Shown piece by piece: positions 1-64,000 of a stretch of 64,000 nucleotides of DNA. The notes under the pieces were generated by a model that saw nothing but the letters and a program-made list of their open reading frames with translations, did no database searches and was not told where the DNA came from. A program made the translations under genes and the position numbers. The DNA comes from Porpolomopsis calyptriformis. Its lineage: Eukaryota; Basidiomycota; Agaricomycetes; Agaricales; Hygrophoraceae. Within the stretch, counting starts at the first letter, position 1. Every line of letters begins with the position of its first letter. The stretch is from positions 434,001 through 498,000 of the forward strand of contig OX621174.1 of the NCBI GenBank assembly GCA_951640195.1, read 5' to 3'.

Positions 1-1676
1 TATATGATCCTGATACTGTCAAATCATCGTCTCCCTCGAGTCTTATACTCCCCCACTTCGCCACCGATCCGTTCCCAGTAGAGTATGACATCGTAGAGTT
101 GCCTCGCCATGTTCCCATCCAAAGGCCCGCACAAATTATACACACGTCTTCGTATACACGCCAAGCGTCCGTCCAGGCCGAGATAAATTTCGACTTGGGG
201 TCGACATCACTGGACATACCGCAACAGCCATGTTCACAATCTTCAGAGTCCAGCTGGAGAACGCGATTGAGTTCGTTCCACTGTGATTTGGATCCATCTA
301 GTCCGGTAAGGATGGTCAGAGTGAAGTTCGCTTACCAATTTCACATCACTCCAAGCGAATCGGATGACGGAAAGCTTATGCGCAGGTCCTTTTCCATCCC
401 TTGACTGAGGAATGGGCCGCGATGCGTAAAACGTAGGCCTGCTCGCTTTATTTGGGGTCGAAGTAGTCAGGTCGATTATCAGATCATAATACGCGGGTTT
501 TTCAAGGAAGATAGCATCTGTGGTACCTGCACAAATCACATAGGATTAGTACTCTCGTGGAACCATATGACAGAAATATATGCACATGCGACCCATCCGT
601 GTCCGGTCTTGCTCTCATCCTTCATTCGATCCAGATCATTGAGAGTGACCATTCCAAGGACATTGATCGTCCTCTTAGGTTGCTCCGTGGACTTTGGCCA
701 TGGAACACTGGAGTGACTACCGGAGTGTGATGGCTCTCCAACACCGGCAATGGGATCAGAATCGAATTGTTCCTCGTAACATATATCAGCGGCAACCTGA
801 CAGAGAAGGCAAGCCGCCTCAACAGGAGGCAGGGTATAAATAAGGATTCGCCGTCGCCCGAGAACGTGTTTATAAAGGGTAAGTGATGATGGGCCTAGGA
901 TGCGTAGAAGATGAGAGAGATGAAGGATGGGATGTATGTCTGACATCTCGGTTTCAGATGGCTAGAAGGGTGTTTTCATGGGGACGGGAATGAGATCGAC
1001 GATGTATAGGACTTACACCTCTCAATTCATAGCTCCAGCTATTCCAGTCCCCAGCCCCACCTAAATCCGCTCTTCTTACCTTCCTCTCATTGAAGAACTC
1101 TCTAGCAAGTTCCCAATCGCTGTCCGTAGGCTCCAAAACATCATTGGATTCAAGACGTGCATAGATGGTTGTGATGAGTTCTTTGAGAGCTTGGACATGT
1201 TTCCATGGTCGAGGCTGAGCAGATCTGGCAAGGAGGATGCCCAACGAGGAGAGGCGGTAACCACGGTGGCCCGTTTCCGTGGTTTGGCGGCGGCGGTAGA
1301 TACATACACCGCGATGGAAGTCCTTTGTGAAATAGCTAAGGCCACTGAGTCGGTGTGATGGACAATGCACGTTTAGACAGTCGAACGCACATAACATCTT
1401 GTTCTACAAGATGTAACCCGCTAGGCAACGCACTAAACTCAAGGTTATGCAGACTGAGATCTGAGTTGCATAAGGGTGGCTGCGGCTATACAAAGAATCA
1501 AGAGACGTACCATCGCTGGCTTTCAAGGACCAATCTATGACATTCCCCTTGGTAGGATGGAATGACGCATGAAATATCGCCACTGTACTTGTCGTCCGTG
1601 TCAATGTCAAGATATTAAGCCAGCCCAACTTACCTATGTCCTGAGGACACTTTGGTCTGGACTCTAATAAAGCCAT
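1..1676 (-). CDS. DENN-domain protein of the LCHN/DENND11 type (partial)
   Basis: The start is the ATG at 1676; the gene runs off the left edge. Splicing six short introns gives a continuous protein: DIVAIFHASFHPTKGNVIDW, then LPSGLHLVEQDVIYFTKDFH, then GVCIYRRR, the LGPSSLTLYKHVLGRRRILI stretch and GTTDAIFLEKPAYYDL, ending in an acidic linker followed by WRVYEDVCIICAGLWMG at the window edge. These blocks match the fungal DUF2347/DUF4484 LCHN family, a branch of DENN proteins thought to act as Rab regulators in membrane traffic. Donors and acceptors are ordinary GT-AG and no frame is broken. It is divergent from the prefoldin gene with only 141 bp between the two start codons, so they probably share a promoter. 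The family assignment rests on motif memory; the exact Rab partner cannot be inferred. Confidence 0.8.
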
Positions 1677-1817
1677 GAGCGAGGATGGTGGCCAAGGTTA
1701 CCTTAAGATAAATAGCCCAGCAGCGCAGACACCTATACGCAACCTTTTAGTTCTCAATATGGAAGGGTGCTTGACTTGGAAACGTGACATGCCGTTTCGG
1801 CTCAAGTTTCGACTGCC
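1677..1817. promoter_or_regulatory. Compact bidirectional promoter
   Basis: These 141 bp separate the start codons of the DENN-type gene (minus) and prefoldin subunit 5 (plus). No TATA box is obvious. The role is inferred from the head-to-head layout alone. Confidence 0.4.
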
Positions 1818-2434
1818 ATGTCGTCTCCACCCCAACAGGTCAGCGCGGTCAATGTTACCGACCTGGATCTTGCACAGCTTTCAGATGTGCGGCGGCAGCT
1901 TGAAGAGGTCGGTCCGATGGCTTCCATTCCGAGTAGTTCCTTATTTCAAGCTTTGGAAAGGAACTAAATCACTTGACAAATTCGTTCGCGCAACTGAAAC
2001 AGGCTCAGGCCAAATTCAAAACATGTATTGACAACATTAATGAAGTAAAACCGCAGAATAAAGGTACTATCATTTGTATCTGCGGTTAACATTGCCTTGA
2101 TAACTATTGGAACAGACAAGACTATCCTCGTTCCGCTCACCAACTCCTTGTATGTTCCCGGAAAGCTTTCTGATGCTGATCATGTCATAGTCGACGTCGG
2201 GACTGGGTACTTTGTCAAGAAGGTACCACATAAGGTGTCGGGATCCCGCCGATACTGATAACTGTCTTCTAGACACGAGCCCAAGCATTGAAGCACTATG
2301 AGTCCAAAGTGGAGTATATCCACACGAACCTCGAAACTTTACAGGAGACGTTACAGAAAAAGCAGGATGGGTTGAGCTACTTGATCAATGTAATGCAGGC
2401 CAAGGTGCAGGCTCAGAATCAAACGACCACATGA
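1818..2434 (+). CDS. GIM5: Prefoldin subunit 5 (alpha-type, Gim5)
   Basis: Prefoldin is a cytosolic hexameric chaperone that delivers unfolded actin and tubulin to the CCT chaperonin. The ATG at 1818 opens [21 protein letters not shown], followed by [17 protein letters not shown], then [16 protein letters not shown] and [20 protein letters not shown], which are typical of the alpha prefoldin subunit 5. Three introns (donors near 1908, 2064 and 2221) are needed. The protein is about 145 residues, the usual length. N- and C-terminal coiled-coil helices flank the central beta hairpins ([14 protein letters not shown]). The stop codon is TGA at 2432-2434. All exons stay in frame. Confidence 0.93.
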
Positions 2435-2572
2435 ACATTATTCCCAAAAAACATCATGAAGCCATTCAGCAACCAACTTGATCTCTCTTGAATTGATACC
2501 TTGCTTGCAAGTGAAGCCAATTTTTGCGTCATCAAATAAATATACTCAATCAAAAAACATAGAAAAAAATAT

Positions 2573-2656
2573 TCCGATACGGGGAATCGAACCCCGAGCT
2601 GCCGTGAGCTTGAGTAAGCTGAAAGACGGCGATGTTAGCCGTTACACCATATCGGA
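2573..2656 (-). tRNA. tRNA-Glu (anticodon UUC) with a 13-nt intron
   Basis: On the minus strand the 7-bp acceptor stem TCCGATA/TATCGGA pairs perfectly. A T-arm with GGTTCGATTCC is present. The anticodon arm reads GCCGT-CTTTCA, then 13 extra bases (GCTTACTCAAGCT), then C-ACGGC. The insert begins one base 3' of anticodon TTC, the canonical position for nuclear tRNA introns. It lies between the prefoldin and GPN1 genes. Confidence 0.93.
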
Positions 2657-2750
2657 GCTATATGATTCCTTTGAATTGGTAATAAGAGAGCTCATTCACC
2701 ATTCATTATGTGAGCATCTTCGACTGACTCCCTCATCTTCTTCGTTTACG

Positions 2751-4183
2751 ATGGAGTCTTCATCGTCAAGCTTGTCGAAGAAACCCATCGTGATCATCAC
2801 TATTGGCATGGCTGGGGCTGGTAAATCTACCTTCGTACAACGGATCAACTCCTATTTGCGTTCTTTAAATCCTCCCTCGCCCCCATATATCCTCAATCTG
2901 GATCCCGCTGTTACGAACGTTCCGTTTGAGCCGAACATTGATATCAGAGATACTGTAAATTATCAGGAAGTCATGAAGCAGTGCATAGCTACCTACCATG
3001 CCTCGAAGCACAGGAAATAACTAACGACAATCCCCAAGGTACAATTTAGGACCAAACGGTGGGATCCTGACAGCCCTAAACTTGTTCACGACCAAGTTCG
3101 ATCAAGTCCTGGGACTAGTGGAGAAGAGGGCAGAGACCGTTGAGTATGTTTCAAGTTTTTTGATGTCTTTGTCACCGCACCTTACGGTTTTTGTTCTAGT
3201 CATGTCATTCTTGATACACCTGGACAGATTGAGATCTTCACATGGTCTGCATCTGGTGCCATCATCACTGACGCTGTTGCGTCCTCGTTTCCCACCGTGG
3301 TGGCATACATAATTGACACGCCTAGGTCCACCGCACCTGCGACGTTCATGTCCAATATGCTTTATGCTTGCAGGTGAATCTGTCCTCTTCACCATGGCTA
3401 CGGGAGTGCCCACTACTTTGTCTAGTATTCTTTACAAAACCAAGCTTCCTTTCATTCTTGTCTTCAATAAAACAGATGTCCAGCGGCACGATTTTGCGCT
3501 GGAATGGATGCAAGACTTTGAAGCATTTCAGGTTGCGCTCGCTTCCCATCGCGGTACGAGGGATGCCGAAGGCGAACCTACATACATGAACAGCCTCATG
3601 CATAGCATGAGTTTGGTTCTAGACGAATTCTATAAGCATCTCAAGGTTAGTGTTATTCGCTAAGTTAATCGGATGGGGATTATATGATGGCATTTACGCT
3701 CCAGGCTATTGGGGTCTCAAGTATGACCGGCGACGGTATCCAAGAATTTTTTGACGCGGTCGAAGCTTCCAAAACCGAGTATAACAAGTAAGTGATTGTG
3801 TTGAATTCATTATTTTGCTCGCATCGACCGTTCAACTATGTGGGCTAGTGACTACCTCCCAGAATTGCAGCGTGCCCGCGCTGCTCGAGACAAGTCGCTC
3901 CAAGACATCAAGGACGATTCGTTAAACAGATTTATGAAAGACCTCAGTGTAGACCGGGCAGACCATCCCGACACAGCCATGAAAGATGCATGGAGTTCAG
4001 ATGATGAAGACGATGATGGTGGCGATATCAACATCATTGACAAGAGTCAGCACCCATTTCCTTAATGAAGTGTCTTGTTGATGGCTTCGTACAGGTGAAG
4101 GTTCGTGGCCAAGTCGATATATCGACCTAACGCGAGTAAGGCCACCTGAAGGGGAGGACATTAATTGGCCTCGTCCGGCTTAG
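2751..4183 (+). CDS. NPA3: GPN-loop GTPase 1 (Npa3/GPN1)
   Basis: This is an essential small GTPase that assembles RNA polymerase II and aids its nuclear import. From the ATG at 2751: P-loop [18 protein letters not shown] near residue 20, LDPAV switch, [13 protein letters not shown] (the defining Gly-Pro-Asn loop), [15 protein letters not shown] (G3), [19 protein letters not shown] (G4), and [16 protein letters not shown] (G5 region). The C-terminus is acidic ([10 protein letters not shown]) and ends WPRPA at TAG 4181-4183. Several small introns are spliced out, including one just before the GPN loop and one before the last exon. Length is about 380 residues, normal for the family. No defects were seen. 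Confidence 0.93.
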
Positions 4184-4891
4184 TGGTTTATGAAGGTCCT
4201 GGAACGGCCGGCCCATGCGGCGTGAGAAGTCCACCCGTTCAGTGGAGTCGGCAATAGCGACTTTTCGTCGCATGTGGCCTGGAATGCACAAATGGGTACG
4301 GAATTGGGACCTGTTGTTTATGGTGTTGCAATGGCATGACTGGGGGCAAAATAAGGAGCGCTGATGAAGGCACAAGAAAATCTTTCAGGTGATGGCATCG
4401 ACGGCCTTTGAATTGAGACGTCGTTGGTGCACGGCAGAGATGTCATCTTGTGCCTTCCATGTAGCCTTCTTTGGTGGTTTCAATCTTGTTCGGAAATTTG
4501 CTATTGTTGGGCGTCCTAGCTGGGCGGCATTCCCAATCATCCCCTGATCATGTACGTTCTGATGTGTGTAGATACTACTAGAGTATTATTACTTTGTTTT
4601 AGACCATGACCCTGCTCGTGAACAGTACTTTTGTTGATATATACGACTCGGGTTGGAGGTAAGAACGCTTAGAAGTATTACTAATACGCTGTGCTTGCAA
4701 CGCAGCCATGTTACTAACTCATATCATAGGGCAAAATCCCGAAGTTCCCAAGTTCCAACCTACAAATCGTGGCATTGCAGAATTAATAATGGCCCAACTC
4801 TGACTCTCACAAATTGCTCAATTTTACACCTGATTATCTTTTGCAATGGATTCTCAATGCTGGTACATGAAAAGTTCTCAGTTGCCAAATC
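4184..4891. other. Intergenic, no gene recognised
   Basis: This lies between the convergent GPN1 and crinkler-type genes. I see no conserved coding frame, tRNA or repeat; it presumably holds the two 3' untranslated regions. Confidence 0.5.
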
Positions 4892-7800
4892 TCAAAATGT
4901 GATCATCTCGGAACTCTCCTCGTTGACCTTAACCTCGACCTCGACCTCTTCTTCATCAACGTCGGACTTTTCCTCGTCGTCTCCAAGTTCCCCAACATAC
5001 TTAACCATCCAAGCCGTATGAGCAGATCCATCCCCTAAGCTCCCAAGAGGCCGCATGGTCTGGCAAGCTGTATCCTCGGGAGTGGGTGAAGGCATGGTAA
5101 CCTTGAGGAAAGTTTCGAACGCCTTCACAATATCGGCACATTTCAAAATACCGTAAACATCGGGGGTGGCGCCACGGACAAATACCGTGTATCGGTTACA
5201 TGAATCCATTGCCGTTCGCGCCTCTTCAATCGCCATCTTTTTCGATTTGATCGCTTTCTTATCAAGCTTTTTCCTCTGGGTCTTCTGCAGATCTCGATAA
5301 TTTTCAAGGTCATTCACAGCAGCAAGCCAATCATCTCTCAGTTGTTGAAATTCGCCATCGCGAGGAGGTGCCGATGCTGTCGATTGTATTTTAGTGTGGG
5401 TTTCTTGGTATGTGGCTGAGTTTCCAAGCTCTAGAAGTAAAGCGAGATACGGAAGAGGTCGATGAAGATCACGGGGAATGCCAATTGGTCGTAGGGCATC
5501 CCCTGCTCTTTTATCCCCAACGGTTCGGTATTTGACCTGGCAAACAATGGCAGAAAGAGTTGCGGGATCAAAGATTGTATCATCCACGACAGAACCTGTA
5601 TAGGTGGGAATAAAAAGGTCCAGTGATTCTTGGCCAAAGCTACACTGAAGTGCGGCGCCACGAGCATAAAGGTTTGCAAGTAATTGCCTAAACACACCAG
5701 AATCAGCGACTACGCACATAGTCAAAGATGAAAGAATGTTCTCACGCCTTCGGTTTCCCAGGGAGGGCATCCTTCGTTACAATCCAATGCGTAAAATTCA
5801 CGTACGTGTCACGGAAAGCATCTTGGAAGCGTTCACGATTCTGACCACACCATGCTTCGTTCCCAAACAGTTGGTCAAGGAAGACCAGAAGAAGAACAGG
5901 CTGTAAGAGGTTTCGGCCACAGCCGATGTCCTTCGGGGCACTGAAGTCGCGAGCGATGGTTAAAAGCGTCCGGGCAGCAAGCTCACCAAGGAGACCTTTC
6001 TCGACAAGTCCGGCGCTACATAGATCCTGGCTAAAAGTGTCCAGGACTTGGGCCCAATGTTGACCATTGCTATAAAGTATGCGGACAGCGCCAAGAACGA
6101 GAATGGGCTCAGATGGTGAGTATGTGTAGAATAGTCGAGAATCAGTTGATATGCCGGTGAGAAGCCTCATATGACATGAAACACTTCGATCCGCAAGTTC
6201 GATGGCTTCCGAATTGGCCATTACAGGATCAATCCAGAGCCGCTGAGAGAGCACAGCTAGCACGTGTTGTTTCTCCTGACCATCAAATATGTCTCCATTT
6301 ATGAGCTTGAAAACGGCTAATTCAAGCACTCCGGTTCCTTCATGAAGAAAAATCGCAGGCCATCTAATATATGATGAGCAACTATCTCCGTGGAAATGAA
6401 AACGGCGTACAAGGGTCGTCCATAATTACAAAGGTGTTTGAGGCTCCGTAATTCACCAGCAGTGACACGTTTCCTCATTCCACTTTGGACTATCATGTTC
6501 TGGTCAAAGCCGAGAGCGAAATAGGGTGGAAGAAGGTGCATCAATTCCTTTCTGAGTCGGAGAGAGCGTCCTGTTTTCCAATGAGGCACTATTGTGCGCG
6601 GAAAAACACGGAAGACTCACTGTCTCGGACAAGAGGATTGAAATAGCTGAAACTGGCTTTCGTTGCCATGAAGACATACCACATCGCCGTCGACTTTTTT
6701 TGATTGGTCAATAAACGCAACAAGACCCAGAAAAGCAAATCCATGTTGTCAGCTTCATCAAAGTACATCACACACGGCACTTCTTTGAGCCCAATTTTGG
6801 CCAAAAAATCGACCAGGTCTTCGGCAGCCCCCATGGCATGACGTTCATAGACGATGCGGGCGATATCATCGATTGGAAAGGTCGTAGTGTGGTCCGTCTC
6901 CCTCCGAGGGCTATGCGACTCGTAGAGCTTCCCGTCTTTGTCGCTGGCCGTCGCGATGGTCTTCTGTATCTCTTCCATGGCGTGACGCTTTACATCTACT
7001 TGTAGCTGTCGACAGGCCGTGAATATCAAGACAAGAGGTAAGCAGTAATGGTTTACATCTTTTGCTTGCGTCACCACTTCTGAAAAGAACTGTTTCCGGT
7101 GGTCCCACTCTTCATGCCGTTCCATACGGTTATGCCAGTATTTAAGTAGCTTGTTTCTCGTAAGCCCCTCATTGTATTTTGTCTTGAGCAACGTTAACAT
7201 TTGCTTATGGGAGGCAGCGAGAAAACAAGCAACGCCGATGTGTGCGGAGAGGCTCAAATCGTTGTTCCTTGGTAAGTCGCGAAAGTAGTCAAATACCCCT
7301 GGATCAGACAGTGGGAAACCCGGAGCGCCTGGCAAACGAATACAGATGGGAAGGGTGAACGTGATTTTGCCAACCTAACAGAGATTCTGTCATATGACAG
7401 GGTTAGGGCTCGGGGACGACGCACCTCCGTGAGCATGCGGGATTTTCCCGTCCCTGAACTTTGAACTATAGAAAGGGCTTTGCCGTAGACACGTATCTTG
7501 TCGTTTCGCACCTTTTCGTCGGTGCTGGAGAGAAATTTGAGGAAATTGACTGCACTGTCTCCTAAAAATGGTGTGTTGTAGGCTCTGTCAAGGTCTGTTG
7601 AATTAGATTGGCAAAAGATAAGTCATGGTAGTCGGGAAACTCTTGGTAGTCGGGTAACTCTTACTGGAAATAATATCCGAACTGAACGAGTGGTCATGCG
7701 AAAGTCTGGTGAACAAGTACAAAGACAGTGTAACATACCGCTGGACTGCCTCCCATTGTGGTGCATTTCGTTTCTGGAGAATGTCTATACAAGCGTCATT

Positions 7801-8183
7801 GATCGTTAGGAGGTGGTAACCAACAAAAAGTCTTGAAACTTACTCAAGTCCCGTATCTTCCTGAATGATTTATGGTTCCACGCCGCTTCCAGCTGGGGCT
7901 TTAACTGCGGATTCTCTTCGAGAATAGCCATCGCATCCAGGATCCTCTCGTACTTCGGATCGAGCTTCCCTTCAGAGAATGTTACAATCAATTGAAGAAG
8001 AGACGTATGGTCGAAAGGCCGGTTTTCCATCGCCTTCAACACAAGTTGGTCGGAGTGAATGTCCCCAAGATCGTCGTGTGCGGATTCCGCATGAGTCTCT
8101 CGTTCACGTTTAAAAGCAGAAGGCCGGTACACGAAAGGATCGATCTCAGAAATAGACCTCTTGAGGTTGCGAGAAGGATCCAT
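4892..8183 (-). CDS. Crinkler-type P-loop ATPase with C-terminal REase-like nuclease
   Basis: This is a spliced gene on the minus strand; the first ATG in frame is at 8183 (MDPSRNLKRS). After an Arg/Lys-rich N-terminus comes Walker A in IVQSSGTGKSRMLTEV, followed by ITFTLPICIRLPGAPGFPLS. Walker B is VPCVMYFDEADNMD. The C-terminal part has a PD-(D/E)XK-like core: AALQCSFGQESLDLFIPTY, FDPATLSAIVCQVKYR (Q-x-K as the catalytic pair), then ALRPIGIPRDLHRPLPYL. It ends in a Glu/Asp/Val run. A 47-nt intron (GTACGC...TTAG, near 6361-6407) restores the frame between two segments. This architecture is the one described for crinkler-class effectors in fungi and oomycetes, which are proposed nucleic-acid-targeting proteins. 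No ubiquitin-like header and no signal peptide are visible. All splice sites are usable, so the gene looks intact; the function is inferred. Confidence 0.72.
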
Positions 8184-8254
8184 ACTTGAGCATTGCGTAG
8201 TGTTGCCGCCGCTCCGCTTTTGCTTGGCTCCAGTAGCTTTTCTCACGGGATAGC

Positions 8255-8350
8255 TTGGTTTAAGTCAGCTCATCCCATAATGGGACCAGCTCCGCTTTCG
8301 AGCAGCTCAGCTTGTAGCTAGCTGCAGCTTACCTCCAAATTGGGCAACTG
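8255..8350. repeat. AGCT-rich block, possible hAT subterminal repeats
   Basis: A dense run of AGCT-containing words (GAGCAGCTCAGCTTG, TAGCTAGCTGCAGCTT) ends at GGGCAACTG. Fungal hAT termini often carry such clusters, and hAT coding remnants lie just to the right, but I could not find the partner end. Confidence 0.25.
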
Positions 8351-8659
8351 TAAATAAATTTTGTTTTCCACTCATCTACGAGACTTGTTTGCACTATGAG
8401 GAGTCAAGATGTATATACAAATATACTGTGTCAGAGAAGAAGGAAGATGGAACAGTCATTTTGCAGCTGTTTGAAATGGTATAAGGTTTTTTGTGCTTGT
8501 GGGGATGTGTATGTGGTGTCGGCTCAGCAAAGGGAAGGGGCCACACACCAACCCTAGGTGTTTAACAGCCTCACATGTCTGTTAGATGTGTAGGGATCTC
8601 AGAACTCACAAGGTGAGAGACTGGTCATTCTAGCTGAGTCTATCTTCTGGCAGATCAAC

Positions 8660-9905
8660 TGACTTGAAAGTGAGTTCTTCAAGTTCAGCCTCTCGGCTAG
8701 TCCCAGCAGTAAAGTCCAATCCTCACCCTTTCTTGAAGGAAAACTTGAGCATCTGGAGGGCTTCTATAGTCTTGGGACTAATGCAGTTGCGACACACCAT
8801 AGTGGTCTCCTTGCTGGAGGAAAAAATTCGCTTGCAAGGGACAGCAGACCCTTGGATAGGAATAATGTCCATTGCCAGGGTAAATATTGTAGGATAGCAC
8901 AATTGATTTTCCTGCCTGCAATTTAAAAACTCAGTGATTAACATGTAGAAGTGAATAAGACAAGCTCCATACCAATATATCAGGATGTTGCTATTAGTTT
9001 GTGAATCCACCAAGTATGCTTCAACTTCTGCTTCCAAGCTGTGTTCCTGTGAGTAGTCATCCTCCTTGTCTAGTTCAAGGATGTGGTCTACCCAGGCATA
9101 TCGCAAGGGTGTGTTGCTATCCTGTCCAGACAATGAGTCTTAACATGGACTTGTTAGCTCTTTCCAGTATGCATGTAGCTGCGATCATTCAGCATAGGTG
9201 AAATTTCATTAACAGAATGAAAATCAGTAGTGTACCGCATGAGTGTTAGATGGCAGTCTAGGGTTGATCACAAGGTTTTACTTCAGGCTCTGGGTGTAGG
9301 GTTTTAAAGGGTTGGTAGACTACTGATTGGGGGTGTTAATGAAAGAAACAGACTTATCCTAAGTCTATCTACTGCTAGCTTTATATACTAGCTAAGTATG
9401 AGTCATACTGACTACATGTGAGTTGTAATGACTATAAATGAGTCATGTGGATAAGGAGAGTGATGGTAGACTATATATAGATATGGCTTGGTCACCTTCT
9501 ATTACTAAGCAGTTATTGATGTAAACTGTCTGATGTAAATAGGAATAGACAAGCAAAGGAAAAAGAAAAAATATATCTCTGACAATGAGTAAAGACTGAT
9601 TTGGCCCCCTCTAGTTTAGTAGGCTCATATCTCTTGTACCACTTCAGTTTCATGACTGGGTTGATGACTAGGGAAGACAGTTAGTGCATACAAGCCAATA
9701 AACACATTGGAACACAGACCCATGGCCAACACATATGCTAGAATGATCGATGCTTACAAAATGTATACCTCCAGCTTGTCAAGGCCTTTGTTGATCACCT
9801 GAGAGGTCTCTGGGTGGTTGGATTGATGCTTCTCCCAAATCCGCATCATTGCATCATAGTATGGGATTGCATTACATAGTGTTGGCATCTTTTTAGCTGA
9901 TAGCT
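8660..9905 (-). pseudogene. Decayed hAT-family transposase
   Basis: Reading right to left, the fragments PTLCNAIPYYDAMMRIWEKH, ILAYVLAMGL, VINPVMKLKWYKRYEP and then LEAEVEAYL ... YPTIFTLAMDIIPIQGSAVP and ALQMLKFSFKKG match the C-terminal half of hAT transposases, including the hATC dimerisation domain. Frames are broken by several stops, for example a TGA directly after KFSFKKG that looks like CGA turned to TGA. The 5' part is missing: the LTR of element A begins at 9936, about 30 bp beyond the last recognisable codon, so element A probably inserted into this transposon. Confidence 0.75.
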
Positions 9906-9935
9906 TTTGCTGAAATGTGTGAGGTACCTAGATAT

Positions 9936-10346
9936 TGTCATGGTTGTAATTTTTCATTCTCTCTCTATGTTTGTCATTGTAGTTTAGTTGGACTCATCTT
10001 ATCTTGCTTGGGATTCCCCATGATTTTGCTATGGGATTCCCCATAGCCTTATCTTTTTCATTAACCTAAGATAGGATACATTTTATTTCTGACCACTTAT
10101 GTTTCATCCCTTCACATGCACTGCATTCTTATCATGCTTATCTTTTACTTGCCGCATGTATTCCTTGTGTAACACTAACTCATCCACAGTAGTATAGTCG
10201 GTATATAAACTCCTAGTTAGATGTACTCAGACCTTAAGTCTGATTCCTCATTAGACACCCCAATAACTAGGACTTGAGACTATCATCATCATCTTGGACA
10301 GAGCACTTGGAAGTAAAACCATCTCAACAGTGACCAGTTTATAACA
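9936..10346 (+). mobile_element. 5' LTR of old chromovirus A
   Basis: These 411 bp run from TGTCATGG to TTTATAACA. It is a diverged copy of the 412-bp LTR of element B in the opposite orientation, sharing its TATATAAACTCC box, the CAGACCTTAAGTCTGATTCC segment and the 3' end. Directly downstream is AGAATCAGACTTCC, the same putative primer-binding site as in B. The matching 3' LTR is absent because A is truncated on the right. Confidence 0.88.
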
Positions 10347-10703
10347 AGAATCAGACTTCCTTCTTGCTCTCTCCTCTTTACTTGATCCACCCTTGCTTTC
10401 ACACTGGATGACGAAGAAGATTTCTATGAATCCTCTGAGCGAAATCCTCTTTCTCAATCGCTTTACTCATAAACACGAATCTTCCCAGACCCAAACGAGG
10501 AAGCTAGTCAAGCTCCCCCTCTACCAGGTACCTCACAAGCTTTAGGAAGAACTCAAAGTGAAACAACTTGATTACTTGCCACCACCCAGTCACAACATCC
10601 CATCACTCCCCCTACTGTCAGATATCAACCCTTCCTGTTCCAACAACCTACTTGACCTTCTTCACCTTTAACCACACCTTCACCTTCACCTTCACCACCA
10701 CCA

Positions 10704-11843
10704 ATGGGTTCTCGTGCCAATCCCCCTGTTCCTAATCTCAATGAAATCCTTGCAGTCATGAACAACTTGCAGAGAGAAGTGGCTGCTCTTCAGGCTTCTA
10801 ACATGCAACAGGTAACAGAGATTCATAATCTCAATCAACAACTTGCCACCCAAGCTCAGCCTCAGCCCCCACTGCAACCTCAACTGCAACCTCCTGCCGC
10901 TCCCACCATTGAGATCAAGATGGCTAAACCAGACGAGTTTACTGGTTGACAGCAGGATGTTGACAAATTTATCAATAGTTGCAAATTGTATTTTATGGGA
11001 AAACCATACTGCAATGAACACAAGATTCCCTTTGCCCTTTCTTTTATAAAGGGGACCATGGCCCAAACCTGGTCTGAAAAGGAGACTAATGACATGAGAG
11101 CTGTCAATTGGACTGGCCTGACTGCTACCTGGGCTGCATTTGTAGCTTGATTCCGATCTACATTCAAAGGAATCAACAGACAGTCTTGTGCTCATAATAA
11201 CATCAAGAATCTCTGACAGGGAAGAAAGAAGATAGAAGACTATAACCTGTGCTTTGGTGCTTTACAGGTCGATACTGGTTTCAACAACACCACCCTCATT
11301 GATCTTTACCAAGCTGGACTCAACAGTGAGTTCATAGAATTTATTTACTGACTCCCTGCCATCCCTACCACCCTCCAAGAATAGAAGGACGCAATAACAT
11401 GGTACCAACATCAAAAGGACATTCTTGCCTCACAGAAACAGTCCTCCACATCCTGACCCCAATACTCTAACCCCTTTCCTGCCCAAGGATTGTCCGTGGC
11501 TGCAATGATAACCTGTCAAACGTCAGCAGCCCCCATTGTCAAAAGAGAAGAGTCTACCTCTTCTGCCCTTACAATCCCATATGGAAACTGCTACTCCTGC
11601 AGCCAACCTGGGCACTTCGCAAATGCCTGCCCAAACTGTGTTGCCAGTGATGTGAAGAATTTACCCAATACCTCTTCCTCATGTCGAGGAGGATACTATT
11701 GAGGTAGAGGAAGTTACTAAGGATGAGGATGAGGTTGAGGTTGAGATGTATATGTCATTACCACTAAGCCCAATGTAGAGAACGTCAGCTCACCCACTAC
11801 ACTGGCAATGAGCGAGACTCCATCAGATATAGTAAAATATGGT
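10704..11843 (+). pseudogene. gag of element A (first part, broken)
   Basis: The ATG at 10704 opens MGSRANPPVPNLNEILAVMN and the reading follows the Gag of element B closely up to the zinc knuckle CYSCSQPGHFANAC. It is interrupted by many TGA codons where B has CGA (Arg), for instance after KPDEFTG and in NL-QGRKK, the mark of methyl-CpG deamination. The frame is cut at 11843 by insertion of element B and resumes at 18726. Confidence 0.85.
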
Positions 11844-11848
11844 ATATG

Positions 11849-12260
11849 TGTTATAAACTGGTTGTCGATGAGATGGTTTTACTTCGGAGAGCTCTGTCCC
11901 AAGACGATGATAATGTCTCAAGTCCTAGTTATTGGGTGGCTAACGAGGAATCAGACTTAAGGTCTGAGTACGACTAACTAGGAGTTTATATACTAACTAC
12001 GCTACTGCGGATGAGTCAGTATAAACACGAGGAATACATGAGGAGTACATGCGGAGTACATGCGACGAGTAAAGATAAGCATGATAGGGGACTCGGAGCA
12101 TGTGAAGAGATGAAACATAATGGTCGGAAATGAAGTGTGTCCTATCTCGGATAAATGAAAAGATACGGAATCGTGGGGAATCCCAAGTAGAGATAAGACC
12201 TGTCCGACTAAGCAGTAATGACTAACATAGAGAGGAAGTGAAAAATTTACGTCCGTGACA
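11849..12260 (-). repeat. 3' LTR of element B
   Basis: It runs TGTTATAAAC to GTCCGTGACA on the plus strand (TG...CA in either reading). It contains a TATATAAACTCC core promoter on the minus strand followed about 25-35 nt later by TCAGACCTTAAGTCTGATTC. The purine-rich sequence GAAAAACGAGGTGTA abuts it on the element side. Confidence 0.95.
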
Positions 12261-12294
12261 TACACCTCGTTTTTCGGGAAATTCGACCCGAATT

Positions 12295-13032
12295 TCAAAC
12301 CTGGGCGATGTCGGTCGTTTCGTTCTCCGGGGCCTGAGTCTGGATTTCCTCATCAGTGGTGGCCTCGATGACCACTGAGAGGGAAGCGATGGGGATGGCT
12401 TCCGGAGCCGCTTCGATGGGGGAAGGGGCTCGGACTGTCTTGACGTCGTCGTCGTCCGGGTATTCTAAGTCGAGGTTGATCGGGTACTCGACTGACGCAC
12501 CGTATTCGATTATTGTTTCCGTTGTCGCAAGGTCCTGTTGAGCTCGGAGGAAGTCTTCTCGAGAGAGTCGTTCAGCTCGACAACTCTCCTCTACGAGCTT
12601 GACGATGATGGCGCGGGTGGTGACGTCGTAACAATCGACCCATGTACGCTTCTTCTGTCATTGGAGCTCCCAAACTTTGAGCTCACTTTCATCCCAGCGG
12701 TTCTTCCAATACAGGGCGCTCCTCTCCGACGCTTTGAGCTCGGCTTTCAAGACGTCGCGCTCTTGTCGAAGTTCTCGGTTCCAGTTGCTAACACTATTGC
12801 TGTGGACCGTGAGACGTGAAATGGTGATGGCGGGGTCTTCAGGAGGAGGAGTCTCTGTGGGGTATTCTTTGAAGAAATCTTCTGCTCGTGCGCAACCTTG
12901 TCGGCGCAATTGACGAGTGGAAGAAGAAGAGGTGGAGGGACCGGGGGTAGGGGAACAGATGGCGGCGGATGAGGGGATTCGTCCGGCGCGTCTGATGGCG
13001 ACTTGAGGAGAGGGAGATCGAGTGGCAGGCAT
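12295..13032 (-). CDS. ORF3 of element B, extra coiled-coil protein (one internal stop)
   Basis: The start is the ATG at 13032 (MPATRSPSP), chosen because the equivalent ORF of element D also begins MPA-x-RS. An N-terminal Ser/Pro-rich segment is followed by a predicted coiled coil (NRELRQERDVLKAELKASER, then YWKNRWDESELKVWELQ). A TGA at 12658-12660 follows; reading on in the same frame gives another 120 residues ending at TGA 12295-12297, including an acidic stretch (LEYPDDDDVK). The stop could be a CGA to TGA mutation. It sits where env genes lie in other LTR elements, but I see no signal peptide or membrane segment. No function can be assigned. Confidence 0.7.
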
Positions 13033-13133
13033 TGTGAATAATGGTTTAGCGAAGTTGACGTTGGGGACAACAGTATTGGGTAGGTTCGTCAAAGTGGGGA
13101 AAGACTGGATGGAATCGTATCGACGATTCTGAG

Positions 13134-13141
13134 TTTATAAA
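13134..13141 (-). promoter_or_regulatory. TATA-like box between pol and ORF3 of element B
   Basis: TTTATAAA lies in the 168-nt gap between the pol stop and the ORF3 start, about 100 nt upstream of the ORF3 ATG. A TATA-like word, CATTTATATTTT, occupies the same place in element D. A separate ORF3 transcript is an inference. Confidence 0.35.
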
Positions 13142-13200
13142 TGCCTGCTCGACCTAAAAATAGAATTTAAAAATGGACAGTTGGAGTGATGACAAACGAG

Positions 13201-16200
13201 TCAAGTCGCCGTTTGAATTGAGTCTTCGTAAGTCTTCACAATTTCTTTAGCGTGTCGTAAGACGTTCGATCGTTCTTCCCAAGTAGCTTCTTCGATCGGA
13301 TAACCTTTCCATTTGACCAAATACTTTCGTCGGCGTTGAACTCCGGAATGTTGAAGAATAGATTCAACTTCGTATTCTTCTTCGTTCTCGATCAGATCTG
13401 GTAGAGGTCGAGATGTATTAGTAATATCAGGGTGGAGCAACTTATCTTCGACATTCGGTCTCAGGAGTGATACGTGAAAAACTGGGTGGAGCTTCCAAGT
13501 TCCGGGGATATCGATAAGATACGCAAGATCCGATATCTGTTTCAAGATTTTGAATGGCCCAATTCTTCAGTTATCTAGTTTCTTGGCAGGTCGAGTCGTC
13601 TTGATGTTCTTGGTATCTAACCAAACCAAGTCTCCGACTTTGAAGGAGGGAGAGAGTTTCCGTTTTCGATCAGCGTATTTCTTCATTGATTCTGCGGCGT
13701 GTAAAAGTGATTCGCCAGCACTCTTCTGAGCACGCGTGAGACGTTCGTGAAAGGTGTTTGCTGCGGGGACATTACTCGGGGATTCGATTGTGATCGGTAA
13801 ATGAGGGTGACGGCCATATTCTAAATAGAAGGGTGATTGTGATGTGGAGGAGTGTTGTCGATTATTGTAAGCGAATTCGGCAGAAGCCAGCCATTCGGAC
13901 CAGTCGTCTTGCATGAAATTGGTATAGAACCGTAGGTAGACTTCAAGTTCTTGATTCGTTCGTTCAGTCTGACCATCGGTCTCGGGATGATAAGCAGTAG
14001 ACAGTCCAGAAATGGTTCCTAGGAGTTTGTTGAGGGCTTCAGTGAATTTTGATGCGAACTGAACTCCACGATCAGAAATAATCTTCTTCGGCCATCCATG
14101 ATGTTTCCAGACGTGATCACGGAAAAGTCGGGCAGCGCCTTCTGATGAGAGATTGGAAGTCGTCGGAATAAAGTGAGCTCGTTTTGTGAAACGATCGACG
14201 ACTACCATTACGGCGTCGTATCCAAGCGAGTCAGGTAGTTGAACAATGAGATCGACGGTTATCTCGGTCCATGGTTCGGTAGCGGGGGGTATAGGTTGTA
14301 GGAGTCCTGTCGGCTTCGAAGGGTAATTCTTGTTCTGTTGACAAGCAGGACAGGATCGTACGTAGTTGATAATGTCTTGAGAGACGCCATCCCAAACAAA
14401 GTTTCGGAGCACTAGCTCCTTCGTCTTCTCAATGCCAGGGTGTCCAGCATGGGGGTAGGCGTGGGACAGTCGTATTATGTTTGTGCGCAAAGATACTTCC
14501 TCTGGCACCACAATTCGACCTTCAACATCGCGAACCAACCCATCGACTTGGTCCCAAAACAGTGAGGCATCCTCGATTTTCTGTGAGATCTTGTTCGGTA
14601 TTGGCAGCTTGAAGCGTAATTCCGCGAAAAAGTCCGGTTCTGAAAGTTTGACGATCGAATTGATCCAATGTTCATCTGCGATTAAAGCCTCATCTTCCAC
14701 CTCGCCTTTACCCTCGTCGAAATAATCCGGGTGCCTGGATAACCCATCGGCCTTGTTCTTTCTCCCTGGGACATACTCGATTTTATACTCGTATCTTGAT
14801 AAGATTTCTGACCAACGAGCACGTCGTCCAGACAATACGCGAGCGGTACTGAAATACTTGAGGGCGAGGCTATCGGTACGAATCAGAAGGTCATGTCGTG
14901 AACCTTCTAGAAGATGTCGCCATGCTTTAAGACAGTCTATTATCGCCAGAAGCTCAGCGTCGTGAGTCGGATATTTCTTTTCAGCAGGGGTTAAAGACCT
15001 TGAGTGAAAGCCTACGGGTTTCCATTCGTTTTCATGTAGCTGAGACAGTATACCTCCTAAAGCAAAACCAGAGGCGTCAGTCTCCAAGCAGTACGGCAGG
15101 TCTTGGTCCGGCACTTCGAGGACAGGGGCATTCGTAAGGGAGTGTTTCAATTGATTGAAGGCGTGTTGTCATTTGGGGGTCTATTCCCATATGGTATCTT
15201 TGCGGAGTAACTGGTTGAGTGGTTGGGCGATCTTTGAGAAGTCCTTGATATATTTTCTCTAGAAATTTGCGCTCCCGAGAAAGGATTGGAGTTGTTTAAC
15301 GGTTCGAGGTTTGGGCCATTCGGCAATGGCTTTGACCTTCTTGGGATTGGTTCCGATATGACCTTTCGTTAAGGTCATCCCTAGATAGATCACCTCTTCT
15401 TTCTCGAATTGGCACTTGACAGGTTTGCAGGAGAGCTTGTTCTTCTTCATGATATCAAGAGTCTTGAACGTCCAGTAACGCAATTCTTCTAGATCATCTC
15501 CGCAGATGAGAACGTCATCGATATAGATAAAAACACAACCTGATTTCAGCACTTCAGCAAATCGCGTGTCGATCATCCATTGAAACGTAGCTGGAGAATT
15601 TCGTAGACCAAAGAACATCACTCTTGGAACGTAGAGTCCCTTGACCGTGTTGAAGGCAGCTTTCCATTCGTCGCCTTCTTTGATCCTAATGTTGTTAAAT
15701 CCCCATCGGATATCCACGACTGTGAATAGCGCAGCAGATCGTAACTTGGGCTGCTGAACGATTTGATGGAGAAGAGGTAGAGGATATCGGTCAGGAACGG
15801 TGAAGTGGTTCAGATAACGGTAGTCTTCGATTGGTCTGTATCCAGCGCTTTGTCCTTTCGCGTTGATTTCTTCAGCTTTCTTGCTTAGGAAGAAGGGAGT
15901 GGCTTGAGGTGAGGTTCCTTTGAATATTCGTCCAGTGGCCACGTTTTCTTCCAAAAACTTCTCTAGGAAGTCCATCTCTCGAGGGGACATCAGGTAAGTC
16001 TTGTCATTCTGTGGCAAGAAATCATCTTGGAGATCAATGACGTGATCAAATTCAGAATGAGGTGGAAGGCAATCGAAGGACTCCTTGGCAAAGACGCTAG
16101 CATAGTCTTTCCAATAGACCTCCGGTACAAACTTTCGCATATCTTCCTCCACCGTGCTGGCTCTAGACTCGTCCGATTTTGAAATACTTGTTATCGCCAG

Positions 16201-16737
16201 CGAGACTGATTCTACCACAGAGGGCTCTGCTTCGCTGCTACAATACCGACGGGAAATCTCTTTGCCTCCGAGAGCCAGTGTTGAACTCTCCCAGTCGATA
16301 CTAGGGTTTTGAGCTCTGAGCCATGGGTAGCCGAGGATAATATCAAACTTGGATCCGAGGTCGGTCACTTCCAAACGGATCCTTTCAGTGTGTCCACCTG
16401 GAGCTTCTATCCAGACATCAGTGTCAAAAACGATTGGGCCTCCTCGGTTCTCTGACCCATCGGCATTTCGTACGAGGATTGGGGTTTCCAAATCCTGTAG
16501 AGTAAATTCGTGACGAGTTGCGAAATTCTCGTCCATAAAGTTCCCAGAAGCTCCGCTATCAATAAGACACGTGGCAGGGACACGTCGGCCACTGTCTGAA
16601 GTCTTGATCCAAACGTCCATCGTAAGTCCTGAATCACCCTTTTCGATAGTACCGAGAGTTCGAAATAAATTGGAAGGAGCAATGATACATCGAGTGATAT
16701 GGTTCGTAACGTTGGGCGTCTTGTCCGAACCTTTCAA
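13201..16737 (-). pseudogene. pol of element B (protease, RT, RNase H, integrase, chromodomain; four stops)
   Basis: One reading frame covers protease (CLIDSGASGNF), reverse transcriptase (DYRYLNHFTVPDRYPLPLL, FIYIDDVLICGDD), RNase H (LETDASGFALGG), the integrase zinc finger (HPGIEKTKEL...CPACQQNK), catalytic Asp/Asp/Glu (TVDLIV, SDRGVQF, NQELEVYLR) and a C-terminal chromodomain (YLVKWKGYPIEEATWEE). Three stops (TAG, TAG, TGA) cluster in about 100 nt between RT and RNase H (15165-15261) and a fourth TGA lies at 13564-13566. The pol frame opens at 16737 by a -1 shift relative to gag. The RT and IN motifs themselves are intact. The element would now need proteins supplied in trans, or was copied from a defective source. 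Confidence 0.92.
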
Positions 16738-17939
16738 AAACCCTGGGCCTTCAAGTCCGCTGCTAACCTCTTCTTCCGATCATCCGACCAATTGCGTATA
16801 CCAGATTTCGCCATGTCCGACGGAGTCTTGCTCGCTGCCAGTGTAGCGGGCGAGCTGATGTTCTCCACGTGGGACTCAGTGGCAACGACACGTATGTCTC
16901 TGCCTCGTCCTCGTCCTCGTCCTCTGTGATCTCCTCTACCTCGAAAGTATCCTCCTCGACGTGAGGAAGAGGTATCGGGTAAATTCTTCGCATTACCGGC
17001 GTTTCGATTTGGGCAGGTGTTCGCGAAGTGGCCAAGTTGGCCGCAGGAGTAACAATTTCTGTACGGAATCGTGTTGGCAGAAGAGGAAGTGTCTTCCCTC
17101 TTGATGGTGGGGGCTGCTGTCGTTTGTCGGGTCGTCGTTGCAGCCACATACGATCCTCGTGCAGGAAAGGGGTTAGAGTACTGGGGTCGGGACGTAGAGG
17201 ACTGTTTCTGTGAAGCGAGAATGTCCTTTTGATGTTGGTAGCGTGTCGTGGCGTCCTTCCATTCTTGAAGGGTGGTAGGAACGGTGGGGAGTCGGTAGAT
17301 ATATTCAATGAACTCTGAGTCGAGTCCAGCTTGGTAGAGATCGATGAGAGCGGCGTCGTTGAAACCGGTGTCGACCTGTAAAGCGCCAAAGCGCAGGTTA
17401 TAGTCTTCTATCTTCTTTCTTCCTTGGCGGAGATTCTTGATGTCATTGCGAGCGCGGGACTGTCTGTCGATTCCTTCGAACGTTGATCGGAATCGAACTA
17501 CGAAGGCGGCCCAAGTAGCGGTCGGGCCAGTCCAGTTGACAGTCCTCATGTCGTTGGTCTCCTTTTCTGACCAAGTTTGAGCCATCGTGCCCTTCATGAA
17601 GGAAAGGGCAAAGGGAATCTTGTGTTCGTCGCGGTATGGTTTCCCCATGAAATACAATTCGCAGCTGTTAATAAATTTGTCGACGTCTTGTTGTCGACCA
17701 GTGAACTCGTCTGGTTTGGCCATCTTTATCTTGATGGTGGGAGCGGCAGGGGGTTGAGGCTGAGGTCCCGGTGGGGGTTGAACTTGAGCCTGGGCAGCGA
17801 GTTGTTGTTGGAGATTTTGAATCTCTGCTGCCTGGTTCGTGTTCGCGGTCTGGAGGTTAGCCATTTCCCTCCGCAAGTCGTTCATGACAGCGAGTATTTC
17901 GTTAAGGTTGGGAACAGGGGGATTAGTGCGAGAACCCAT
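16734..17939 (-). CDS. Gag of element B
   Basis: From the ATG at 17939 (MGSRTNPPVPNL) the protein has a coiled segment (AEIQNLQQQLAAQAQ), a retrotransposon gag core (FINSCELYFMGKPY, TAQTWSEKE-like TMAQTWSEKETND, YNLRFGALQ) and a CCHC zinc knuckle CYSCGQLGHFANTC, then an RG-rich tail (RGRGDHRGRGRGRGRD) and the stop at 16734. The frame is open upstream to about 18266 (DDDEEDFYDSSEQNN) without an ATG, so a longer product starting elsewhere is possible. Gag forms the virus-like particle and binds RNA. Confidence 0.88.
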   Translation of the reverse strand: MGSRTNPPVPNLNEILAVMNDLRREMANLQTANTNQAAEIQNLQQQLAAQAQVQPPPGPQPQPPAAPTIKIKMAKPDEFTGRQQDVDKFINSCELYFMGKPYRDEHKIPFALSFMKGTMAQTWSEKETNDMRTVNWTGPTATWAAFVVRFRSTFEGIDRQSRARNDIKNLRQGRKKIEDYNLRFGALQVDTGFNDAALIDLYQAGLDSEFIEYIYRLPTVPTTLQEWKDATTRYQHQKDILASQKQSSTSRPQYSNPFPARGSYVAATTTRQTTAAPTIKREDTSSSANTIPYRNCYSCGQLGHFANTCPNRNAGNAKNLPDTSSSRRGGYFRGRGDHRGRGRGRGRDIRVVATESHVENISSPATLAASKTPSDMAKSGIRNWSDDRKKRLAADLKAQGF

Positions 17940-18296
17940 TGGATCTGGTGATGGTGATGGTGAAGGTGAAGGTGTTGTTAAAGGTGAAGACGGTTGAGTC
18001 GGTTGTTGGTATGGGAAAGGTTGATATCTAACAGTAGGGGGAGTGATGGGACGTTGTGAGTGGGCGGCGGCGAGTAAGCGAGTTGTTTCGCTTCGAGTTC
18101 TTCCTAGAGCTTGTGCGATACTCGGCAAAGGAGAAGCTTGACTAGCTTCCTCGTTTGGATCTGGGAAGATTCGGGTTTGTGAGTAAAGCGATTGAGAGAG
18201 GGGATTGTTCTGCTCAGAAGAATCGTAAAAGTCCTCTTCGTCGTCGTCCAGTGTTGAAGTGATGGTGGATCAAGTAAGGGGGAGAGAGCAAGAAGG

Positions 18297-18308
18297 AAGT
18301 CTGATTCT
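18297..18308 (-). other. Putative self-priming primer-binding site of element B
   Basis: Directly inside the 5' LTR the element strand reads AGAATCAGACTT. Its last 11 bases are complementary to AAGTCTGATTC inside the LTR (plus 18408-18418), which lies about 35 nt after the LTR TATA box, near the expected RNA 5' end. Tf1 of fission yeast primes reverse transcription by such a fold-back. No tRNA 3'-end complement was recognised. Confidence 0.6.
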
Positions 18309-18720
18309 TGTTATAAACTGGTTGTCGATGAGATGGTTTTACTTCGGAGAGCTCTGTCCCAAGACGATGATAATGTCTCAAGTCCTAGTTATTGGGTGGC
18401 TAACGAGGAATCAGACTTAAGGTCTGAGTACGACTAACTAGGAGTTTATATACTAACTACGCTACTGCGGATGAGTCAGTATAAACACGAGGAATACATG
18501 AGGAGTACATGCGGAGTACATGCGACGAGTAAAGATAAGCATGATAGGGGACTCGGAGCATGTGAAGAGATGAAACATAATGGTCGGAAATGAAGTGTGT
18601 CCTATCTCGGATAAATGAAAAGATACGGAATCGTGGGGAATCCCAAGTAGAGATAAGACCTGTCCGACTAAGCAGTAATGACTAACATAGAGAGGAAGTG
18701 AAAAATTTACGTCTGTGACA
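18309..18720 (-). repeat. 5' LTR of element B
   Basis: It is 412 bp and identical to 11849-12260 except for one base in the last ten (GTCTGTGACA versus GTCCGTGACA). TSD ATATG follows at 18721. Confidence 0.95.
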
Positions 18721-18725
18721 ATATG

Positions 18726-18936
18726 CAATTGGTTAGATGATCAAAAGAAGAGGCTGGCAATGGACTTGAAGTCCCAGGGTTTTTGAAAGGTTTGGACAAT
18801 TTGCCCAACATTACAGACCATACCACTCGATGTACCATTACCCCATGCAATCTATTTTGAATTCTTAGTACTATTGAAAAGGGCAATTCAGGACTTACAA
18901 TGGATGTTTGGATCAAAGCTTCAGATACTGGCCAAT
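18726..18936 (+). pseudogene. Element A, end of gag and start of pol
   Basis: This continues element A after the B insertion: NWLDDQKKRLAMDLKSQGF, the same gag stop and T-run (GGGTTTTTGAAAGG, 18777-18790) as in element B, then the start of pol up to the solo LTR. Confidence 0.8.
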
Positions 18937-18941
18937 GTGTC

Positions 18942-19352
18942 TGTTATAAACCGGTTGTTTGGAACGGATTTTACTTCGGGTGTTCTGTCCCAAGAGATAT
19001 AAGAGATGGTTCCAAGTCCTTGTTATGAGTAGGCTAACGAGGAATCAGACTTAAGGTCTGATACATACAGAAGTACTCTTTATATACTGACTACTTATCT
19101 GTGTGAGTCAGTGCGACATAACATGAGGTGGAGATAAGGATGAGTCATCGTGATCGATGATGAATCATAAAGGGGTTGAAACATAACGGAAATGAAGTGT
19201 ATCCGTATAAGGGTAAAGTAGTGGGGAATCTCCGGGGAATCCCTGGGGAAGGTAATGGGGAATCCCGATAACAAATGGGGGGAATCCCAAGATAAGAGAT
19301 AGGTTTGCATATGATAAGATAAAGAAAAAGAAGGAAAATTACGACCGTGACA
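18942..19352 (-). mobile_element. Solo LTR C
   Basis: It runs TGTTATAAACCGG to ACGACCGTGACA, 411 bp, related to but clearly diverged from the A/B LTRs and including the GAATCAGACTTAAGGTCTGA segment. TSD GTGTC is present at 18937-18941 and 19353-19357. The pol frame of element A reads across once LTR plus one TSD copy are removed. This is the product of LTR-LTR recombination after an insertion into A. Confidence 0.92.
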
Positions 19353-19357
19353 GTGTC

Positions 19358-19947
19358 CCTGCCAAGTGTCTTATTGATAGCGGAGCTTCTGGAAACTTTA
19401 TAGACGAGACCTTTGCAACTCGTCACGAATTTACTCTTCAGGATTTGGAAACCCCAATCCCCATATGGAATGCTGATGGGTCAGAGAACCGAGGAGGCCT
19501 GATCGTTTTTGACACTAATGTCTAGATAGAAGCTCCAGGTAGACACATTGAAAGGATCCATTTGGAAGTGACCAACCTCAGATCCAAGTTTGATATTATC
19601 CTCAGCTACCCATGGCTTAGAGCTCAAAACCCTAATATCAATTGGGAGAAGTCAACACTGGCTCTTGGAGGTAAAGAGACTTCTTGTTGGTATTGTAGCA
19701 GTGAAGCAGAGCCCTCTGTAGTAGAATCAGTCTTGCTAGCGATTACAAGTATTTCAAAATCAGATGAAGCTTGAGCCAGCACAGTGGAGGAAGACATGCA
19801 AAAGTTTGTACCGGAGGTCTATTGGAAAGACTATGCTAGTGTCTTTGCCAAGGAGTCCTTTGATTACCTTCCACCTCATTCTGAGTTTGATCACGTCATT
19901 GACCTCAGAGATGACTTTGTACCCCAAAATGATGTGACTTATCCAAT
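19358..19947 (+). pseudogene. Element A, protease region and truncation point
   Basis: Protease CLIDSGASGNFIDETF and the downstream linker of element A (YPWLRAQNPNINWE, FVPEVYWKDYASVFAKES) are followed until about 19947, where similarity to element B stops abruptly (after VTYPMS) before the RT domain. The rest of A and its 3' LTR are absent. The break lies some 280 bp upstream of the CDK1 start codon. Confidence 0.8.
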
Positions 19948-20224
19948 GTCCCAGTCATCCTTCGCCGCGTCTAAAATGGATCTTTGCTTCTGGGCATAAA
20001 GGAGCTCCGAACTGTTTTCGTCCAATAATTACGTGAGCTGTCACGCTTTTGTGGCCACCTTCGTTGCCGCGTACATAGTACACCTTTTTCGTTTGCTCGC
20101 GTTTACCCGCAGTTCATTTTCATTCCAACCGCCTCGTCTTGTCTCTTTACTCTCTTTTCTTCTTTCTTCCCTAAGAAGGAATTTTGACACATTTTTTGAC
20201 ACCACCCTTCTTTCACTACACTCA

Positions 20225-22167
<1,943 letters not shown>

Positions 22168-23439
22168 TTGTGATCGATTCTCCTCTATACATTTGCACTG
22201 CCCCACAATACAGTTGACTCCCAAATTATCTTTTTTCTTTCTCGTTGAGCAGTTTCAATGCCTCCGCTTAGAATTATTCTGACTTCTTTCTAGACGGAGA
22301 AGATACGGTAGCACGACTCCTTTTTTCCGACTGTCCTGCTGATGTGAGACACGTGTAAGACTGTTAACTTCAAGCTTCTGGTTTGCTTCGTCCCGCAGGC
22401 GGGCCATGGAAATGGTGAATGGAAAGTACAGCCTCAGTCTGATTTGGTAGTAATCACTTGTACGCGTATATTTATAACAGATTCATGGATCTACGCAGGG
22501 CGTCCAAGCCATATATCTGCCAACAAATACCCATTCTCGTCACGGGAGTAATCACGTGCTATTTGACGCGAAGGCAGTGCGCTGCCACTATCACGGTGAA
22601 CGTGTGAGTATGGCTAGACCTTTCCCATCATGCAGGCCACGTTGAAACCCTTCAAACACTTATTATTAGTCCTTATCTGATGATCGATAACCAATTATAT
22701 AAGGCTCATTCCACTGGGCGCTTCGGTGCCCCTCTTCCTCTATCCTGCTCGAGCGGTATCATTCTCGTGTTGTCTTGCTGTAAAAAAATGGGTCGATGAA
22801 TGAAACATTACGCTCTTGAATTCTGGCGCTTTTGAAGTTGCGTGTCCCCCACACGGTTTGTATGCAGGCTTGACCGTTTTCGTGTGTGGACGTGACTAAA
22901 TGTTCTGGAGTTGGATTCAGGTCTGTGGTTCCGTCTTGAATTGCGCTGCGCATGATGAGCATTCCTGTGATTGAAACTTTCGCGAACAGAATCATTGCAA
23001 AAACTCCCCCTCATGCCGGGCTGTGCGCACATCGCTGTGCTGGAAGGCCTTGCATTAGGACACAGGTTACAGTGAGGGCCATGTATCCTGGTCATGGGGC
23101 TGGACAGACACTGCTATCCTTTGGAACGGAGGAAACCGGGTGCAAGTGTCTGTGATGTCCGCCACTTTTGCCTCGTGGTTAACTTCACTTCCCGACCTTT
23201 AATACTGATTGTACCACCACCACCCTCAGCATCCCACCACCACCAACATTCGTGTCCGAACTGCCCTAAACTTGGTATCCCTACCGTTTACTTTTTACTT
23301 TTTGGGTCTTCCTCGATGCCTGGACCCCAAATTCAACGGATTGAGGTTCCCGCCTCCTTTTTTTGAGACGAGAACCGCCTTCAAGGCATCTCTGATATCG
23401 AGCTTCCCCTTTAGCGACGATCCGTATTAGATCCGATCC
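22168..23439. other. Intergenic, no convincing gene
   Basis: This lies between CDK1 and the pseudokinase. Several short open frames exist on both strands (for example 22808-23095 minus), but none shows conserved motifs or a plausible splice chain. The 5' exon(s) of the pseudokinase gene may lie in 23280-23410. Confidence 0.45.
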
Positions 23440-24423
23440 TGAATCATCTTCCCTACATCGATGGATTCAGAACTGACAACCCGGACATGATCTTCAAACT
23501 GCCTCGGCACTCACCCATCGACCACGAGAAAGGCGGACAGATGGCAATCGTAGGAACTTAACTTTGCATGATCTACTTTGAACCTAAGCCTATGATTAGG
23601 TGTTACAGCAAGTGGCCGGATTGGCCCAGAAGCTCGGCCATGATAACATATCTCATGTTTCGTTGGCGCTCATCGACGGCACGCCCGCACTCGTAATGCG
23701 CTGGTGCCCCAATGGGAATATCCTCCAATACAGTAAGGGTCTTTCGACCCGGGAGAAGATCAAATTAGTCAGTCCGATCAGACTTTTCTCGACATCCAGA
23801 GCGTCATGATGTTATTTAGATCATTCCAGTCGCGGAAGCCCTACGTTATTTGAACGAGAATGGTGTCGTACATGGCAACGTCTCTTCGGTGGGGTCTCAG
23901 CAATATCGCGATTCTATGGTTAACACCCCTACAGGCCAATGTTCTCATCGCCGATAGCGGCGCACCCCAATTATCCGATATCTCTCTTAACTCTCGGATG
24001 CGTCTTTTAGATGACGGGGGTCGCCTACTAGTGACACACTCTTTTGCTTACAAGTCACCTCAAGAATTAGACGGCGGAGTAAATCCGGCGACAATGCCAA
24101 ATGATGTATTTTCGTTTGGGAGCACTCTTTATGAAGTAGGTGATCCCGGCTCGCCACCTGTCGTATCATTTGCATGACACCCGGTGAATCCGTGACCTCT
24201 AGGTGCTCACTGGCAACACACCTTGCTATCGCGGGCGCTACGGCACATTCTTACAAATCCGAAGCATAATTCAGCATCAGCACTTGCAGTTGCCTCGACC
24301 CTCGCAGGTCTCTCCCGCCCTCTGGGACATAATCCAGAAGTGCTGGGCGTATGAACCTCTCGAGCGTTATACCATGAACGAAGTGGTGGCTGCTCTCCGC
24401 AATCTCAACATGGAAGAACAATA
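23440..24423 (+). CDS. Protein kinase-like protein, probable pseudokinase
   Basis: Exons give LPYIDGFRTDNPDMIFKLPR, LGHDNISHVSLALIDG, LVMRWCPNGNILQYSKG, IPVAEALRYLNENGVVHGNV, ANVLIADSG, LSDISLNSRM, SFAYKSPQELDGGVNPATMP, DVFSFGSTLYEVLTGNTPCY and WDIIQKCWAYEPLERYTMNE, ending EEQ with TAA 24421-24423. This is the layout of the tyrosine-kinase-like protein kinases common in Agaricomycetes. The catalytic loop reads HGNVSS instead of HGDLKxxN, so the catalytic Asp is Asn and the Lys is lost, and the DFG position is SDI. No VAIK lysine is visible. The 5' end is unresolved, so the start given is the first exon I trust. Catalytic inactivity is inferred. Confidence 0.65.
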
Positions 24424-24940
24424 ATTGTTACCTTCTCCTGTTCACGGCCCCTCGAAGTTATGCCGAGTAGGGCCATATCACTGATCTTCGGCTATGGCGT
24501 GTTGGTGCTTTGGGTGCCCTCCTGTGGCAGCCAGAGCCTCATCGGTCCTGGATTGCTTCTCTCCCTTTTGCCCTATGCGTCCCTATATTCCGATCGATCT
24601 TTTGCATTCGCGGTGCTCGGCTTCGATCGCGGCCACGAACGTTCTGTGTTTGAGCTTGGCTGTGCCATCCTCCCTGTGCCTCCATCATGTTTCCCTTTGT
24701 ATGATGTCGTGTCATCCTTTAGTCTGTAGACTTTTAGTCGATTAGGCATCTGTGAGTTAGGGATTGTGCTATCAGAACGCCCCTCCGCAGCATACTGCTC
24801 TTATTGTGATGCTGGACGGTGATCAATATCCAATGATCAATGGTCACAATGGAAATATTTCACAGAATAAAAGATAGTCTTGTACATAAAACTGATCAGT
24901 GTACTTCTTGGTACAAGTTAACCTTCTCCAGAGTAGCCAT
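24424..24940. other. Intergenic between convergent genes
   Basis: No conserved coding frame was seen. It should contain the 3' ends of the pseudokinase and the CipC-like gene; an AATAAA-like word occurs near 24867. Confidence 0.45.
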
Positions 24941-25550
24941 TCAAGAAGAAACGGTGTACTCTTCTGTGTACTCCTCTGTGACATAAACATCGGTATGTTT
25001 CTTGGCTGGTGATGCGAGTGTCAAATTCAAAGTTAGTATGGGATAGTGATAAACCTCACCCTCTCGCTTAGCTTTCTCTCTATCAAGAAGATCGAGCTAA
25101 TAATCCCAAATTCAACCAGTGATAAAGAGGGCATTTGGATCGTGCTTACACCTTTTGTCTCCACCTCACGATCAACGAAGGCACCAACGAATCCAGCCCT
25201 GTAAAACGCACGTGAATACCAAGCGAAGGAGGGTCAAGGAAAGTAGAACGCACAGGAGTTCCTTAGCCAAGGCATGATTGTCGGGTTTGCCGTTTGCCGC
25301 TACGTGATCCTCGTAGGCTTTGGCAGCCTAAGGAGAATCATCATTTAGCATCCGAGCCGAGCCATTCTAGCAACAACAAACTGCGAAAGCGGCGGCACCA
25401 GCAAGTAGCTCATGCGTAATCTCGGCCTCGTGGGGAACGTTGTTGTACTAGCAAGTAGAGTCGATTACTAGTGTGGTAATTCCTTTGCATCTAGTGACAT
25501 ACCTGGTCGTGGGCTTGAGCTTGAGCTGAATTGTTATCAAACCAACCCAT
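24941..25550 (-). CDS. CipC-like protein (DUF3759)
   Basis: Small exons are joined by hand: MGWFDNNSAQAQAHDQ, then YNNVPHEAEITHELLAGAAA, AAKAYEDHVAANGKPDNHAL, AGFVGAFVDREVETKG, LDLLDREKAKRE and a tail ending TDVYVTEEYTEEYTVSS at the stop 24941-24943. This matches the CipC family, first seen as a concanamycin-induced protein of Aspergillus nidulans and often highly expressed under stress in mushrooms; its biochemical role is unknown. At least five introns occur in about 600 bp, so no exon is long. The start is the ATG at 25550. Head to head with the phospholipase C gene, 292 bp apart. Confidence 0.85.
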
Positions 25551-25842
25551 GATGGTGAGTGTATAAGACAGAGGTAGGATATCAAATACGCTCACCTCAA
25601 CCAGGCTTTAAGGAGCAACTTATCGATGGCATCACTAAAGATTCGATGGACGCGGTTCCAAGACATCATGTGCCCTCTAGCGCATGAAAATATTGATTCG
25701 TTGGCTTACCTGTCCATCAGCAGGAGCAATCGGGTGGTCACCAGTCCTGTGCCTGAGGAGCAGACCAACTTGAGATCATCTTGCGTGCCCTCGCTTATAT
25801 ACACCCTTGTATGATCGCAGATTTGCCAGTGCAAGAATCCAT

Positions 25843-27704
25843 ATGGCAGACACTCTTGATCATGAATGGAGAGAACAGCTCACCGACCTCTACCGAGCGG
25901 AGACCGAGTTGAATTTTCAGCCGCCGAAGGAGCAAGATGTCAGGGTCAGTGAGGCACTATTGGAGTTTATCGCTGAACAAGGAGAGGCAAGTGGTGTTGC
26001 AAACACTCTGACCATCACCTTATCGGCCACCATTAGACACTGCAAGAGTTACTGGAGCGACCCATCGTGCAGCCGCCTCCGGTGGATGGTTCCTTCCCCT
26101 TATCGAATTACTTCATATCGTGCGTTTGCTAGGATTCCACATCATACATATTGGCTTCCAGCATTCACCCTAATGCAGGTCTTCGCACAATACGTATTTA
26201 TTAGCCCGTCAACTTGTGGGTCGCGCCTCGGCAGCCTCATACACTCACGTCCTCTCCCGAAATGGACGATGTGTAGAAATAGATGTTTGGCCGTCCTCCG
26301 ACGGCCTAATTGTCACCCACGGCTACACTTTTAGCAAGAGTGTCACGTTCGAAAGTGTTTGCGTGGCTATTGCTAATATGATACAGCCAGGGGACTGGCC
26401 TACCTTCATATCCTTGGAATGTCATGTCCCCGTCGAACGCCAGGAGGAACTTATCGTGATTATGAAGGGAGCGTTTGGCGATAAGTTAGTACAGGGGGAG
26501 TTAGCACACATCAACAAGAGAGCTGTTACTCCCCTAGATCTAATGGGTAAGATCATTATGATGGTGGGTACCAGACTGATTATGTGTTCTGTCCTCATGA
26601 GACATGCGTTACCCAAAGGTTGAATATTATCCACCCACAACTGCGGATGGCGAAGCGGAGGATGATCCCGAGTCTTCCTCCGATCCCGAGTTTGACGAAG
26701 ATGAAGCACATCCACCCTCGTCTAGGGAAAAGAAGGATACTGAACATACCTATATATCTGATGCTCTGGCCGCGATCGGTCATTACTCCCGCAGTATGAA
26801 GCCAGGCAAGAATTGGTTACAACAAGGCAAGAAGGAAATAACCATTTACCTCGGCCCACAATTGACCTCTAGGACAGACTTGAAACATCCAAAGAATATT
26901 TTAATCAACATTTCAGAGTCGACCCTGTCAGACCTGGCCCCCAAATTCACGGATCCTCTTATCAAACATTCCCTTATTCATATGCGACGTGTATTTCCGC
27001 GAGGAACGCGAATCGAGTCTAGCAACATGGATGTGCTCAAGTTTTGGCGTAATGGCTCGCAGATCACTTCTTTGAATTGGCAAACCTATGATAAAAGTAT
27101 GCAAATTAACGAAGCTATGTTTATCGGGAGTGGTGGGTGGGTTTTGAAACCTGCCAGATTGTTGGGGATTGGGGAGGAAACGCCAAGTCGACTGGTGCTG
27201 GTCACCGATATTATCGGCATCAGTTCTTGTGAGCCGTGTCTATGATGCCACCACGGAGCACACTGCTGATAATTCGTCCTCGTTCTCGACAGTGCCGCCT
27301 CCCCAAGGAGTCAAAGACTTCTCCGCGTACCTCAAAGCCGAACTATTGCACTCGACGCAGGATCAGCACTGGCGATCCAAAACCGTGAAATGTAGTGATG
27401 TCTCCGATACCGGAGCTGACATCATGTGGAATGAGCGATTCGAGTGGGAGTTTGAAGCAGATGAGCTTGCGTTCATCAGGTAAGGGGCGGCTGTTTGGGA
27501 GAGATCGAGTTACTTACCATTTGTCTGACGAACAGAATACTCGTCAAGGAGAGCGAATTTTTGGAAGACGAGCATTTGGCGGTATTCTGTGCACGAGTAG
27601 ATCATTTACAGCAAGGATGGCGGCTTGTCAGGCTTTTTGACATGAAGGGCAAGAATACAGGTTCTACTGCCCTGCTTCGGTTTACTATCTCGGTGGTTGG
27701 ATAA
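25843..27704 (+). CDS. PLC1: Phosphoinositide-specific phospholipase C (X, Y and C2 domains)
   Basis: It cleaves PIP2 into diacylglycerol and inositol trisphosphate. After a short N-terminus (MADTLDHEWREQLTDLYRAE) the X domain shows SFPLSNYFIS, HHTYWLPAF (first catalytic His, HNTY variant), RNGRCVEIDVWPSSDGLIVT then HG (second His). An acidic linker follows, then the Y domain (GSQITSLNWQTYDKSMQINE, AMFIGSGGWVLKPARLL) and a C2 domain (DIIGISSLPPPQG, MWNERFEWEF, LVKESEFLEDEHLAVF), stop 27702-27704. No PH domain was seen. An oddity lies between YFIS and HHTY: the frame is interrupted by 13 nt (26120-26132, GTGCGTTTGCTAG), which looks like a splice pair too short to be an intron. This may be a frameshift, a mis-sequenced base or an unusual splice. 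The symbol is by family only. Confidence 0.82.
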
Positions 27705-27800
27705 CTCTTCTAAACCCACAGTCGAGTTGGCACTATGCTTCTCTTTTGGATATCAGAAAGTCGTGTATATAGGCTCTATCGAATCAACCGCACAACAGTA

Positions 27801-29257
27801 TCAATCGTCTCCCACTAAATTTCCTCCCGCAACTCTCTCGATGGCTTTCATCATAGTGGCCATCCTCTTTTCCACATTCCCTGCTCCCTGCTCGGCCTTA
27901 GCCTTTCCTTTCCCTTTTCCCTTTCCCTTTCCCTTTCCCTTGGGATGTGCGCCCTCGTCCTCATCCTCGTCCTCATCCATTGCATCATCCGCAGCACGCT
28001 CGATCATGAACTCTGCTGCAAACTTTGCGATATTTGTTTCTCCAATTTCACATTGTGCCCTGTTTCCCCAACGCCATTGCCAAGTCCCTACGTCTTCTCC
28101 ACCCTCACGTTGCGTTGCGGGTGGTCGTCGGGCCCGTTTTCCACCCGCGGCTTTGGTCTCGCCGATGGGCTGGCGATCAATATAGCCTTGGCGCATTAGC
28201 TGCATCAGGTACGCTTCAACGGTGGGTGATTTGTGTGTGGACCGACGGTTAAATGGGACGGTGGCTGTCTGTGGGAGGCGAAGCTGTTTGAGGCTTGCAC
28301 GTAAATCCACTTTTAGAGTGGGAAAGACAAAAGGCTAGCATTCAGTCTGCAGTCGGTCTCAATGACCAAGCAGGGACACACCGTCACTTATCACCCGTCC
28401 GCTTACTAAGATGAGGGTTAAGATCACATATAGCACGCCAATCGGCCCGAGTTGGTCAGCCTGGCTCCAAGAAATGATGCTTCCGTAGGTTCGACAACCA
28501 TCATCATCATCGTCGTCGTCATCTGGTGCATCTTTAGCCTCGTCATTCAGAATCGCCTCGTCAGTAAGGGCTGCATGCTCGATTATGATCGGGTGAAGAA
28601 CGGAGCGTAAGATATACGTTTTTGATCCGGAGGTAGCAACTAGTGAACGGAAGACATTCAACTTAGTTGTGACTGATACGAATGATGTGTTACAAGAGAA
28701 GCACCTTTCTTTCTGACTCCTGTAGCAGCCCGTGTTTCATCCAGATCATCGTTGGGATTGTGCGTGATTTTGTCAAGTTCAGCTCGGGATGGTAACTCAA
28801 CGAGTTCCATGCCGAACGTTGTTCGGAGAATCCTCTGTGCGTCTTCAAAGACTATTTTGAAGGAACGAGGGTGTGATCCGAGCACTATATTTTGATGTTG
28901 TGAATAGGCGCGGTGTACGGACAAGGATGTGATGAACCTTTCTTGAGGATATCCTCCCTCCTCAGCGGTATTCTCTTGTGTTCTGTAAAGAGGGCAAGCC
29001 GGACGAGGTAATGAGCTTTTCGACCAATGTCCTACGCATAAAACAAGATAACGATATAATTCTGAGCAGAGTATGGAATCGAAATTGACGAGGAGCCAGA
29101 GAAGGTAGACACTAACATTCCCTTCCCTGTTTTCGTCATCCTGAGACTCGGCGTGATTTTCACTCTCTTCTGGATCTCCGCGATTTGCTGCGCGTTTGAG
29201 CCGAGATTGAGTGGCTCTTGCTGGTTTTTGCGAACGAGATGTAGACGCGCGAGTCAT
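27801..29257 (-). CDS. NSE3: MAGE-domain protein, SMC5-SMC6 subunit Nse3
   Basis: The start is the ATG at 29257 (MTRASTSRSQ), chosen because a TATATATATAAG box at about 29286-29297 leaves only a short leader; an earlier in-frame codon near 29329 precedes that box. A charged N-terminus is followed by the MAGE fold: HQNIVLGSHPRSFKIVFEDA, LRTTFGMELVELPSR, then SGSKTYILRSVLHPIIIEHA, GPIGVLYVILTLILVSGRVI, and HKSPTVEAYLMQLMRQGYID, WQWRWGNRAQCEIGE. The tail has a Gly-Lys repeat (GKGKGKGK) encoded by a CTTTCC tandem repeat and ends at 27801. Nse3 binds Nse1 and Nse4 in the DNA-repair SMC complex. Several introns, no breaks. Confidence 0.83.
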
Positions 29258-29461
29258 GGTAAGAGTGTGGTTGTGTGACAGTCGCGTCGGCTTATATATA
29301 TACTTACATAATCGTGGTTGCACTGACAAGGTAATTCAGTGGCAGAAAGTATCCACAGGAAGTTTGATTGCAGTTGTAGAAGGTGAGTGTGGGGAAAAGA
29401 CGTATGTACAAAGTCCAAGGGTAACCGACGGCGTGAAGCAGTTCAACCCAACCACAACAGC

Positions 29462-30148
29462 CTAAATACCACCGTAGCAGTCGTAGCAGGTAATAGAGTC
29501 CCTATGGATAACAATCACAAGGGTCAATTGGTTTGAGGACCACATTTCAGCAACACCAACTTGCCTTTGGAGGTCCTCAAAACAACAGTTTCGACATACA
29601 GACCTTCCACACCCTGTGCCACAAGGCTCAGGCAGCCCGCCGTCAGTACTCTCTTTCGCAACATATTCCTCTACCTCGCTGATCTTGGGCCTCTTCCCGA
29701 GGATTGGGAGTGATGGTGTCCCGTTTATGTTAAGTGCGCTGAGGGCGAGCGTCTTGCGCCGCGGGGAGGTTGTCGGAGAAGGTGTCGGTGTCGGAGAGAA
29801 CGTGAGACGGGGGGTTGGTGGTTGCGACGGCGCGCGGGCGGTACATATACGGGAACAGACACCACACGTCGGAGCAGCACAACTGAATGGCAGTAGTTTT
29901 TCTTAGTCTAGATCGCGTGAAATACAACGCGACTTGACTTACCGAGCACAAAAGATCGCGTGGCTGGGGATTACATTGAGAAGGTGGTGGCAGGATGTGC
30001 AGGCAAGGGGTCTATTCACGTTTGCTGTGGATGGTGGTGCGTCAGTATGGGTGGGGGTGGGGATGATGGTGTGAGTATGTGATGCTTCCGTGTTGAGTTT
30101 GCGTTTCTTGAAAGGCGGTTTTTTGAGGACTTCTGGTGGTCTCTGCAT
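29462..30148 (-). CDS. Small Cys-rich, probably zinc-binding protein
   Basis: The start is the ATG at 30148 (MQRPPEVLKKPPFKKRKLN, basic). Exon 1 ends ACTSCHHLLNVIPSHAIFCA; after a GT-AG intron comes RCAAPTCGVCSRICTARAPS, then a Ser/Thr/Pro stretch, RRKTLALSALNINGTPSLPI, EPCGTGCGRSVCRNCCFED, and a final exon ITCYDCYGG reached through a GC-AG intron (GCAAGT donor near 29564). The paired CxxC clusters suggest one or two zinc sites. I have seen this layout as an uncharacterised protein in basidiomycetes but know no function. Continuous frame over about 600 bases supports a real gene. Confidence 0.65.
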
Positions 30149-30286
30149 GATTGGGAGCAGTTAATAAATAAAGTGCCAAGAATCCGTTGAGAGTTGGACC
30201 AAAATCCAGGAGCCGTTTTCGCATAATAACTTCGCGGTGTTGAAGCTCCTTCTAAAAGGGAACAGATTTATGATAGAAAAAAGAAT

Positions 30287-30357
30287 ACACCGAAGGGGAG
30301 TCGAACCCCTGCCGCTTGCTTGGAAGGCAAGCATGATAACCGCTTCACCATCGGTGT
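30287..30357 (-). tRNA. tRNA-Gly (anticodon UCC)
   Basis: The minus-strand acceptor stem ACACCGA/TCGGTGT pairs at 7 of 7. The anticodon stem CTTGC-CTTCCAA-GCAAG presents TCC. The T-arm is AGGGGTTCGACTCCCCT. No intron. Confidence 0.92.
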
Positions 30358-30476
30358 TACTTCTTGGTAGTTTTTGGAATGCTTTTCATCATACGATCCT
30401 TGGCCGATGACTAAATCGTCGTAATTGCCTTTCTGGATTCTTCATTCATCTTGCTCTTGCGCAGTCGATTAACGAA

Positions 30477-32327
30477 ATGCAACATTTCGGAAAGGGCGCC
30501 CTACGAGTAGCGAAAAACTACACAAAAGGATATTCAGAAACACAAGCCAAAGTCCGTGATGCCACATCGAACGATGCTTGGGGACCTTCTGGCACCCAGA
30601 TGAACGAGATTGCTCAAATGACCCACAATCAGTATGTATCCTCAATCCTCTTGTTGCATGTGTTGGATTCATCGCATTCTTCAGGGGAGATTTTGTAGAG
30701 ATTATGGAGATGCTGGACAAGCGGCTGAATGACAAGGGGAAGAACTGGCGCCACGTATTCAAGGTACGATTTCCATTCTGCCCCCCTTTGATCCTCTGAT
30801 ATCCAAGTTATGTCCAGTCGCTCACCGTTCTGGATTATTGTCTTCATGCGGGCTCTGAGAATGTCGTCATTTACTTCCGAGATAATATCTACATTATCAA
30901 GACACTCAAGGAATTCCAGTACCTTGACGAGGACGGTAAAGATCAAGGCGCAAATGTCCGACAAAAGGCCAAAGATATCACCAATCTCTTGCAGGACGAG
31001 GGACGTTTGCGAGAGGAGCGACGAAGCCGGGCGCACATGCGTGAGCGGATGATCCGCGGAGGCACCTCGGATGAGCCCGACCCCTATGACGACGACTATA
31101 ACCGCCGAAAGAACCGTGGCGCTACTTCTAACGGCAAGCGCCCTCCCCGAGACAAAGATGACGAGGAGCTTCAACGTGCGATTGAGGAGAGTAAAAAAGC
31201 CATCGCCCAGCAAAATGCAGAAGAGAGAGACTTGCAGCAGGCTATCAAACTCAGTGAGGAGGAAGAGGCGAAGCGTAACAAGGCAGTCCAAGATTCTAAC
31301 GCATCTTCTCTATTCGATGAGCAGAACCAACCGTCAGTTAACCGTGGCGGCCTCATCAACCCTGTACTCACTTTTCATCGTCTACAGTCCACCCCCGTCG
31401 TCAACCAACAACCCATTCCCAGTTGTTGACACCACACCATATTCTGTTGGCCTTGGAGTGCAGCCACAGTTCACCCAACTTCAACCTCAGTTTACACAAA
31501 TTCAACCACAGTTCACCGCCTTCAACACATTTAATCCGTACCAACAGCTAGCCGAACAGGAAGCAATGCAACAGGTCCGTGTGATCCTCTGCTGTGACTT
31601 TCCGGCCTTTAATCGAGTCTCGGTTCATTACTACAGGCGGAGCATCTTCGCCAACAGATGCAGCAGCAATTGCAACAACAACAACAGCAAGAAGCTGCGG
31701 AAGCATGGATGCGTCAGCAACAGCAACAGCAGCTTGCAGCCCAGCCCACAATACAACCCATTGTCCCCCAGCCCACCAGTTTTCGGCAAGCCATCTCCTT
31801 CCTTCACTACGGTACATGGCTTACTTCTCACTGTCTACAGGTCCAACAACCCATTCGCCCCTGCATCCAATATACCTCCCGTTCCATCCTTTTCACAACC
31901 TTCTTCCCCCCCTCAAAACCCCTTACCATCGTTTAATCTCCCAGGAACCTACGCTCAAACTAACACTGACACAAGCAGCATCACCACTACCACGAGTACT
32001 TCGTCTTTTTCTCCCATAGCGTCTTCCGCGTCATCGCCAGTGTCAGGGTCCCAGCGTCTGCCAACTAAGTCAGATCAGTCGCACGCCCAACTCGCCAACC
32101 TGTTCGCGAATCGCGAAGACGGGCAGGACACATTTGGAAACATCGGAATGCTCCGGTGCGTTGTCAGAATCGCCATTTTATTTGTCGGCCTAAAGAGCTT
32201 TCTCGTTTGCGTTTCCAGGTATGGGCAAACCGACGCCGGTCGTGTAGCTGCTCAAACGTCAGGTCACAATCCGTTCGCCCCTCAGCAACAACAGAACAAC
32301 AACCATCAACCGTTCTTCGAAATCTAA
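30477..32327 (+). CDS. ENT1: Epsin (ENTH domain endocytic adaptor)
   Basis: It binds PIP2 and clathrin during endocytosis. From the ATG at 30477: MQHFGKGALRVAKNYTKGYS, the ENTH core KVRDATSNDAWGPSGTQMNE, NWRHVFKSLTVLDYCLHAGS, then RQKAKDITNLLQDEGRLREE. Two ubiquitin-interacting motifs follow (DEELQRAIEESKKA and ERDLQQAIKLSEEEE), a Gln-rich region and NPF motifs (NNPFAP, HNPFAP) that bind EH-domain partners; it ends HQPFFEI at TAA 32325-32327. The base before the ATG continues an open frame from a good acceptor (GCGCAG, giving SINEMQHF), so a further 5' exon may exist. Five or more introns. The Ent1 symbol is by family. Confidence 0.88.
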
Positions 32328-32748
32328 GTCGGTTACATACCTTACCGATTCATCCTTAATCCTCGTTCTAGCCCTTTTCTCCCTCTTCTTTTTTTCTGAA
32401 TGATTCCTTCACCGAAGCTCTGTCTCACGGACCTTTCATGTTCATGCATGATCATGATGAGGGTAGTTCTATCGGACGGGCATGGGTGTTCCGTGTAAAT
32501 ATATTCAGCAGGTCCTATCTGTTTATGAATGCGTACATCATGGAAGAACTATTCTTCGCCACGAACAGTTGTCAGAGAAGACTTCATGAGAATTTAATCT
32601 TGATGGCTTTCTGGTCAATACCTTCTCGGTCATCTTTCAAGGAAGTCAGGTGTAAGTAGCATGATACATGTCCCCGTTTGAAAACATCTTAGTCAATGAA
32701 AGTAGAAAGCGTCCACCACCTAAAAAATACCGTCCGATCATAACAGTA
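32328..32748. other. Intergenic between convergent genes
   Basis: No gene was seen. It contains the 3' sequences of epsin and the P450. Confidence 0.5.
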
Positions 32749-35143
32749 TCATGACTTGGAAAAGCGAACCCACATCCCACCCTTTAGACAAATGGGGTCG
32801 ACACACGAGCTTGACTGAATAGACAGTGGCGTCTCACCTTCACATAGAGTGTCATTGCAGCCGCCGGCCACACCTGCTCATAGCGTTGCCGGCCACGGCG
32901 ATGGCGCCACTCTATTGGCGGTAACGATGGTTTGGGCTGGAACTCGGGGACTAGCGTAACCGAATCGAATTGTTGCAAGAGTCGTACGAGAAAGTATGAT
33001 ACTTCGTTGTAGGCGTAGTTTTGGCCGAGGCACTAAGTAGTCAAACAAAAGATTGTGGGTGTCAGTTGCTAGAAGTAAGGTAGTGAGAACGAACAATTCG
33101 TGGCCCGGCACCGAATGGGGTAAACATCATGGGGTCGGCGGTTATCTGGGCCAGACGGTCTCTCTGTATCCAGCGCTCTGGGTCGAAGACGTCCGCATCG
33201 TCGCCCCACAATGCGGGATTACGCTGGGTCAAGAGGGGCAAAATTGTGATAACAGTTCCACTTGGCATATACAATCGCTGCGAGGAATCGGAGGGTGATG
33301 AGTAAGTTGGATCGGAGGGAGGCAGTGCACAGGCGCAGGCACGGCATTCTCGGATATTAAGGGGAACAGGGGGGAAGAGGCGCAATGTTTCGTTTATGAC
33401 AGCTCGCACTGTAAATGCGAAATTGCCTGAGAAATATGTGGGGCTTGTTGATGGAGACTTACGGTATTGTAGGTTTCTGATGGTCTTGTATGTAGGGACG
33501 CTGTCTGGACCACAGTGATCCAATATTTCGGCCCGCAATCTGTGGAAAACATCTGGATGAATAGCCATAAAATAAGTGACAAAGGTTAGGAGAGATGCTG
33601 TCTAAAGGAAGGGTGAGAACAAGAAAAGAGATAAGAACATTGGGACCGACTGTGTCTCTAGAAGCTAAAAGCATGTTTAGGAGCTGGTCGCGAATTAAAG
33701 CAGGGTCTGTTAGACATTGTCAGTGTCGATTTTGGTATCATAAAGTATCTAAAACCTACCTTCCGTGCTCTCTGCTAGATGTTGCAGGAACGATCTTTCC
33801 TCCACGGGGTTAGCGCCGACCTCCCGAGCCCGCGTTTTTTCTTCTAGGACATGGCTTACGATAGGATCCAACCACTGACGAACAGCATTTACGTGCGGGG
33901 CAGTTATGTCTCCGAACAACTCGAAGAACGGCCAAAGATACCCAAGCCGCGCTCGCCTTGTAACTATTTGCTGCATCATCTCGAATGATTGCATAAATGA
34001 ACCCCAAGTATCATGCGTCGCGGAGCCTTTGGGACCCATGGCGGTCTTGCCGGGAACTGGTAGAGAAGCAGATAATGTGTTTAGATTCTGGCCAAAGAGA
34101 AATTCGGACGCTGCATCTAGGGTGAAACGGCTATACAAGTCTTGCGCCTCGCAGGGAAGGCCAGAGGAGCTGATGGATGACAGGATGGCTAGAGTATGTG
34201 CAGTGTGCCTCTCGAATATCTCAAAATCCGAGACTCGTTCCTTGGAAAAGTAGGGGCGGGCCAATGAGCGATGCTGACTCCAGAATATCAGCTACCCCGT
34301 TTTTATCTTATCACGCTCTCAACATACTATTTTCCATTCCTGTAGGAACCACAAAATTATTCTACAGATTGGCGGTTGATGCCAAGAAGGAAGACGTACG
34401 TGATCGTCTCTATTGAATATACCTCCCCCCAGAAAAGTTTCCCTGAAGAACACGATTTGACAGCCTTCCAATGAGTGACCACACTCATACGTACATTCTT
34501 TCCTTTTGGGCATGACCCTTCCAAAAGCAATTAAAACCAGTTGCGATGACAAATTTCGAGTGCTCCAGGTCCATGGATATGATCTATAACCGGTTGGTTA
34601 GTTGAATAGTTAATTATCTCTCCGGTGTAATAGAAGGAATCCTTCTCAGACAGACGCAGGCGAAATGCGAAAAGAATTATCCGTGGACCCCGATTATAAT
34701 ACCCCATTGACCGCAGAAAGGATGACAATAATGGATCTGGCATAGTGAATGGAAAAAAGACATACATGGTCAACCCAAAAAATCCTCAGGTTCAAAGTCG
34801 TGCAATGATACTCCTTGAACAAATTGAGATAAACGTCAAGAACATAGCTCTTGTCGAAAGCTCGCATCATTTTGAGAAGTATATCCAAGTTTCCTGGCCA
34901 TTTTCCGGCCACACAAGGAATGAATTCGGCATGCAGCTGTTTAGCTTCCGAAAGCTGTATGAAATGTGTGCGGAGACGTCTAGCAATTGCCCAGGATACA
35001 ACGAGAAAAATATGCAAAGGTAGCGTGAGACCGGAGAGCCTGTATCCTAGGATTCCCAGTGAAAAGGAGACGACCAGAGAGGGCAAGACGAGGGCATAAA
35101 AGATATCACGAAGCCGGCGGATATGGTAATGACCAGAATGCAT
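32749..35143 (-). CDS. Cytochrome P450, CYP63-like
   Basis: A heme-thiolate monooxygenase anchored in the ER. The start is the ATG at 35143 (MHSGHYHIRRLRDIFYALVL) with two hydrophobic segments in the first 60 residues. Then YLNLFKEYHCTTLNLRIFWV, LEHSKFVIATGFNCFWKG, GGGIFNRDDH, HRSLARPYFSKERVSDFEIF, the I-helix LLNMLLASRDTV, the K-helix ETLRLFPPVP (ExxR), DDADVFDPERW, heme loop FGAGPRICLGQNYAYNE with the cysteine ligand, and last exon GGMWVRFSKS, stop 32749-32751. Many introns; two exon joins near 34270 and 33300-33500 are my inference. The nearest recollected family is CYP63 of wood-decay fungi. The substrate is unknown. Confidence 0.8.
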
Positions 35144-36566
35144 GACCCGAGTGAAGGACTAGGCTTTCCGTGGACCAGAGAAGAAGATGGGAAGGGGGAG
35201 AAATCGGAGGACAAGGGATTAAATAGAATTCGTGTAAACCCAGCGAGAGCAATACGAATATACCATTGGCCACCTGTGACCCCGTCCACAGTTCGGACAA
35301 TATCATGATGGCGCAACGATCACCAAATATATATAAACATCGGTATTCTCTTTGCACCGTGTCTTCGATCATTCCTGGGGCAGGGTCTTTATAAACGATC
35401 ATCCGTTTATGTGTCCCTCTGCATTGAAATTTAGATCGGCGCCGCTCCAGCGGTGGAATTACCCTCAGTCCCGAAAATTAAGGGTTGGGCCCGCTTTCCG
35501 GCTTCAACAGTGGGCAACGCATCCTTTACCCTGCGAATCTCTAAAAGATGGTTGAATCAGTCTGGGAAGCACAATCTAGCGAGCTGAGCAATAGGTGCGA
35601 ATCACCTTTGGCATTGCACCCATGCAAATTTCGGAAAAGCTACCCCAAGCGTTGAATTCGTATTTAGTCGCCCTTGTGAATAGATACGACCCTTTGCTAA
35701 GTCCTCCACAAGTACAGAGCCGATCGCATGCTTCTCTCTCTTGATAAATGCATAGTTCCCAGGGCAGAAAAGTCCTGTGTCGTGACTATAAATTATCAAT
35801 CAATTAATTGCATTCCCGAAATAACGCTTACACCTAAAGGTGCCATTCCTTTGAACAGGTTCTCACATTCCTCTTTCTCGGAGCGTGATCGCTATACAAT
35901 TACTTCTTGAGCAGCATGTAGTGCATCAACGCGTGCCTATCATGGCGATGAAGGTCACGCGGTCATCCCTTCGGGAGTGTGGGTCCTTTCACTCAGGGAA
36001 TTTAGCATTCGACCCATCTTTTTACTCTCCTCTTCCTCACCTTTGAACCCAGGGCTCACCGGGTTGGGCATGCCTCATGGCATGCACCTCGACATGGTCG
36101 CCAGTCCGGCGATCCTGTCCTGCAAGCCGAAAGATTCGTGCTCATGAGGATGTTGGATAAGTCAGGAAGGGGGTCCATAGGGATCGTTCCAGGGCTGGAG
36201 GAGAAACGTAATAGATGAACGGGGTGGTTTGACGGATCGGCCAAGCGTCATTCTGGGAGCCTGCGCTGGAGTTTGACCGAGATGGGACGGATCGTCAAAA
36301 GAATGGATTCGATGTCAAGTCATCAATACGAAAGACTGATCAACATACAGTACAATTTCTCATAATGCATAGCCTCTGGCTCTCTATGCGTTATGAGATT
36401 TATGGATTATGAGATGGCAATTTGGCTGCAAGGTAACATTTGGTCCTTGCCAAAACCTATGCATTATGAGGTTATGCATTATGAGATATTGTACCGTGAT
36501 CGATTTACTTACGGCGTCCATTAGCACGGCGTGTATGCATCCGATCCGGTGGAATCTGGACGGAAA
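35144..36566. other. Intergenic with short direct repeats
   Basis: This lies between the divergent P450 and Bud32 genes. No coding region was recognised. At 36362-36487 the word TATGCATTATGAGAT and close variants recur about four times. TATA-like words occur near 35327 (P450 side). Confidence 0.45.
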
Positions 36567-37649
36567 ATGCTGGTATCAACTGGAGAGGCGGAAGTGCTTG
36601 GCAGTGATGAGGTCACCAGCGTGATGGAACCTTCAACCTCATATCCTCTCAATCTGCTTGCATTACCGCCAATTTATCAAGGGGCTGAAGCAGTAAGTCG
36701 GGTGATCTTCGCTGGGTTGATCTGCCTTCAATCGATCATATATCAGAAAGTCTACAAAGTTTCCTTACACCCAAATTCAACCCCAATTCTCCTGAAGCAC
36801 CGATTTCCGAAAAAATATCGGCATCCTTCTTTAGATGCATCATTAATCCGGTCTCGCGTTGCAGGAGAGGCCAGGGCCCTTATGAGATGTCTTCGGTAAG
36901 ATTTGCATTCAACTACTGTACTCTGTTTATTTTACTGTTCACCTAATTTGTAAAAAGCGCTGGCGTGAATGTTCCAGGAATCCGAATGGTAGACGCGGCC
37001 GAAGGCATGCTTGGAATCCAGTGGATTGAAGGTGAAAGCGTCAGAGTTTTGCTACCTGGGGCGGCAACCCACCCAGATGACGGCAGCCCCAGCACCAAGT
37101 TATCTGCATATGGGATTTCGCCAGGTCAGTGATCCACCACCAGAATTTGTGCTTGACGTTGAGATTTCATAGATGACTTGATGACACTCATTGGAGTGGA
37201 GGTTGCTAAAATGCACCTGGCCGATATTATTCACAGCGATCTCACAACATCTAATCTTATGCTGCGCCATCCTCGGTCTTTTAGGTCACCCTCGCCTGCA
37301 GCCGCTTCGACCGAGTTGGTAAGTGTGTACTTACCGTTCTGGACGCTTTTTGCTTGACGTTTCGCCCATCCAGGTCTTGATCGATTTTGGGCTTGCATAC
37401 CACTCTGCGCTGGTAGAAGACAAAGCTGTTGATCTATATGTTCTCGAACGTGCTTTTGCTTCCACTCATCCTGATTCCGAGTCTCTCTTTGCAATGGTGT
37501 TGAAGGCATACCGAGAGCGAATGGGAAAAGATTGGGCGGACATTGGCAGGAGACTACATGATGGTAAGCCCAACTGCTTGCCGATGAACAATTCTATTTC
37601 CCTTGTCACAGTCCGGCTCAGAGGGCGAAAACGGAGCATGGTTGGGTAA
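36567..37649 (+). CDS. BUD32: Bud32/PRPK atypical kinase of the KEOPS complex
   Basis: KEOPS makes the t6A modification of tRNAs reading ANN codons and acts at telomeres. The ATG at 36567 is the first in frame (the frame is open upstream only to non-ATG codons). Diagnostic blocks: PPIYQGAEA joined to [30 protein letters not shown] (compact N-lobe with catalytic Lys), [29 protein letters not shown], then [19 protein letters not shown] (HxDLTxSN in place of HRDLKxxN), [20 protein letters not shown], and the C-terminal [11 protein letters not shown] tail at TAA/TAG 37647-37649. Five introns. The N-terminal 45 residues before the kinase are longer than in yeast. Confidence 0.92.
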
Positions 37650-37781
37650 ACAGCAAACCTAGCAACGCCAGCTTCTTAGGGATATGTCCGACTTCATTTG
37701 GAGGCTGCTTTTGGTGGGAGTATCTGGTTCTAGCGTTGGATAGTCAGATATCCGGTAACTACCATGTTAGCCTGGGACAAA

Positions 37782-38882
37782 TTAATGAAGGCGTGGAAAC
37801 ATCTCTGTCCTCGCATACCCAACAACAGGGTCACCCTCGCTAATCAGCATCTCTACCTCATCCTTGGGCCAGCACCTCTGCCTCGCGGTTTCTGCTGCCA
37901 TTTTCAGAATTCTTCTACTCCACTTCGAATTTTCCTCCTCTGATTCATCACCGATGACTTCTAATACATCTACCCCAACACCGCCCCCTACAAGCTCGCT
38001 CAAAGGATATGAGCCCGAGAACTCCCAGTCCAGCACAGCCGCTACCTTAGTACCTTGCATCATGATGTTCTGACCGTTAAAATCGCCATGAACGAGCACG
38101 AAGGGCTCGTTTTTCGCCTCATAAGTCGCTTCCAAGAATCTCTTTTTCTCCCGCAGTTCCTGCACGAAGTCCTCCAGAGAGGTCTTTTCAAATAGGTTAG
38201 AGTGGATATCCAGTGCAGGAGCATGTGTGTAGTAGTAAATCTCCTTGTCGTAGCTGGCAAGAACGTACTCCTTCGTGCTCATGTAAGGGCCAATATGGTA
38301 GCAGTCATTCGAATGGAATTTACTCTGTCCGGATGCGGTTAGTTTCTAGAGAATGTGTGTGAGGATCAGAAACTCACTCGTCCTTTAAAAAGTTTGCTCC
38401 CCTCCACAGTTGGTCCCAGCAAGCAATCTGCGCCTCCAGTGAAACCTCCTATACCGTCGAAGCGCATCTCTCCCATATCCACGATGATTTCGGCTATCCG
38501 ATGCGCAACCTGTCGTTTTTCGTCCTCAGTGTAATGGTTCCAACAGGAGCTCAAAGCTTCTCCGTCTACGTATTCCTCAGCGATGAAGGCATTGGGGGCA
38601 TCGGTGGAAAAAGCGTGCACCCTCGGGACAGGGATGTCGGGGCAGTGGGAAGAAATAATATAGAGGCAAGTAACCTCGTTCACCACTTGGTAAGGGAGAA
38701 GACTGCATTGCTTCGGGATCCGCAGAACAAAAGGTGTCATGATATCGAATTGGCTTGAGTCGGGAAGCTACATGATGCATCATGAGGTTAACTCGAATTC
38801 TTAACACGTGGAGGGCGCACCGAAGATATCCGGAATACATTGTTATAGCCCCCCTCGCCAAGCTTCGCTCGAACGACGATCC
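37782..38882 (-). CDS. Aminoglycoside phosphotransferase (APH)-family protein
   Basis: The kinase-like small-molecule phosphotransferase fold is common and expanded in fungi; substrates are mostly unknown. Exons: KLGEGGYNNVFRISS (glycine loop, near 38820-38882), DSSQFDIMTPFVLRIPKQ (ATP-binding Arg/Lys strand), CPDIPVPRVHAFS, FIAEEYVDGEALSSCWNHY, FVLVHGDFNGQNIMMQ (catalytic Brenner loop), AAVLDWEFSGSYPLSELVGG (metal-binding Asp), ending RTEMFPRLH at 37782. The most 5' exon is not resolved; the end coordinate marks the last exon I trust. Separated from Cch1 by under 260 bp, head to head. Confidence 0.72.
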
Positions 38883-39139
38883 GCTATCTTCACTCGTCCG
38901 AATTCTCTGGATCAGTGTGCTCACGGCCTCATGACTTGTTTCCGGTATCCTCCCTGCAGTAGAGTTTTGGATGTTTTTGCAGCTGATGTTAGCTGCAACC
39001 GCTGCAACCATTGTGGCTCCTTGTCAATCGTTTTTCTCACGACTCATCACTACCTTAGTCATTGCCGCGTTGTCTTCATCGTCGTTAGAAATATTCTTCG
39101 GTGCGTGCCAGAGACGTGTAATATTCACGTCCAGCCCCC

Positions 39140-42100
39140 ATGGACACTCAGGAAAGTCACTTACCTCCAAGAATATCCTCAACCTCTGCTGTGGATCTAA
39201 CTGGTACTCCTGCTGGTCTGGCGAATTCTGTCCCTCCTAGTCCATCTGACAGGCCAAACACCTTTGCGCGCAGACGATTGAGCTGGGGTCGTGTGGATGC
39301 AGGGAAGGACCCTTTACGATCACAAGCTCCTTTGGTTGCCACTTTCTCTGATCTGGATCGAACGACATCCGACAGGGACCGTATTGCAAATGCTCTCAGT
39401 GATGTCGATGAGCCCTTCTACCCTCCGATTGGCACTTCAGGCCATGCTCTTGGATATTCTTACGGGAGCGTGGGCAGCCGTTTCGAAAGCGAGCCCGATG
39501 TCGATACGTATCAAACCGCTCAGGCAGGCCCCTCAAGTACCTCGCTTATTCGACATGAAGTGGGTGAAACTGCAGATGACGACGCGTGCTTGACGAGCGC
39601 CATGACACTGGAAATCCCAACGAGTGGAGGGTGGGATCAGTATACGGACGCAGAACATACAGCGGCATCCTCTCACAGCTCACGGCGGAGAACTGTCCAA
39701 TACAGTGCTCCCCCATCACCGCTCAAAATGACTGGAACTGTTTTCAAGAATGTTTCTCGGAGTTTGCGACGAATCTCATCGCGAGTCGTCAATCTGGGTG
39801 GTGCTGGATTGGAGAGTCAAGTGCGTCTTCCGGATGACGATGATGCAGTCTCCCCAAGCAACGGCACAGGGGATGATGGGGAATCACTGGATATGAGCCA
39901 AACCCTGCCAATCCGAGGTCGGACACTTGGGTTTTTGGGTCCGACAAACAGTCTTCGGCTTGTTCTATTTCGATGTTTGGTGCACCCGTATGTTTTTTGC
40001 TTGTCTTTGTTCCTTTTTCCTGACTGCTTTATTGTCAGCTGGACTGAGCCTGTTATCCTTGTTCTAATAATTGTTAATGCCGTTGTTCTAACGATTCAAG
40101 CGGCTCCCACATTGACCCTACCAACTGACGCCAGCGGCAATCTCCTCCCTCCTGCTTCGGTGCTTGGATATTTTCAAACATGGGAAGACTATGTCCTGTT
40201 TGGACTGTTTGTCTTATTCTCGCAAGTCAACTTTCCTACCTCCTTTCATCTTCAGTCTAACTATTTTAAATCCAGACTAGAAGCTTTTGCCCGAATATGT
40301 GTTTCTGGATTCCTTTTGGATCCAGAAGTACCAATCTCCACTCTCTTCACCTCACCATTATCATCCTATCCAGATATACCTCCTGGCTCATCAATCAACA
40401 TCAGTTCCGCTCCCTCCTTGCAAGCCCCTCTAAGCGCGGAAGCCCCCCTTTCGCGTGGTCTGTCGTTTACTCAACGCTTAAACATACTTAACCGTAACTT
40501 CTCACGTCCATTCGCTTTGGCTAATACTTCTCGATTTACGTCTCAATCCTATGATGAAACGTTGGGCAACGGCCGATCAGAGGCAAACCCCAACATGCCC
40601 ATATCTGAAAAAACTTTGGCTGCTGGACACCATCTTCATTCTTTCAGTCGCGACCTCTCTCATCCCTCCCATCTATCGAACGTGCCCAAACCAGATTTCC
40701 TTTCCCTTCCATTTCGCTTAAGCGTCACACACGCAAACGATAAAACACGGCGAAACATACCATATTTACGGCACAGTTGGGGTCGTATTGATTTTATAGC
40801 TATCATGTGTTTCTGGATCACGTTCGCGTTGGCAACTACTGGAGTCGAGAGAGGATCCCATCACATCGGGGTGTTTCGGGCATTGAGTGTTTTGAGAACT
40901 GCGAGATTACTCACGATTACTTCTGGAACAACCGTCAGTGCCATGTTTTTCACCTTACAGATCAAAGTCAATTTCTAATGAGCCTTTCTTCAGACTATAA
41001 TGCATTCACTCAAGACTGCCCGACCTCTGCTCGCCAGTGTAGCATATTTCGTGCTATTTGCAATGGTTCTATTCTCGTGAGCCTCATTGTTTCCAAAGGC
41101 GTGTTGTGTCTCACCACTTATATAGAATTATCGGCGTATCAGCCTTCAAAGGTGCCTTGCGACGCACTTGTTACATCAGTCCTACTCTGGGTGAAGCAGA
41201 AGTTCAACTTCCGAATCAATCTTGCGGCGGCCACATAGATCCGGTATCCTTGAATGAAACGGGCTACATTGCGCTGTCAGGAAGTCCCACTGCTAGTAAG
41301 GGATATATATGTCCTTTGGGGTCTGTTTGCATGGTTCGTCTGAAATATCAATCCCAAATCGTATTTACATCGAGTCGTTCACTGTCTAGGAGGAGCAAAA
41401 TCCCTTCAACAACGTCCAGAGCTTCGACACTATTTATTACTCAACGTTACAGGTCATCATTGTAGCCTCCACTAACGGCGTAAGGGTTTACTAATTACCC
41501 CATGGCCATCGTGCTGATGAATTCTACCAGTGGTCAACTCTAATGTATTCTACGATGGAATCGGAATATTTCGTTTCCTGTCTCTTTTTCATTATTTGTG
41601 TCATTGTGTTGAACTTCTGGCTCATCAATTTGTTCGTTGCGGTCATCACCAATACTTTCTCAGCGATCAGGTCGAATACGAAGAAAAGTGCATTCGGAGC
41701 TGCTCCGTAAGTGTGAATGCCTCATCATGCACCACAGTTTGGTTTATACTGTATCGACAGGCTAACTTCGGTCATCGACGACCACGGTGAGGGTTGGGCC
41801 GCAATCGACGGTGGTAAGGTTGTCAAGACCAACCCACTCAAAAAGTTCTATGAATATACGCGGTGGTTCTGGGTTATCTTGGCCCTTGCATCTGTAGTTC
41901 TCCAAGCCACCCGGACTGTCGATGTAGGACCAATACATCAGCTGGTGTTGGACAATGGCGAGTTGATTATCACACTTGCTTTTGATATTGAAATCATTTG
42001 GCGGATCCTCGCTACCCTACCAAATTGGCGTTCCTTCTTCGATCACGGCAACAATTTGATCGATCTGGTCCTAGCTCTTGTCTCCAGCATCATTCAACTC

Positions 42101-45100
42101 CCTGCCATTCATCGTTCACAAGTTTACCCATGGTTTACCATTTTCCAGTTGGCGAGATTTTACCGGGTCATTCTGGAAGTACCAGGGATGAGGCCCCTCG
42201 TGGTGCGCTAAAATATCTCTTGATCTTTAAGTGGAAATTGACGGTACGGCACAATCAGCTCTCCGTTTTTGGCAATATGTACGGGTTGGTGAATATGACG
42301 TTATTCCTTCTTTTGGTCAACTACATCGCTGCCCTCGCCTCTGTGCAACTCATGCGCGGAGACATCGCATCAAGCCAACCAATGAATTTTGGACAACTTT
42401 TTACTGCTTTCCTAGCAATTTATCAAATATGTTCTTCAGAGAATTGGACCAATGTTCTTTACGATGCGACAGCGGCAGAAATTCCATTAGGGCAAACCAT
42501 CATCGTTGCTACTTTCCTCTCGTGTTGGATGCTATTTGCCAATTGTAAGCCACCAATTCTCTCGATCAATGCTCGATTCTCAATGTCTGGGATAGTCATC
42601 GTTTTGCAAATGTTCATCGCTGTTATCAACGAGAATTTTCAAATCGCTGAGGAAGCCAAAAGAAGCGAGCAAGCATCGAAATATTGGGCTACATACCAAG
42701 CGGAAGCCGAGAAAGCGCCCTGGATACGCAGGTTAAATCCTTACCGATGGTTCAAAGCTAACCCGGTGAAGGTCAAAGTGGAGAATTTACCGTCAAACCT
42801 AGTCCTCCCAATACGAAAAGCTTTAGTTCAAGATTATGCTGTGCCTAGACAGGAGGATCGTTCGGAACCGGCGAGTTTTCCTTAATGTCGAGGTCTGTCG
42901 ATTCCTGACCGGTTGTGCGCTGTAGAATTGGTCGTCGATCTCCAGTAGTCAACGAGGCCCAGGTCATTATTCCTCAAAATCGCTCAAGGCACTTGAACGG
43001 CTCTTTGCCGGTGACCCGAAATCCTATGACGTTCCCCTCACAACCCTCCACCATGCACGGAACGAGACCACTCAGGATTCCAACCCCATCGATGAAGAAA
43101 CGGAACGGCATCTGTGAGTCAGCGCCCTGTTCATTCGGAATTTACCAACCAGCTTCCCACAGAGAATTACTGGCCGCCGTGAATTCGGAGCCTGCAGTAA
43201 ACGAGGATATTAACGATTCCTTGTATGAGCACCGCGCTCAAAAAGCCGACTTCATTCGTGATCATCCATCCTTCGATAAAACCTTCTGGCTCTTTTCTCA
43301 GCGCAACCCTCTACGTCGTCTCTGTCAAAAGTTAGTCCAGCCAGCTGGCGGAGAGCGCATCTTTGGAGTCCCTCATTCTGGCATCGCTCATCCTATTTTC
43401 CAACTTTTCCTTCTACTCGCGGTGATCGGCGGGATCCTTGTAGAGGGTGTGGCCACACCTTTATATCGTCGCCATTTCTACATCGAACATGGTCTTATCC
43501 GAGGCACATGGTTCACTATCGCTGAAGTCGCCTTAGGTTTCACTCTCTTGGTGGAATTCTTCATCAAGATCATCGCGGATGGTTTTATATTCACTCCCAA
43601 CGCATATTTACGCAGTATCTGGAACGTTTTGGATTTTATCATCCTTGTGGGATTGTTGGTCAATTTGACCACAGCGCTGATCTTCATTGGTGGACTCAGC
43701 CGTTTCACACGCTCTCTGAAAGCCCTCCGCGCCCTCCGGATCATTACCCTCCTTGACAGAACGCGCAACACTTTCGAGTCTCTCATCATTTCTGGCGCCG
43801 CCCGGATTTTGGGTGCCGCCGTGTTGGCTATTCTATACATGATTCCGTACGCCGTATGGGGCCTCAACATTTTTGCTGGCGTGATGAACGAGTGTAATGA
43901 CTCTAGTGCGAGTGGGGCCTCCGACTGTATCAACGAATTCGACAATACTGTCTATGGTACTGCTTTCGGATTCTTATCTCCTCGTGTCTGGGATAATCCC
44001 GCGCCCTCGACCACCTTCTCGTTTGACACATTTAAAGCATCTCTACTCATTCTCTTCGAGATCGTCTCTCTTGAAGGTTGGGTAGATGTGATGACCGTTG
44101 CGACGAGCGTGGTCGGACCGGGCCAGCAACCCCAAACCAACAACATGCAGGTCAACGCCATATTTTTTCTCATATATAATCTCCTTGGCGGCGTGGTCAT
44201 CTTGACACTATTTGTCAGGTCAGTTACTCGATAATGCGTCGCCGGGTTTCTGAACTTGCGACATTCTTTCTAGTATCATCATCGGAAACTTCAGTTCCAA
44301 GACTGGGTCAGCCTTTTTGACACAATCACAAAGAGAATGGATCGATCTGCAGAAGTTGATTAGACGTCAAAGACCTTCAAAGCGTCCACAATCCAGACCC
44401 ACTTGGCCCATTCGTGCGTGGTGCTTTGACAGAGCTGTAAGAAAGCATGGACTGTGGGCTAGGATGATGACATTACTATTTGTCCTTCACATTGTCGCCC
44501 TTATGTGCGTCATCTTTTCTACAATCCGTTGATGTGAGACTGAAGATACTGGTTAGGACGCAAAGCTTTTCAGTTCAGAAATTGTTCAGCTCATTACGAA
44601 GTGAGTAGTAGTGCCTTCTTTCGTCCTTTCCTGACTCACATTCCACCAAGATGATTTCTTCCTTGTGATCACATTCATCTATTTGATTGACGTTGCGGTC
44701 CGCTTTTTTGGACTGGGTTGGCGAAGCTTCCGTGCCAATGGATGGAATATTTTCGACATCATCATTGCCGGGGGCAGTTTCATATCAACATTGATTGTTC
44801 GGTTTGGGTCTTCGGGGTCCCTCATTCACATCCTCCAGAAGCTTTTCCTAGTTAGCATTGCTTTCAAACTGGTGGAGCGAACAAACAGTCTCAACAAACT
44901 TTTCAAAACTGCCATGTAAGTCTTGATATATCCTTACGATCTGGCGTATCTCTAACATCCCCAAAGTTCAAGCTTGGCGGTCATCGCCAATCTGCTTGTA
45001 CTCTGGTTTATCCTCTCTCTCTTTTTCGCCATTCTTTATACGGAGGTTTTTGGCTTGACAAAATGGCACTCTGCGGAAACCAGTTATGTAAACTATTCAT

Positions 45101-46798
45101 CTATGGGTTCGTCGTTGCTCATGCTGGCATTCATGAGCACTGGGTTGAGTCACTTCTCTTGTACATGACTTGCTCCTACTGATGTCGCCGCCTTTCCAGG
45201 GAGGCTTGGAATCAGTACATGCATGATTAGTGAGGAAGGCTTTGTCTTAATCAAAGACATATGAAGTAATCTTGATATGCAGCGCCATTGTTTATCCCCG
45301 TTGCACAAACCCGTCTCCATTTGAGGCGGACTCTGATTGCGGCAGCGCTGAATGGGCGTTTTCCCTCTTCATTGCGTGGAATCTCTTAAGCATGGTAAGG
45401 ATTTAGAACTGGGCCGATATTGCGTTTTGATGACTTCTGATCTTTGGCAGTATATATTTACCAACATGTTCACTGGTAAGTTGCACCACCAACCGATTGA
45501 TCAGCATGTGAGACTGATAGTTGGTAGGCGTGGTTGTCGAAAATTTTTCCTATGTATTCCAAGCGACAAGTCGTGCTAGGTCGATTACCCGAGAGGAAAT
45601 TCGTTCCTTCAAAAAGATCTGGGGTGAATTTGCTAATCCAAAGACCGAATATCTAGAACGGAATCAATTTGTTCCTTTCTTCTCAGTCAGTTTTCTTTTT
45701 TGATGTGTTTACAGAAGTTGAGGATTTCATCTTTTGTGTTGCAGAAATTGAGTGGAGTTTTCGAAGTAAGGATCTACCCTATACAGTACAGTCTACCCAA
45801 CATCATGGCGAAAGCAAGAAAAGCGGACGACTCGGGACATGTTCGGCCTTCCAAGGGTTCTGGTGACATTGATCTAAACAAGCTCCATGCCATCCTTGGC
45901 ACCATTGATTACGCTAGTGTCAGGAGGCGGAGAGTGACGTACAGCCGGTTATACTATGAAGCCAGCATTTCTCACCAACCAGGCCGTGGTATCTCTTTTA
46001 CCGACATGCTTATGCTTCTTGCACATCACAAAATTATTGTCGATCGGGAAGCTATGGTGTAAGTGTATCTTCACGATCGCAATTCTCTCGATTGATTTTC
46101 CGTCCAGTTTGAACGATCTTGTGGCAAGGACGGAAACGAATAAACTCGTTACCGATCTTGTCAATTTGGATCGGGTTCGTTCGCTATTAAAAATGATCTC
46201 CCTGCGCCGCCGTTTTTTGGCACATCGAGAACAAATGCGGGCGGAAAAGATGAATCCGCCAGGTAAGGATTGGCAGCCTGAATGACATTCGTCGATTCAA
46301 CCTCAATGGTTTTTTCCAAGATATTCCGACCATTGTTGTTGATGTACTCCCGTCGACGCCACGGATATCAACCCGGGCCATCAACACTGGTCACGACGAG
46401 GGGTCGGTCGCGTTTGAACCCTCCATGCCATCTCCGACCCATTGGGGGCCACAATCCCCTCTTGGGTCGTTCTCGCCGGATTTGAGTGGCGGGTCAAGCC
46501 TTCAACGGAGTCGACGGACAAGTGATATGAGCATGTTATCGACGACAGATAATGGGAGTAGACTCTCGTGAGTGCCGATTTGGGATTGCTATTTTTTTTT
46601 TTTTTTTTTTTTCGCTCAATAAGCATTGGGCAAGTAGTGAACAGTTCTCTATGGAAGATGATGCGCAACAAGTACTTGCTGATATGCAACACTCGATGTG
46701 GGGGGGTACGTATTGGTCTTGTGCATGGCTTTTGTCAATCTTACCTTGTCTTTATAGAAATGATGCTCGAGGCGGCGGCTAGTGAGGAGGAGGCATGA
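39140..46798 (+). CDS. CCH1: Voltage-gated calcium channel alpha subunit Cch1
   Basis: The plasma-membrane high-affinity Ca2+ channel, partner of Mid1, mediates stress-induced Ca2+ entry. Start [20 protein letters not shown] (39140), then a long Ser-rich cytosolic N-terminus, four ion-transport repeats and a cytosolic tail ending [12 protein letters not shown] at TGA 46796-46798; many introns, estimated near 2000 residues. Pore-loop residues read STNGW (repeat I), SSENW (II, GAG at 42439), SLEGW (III, GAA at 44072) and GEAW (IV, GAG at 45201), giving Asn-Glu-Glu-Glu. Repeat III has the only arginine-rich S4 ([20 protein letters not shown]); repeat IV S4 is nearly uncharged. The intracellular III-IV part and an EF-like tail follow. 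One intron (from 46569) contains an 18- to 20-T run. Confidence 0.9.
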
Positions 46799-47048
46799 TG
46801 GTGTATTCCCTATTTTTATTTTCATGCTGGGGACAAAACTACAATTCATTCTCAGTTAGTTGGTTTATTGTGTATAGACCGCACACACACACACACACCA
46901 CAAGCATTTATCTATGTACCTTATAAACGGGATAGAGTCACTTTTTTTCCAATATGCATACTAAACGGAAACTTCACATCATTGAATTCAGCAGCCGAAG
47001 TGAAGCGAGGCCAACCTTGTACACAATGAAAATTATCAATTACAAAGA

Positions 47049-49543
47049 TCAGTCGTTTGTTTTATATGAAGATCGTTTTCGTTTCAAACCACCAAATAGA
47101 GCGCTCGAGACACCTTTTCCTACACTCAGCAAAGGACGAAGCATTGGATTTTTGTTCAGCAGCTGCCTTGCAAGTTGGTCAAACTCGAAATCCTTTTCAC
47201 CACATTTACCTGCAAGATACCGGAGCACCAGACCACAAGACCATAAGTCAGCCCGTATGGGACTATACATGGGCCTGGGCCCATCTCGACTGCCAATCTC
47301 TGGGGCCATCCACTGAGGAGTTCCGCACCACCGATTAATCAACGCATTTGGTCCATCGACGCGGACAGAAATGTCGAAGTCGATTATGTACAGATGGCTC
47401 CTACGAGCAATGACAATGTTTTGGGGCTTGATGTCGAGGTGGGCAATACCATGGTGATGAAGAAATGCGACGCCTTCTACTAACTGCCGACTGAAGTCCT
47501 TAACCTTGTCACGATACTCCCCGAGTTCAAATCCAAGATCAAGGGGGGTGGCTTTGGGAAGCACAATGAACGTGCCCACTTTCAAGTTGAATGTTCTGAG
47601 CAGGGGAATAGTGTGATTATAGGCTGACTTGATTGAGCAGAGGAACCGGAGTAGTGGGAGCTCGTTAGAACGGGCACGGAGCAGCTTTAGAACAATGTCA
47701 GTGCCATCGGATTGTATGGCGTGTCGCATGGTGGGCTTTAGCTGCATATACCTCATCAGTTCAAGTCTCCACAGACATCAAAGTGTTCGGTTGCCTTAAC
47801 CTTGTTCAGCGGTGCCCAGCCATCCTCATCCTCATCAGTTGACTTCATTGTGTACCCTGCACCTGCGAACGCTCTGGCAGCTTCGTAAGCATCGTAGACG
47901 TGTTCGACACTCTTGGCTCCACAGCTGACAGGGCTTCCTTGGCCCCCAGACTTTCCTCGGGACCGCTTGTTTGAATTTCCCTCGCCCTCGTCAGTGTCAT
48001 TGCGCGTCCGTTTCGTTGAGGTAAATTTGTGGAGACGATTCTGGTTGATGTAAGAGTTTATCTTCTCGATGTTTGATCGCGTGTCGCCAAGTTGATGCTT
48101 GTAATTTCGTACCACCGATATCAGGTTGTAGAGCTCGAATATAGCGGTAAACAACTCGGAGGATTGTCTCAATTGTAGGGTGTCTTGAACATAGCAAACC
48201 TATAATAACAACTAGAACACAGGATCATTTGCATCGAAACTCTTATGCATACCTTGTGATCAGATTTATCCGGTGTGAAAAGAAAGAATCGGTCCATCCT
48301 CCCTGTCTTGGTGATGTATAATGCTGTCACGATGAACCGATCATTCGCGCCATTATAAGCCGCATTGCCCATTCGGGCAGCGCATGCACCCTGAAGAAGC
48401 ATCCGATAACGATCCTTTTCAGTTCTATCTGACTGAACTTCAACAAGGAGATAGGGTAGATCATGGATGGAGCAATGGAAATCGCTTCTTGGGGTGTAGC
48501 TGTAGCTGTCGCCATCGGATTGGACTTTAGCGATAAGCTTGAGTGGCCAGTTGGTACAACTGTAACAAGCATGATTTCTCTGAAGAAAAGAATAGAATGA
48601 TGAGAAGACTTACAATCCGTCCCTTGCCGCTTGACCAAGAATAGACTGGAAGTACGCTGCCAATTTGGCAAAATCAGCGCGGATATGTGACTCTCCGATA
48701 GTTTCAGGACGGGCCCAATGCGCGTTCCAAAGCACATTTACAAGATGCGACAATTCCTTATTGCTGGTGAGGCGGCCTTCGGTCTCATCTTCCATGGGTT
48801 CCATGGGTTTGGCCTCAAAATAGTCGTCAAACGTCGAGAGTACGCTCCTTAGACTATCGGTGTTCTGCGACAATCTTTGGTAACTGGAGTAGCATGTAAT
48901 AAAGAAAAGAAGACCTACTGTATTAGGCGGAATCCATCGCCGCTGCCTTAATTTGTCCCTGAATGTTTTGAGAAATTTTGGTTGGGGATCTCGCGAGTTC
49001 GTGAGGTTGTTGGCCTCAAGGGTATCCTCCCCACCAAAAAGTCCTCGAGCAGGCGCTAGTATGGTGGCGTTGGGGTAAATTTCAGTCGTTTCTGCAAACG
49101 CCGTCGCTGGAACTGATTCTGCCAGACCAGAAGAGAGCACTTAAGTGGGGAAGGAAATCACGGGGATGCAAAGTACCGAGATCAACCACAGCGGGTGCCT
49201 TCACAAGAACATGGATGTGTTTCCTCTCGGGAGGTTGGGTAAAGAGCTCAGCCAGTGGGGTGGTAGCAGGCATTGGATGAGACTCGAATCGTGCCAGATC
49301 TCCTGTGGCCTCACTGGAAGGGATGGATACCTGTCGGGTGACCGTAAGTCTGAAGAACCAGCAAAAGTCAAGGCCGCTCACATTGGAAAGCTCGAGCGAG
49401 TTAGCAGCAAGGTGGTCAAACTCTGGTTTCATTTCCTCCTTGATGAGTTTTCTCAAATCGCCAACAGTCTCTTCCTCATCAATCGTAATAGGGAAGGTCC
49501 TATCCGGGTGATCCCCAATACGTAAGCAGTTGAGTTTGAGCAT
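47049..49543 (-). CDS. Crinkler-type protein: ubiquitin-like header, REase-like middle, protein kinase
   Basis: The start is the ATG at 49543. Residues 1-100 are the crinkler header fold (LNCLRIGDHPDRTFPITI, then DTV-like EETVGDLRKLIKEEM, FDHLAANSLELSNV, SIP and a conserved linker). The middle contains LKTFRDKLRQRRWIPPN and PYLLVEVQSDRTEKDRYRML, resembling a degenerate PD-(D/E)XK core (E-x-Q), then a Lys/Arg segment (NSNKRSRGKS). The C-terminal kinase has DIVLKLLRARS (beta-3 Lys), GIAHLDIKPQNIVIA, YIIDFDISVRVDG (DFD for DFG), PQWMAPEIGS and DLWSCGLVLRYL, ending at 47049. A 35-nt intron joins FD to LKPTMRHA (near 47740-47775). Oomycete CRN8-type effectors also pair a header with a kinase. No signal peptide is seen. 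Intact and about 700 residues by my splicing. Confidence 0.75.
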
Positions 49544-50234
49544 GACGTTGGAGATGAGGGTGGAGGATGAGGGACCAAGATAACTCCGGTTTCTTGTTTG
49601 CAGACAAGTTTGCGGTCACGTGAATTGACATTTTTTTGGGACCTCAACCCCAGTGGAAAATCAACTGATTTGGATGGATTTGGATTGCGGCTGACCAATT
49701 CAGTCATATTAATTCAATTTACGATGATTACTAGATATTCTTAACCATTTTAAGGCAATCTCATTGCCATTCTTGACACTCGCAAGATGACTTAATGAAA
49801 ATTTCATTACCTTTTAGGCATGCACAATGGCTTTCACAAAATAAATTATCAATACAATCGATATCTTCCTTCCTGCCAATCTGTATACAGTCATGGACCA
49901 GTCATTGCATCACCCAAATAGTGTTTCAAGTATTACAATATGAATTTAACAGTGTATGGCTTAAAGACTACCTAGAATCCATGGTAGACATATAACTAAT
50001 GATTCATAAACATTAAAGAATAAAAAGATCTATGTGTGAGTGAATGAATTTGATGTCTTTGAAAAGTATCAGAATTGAACCAGCACCAGTCACTGAATCA
50101 CATGACCCACATGTGTAAGCATTACAGCAGGTGACTTACCTCCAGCCCTTCACCTCATCACCCTGCTAACTCCATCTCCCCCACCCCCTCTCCACTGCTG
50201 TTGATGTATGACAGCATAGTCCCCCCACTCACAG
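49544..50234. other. AT-rich intergenic, start of the degraded zone
   Basis: No gene was recognised. Base composition shifts toward A and T after about 49730 and stays unusual for the next 8 kb. Confidence 0.45.
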
Positions 50235-50351
50235 GTATGTTTTTCTTTCTTTTGTTTTTCTATTTACTGAACCTCTGTATAGCACATGCCTGCGCCTACC
50301 ATCTACTGCCCATACCCACTCACTACTGCCATCCAAGCGCCGGGCACTCGG

Positions 50352-50437
50352 GCGCTTGGATGGTGGTTAACAACCTTGCTAGTGTTTACGAGTCACAAGG
50401 ACAATATGATGAAGCTGAGACCCTCTTCAAGCCCAGT
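50352..50437 (+). pseudogene. TPR-repeat fragment (kinesin-light-chain type)
   Basis: It reads MVVNNLASVYESQGQYDEAE then TLFK, the repeat type at the C-terminus of fungal NLR-like proteins. Only part of one repeat survives before unrelated sequence. Confidence 0.6.
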
Positions 50438-50439
50438 TG

Positions 50440-50920
50440 TCTACTCAGGAGAGCCCAAGACCAGTCCAAGACATTTACAGTCCCCATTCTCACCTTTACA
50501 ATCCATCTTCATCTCCTACCTCTTCTCAAAAGACCCATTCCCCCCCCCCCTTTGTTGGTTACCCCTCATACAGCCTACCCTCCCTCTCCTAATAACCTAT
50601 TCGTCCAATCAGCTGCCTCTGATCTGTCTTCTCTTGACCCCACATGAGATGATCCCACAGAAGAGGAACCACTCTATGTGAATGCAAATCAATACTTCCG
50701 CATCATAAAGCATCGCATTGCCCGAGCTAGGCTTGAGGAACTACATCAACTGTCTAGACAGCAAAAGGTCCATAACGAACAATACCCAATTCATATATCT
50801 GAAATGAGTGTCCCCCTCCAGCCCTATCTCCATGAATCCCATCACAAGCATGCCATGCATTGTCCACATGGTCCAGGTGGTCATTTCCTCACAGCTGAAG
50901 AGATCGCTGCTCAACAACCC
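50440..50920 (+). pseudogene. HAP2 / NF-YA (CCAAT-binding factor subunit) fragment
   Basis: The core domain is clear: PLYVNANQYFRIIKHRIARA, RLEELHQLSRQQK, an intron of ordinary size, then PYLHESHHKHAM and GPGGHFLTAEEIAAQ. Several invariant arginines of the DNA-contact region have become His or Cys (KHRIAR, HKHAMHCPHGPGG), and a TGA interrupts the linker before the domain near 50645. These substitutions fit CpG decay of Arg codons. It lies between two TPR fragments, not in a normal HAP2 gene context, so it looks like a captured or duplicated piece. A functional HAP2 should exist elsewhere. Confidence 0.8.
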
Positions 50921-51010
50921 ACCAACAGCAAAATTCCTGGCCCCTCAGTGCTACACAACCAACATAACAAGGGCGCTGAAGACTTGGGCTATCAACAACT
51001 GGATGGCAGA

Positions 51011-51120
51011 TGTTAGCTGGCTGTGAGGAACATCTTGGTGCCAACCACCCCTCCACGCTTACATTGGTGAACAACCTTGCTGGCATTTACAACTCACAAG
51101 GAGGAGACAATGAGGCTGAT
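51011..51120 (+). pseudogene. Second TPR-repeat fragment
   Basis: It reads CEEHLGANHPSTLTLVNNLA then GIYNSQGGDNEAD, a kinesin-light-chain-type TPR. It is followed at once by intron-like module 2. Confidence 0.6.
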
Positions 51121-51330
51121 ATGAAGAGTATATGGGCACTATTAATGCCCATAGGTATGGGTTTCATTTTTCTTTGCTTTTTTCTACTTACTAACCATCT
51201 GCGCAAGCCCCACCACCATCGTCCACATGACAAGTATGTGCAGATGAGGGAGGGGTAGACAGGCACCACTAGTGCCCATAGGTATGTTTTCATTCATTTT
51301 TTTCCTTCTATTTATTAAGCTTCTATGCAG

Positions 51331-51502
51331 GCTGTGCTCACGCCTATGCCCATGCCCATGCCCACGCCTACCCTCACACTCATGCCTACGCCTACACCCA
51401 CGCCCATGCCCATGCCCACACCCATGCCCACACCCACCCTCATGCTCACACCCACACATACGCCTATGCCCACACCCACGTCTACACCCACATCCACACG
51501 CC
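51331..51502 (+). repeat. Hexanucleotide-type tandem repeat (CCCATG/CCCACR)
   Basis: About 170 bp of imperfect CCCATGCCCACG-type units would encode Met-Pro-Thr-Pro or, in the other frames, His/Cys-rich strings. The long frames over it on both strands are by-products of the repeat. Confidence 0.8.
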
Positions 51503-51516
51503 CACTCCCTCCCACC

Positions 51517-51760
51517 CTCAAGGGACATTCCCACTTGATAGAAGTGGTTGCATTTCCCCCACATGGCACATGTATCATATCTGGATCCTGCAATAATACT
51601 GTTCAGGTGTGGGACACAGTCAGTCGTGCACATCTGAATGCTTTCATGAGACATTCTGATTTGGTATATTCAGTCGCTTTTCCCCCAATAGTGTGCATAT
51701 TGTTTCTGGACCCAACAACAAAACTGCCCAGTTATGGGACATGGTCAGTGGATGCGCAGA
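51517..51760 (+). pseudogene. WD40-repeat fragment
   Basis: It reads LKGHSHLIEVVAFPPHGTCI then ISGSCNNTVQVWDTVSRAHL and RHSDLVYSVAF, matching the near-identical WD40 repeats of HET-E/NACHT-WD40 proteins. About two repeats remain. Confidence 0.7.
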
Positions 51761-51840
51761 CGAGGGGGACAGACAGGTACTTGTGCTCATAGGTATATTT
51801 TTCCATGCTTTTTTTTCTACTTACTGACAATCTACGCAAG

Positions 51841-52065
51841 CTGCGCCCACATCCACACCCTCCATGACTGACCACCACCACCATGCCCATGTCCATGTCC
51901 ACATCCACACCTATGCCCCATGTCCACGTCCACATCCTAGTCCACATCCAAGTCCACGCCCACACCCATGCCCATGCCCACGCCCACACACATGTCTGCA
52001 CCCACATCCACCATGCCCACGCCCACATGTCCATGCCCACATCCACATCCACTATGCCTGCACCC
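51841..52065 (+). repeat. Second CCCATG/CCACAT tandem repeat tract
   Basis: It has the same unit family as 51331-51502 and follows intron-like module 4. Not coding in any convincing frame. Confidence 0.7.
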
Positions 52066-52502
52066 ATGCTTCTCACGCAAGAATGGACAGATTTCAAATG
52101 GTATCTATTCATCACAATCTGATTCCTCATCTTCTTCTTCACCCTCATCCTGTCAGGACCAAGGTTCCAAGGGGGTTCTCTGGGCCTAGCACGACACAAT
52201 ATAGAGCTGACAAGTGTTCCAAAGTGACTGTTGGATTCAGGATGGAACCACAGTATGTAGACGAGTAAGTCAAAACTAGGGAGTCTACTATGAAAAAGCA
52301 TATCTTTATATATGAAGTAATAAAAGGGAAATATATGAAGGACTATAAGGGACGAGTGTTTGAAGGTCATAGGGACCTGATATGTAAGGGATAATGGTCC
52401 GTAATATAGTCTTTAAAGGGGGTTCAATAAGAGTACAGAATGAAGTGAAATGAAAGGGTGAAAGGGACTGTCATGGCTGATCTGAATGGCACAATGGCTT
52501 AG

Positions 52503-52719
52503 AGTGCGCGAAACGAGTGTGCTCGTTTGGCGCAGCTTTCAAGGAGTCCGATGAACCAAGTTTGGAGTGAATCCAATCACTGGTTCTTGAGTTATAGCCT
52601 CTTTAGTGATTTTGGCATAAACACTATAAAAGGTGTGCGGAACGAGTATGCTCGTTTCACGCAAGGTGTCACAACATCACCTGAGAGTGCGCAAAATGAG
52701 TGTGCTCATTTGGCGCAGA
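52503..52719. repeat. Three imperfect hairpin repeats
   Basis: Units at 52503-52535, 52633-52664 and 52687-52719 share GTGCGCRAAACGAGTGTGCTCG-like sequence. Each can fold into a stem of about 12 bp (GCGCGAAACGAG against CTCGTTTGGCGC). They lie at the 3' side of the dead transposase and may be its subterminal binding sites. Confidence 0.55.
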
Positions 52720-54903
52720 TATTTCTGACACATCCCCACTCTCCTCAAGTAGCACAACCCATGTTAGTTTAGGATAAGCACCTGGGCATCTACCAAGTTT
52801 CAGAGCTGGAACTTCAAACTGCTTTTTTAGGGTAACCGATGACCTTTTTGCAGCCTCCCATGCAGCTTTCTGCTCCTTATATTTCATCTGCCTTTCTGCA
52901 TTCTGCCTTTTACGCTCCTCATCTGCTTCGTGCCATTCCTTCATGACTGCAGCTCTCCGAACCCTTGCATCTTTTTGCTCTGCTTTCTCCCTCTCAGCTC
53001 TCTTCTTCCTATCTGTAAACTCCACCACCCACTCATAAAACTCATCAGCTGAGAGAAGCCTCAGTAGTCTATTGCTAACCAACTTCCACACTCCTTTAGG
53101 TTCGTCCTTTTTCTTCTTCTCATAATGTGCAAGCTGACCTCAAAGCATGCCTCATTCAAGATGTTAGCTGCTTGTAGCTCCAAAACTCGACACTGAAGGC
53201 CTTCAGCATGTTGATTCATCCCATGGAGGGCATCAAGGAGCAAGTTTTCACTTGCAGTCTGTGAAACCAGGGTTGGGAAGTGTTGGGGAAGTTTGGATAC
53301 AGTGTTTGCTGTGTTATGCTGGAGCTGAGAGGTTGACGATAGGGGTGAGGGGGATACTAGGCATGCTAGTTGTGTGCTTGCGAGCTGCTGTAAAGCTGCG
53401 CTGACTGCTTTCTGCATTGATGCTGTAGTTTCAGCCAGCAATAGTGCATCATTAGGAGTTGGAAGGCTATCAGGTATGCTAATCTCGCTGTTGTTGCTAT
53501 TGGGATTATTAACAGAGAGATCCCGCAGAAGCTTTGCAATAACTTTCACCAGACTTGTAGGTTCAACTGGGAGGTATCCTTCACAGGATATCTCCTTACT
53601 GGGGGCTGTTATCACCTCTGTGATATCATTTGGATCAAATGGCCACACCCCAGTCTTTCGGAATGCAGCATGGATTGTTTTGGGGGTTATTGTGCAAAGG
53701 TGAGCCCTTCCATATATGCCTAAAAAATTGGTTTTATCAACCTTTCTTCCAGTCTCTCATTCATACCCATCACATTCAATGGTCCAGAAGTGCTTCAAGA
53801 CACTAAACACAACCACATCAAGACCTTGGAAGACGTGGGTGGTGTGTGCAGGATAGCAGAGGACAAGGATTTCATATGTGCAGGCGTATTCAAGGAAGCC
53901 ACAGGTATAGTGTGAGTTGTGACTGTCCACAAGTAGTAGCCAGTATTTACCACCCACAGCCTTAGCAGCTGTGTGCTTATCAAAGTGTTTGATCTACTCA
54001 ATCCCAATTTTGCCATCTGTCCACCCCTTCTTTGAATATCCCAGCCTTCTGAAAGGTAAGTTTGTTGTACAGCAGATGATTTTGCTTAAGCTTACAAGTA
54101 GGATTATATTACACCCATTTAACCTAGTAAGCTAAGCCTTTGAAAATAACTGCTGGTGGGATTGATGTGCCATTGGCATATATAGTTTCTATCACTGTGA
54201 TATTTTCTTGACTTCCATCTCACTACTGGTACTGTGGACCAGGCTTACATGCCCCCATCACCCTCCTCAGCACCCCCATTGAACCTTGAAGACCAACCTC
54301 ATCCACACCCCAAGTCTGATCCTCTGAAATACTATATTTCTCCACTGTTTGACCAAGTAGCTCATAGAAAGCAGCCTTTGTGAATGGGTTCACAGCCTGC
54401 CCACATTTTGTTTCTAGAGGTTGGGACCATGACATTTTGATATCATCGGAATGCTTCTCAACAAAGCAATCTGTCCAATTTTTTCCTACACCATCTACTG
54501 GGAAAAGGGCTCCAAGATGAGCCTGGCAGATAGCATCAACATGCTCCTTCAGTTGTCTATGGTTCAATGGGAAGCCCTGATTCCCCATCTCGCCGATAAA
54601 CCCAATTACAACCGAGATTTCTTCTGCTCTTAGCTAACACCATTGTGCACCAGATTGTGCCTTTGTCCTCCCTCTGGCAGCCAGATGTGAAAGTGTTGAA
54701 TAATTTAGTTTTATACATGTACCTGTTGCCTACTCATTCATACCCTCAAAGTCCTTGCAGATAGTACAAGCTCCTCATTTTTTCAGTGGAAAGGGTTTTT
54801 CAAGCTCTAGACAGTAGGCTGCTACTGCTTGTGCCATTAGATCATCATAGGCTTTTTGTACTAGTTGCACCTTTTTTGAGATAGATTTGGGATGGCAAGG
54901 CAT
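52669..54903 (-). pseudogene. Dead pogo/Tigger-like DDE transposase
   Basis: The ATG at 54903 opens MPCHPKSISKKVQLVQKAYD. A CENP-B/Tc5-type helix-turn-helix region follows (GFPLNHRQLKEHVDAICQAH, KNWTDCFVEKHSDDIKMSW), then the first DDE Asp region (EDQTWGVDEVGLQGSMG), LLVDSHNSHYTCGFLEYACT (second Asp), CYPAHTTHVFQGLDVVVFSV and WPFDPNDITEVITAP. Stops and frameshifts break it (for example TGA after FPLKK). Terminal inverted repeats were not found by eye. Confidence 0.8.
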
Positions 54904-55320
54904 GGTGAGAGTTGATTAAATGAGTTGAAGTTGAAGGCAAAAGCAAATTATATATGTAATCAGATTGTCCAAATTAAGCCTAAACATGAAAGGTGCAAAA
55001 TATAGAATTACCTCTAGAACTATATATACTATATTAAAAATCCTAAAAAAATTATGGCAAGTTCTTAGAAGGACATATTAAGATATTAGCATAGTATCTT
55101 GATAAAACATCCACTATAGAGGGTATAAAATTGATTATAAAATTGATATTTTATCAAAATAGCTAGAACTTCCTTATTAATCTTGATTTCTTTTGCTATT
55201 AGATAATTCTCTCTTAGTATTTTTAATCTCAAATTATAAAGTAAACTTATCCATACAATTTGAATCAAAAATCTTATAAAACTACTAAGAATTAAGTAAG
55301 AAATGCAACTACTGATTCAG
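54904..55320. other. AT-rich spacer
   Basis: Very A+T-rich, with no frame carrying known motifs. It may be the 5' flank of the dead transposon. Confidence 0.4.
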
Positions 55321-55340
55321 TGACTGGTCTATAACTGTAC

Positions 55341-55912
55341 CTAGTGCACTGGGAAGGCTACACCAACAAGGAGAACACCTGGCAGTCCACATCCAATGTT
55401 GCGCATGCTCAAGAGTTAGTCAATGAGTTCCACACTCTGAACCTGAAACAACTGGCTCTGAAACTTCAGATCTGCATCATTTGTATAGATGATTTCTTTG
55501 GTATTGACAATTGCCTCTACAATCCAGTCACTGATTTGTATGGTGAAGGCTACAAGCCACTGATGATATCTGACAACATTGACATCATCATTCTGCTCAC
55601 ACCAATCGAAGTTGATTGCATTCTAGATTCCGACTTTGATACTTCTGTCTTTCTCCACCAGCTCCCCTCATGTACATTGAGCTTGGATCTATGAGGAAAG
55701 TCTGGTCAATGCCATCACCCTTGTCATGTGATTGGATGATCACAGCCAAGTACTCCATACATACCAGCTCACACTCCCTCTTTCAGCCCTGGATATCCAA
55801 CAATGTTACAGTTATTACCTCCCTGTTATCCCTTGTTATACTCCCCGCTGGCTTCTACGAGACTACTCAAGACATCTCCAATGCCTATGTTAAACTCATG
55901 TGGATGCGATTC
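55341..55912 (+). pseudogene. Chromovirus F remnant: chromodomain end of pol
   Basis: It reads HWEGYTNKENTWQSTSNVAH then AQELVNEFHTLN, the end of a chromodomain, followed by the variable C-terminal tail of gypsy Pol. A purine tract (GAAGGGAGAGTGA, about 55914-55926) and an LTR follow. Everything upstream of the chromodomain is missing. Confidence 0.65.
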
Positions 55913-55926
55913 TGAAGGGAGAGTGA

Positions 55927-56342
55927 TGTTACAATGCATCCCATTTTTCATTTTATGTTATTACAATTGTTACGATGCATCCATATTTCATTTTTGTCTT
56001 ATCGCAGCCTATCTAATCTTATCTCACTTGCCTACCACCTTCCTTTATCACTCATTGATTGGAGGGGTTATTGCTATTGGATGGTGACATCATCTGCAGT
56101 TGCGCAGCAGCTGAGTCAGCCATTCCATGGATCATTGTTGAGTCATAGATTTCAAACTCAGAGTAGATAAGTAGCGTCGTCAGAGTTTGTACACCCTAGT
56201 TTCGATCTCAACAAAGACACCCCACCTTAGCTTCCAGCTAGGATCTTGGTTCTTTCCGTTGAGCACCTAAAGCCAACTAGGAGACCCCTGCGCCTTAACA
56301 GAAGATCGAAACTCTCCTCCCCCTCTGCTTTTCTCTGCAACA
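55927..56342 (+). repeat. LTR of element F
   Basis: It starts TGTTACAATGCATCC directly after the purine-rich tract. The right end, CTCTGCAACA near 56342, is a best guess (TG...CA). About 415 bp. Confidence 0.5.
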
Positions 56343-56399
56343 GTCCCTGGACAAGATTCGTCTGATTGTCTCCACTACTGCGTTAGCCGAGCGATTGCC

Positions 56400-57160
56400 T
56401 TGGAATCCCACCTTGGACCTCCCCCTGCAAGACCATCCTCTCTTGTTTGGAAAACCACAGGTGACTCTGACATCCCTGCACAGTATTCAATTCGACCACC
56501 ACCCTGGCCTTGCATTCTCCATCACCGCCCCCACCCTATGCCCTCACCAACCCTGAACCCTATCAGGCCTCAACGTCTGAGCTCACTAGCAATGCACATT
56601 TGACTGCTGCTACCACACTAGACTTGTCGCCGCTTGAGCTTGATTCCCTTATGGAACAGCTCAACCCATTGGCTGATGAATTCTCCGAACCTGACCTCGC
56701 CCCATCCCCACCTCTGTCCCCCTCGTTATCCTCATCCGAAGAATCTTTTGATACTGCTCCCTCTTCCCCAATTGAAGATCCATTCGATCCCATCACATTC
56801 CTTGAAGTAGAGCCAGTTGTCTACCTCCAAGTCCGTGTTTGCGTTTACTGCCCCCATCGTCTCGAAGAACAAGCCATCATTTACATTTTCCGATGACGCG
56901 GAACTCAAGATGTATGAGAACTCCATCTCATACTTGACCATTGACCACCACATCTCGTCCATTGCGGAGGCCCTCTTACAGCACCTCAGAACCTGAAGAG
57001 GAACTCGAGTATGAAGATGCACCTGAGGATCACGAGATCCACTCACCCTTCTCATTGCAACTTCTTCCTCCTCTTCTACCTTCCATCTCTTCACTCGAAT
57101 CCGGGCCCTCCACCTTTCCATCCCAGGCTCCGACCTCATTCTCCTTCTTGTCACAACTGT
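56400..57160 (+). pseudogene. Degraded gag-like reading after LTR F
   Basis: Coding-like pieces in shifting frames occur: LTSNAHLTAATTLDLSPLEL, SPSLSSSEESFDTAPSSPIE, SKSVFAFTAPIVSKNKPSFT, LKMYENSISYLTIDHHISSI. They are Ser/Pro-rich and acidic, as are Gag N-termini, and follow the LTR in the same orientation. There is no zinc knuckle in this stretch. The assignment is tentative. Confidence 0.35.
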
Positions 57161-57866
57161 AGTTGCAAGTCTTTTCATCGATCACAAGGCAGGCTTTTGA
57201 GCTCAATAGGTCTAGAAGGATGTAGAAAAAGGTTCTGACAGGAACGTCTTCGAAAAGAGTAATGATCCCTTCAGAATTGAGTTGGACTTCTATAAAGAAG
57301 TTGTTTTGTGCGTTGAATCCGTTTCGTGCCTCTGCTGAGAGTTTAGGGAATATAGGCATGAACAGTTGGTTCAATGGTTCCGAGTTATGTTTCTCTTTTC
57401 TTGTTCTGATGGGAAAGAAGTCTGATTATTCTGATTGCGTTCGTGCTACTACAAGTAATCTCACAGGAGGACGAAGTGATGATCCGCTTCGCCCTCAGGG
57501 TTTATATAGTATTTCCAAAAGAGGAGTCATTATGAGTCAGCCTCTGCAGTCACCCCATTTTCTATTGTTCACAGCCTTCAATTTAAGGTTTGCCATTGTT
57601 CCTAGTCATTCTGCAGAAGGCTGTGTGCTTCTGATAACTCAATTCTATTGGGCATAGCCTTCCGCAGAATGAGGCTGTGTTGTCTCATGACTGGTTTCTA
57701 TTGTTCTTCTGGTCATGAGATCGCTGTTGTTTCTATCTCTTGTCCGGCATATCGGGTTTCTCTTCTTTGACTGAGGAACCTCCTTTTGGTCTTCCTTTTG
57801 TCTCTGAGCATATAAAAGGTGTGGGGTTGTATCCCTACGCTTCAGTTCAATCCTTGTTAATTCATC
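57161..57866. promoter_or_regulatory. Upstream region of the zinc-knuckle gene with TATA box
   Basis: TATAAAAGG at 57811-57819 lies 56 nt before the ATG at 57867. The rest of the stretch holds no convincing gene. Confidence 0.5.
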
Positions 57867-58689
57867 ATGACTCCCTCCCACCAAGGCCATTACGTCCGAT
57901 TCTTCAAGCAGTCTGGAGTGGTGCACCACACTGCTCCTGTCTTTCTCGATTGCGATTCATTTCACTACTACCTCCAGCGCATCCCCTCTGATGCTGACCT
58001 CTGTTGGTCTTCCTTCTCCTGCTTCGCTTGCGGTGGCAAGCACAAAGTCAAGAAGTGTCCGTTTGTTCGCTGGCCAATCCAGCATGCTTGTGGGTTGATG
58101 GAGGATCCGCTTGGTGAGTATTTTGTTTTGTCTTTATTAGTCCATGTTTGTTGATGATAGGCTCTCTTTTCTTAGCTTGGGATGATGATGCCCCTCCCCC
58201 TACTTCCCAGCTCCCTTTAGAGGAGCGACCCGATTGGCGTTCCGATCGTTGGGGGTATCCCCTCCCCTTTGCTGATGCTAAGCCTGAGGACTGGGCTACT
58301 AGTCCCCCTTTCCGTCCTTGGACCCCTGGTCTAACAAGTGTTTTGTCTAGTAGTAATACTCTCAACACTCTCGCTCTTTTCGTAGTTATTGATTCCTTGT
58401 CTCTTTAGTCGAAGATTTGTCGTCGTCGTTGACTAACGTCAATGTCAAGATCGAGGAGGAAGAAGTTCCTCCTAGTTTATTATGGAGTCCGACTAATGAT
58501 TGGTTGGGTGAGGAAGCAAGGAAGATAGCAATGAGTTTTGTCAAAGGGAAGGCTGCCGAGTTGCAGGCCTCCGGTGGTGACACAAATGGGGCAATTTATT
58601 GGGGTAATAAGTTGGCCGCTTTAGATGGTCAAGTAGTCTCTAGTTTCGTAGAGTTTTTGAGAGATAGTATGGTGCAGGAGATTGCCTAG
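57867..58689 (+). CDS. Intact zinc-knuckle protein of unknown function
   Basis: The ATG at 57867 opens MTPSHQGHYVRFFKQSGVVH, then PVFLDCDSFHYYLQRIPSDA and a C-x2-C-x3-H-x4-C motif in SCFACGGKHKVKKCPFVRW. Introns at 58114-58175 and about 58334-58409 are GT-AG and keep the frame through LEERPDWRSDRWGYPLPFA and SSLTNVNVKIEEEEVPPSLL to TAG at 58687-58689, about 230 residues. The finger is one residue shorter than the retroviral CCHC spacing. All around it is transposon wreckage, yet this frame is clean and has a TATA box. It may be a host gene, a domesticated Gag-like gene or an antisense gene tied to element E, whose LTR begins within 150 bp. Confidence 0.6.
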
Positions 58690-58694
58690 ACAGA

Positions 58695-58843
58695 CTAGTT
58701 TAGGTTTATTAGTCGGACATGGACCTTCTTTCGTATGAATAGTCTCTGCTGCCAATAAAGACAGCTCCCCTCCAAAGAGAACCGGCACAGAAAAGAAAGG
58801 AAAAGAACGGAATTTTAAGGGAGTGAATGCCAATTTCATGACA
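58695..58843 (-). repeat. 3' LTR of element E (right part certain, left limit unknown)
   Basis: On the minus strand the purine tract CTAGGAGGGGGGTAA is followed by TGTCATGAAATTGGCATTC, a standard pol/PPT/LTR junction. How far the LTR extends to the left is undetermined, because the other LTR is not in the window. Confidence 0.5.
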
Positions 58844-58854
58844 TTACCCCCCTC

Positions 58855-61800
58855 CTAGAGTCCACTGGAGCTATGCGAGGATGGACCCAAAGCCCTTCTC
58901 CTCCTAAACTTGAAGTCAGGATGCTTGTCATGAAATTCTGAGATCCTCTCCGCCGCATTCTCCAGGTTCTTTTCAGGTTCCCAAGAGTTTTCTGAGATTG
59001 AATATCCCTTCCACTGCACCAAATATTGCCTTTGGTTTCGCCAGAGCCTTCCGTCCAGGATTTGATCTACCTCATACTCTTCCTCCCCTTCAACTTCTAT
59101 TCCTCCAGGCTCTTCGAATCTCCTTCCTTCTATTTCTGAGTCCACATAGGTACTAAGTAGGTTCCCATGAAAAACCGGATGTATCCAATATTTCTCTGGC
59201 AATTTCAATTTATAGACTTGGTCTGAAAGTCTCTTCTCTATAATGAAGGGTCCCAATCTTTTGTCCGCTAGTTTTTTGCTAGGAGCTATAGTGTTGATGT
59301 TTGTTGCATCTAACCAGACTTTGTCTCCTACTTCCCTACGTCCTTCTTCCATTCTTTTGTCGTAGTAGTCCTTCATTGTCTCTTGAGCTAGTCTTATTGA
59401 TGCTTTGATTTCCTCCTGAACTCTTTTGATCTCTTCAGTTAGATCTTGGGCCCTGGGTACCTCAGATTTTCTGGCCTGAGGGATTGCCATCTTCGGATGA
59501 TACCCCCTTGCAGCGTAGAATGGAGTCCTTTTCATAGATGAATTTTCGTTATTGTTGTGGGCGAACTCCGCCATTGGTAAAAACTTGGCCCAGTCATTTT
59601 GTCGATAATTACAAAAAGTTCTTAGGTATTGTTCTAGTTCTTGGTTAACGCATTCAGTTTGTCCATCAGTCTGGGGGTGATATGCTGTTGAATAGGCCCC
59701 TTTGATCCCTAGTTTCTTGAAAATTCCTCTCATTAGTTTTGATGTGAACTGTGTTCTGCGGTCTGAAATCATCTTCTCCGGGACTCCATGTAGTCTCCAA
59801 ATATGGTTCATATATAGTTTTATCGTCTCCTCTGTGTCCACCTCAGTAGTCGTTGGTATAAAGTGAGCTTCTTTTGTTAACTGATCCACCACGACCCAGA
59901 TGGCATCATAACCTTCTGATTTTGGTAGTTCTATAATGAAGTCATTTGTCACCGTCTCCCATGGTCTTTCTGAGGGCGGTATCGGTATCAACTTTCCTTT
60001 AGTCTTCTGATAGGATCTTTTCTTTCGGTTACAGGTATCGCAGGTTTTCACATAATGTTTGACATAAGTCGTGATTCCCGGCCACCAGTAATTTCGGGTC
60101 AGTAGTTCCAGTGTTCAGTATTCTCCTTGATGCCCTCCTTCTAGGGTGTCATGATGCAACTGCACCAAATCCCTCCTTATTTCTTCATCTTTCGGGACAT
60201 AGACTTTTCCTTTGAAGAGAATCAGACTGTTCTCCGTGTTCCAATCTTCCAATCCTTTTCTGAGTTTTCTTGGTGTCCCTCCCTTGACTATTTTCAAGGC
60301 TTCTTCGATTTCGGAGTTGAAAGCTTCAGAGGCTCGAATTCTTTGTAGTATAGGGTGATCTTTCACTGTTGTCATATGCCCTCGGAACAGAGCCTTTATT
60401 TTGAAAACTTCTGGCTTCAATAGAGTCTGTCCCTGGTTTTCTTCTCCTTCTATCTGGTAGTCCGCTCATCTAGATAATTTATCTGGTTTTCCCCCTAGTC
60501 TTCCAGGTCGATGTTTGATTATATAATCGAATCTTGTTAGAAATAAGCTCCATCTTGCTTGTCGTCTAGTCAGGGTTTTTGCCGAGGCAAAGTATTGCAG
60601 ATTCTGATGATCTGATAAGACAGTCACTTGATGTTTCGCCCCTTCCAAATAATGTCTCCATTCTTCAAGTGACGCTATTATGGCCAAGAGTTCCTTGTCA
60701 TAAATCTCATAATTTCTCTCTGCATCGTTCATTCCTCTCGAATAAAAGGCTATAGGATGTATCTTTCCATCTTTTCCATACTGTGAGATGATAGACCCAA
60801 TGGCGTAATCTGAGGCATCGCATTCTAAAATGTATGGCTCTTCTGGGTTCGCCATTGCCAAAATTGGTGCTGTGGTGAATTTCTTTTTAAGGAGTTGAAA
60901 AGCTTGCTCCTGTCTCTCCCCCCATTCCCATTTCTTTCCTTTTCTTAGCAGTTCCATGATTGGTCTCACTGTTTTGGAAAATTCAGGAATAAAGCGTCTA
61001 TAGAAGTTTGCAAAGCCCAAGAAGGATTGCACTTCTTTTACTTTTCGTGGTGTCGGCCAATCAATTACTGCTTTCACTTTTCCTGGATCCATCTCAATCT
61101 TCTCCTGACTAATAAGATGTCCTAGGTATTCCACAGATTCCTTGAAGAAATAGCATTTTTCCAGTTTGAGGAAGAGATCGTTCTCTCTTAACCTTTTGAG
61201 TACTTCTCGAATATGTTCTAGTTGTTCCTTTTCGTCTTTCGAATATATGAGAATGTCATCAATGTATATTTCAACATATTTTCCAATTAGGTCACAGAAA
61301 ATAGTATTCATCATTCGTTGAAAGGTTGCTGGAGCATTTGTTAGTCCAAACCACATTACTTGCGGTTCAAAGAGTCCTTCTTTTGTATTAAAGGCAGCTT
61401 TCCATTCGTCCCCTTCCTTGATTCGAATGTTATTATATCCCCATCGCACATCCAAAGTGGTAAAGACCTTTGCACTTGCCAGATTATCAAGCAGTCTCTG
61501 TGTTAATGGTAGAGGGTATCGATCTTTTACAGTCGCATCATTTAGCCCTCGATAATCCACTATGAGCCTTAGCGTCCCATCTTTTTTCTTGATAAAGAAG
61601 ACTGGTGAAGCGACTCGAGATCCTGATTCGGTTATGTACCCCTTCTTTAGATTTTCAGCAATGAATTCTTTTAGTGCTTCAGCCTCAACTGGTGCCATTG
61701 CATAGGGTCGTTTATTTGGCAGTGGTTTTTCGGGTATAAGGTTGATCAGGTGATCATACGCTTTTCTAAGTGGTAGTCTTTCTGAGGCCTTTTTATCAAA

Positions 61801-62256
61801 GACGTCCCTATAGTCATGTAGAGACTTTGGTACCAGCTCTTCAAAGGTTTTTGCCCCTTCTTTGATGGTGGTCGGTTCTGCTACTTTCTGAGATATAGTG
61901 AAACCTGCTGCTATTCGTTTGTCTAATCCTTTCTTTGGAATCAAGATCTGGTCGCCTTTTTCGGGTTGATATTCTCCTAGTACATTCCATTCTCGTATCC
62001 AGGTATTGTCTAGATCTGGACTCCAATACTCCATTTCTGTTTCATCCATTCTAATTCTTTGGATCTTCATTTTTTTGTGGTTTATCAGTTTCTTAGTTTG
62101 GCAGAACCTTGGGCACCGGCTAAAGGTGATTCTTTCTGTTTCCCAATTGATTTCTGGGTTGTGTCGCTTTAACCAGTCTATTCCAATGATTAAGTCATTG
62201 TTATGATTCGGTAGTCGAAGGGTTTTACTTCTCACGTTGGAGGGGCTGATGAGGAA
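58855..62256 (-). pseudogene. pol of chromovirus E (two TGA stops, 5' part lost)
   Basis: One frame from the end of protease (LIIGIDWLKRHNPEINWE) through RT (VDYRGLNDATVKDRYPLPL, YVEIYIDDILIYS), RNase H (LECDASDYAIGSIISQYG), integrase (CDTCNRKKR; VTNDFIIELP; SDRRTQF; NQELEQYLR) to a chromodomain (YLVQWKGYSISENSWEPEKN). Only two stops interrupt it, TGA at about 60463 (after KPDKLSR) and about 60112 (after HQGEY), both where Arg (CGA) is expected. The protease N-terminus, gag and 5' LTR are missing because the LTR of element D begins at about 62250. Confidence 0.9.
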
Positions 62257-62567
62257 AATGGAATTCGACTAAAGAGTGGGGAGCTAACTAGGAATCGAAC
62301 TTAACCTACTGACTAAAGGTCAGGCTTTATATACTAACTACCTGAGTCGCCATGAGTCAGTCGTATGTACGATTACAAAGCGGAATCCGGAATGTGACTA
62401 GTAAAGAGTCACAAAGAAAATAACGGAAATGGAATGTGACTCGTGAAAGAGTCGGAAGGAAGGTACATGTGATCAGTCTCTATATATAAAACGGCAAAGC
62501 GGAAGGATAAACGGAATGGAGACTAATCAAGTATGACTAAAAGAAAAAGAAAAAAGTGTCCGTGACA
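62250..62567 (-). repeat. 3' LTR of element D
   Basis: It ends TGTCCGTGACA at 62567 and carries, on the minus strand, TATATAAAGCCTGACC followed by AAGTTCGATTCC, the same layout as the LTR of B. The left border is within a few bases of 62250, inside the protease code of element E. A purine-type tract adjoins at 62568 onward. Confidence 0.75.
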
Positions 62568-62647
62568 TACACCCACACTAAAAGGAATTTCGTCCCGAAA
62601 TTCGAGGTGGCTTTGAGAGTGTTGATGGGTGCGGAGGAGGCGAAGGA

Positions 62648-63226
62648 CTAGATTAAGTCCTTGTCGGAGACGGCGGTCGACAGGGAAATAATGTTGGCCA
62701 GGGAAGTATCGTCGTCGTCGGGGATGGCAATGGGGTTCAACGACGAACCGAGGGGAACGATGAGCGGACCTGGGAAAACAGGAGGAGCTGGGGAATCAAG
62801 ATGGGGAAGTACCTTTACGGCTTCCTCATATTTCGCCTCCCAGTGTTTGGCCTGTTCTCGCCAATATTCACTCGCTCTTCTCTTTCCATCTAAACTCATT
62901 CCTTGATTGTACAGTTCTTCATTCAACCTCGCGATTTCGTCTTTATAGTATTTGACGTCCTTCTGCAGTGACTCGATGATTTGCTCGGGTGGGATGGGTG
63001 GCGCGATGATTTCTTCTGGCCATATGGGAAGGTCCCGATTGCGTGCGCGTCGGTTGTGCTGCCAGAGTTGTCCAGCGAGCTCAGCTTCACCGTAGGCGGA
63101 GGAGGTGGAAGCAAGCGGAGGGGGAGCGCGGCAAGGGGGTTGTCCTCCAGTGGACATATGAGGAGCGCAGGGTGGACGACCACCGGTTGACTTGCGAGCG
63201 GTTTGGTGTGAGCGTTCTGCGGGCAT
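62648..63226 (-). CDS. ORF3 of element D, extra coiled-coil protein (intact)
   Basis: The start is the ATG at 63226 (MPAERSHQTARKSTGGRPP). A Pro-rich segment is followed by a coiled coil (EQIIESLQKDVKYYKDEIAR, LNEELYNQGMSLDGKRRASE, YWREQAKHWEAKYEEAV) and an acidic C-terminus (PIAIPDDDDTSLANI), stop at 62648, 192 residues. It is related in position, start and coiled-coil layout (YW-x4 pattern, acidic end) to ORF3 of element B, but diverged in sequence. No signal peptide or membrane segment, so it is not an obvious env. Role unknown. Confidence 0.75.
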   Translation of the reverse strand: MPAERSHQTARKSTGGRPPCAPHMSTGGQPPCRAPPPLASTSSAYGEAELAGQLWQHNRRARNRDLPIWPEEIIAPPIPPEQIIESLQKDVKYYKDEIARLNEELYNQGMSLDGKRRASEYWREQAKHWEAKYEEAVKVLPHLDSPAPPVFPGPLIVPLGSSLNPIAIPDDDDTSLANIISLSTAVSDKDLI

Positions 63227-63345
63227 AGTGATGTCGACTTCTAGTGAAAGACGGAGATGAAAGAGATTATAAGGACAAGTCGGAGTTTGGAAAGGTGACA
63301 AAAGTGAAAATATAAATGAGGGGAGTTGATACCGTGAAAGAATGA

Positions 63346-64000
63346 TTAGGTCGCCGTTTGAATTGAGTGTTCGTATTCTAGAATTCGTTCTTTCGCATGG
63401 AGGAGATTCTTCTTCGGCTCCCAGGTTGCTTCTTCAATGGGATAGCCGACCCATTTAACCAAATACGTACGACATCGGGTAGACCCGTGATGTTGGAGAA
63501 TTCGTTCAACCTCGTATTCTTCTTTCTCTTGAATGACATCTGGAGGTGGTCGGAGATTATCATCTACTTCCTCTGGATGGAGATCGGAGTTAATGTTAGC
63601 GGGTCTCAGGAGTAAAACGTGGAAGACGTCATGTATTTTCCATGATAAGGGAAGGGCCAGGCGATAAGAGACTTTTCCGATTCTTTCTAGAACTTTGAAT
63701 GGTCCAGTGCGTCGGACATCAAGCTTGAGGGTTGGACGACCTGTTTTTAAGTTACGGGTATCAAGATAAACAAATTGACCTATTTGGAGTTGGGTATCTT
63801 TCCGTTTACAATCTGCGAAGTGTTTCATGGTTTCGGCCGTTGTTTCTAGAGCTTTTGTGGCTTCTTCGCGGGCTTCTGTGAGATGATCGTGAAAGGCATC
63901 TGCTGCGGGATTGGAAGTAGGGATCGCAGGGATAGATGGGACGAAGGGATGTTGGCCAGTATCAAGGTAAAAGGGAGTGTGTTTCGTCGAGGAGTGTTGA
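63346..64000 (-). CDS. C-terminal pol of chromovirus D (integrase end and chromodomain; partial)
   Basis: Open without a stop from the right edge to 63346. The end of the integrase (HSSTKHTPFYLDTGQHP, FVYLDTRNLKTGRPTLKLDV, GPFKVLERIGKVSYRLALPL) precedes a chromodomain (YEVERILQHHGSTRCRTYLV, KWVGYPIEEATWEPKKN) and the ending SIQTAT, the same final residues as in element B. The element continues past the window and shows no damage here. Confidence 0.9.
   Translation of the reverse strand, partial: QHSSTKHTPFYLDTGQHPFVPSIPAIPTSNPAADAFHDHLTEAREEATKALETTAETMKHFADCKRKDTQLQIGQFVYLDTRNLKTGRPTLKLDVRRTGPFKVLERIGKVSYRLALPLSWKIHDVFHVLLLRPANINSDLHPEEVDDNLRPPPDVIQEKEEYEVERILQHHGSTRCRTYLVKWVGYPIEEATWEPKKNLLHAKERILEYEHSIQTAT

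Follow-up and report, generated by a model that had tools for sequence, protein, structure and literature searches.

Ty3-type elements of a single genome carry a genuine, selectively maintained third gene, ORF3, between pol and the 3′ LTR, and in two of the element families, D and F, the N-terminus of its product copies the tail of histone H3 around lysine 9. We put the chances as even that this tail serves as an H3K9 mimic, with ORF3, probably transcribed from a TATA box of its own, acting as an anti-silencing decoy. The window, by which we mean the whole stretch of DNA analysed, comprises 64 kb (C12:434001-498000) within a 33.5-Mb assembly of 17 contigs, and all counts and comparisons given here refer to that one genome.

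A third gene between pol and the 3′ LTR

Two elements of the window, B and D, are classed as chromoviruses from their sequence, having a Ty3-type pol with a chromodomain after the integrase. Both run on the minus strand, with the following parts:

18309..18720, minus strand, 5′ LTR of element B, 412 nt
13201..13545, minus strand, C-terminal frame of B pol with a chromodomain-type end (by inspection)
12658..13032, minus strand, first part of B ORF3, 124 aa, from the ATG at 13032 to an in-frame TGA at 12658
12295..12657, minus strand, frame of B ORF3 past the TGA, with the acidic end; stop at 12295
11849..12260, minus strand, 3′ LTR of element B, 412 nt, one mismatch against the 5′ LTR
63370..63516, minus strand, chromodomain at the end of D pol (Pfam PF00385, E 3.9e-13)
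62648..63226, minus strand, D ORF3, 192 aa, intact by translation
62560..62567, minus strand, start of the D 3′ LTR (TGTCACGG), 80 nt past the ORF3 stop
12268-12300 and 62570-62605 in the window, and L087:1319-1362, inverted repeat AATTTCG...CGAAATT (by eye)

Element B is bounded by flanking LTRs and a target duplication, with CATAT at both outer ends (flanks by inspection); together with a single LTR mismatch in 412 nt, this marks B as a young, complete insertion. Two near-identical B loci, L097 and L098, are found by PF00385. Element D leaves the window at position 64000, with the end of pol, ORF3 and the start of the 3′ LTR inside and its 5′ LTR outside, and LTRs and target duplication were checked for B only. 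The distance from the ORF3 stop to the LTR is constant across most copies: 80 nt in 25 of 30 D loci, the LTR start being unmatched in the other five, and 34 nt in 27 of 30 B loci. In B, D and F alike, an inverted repeat of the type listed was seen by eye directly ahead of the polypurine-like end. Element copies decay largely through C-to-T and G-to-A changes, often creating TGA (seen in L011, L031, L102, L104 and L107-L112), as expected from methylation-linked or RIP-like mutation.

As the preliminary description had it, ORF3 lies between a pol ending in SIQTAT and the 3′ LTR in both elements, the gap that separates the pol stop from its ATG measuring 168 nt in B and 119 nt in D, and in both its product starts with MPAxRS, is Pro/Ser-rich and then has a charged stretch with YW and an acidic end. 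The frame, taken there to be open in both elements, is so in D, where it is intact in 29 of the 30 loci fetched; the B copy of the window is interrupted by a TGA after 124 aa. Most B copies are longer, reading 245 or 247 aa in 20 of the 30 loci fetched, while three (the window copy, L050 and L053) stop after 124 aa and seven stop elsewhere. Because the window copy is young and yet stops at 124 aa, transposition may be possible with a shortened B ORF3, at any rate where help is given in trans. The idea of an ORF3 common to B and D stands for position, start motif and coil; sequence likeness is only faint (BLASTP E 0.044 between relatives; hhalign probability 5%), which leaves the two suggestively alike.

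Genome searches returned 126 matches to D-ORF3, fragments and distant T-type sequences included, and 150 scored matches among 268 candidates for B-ORF3; the 60 loci fetched (30 D and 30 B) were the best-scoring matches, so the sample leans towards young copies. Comparison of intact copies bears out selection on the protein, with pairwise dN/dS well below 1: 0.16 for D ORF3 (29 of 30 loci) and 0.14 for B ORF3 (20 of 30 loci; 0.07 in an ungapped block), beside 0.17 (D, n = 28) and 0.09 (B, n = 18) for the final 120 codons of pol in these copies, all of these being averages over related copies in which the evolution of active elements is mixed with decay after insertion. Comparison of D copies with the distant copy L069 gives dN/dS 0.12-0.25 in 32 comparisons, at dS 0.77-1.20 with one exception at 0.37. 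Read in other frames, eight of ten tests give dN/dS 0.93-3.52; the two remaining values, 0.21 and 0.09, come from the antisense frame whose third codon positions coincide with those of ORF3, and this frame contains stops, as every other frame does, whereas the true ORF3 frame holds none. These other-frame controls rule out a chance open frame.

ORF3 is not confined to B and D. A third chromovirus family, F (L086 and L087), has a 230-aa ORF3 in the same place, with 136 matches in the genome (fragments included), and family T, possibly belonging to a Ylt1-like lineage, carries a 173-aa ORF related to D-ORF3 after a Ty3-like integrase (L069:2330-2851, L070:1103-1621). No Pfam chromodomain match was found in the T integrase, so that ORF3 appears to extend beyond elements with a chromodomain. 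D (L069) and T ORF3 align over the coil (E 2e-6), and B and F ORF3 show no likeness (E 1.4); by inspection, the families have in common where ORF3 lies, a beginning rich in Pro and Ser, and a charged stretch whose end is rich in W.

Among 150 scored chromodomain matches (718 candidates), from which D chromodomains are absent, 42 have a B-ORF3 match within 1500 nt and 108 have no B, D or T ORF3 match, a count that leaves out F and B-ORF3 copies beyond the scored 150. For 20 chromodomain matches with no ORF3 match nearby, the downstream region was fetched and inspected: 14 belong to family E (L079-L085, L088-L094), two to F, two to B, one to a CHD1-like host gene and one to element C. In family E, pol extends about 150 aa beyond the chromodomain, in a conserved stretch ending ...PRWLLRDCSRHLQRLR, and no ORF3 was seen after it at the 14 loci (the L088 region in part); nor was one seen in element C of the window.

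Known domains do not account for the protein: for D, F, B and T ORF3, no Pfam or NCBIfam family scored above cut-off, env domains included. Searched against a protein database, D-ORF3 gave 130 candidates, none at E 1e-3, and a nine-sequence ORF3 alignment gave 7,994 scored candidates and no relative, negatives that word-based candidate picking and missing small-ORF gene calls may also explain. A control query of the same database with B pol scored 7,996 candidates, of which 1,930 matched; the best match covers 98% of B pol at 51% identity, and the 120 matches listed include named basidiomycetes. Fungal Ty3 proteins are thus present there, yet ORF3 is not recognised. A viral contig database likewise yielded no relative.

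The product of ORF3 is predicted to be small and helical, of coiled-coil-like character, between a basic, disordered N-terminus and a C-terminus that is acidic; the central region in D is

62810..62989, minus strand, helical, coiled-coil-like region of D ORF3, residues 80-139 (AlphaFold2 helices 80-109 and 113-139)

The D model, which was built from six sequences and has a mean pLDDT of 57, places helices at residues 44-64, 80-109 and 113-139, with pLDDT 91-95 at residues 81-100. Residues 1-43 have no predicted structure, at low pLDDT, and the end of the protein is disordered, with a calculated pI of 4.1 for the last 40 residues. This arrangement suits a coil with tails, the predicted oligomer itself not being visible in the model; the F-ORF3 model (mean pLDDT 38.9) is unusable.

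Promoter-like sequences in the gap upstream of ORF3

The gap between pol and ORF3 contains candidate promoter sequences in both elements of the window:

13134-13141, minus strand, TATA-like box TTTATAAA before B ORF3
13112..13129, minus strand, inverted repeat GAATCGT-CGAT-ACGATTC, within the best conserved stretch of the B gap
63267..63285, minus strand, promoter-like block CTCCGAC-N6-TTATAA, about 45 nt before the D ORF3 ATG

Each ORF3 had earlier been credited with a TATA-like box. The one before B ORF3 is present and is followed, within the gap, by the inverted repeat. The one proposed for D, at 63308-63319, varies between copies and was rejected as a conserved TATA; the conserved box is TTATAA at 63267-63272, within the promoter-like block. 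That block has one match in the 64-kb window, where 0.01 would be expected, and occurs in 24 of 30 D loci as well as in L069. Both F loci with upstream sequence have CTCCGAC and TTATAA at a spacing of 2, and in D and F alike the block stands about 44-49 nt before the ORF3 ATG. More broadly, TATAA occurs in the gap of 30/30 D and 30/30 B loci, as against 0.16 (D) and 0.27 (B) for shuffled gaps, although the common descent of the copies means that 60 out of 60 amounts to few independent cases. Mismatch between copies is lower in the gap, at 0.071 (D) and 0.117 (B), than at synonymous sites of ORF3 (0.233 and 0.232). A promoter of its own is, on these sequence features, likely for the ORF3 of D and F and plausible for that of B.

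We think it unlikely that ORF3 is instead made from spliced or full-length RNA. In favour of such a route, 20 of the 30 D loci have a CAG or TAG in the last 40 nt ahead of the ATG, and inspection of L069 found no TATAA in the T gap. The same trinucleotides precede the ATG in just 7 of 30 B loci, however, and splicing as a common route to ORF3 was rejected because they are not common to the loci; the presence of TATAA in all 60 gaps, the shortage of gap mismatches relative to ORF3 synonymous sites and the CTCCGAC-N-TTATAA arrangement common to D and F also argue against it. Multiple copies, dN/dS well below 1, TATAA in all 60 gaps fetched and the D/F block bear out the earlier picture of an accessory protein that is conserved and has a promoter-like box to itself, the promoter being a prediction.

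The H3K9-like N-terminus and its possible function

63179..63205, minus strand, H3K9-like motif QTARKSTGG, D ORF3 residues 8-16, identical to host H3 residues 5-13

The N-terminus has the MPAxRS start and the Pro/Ser content previously described, an account that passed over D's near copy of the H3 tail; the likeness was noticed on reading the sequence, with no prior hypothesis. D-ORF3 begins MPAERSHQTARKSTGGRPP, and the host H3 genes, which have introns, read MARTKQTARKSTGG. In the D copy of L010, aligned without gaps from R5, 12 of 16 positions equal H3 residues 2-17 (inspection); H3 K4 and K14 are not kept in D ORF3. The longest stretch common to D-ORF3 and the H3 tail is nine residues, and none of 20,000 shuffles reaches seven. 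For F-ORF3, which begins MPREVRYARKSTGRRPPRG and contains ARKSTGRRPPR, the longest common stretch is six, reached by 5 of 20,000 shuffles, and for B-ORF3 it is just three, on which ground B ORF3 was rejected as an H3 mimic. The H3-like stretch is the sole clear likeness between the D and F proteins (16/28, E 1e-4). A PDB search with D-ORF3 gave six weak matches, four of them H3 tail peptides (E 0.83-0.95, alone not significant), and no ARKS-type start was found in the ORF of family T.

Across the genome, the QTARKSTGG pattern has 70 exact matches, 67 in D-ORF3s and three in host H3 genes, and none in a reversed control; the exact motif is present in 26 of the 30 D loci fetched. With up to two mismatches allowed there are 101 matches, against one in the reversed control. 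Of thirty imperfect matches listed, D-ORF3s account for 26, and one more is found some 550 nt away from a D match. The changes in imperfect D motifs are R8H, R8C, G12S, G13S and A7T, with none at Q5, T6, K9, S10 or T11; since lysine codons largely escape C-to-T and G-to-A decay, the unchanged K9 is weaker evidence than it looks. Outside the D-ORF3s, C3:1153079-1153104 codes for QTARRSTGG, which might, at a guess, belong to a centromeric H3 variant.

Within D ORF3 (33 copies; L022 omitted as broken, the stop of L104 read as X), the motif is the most constrained part, with dN/dS 0.04 (pS 0.32, pN 0.018). The coil follows at 0.08, the motif together with RPPR (13 residues) at 0.13, the Pro-rich part at 0.20, the residues preceding the motif at 0.23 and the C-terminus at 0.36, with 0.18 for the whole ORF. 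In F, ARKSTG is identical in three copies; six further copies, chosen for divergence, are decayed, and none of the six has the whole ARKSTG, all six having the lysine. Selection on the motif is thus evident for D and a possibility for F.

Lysine 9 of H3 is the site that cells mark to silence jumping genes. HP1-type chromodomains bind K9-methylated H3, as does the chromodomain of the retrotransposon MAGGY, which binds H3K9me2/3 through a pocket of Y24, W45 and Y48 (PMC3350952), and ARKS is the motif in which methylation by EHMT1/2 was first found (PMC10611923). The D chromodomain has PDB relatives that include Oxpecker, CDYL and HP1, and the Y, W and Y columns of the pocket are kept in two D chromodomain alignments printed. 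With both a chromodomain and an H3K9-like ORF3, element D carries a reader and a copy of what it reads.

The reading that we rank first is a decoy. ORF3 would be transcribed from its own TATA-type promoter in the gap; its tail would be taken for H3K9 and methylated by the host H3K9 methyltransferase; methyl-K9 readers, namely HP1-type proteins and the element's own integrase chromodomain, would bind the tail; and the coil, holding several tails, would draw writers and readers off the element's chromatin. For this we infer that ORF3 forms an oligomer, is located in the nucleus, is methylated and binds writers and readers. Assembly, nuclear entry and silencing evasion had been guessed at earlier as roles, and it is to the last of these that the H3K9-like N-terminus found in D and F lends substance. 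Set against an H3K9 mimic are the lack of the motif in B, the weaker constraint on RPPR and the divergent F copies without a whole ARKSTG; and as B combines a chromodomain-type pol end with a motif-less ORF3, the protein must have a core role that does not need the motif. We hold only tentatively a fuller version, in which the ORF3 made from an internal promoter presents several imitation H3K9 tails at once, is methylated by the host silencing enzyme and soaks up that enzyme, HP1 and the element's own chromodomain. Were that so, the parasite would carry both the reader and the free mark, controlling its own silencing and targeting.

Our second choice, itself rather unlikely, is that the tail is a ligand of the element's own integrase chromodomain and not a host decoy. 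Within the particle or the pre-integration complex, ORF3 coils would then collect or mask the chromodomains of integrase and thereby steer integration. This reading would accord with the presence of both motif and chromodomain in D and F, with the lack of both in T (no Pfam chromodomain match, no ARKS-type start) and with the binding of H3K9me2/3 by the MAGGY chromodomain (PMC3350952). It fits poorly with B, which has a chromodomain-type pol end and an ORF3 but no motif, and because a promoter of its own would produce ORF3 apart from the particle proteins, we place the decoy above it.

We consider it quite improbable that the motif remains from capture of a host H3 sequence or arose by chance, with function residing only in the coil and the acidic end. 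Over the motif, one D variant differs from a host H3 gene at a single nucleotide of 26 (inspection), and in the host H3 gene L101 (C2:3412830-3413250) QTARKSTGG seems to be a small exon by itself; exon capture from host H3 is possible, and B does without the motif altogether. An idle remnant, however, would not be expected where synonymous sites of the motif vary (pS 0.32) and its amino acids do not (pN 0.018), or where F keeps ARKSTG in a protein otherwise hardly alike. Very unlikely, finally, is a basic import or DNA/RNA-binding segment that imitates the H3 import signal and is unrelated to K9 methylation: the H3 tail is recognised by importins, AT-hooks contain GRP cores and a high calculated pI (10.1 for D, 11.3 for F) marks residues 1-45 as strongly basic, but basicity needs no nine identical residues in order, and dN/dS is 0.04 in the motif as against 0.23 before it and 0.13 with RPPR included.

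Comparison with known systems

If the tail is an H3K9 mimic, a retrotransposon protein imitates the element's own silencing mark and is paired with the element's own reader domain. Retrotransposons would then join the viruses proposed to use histone mimicry, and ORF3 would offer a natural probe of the H3K9 pathway and a means of testing how elements with a chromodomain attain their high copy numbers. Even without mimicry, there is a conserved third gene in three chromovirus families of one genome, and an ORF3 relative in a family whose integrase shows no chromodomain. No retrotransposon-encoded H3 mimic was found in the histone-mimicry and anti-silencing literature, as covered by titles and the openings of abstracts, with subscription journals mostly outside.

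A third ORF as such is not new. In the preliminary description, chromoviruses of the Tf1/sushi group had been put down to gag and pol only; the legend of Figure 3 in PMC2864245 marks an additional ORF of unknown function for fungal chromoviruses, which share with the elements described here a Ty3-type pol and a C-terminal chromodomain. That ORF may be ORF3; the section consulted gives neither a sequence nor a function for it and mentions no H3-like motif. The 5′aORF of the sunflower Tekay element is likewise a conserved, proline-rich and largely disordered extra protein of a chromovirus, suggested to modulate silencing; it differs in being located towards the 5′ end, where ORF3 stands after pol and before the 3′ LTR, and no H3 likeness is reported in the text available (PMC11728184).

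Among anti-silencing proteins, VANC of the Arabidopsis VANDAL elements is transposon-encoded and counteracts epigenetic silencing, as is proposed for ORF3; VANC proteins, by contrast, are sequence-specific DNA-binding proteins of DNA transposons, and the accessible part of the account mentions no histone mimicry (PMC10398659). The integrase of the fungal Ty3 element MAGGY bears a chromodomain of group I that recognises H3K9me2/3; this is a reader, and the available text describes no element-encoded H3-like ligand for it (PMC3350952). Closest in kind to the tail of ORF3 are influenza NS1 (ARSK) and SARS-CoV-2 ORF8 (ARKS), accessory proteins with a short H3-tail motif; such viral mimics are proposed to engage host chromatin factors (PMC10208167), and the claim of mimicry for ORF8 is disputed (PMC10833455). 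The motifs of NS1 and ORF8 span about four residues, whereas the match in D-ORF3 is nine in a row, and whereas those proteins belong to viruses, ORF3 belongs to an LTR retrotransposon with a chromodomain of its own.
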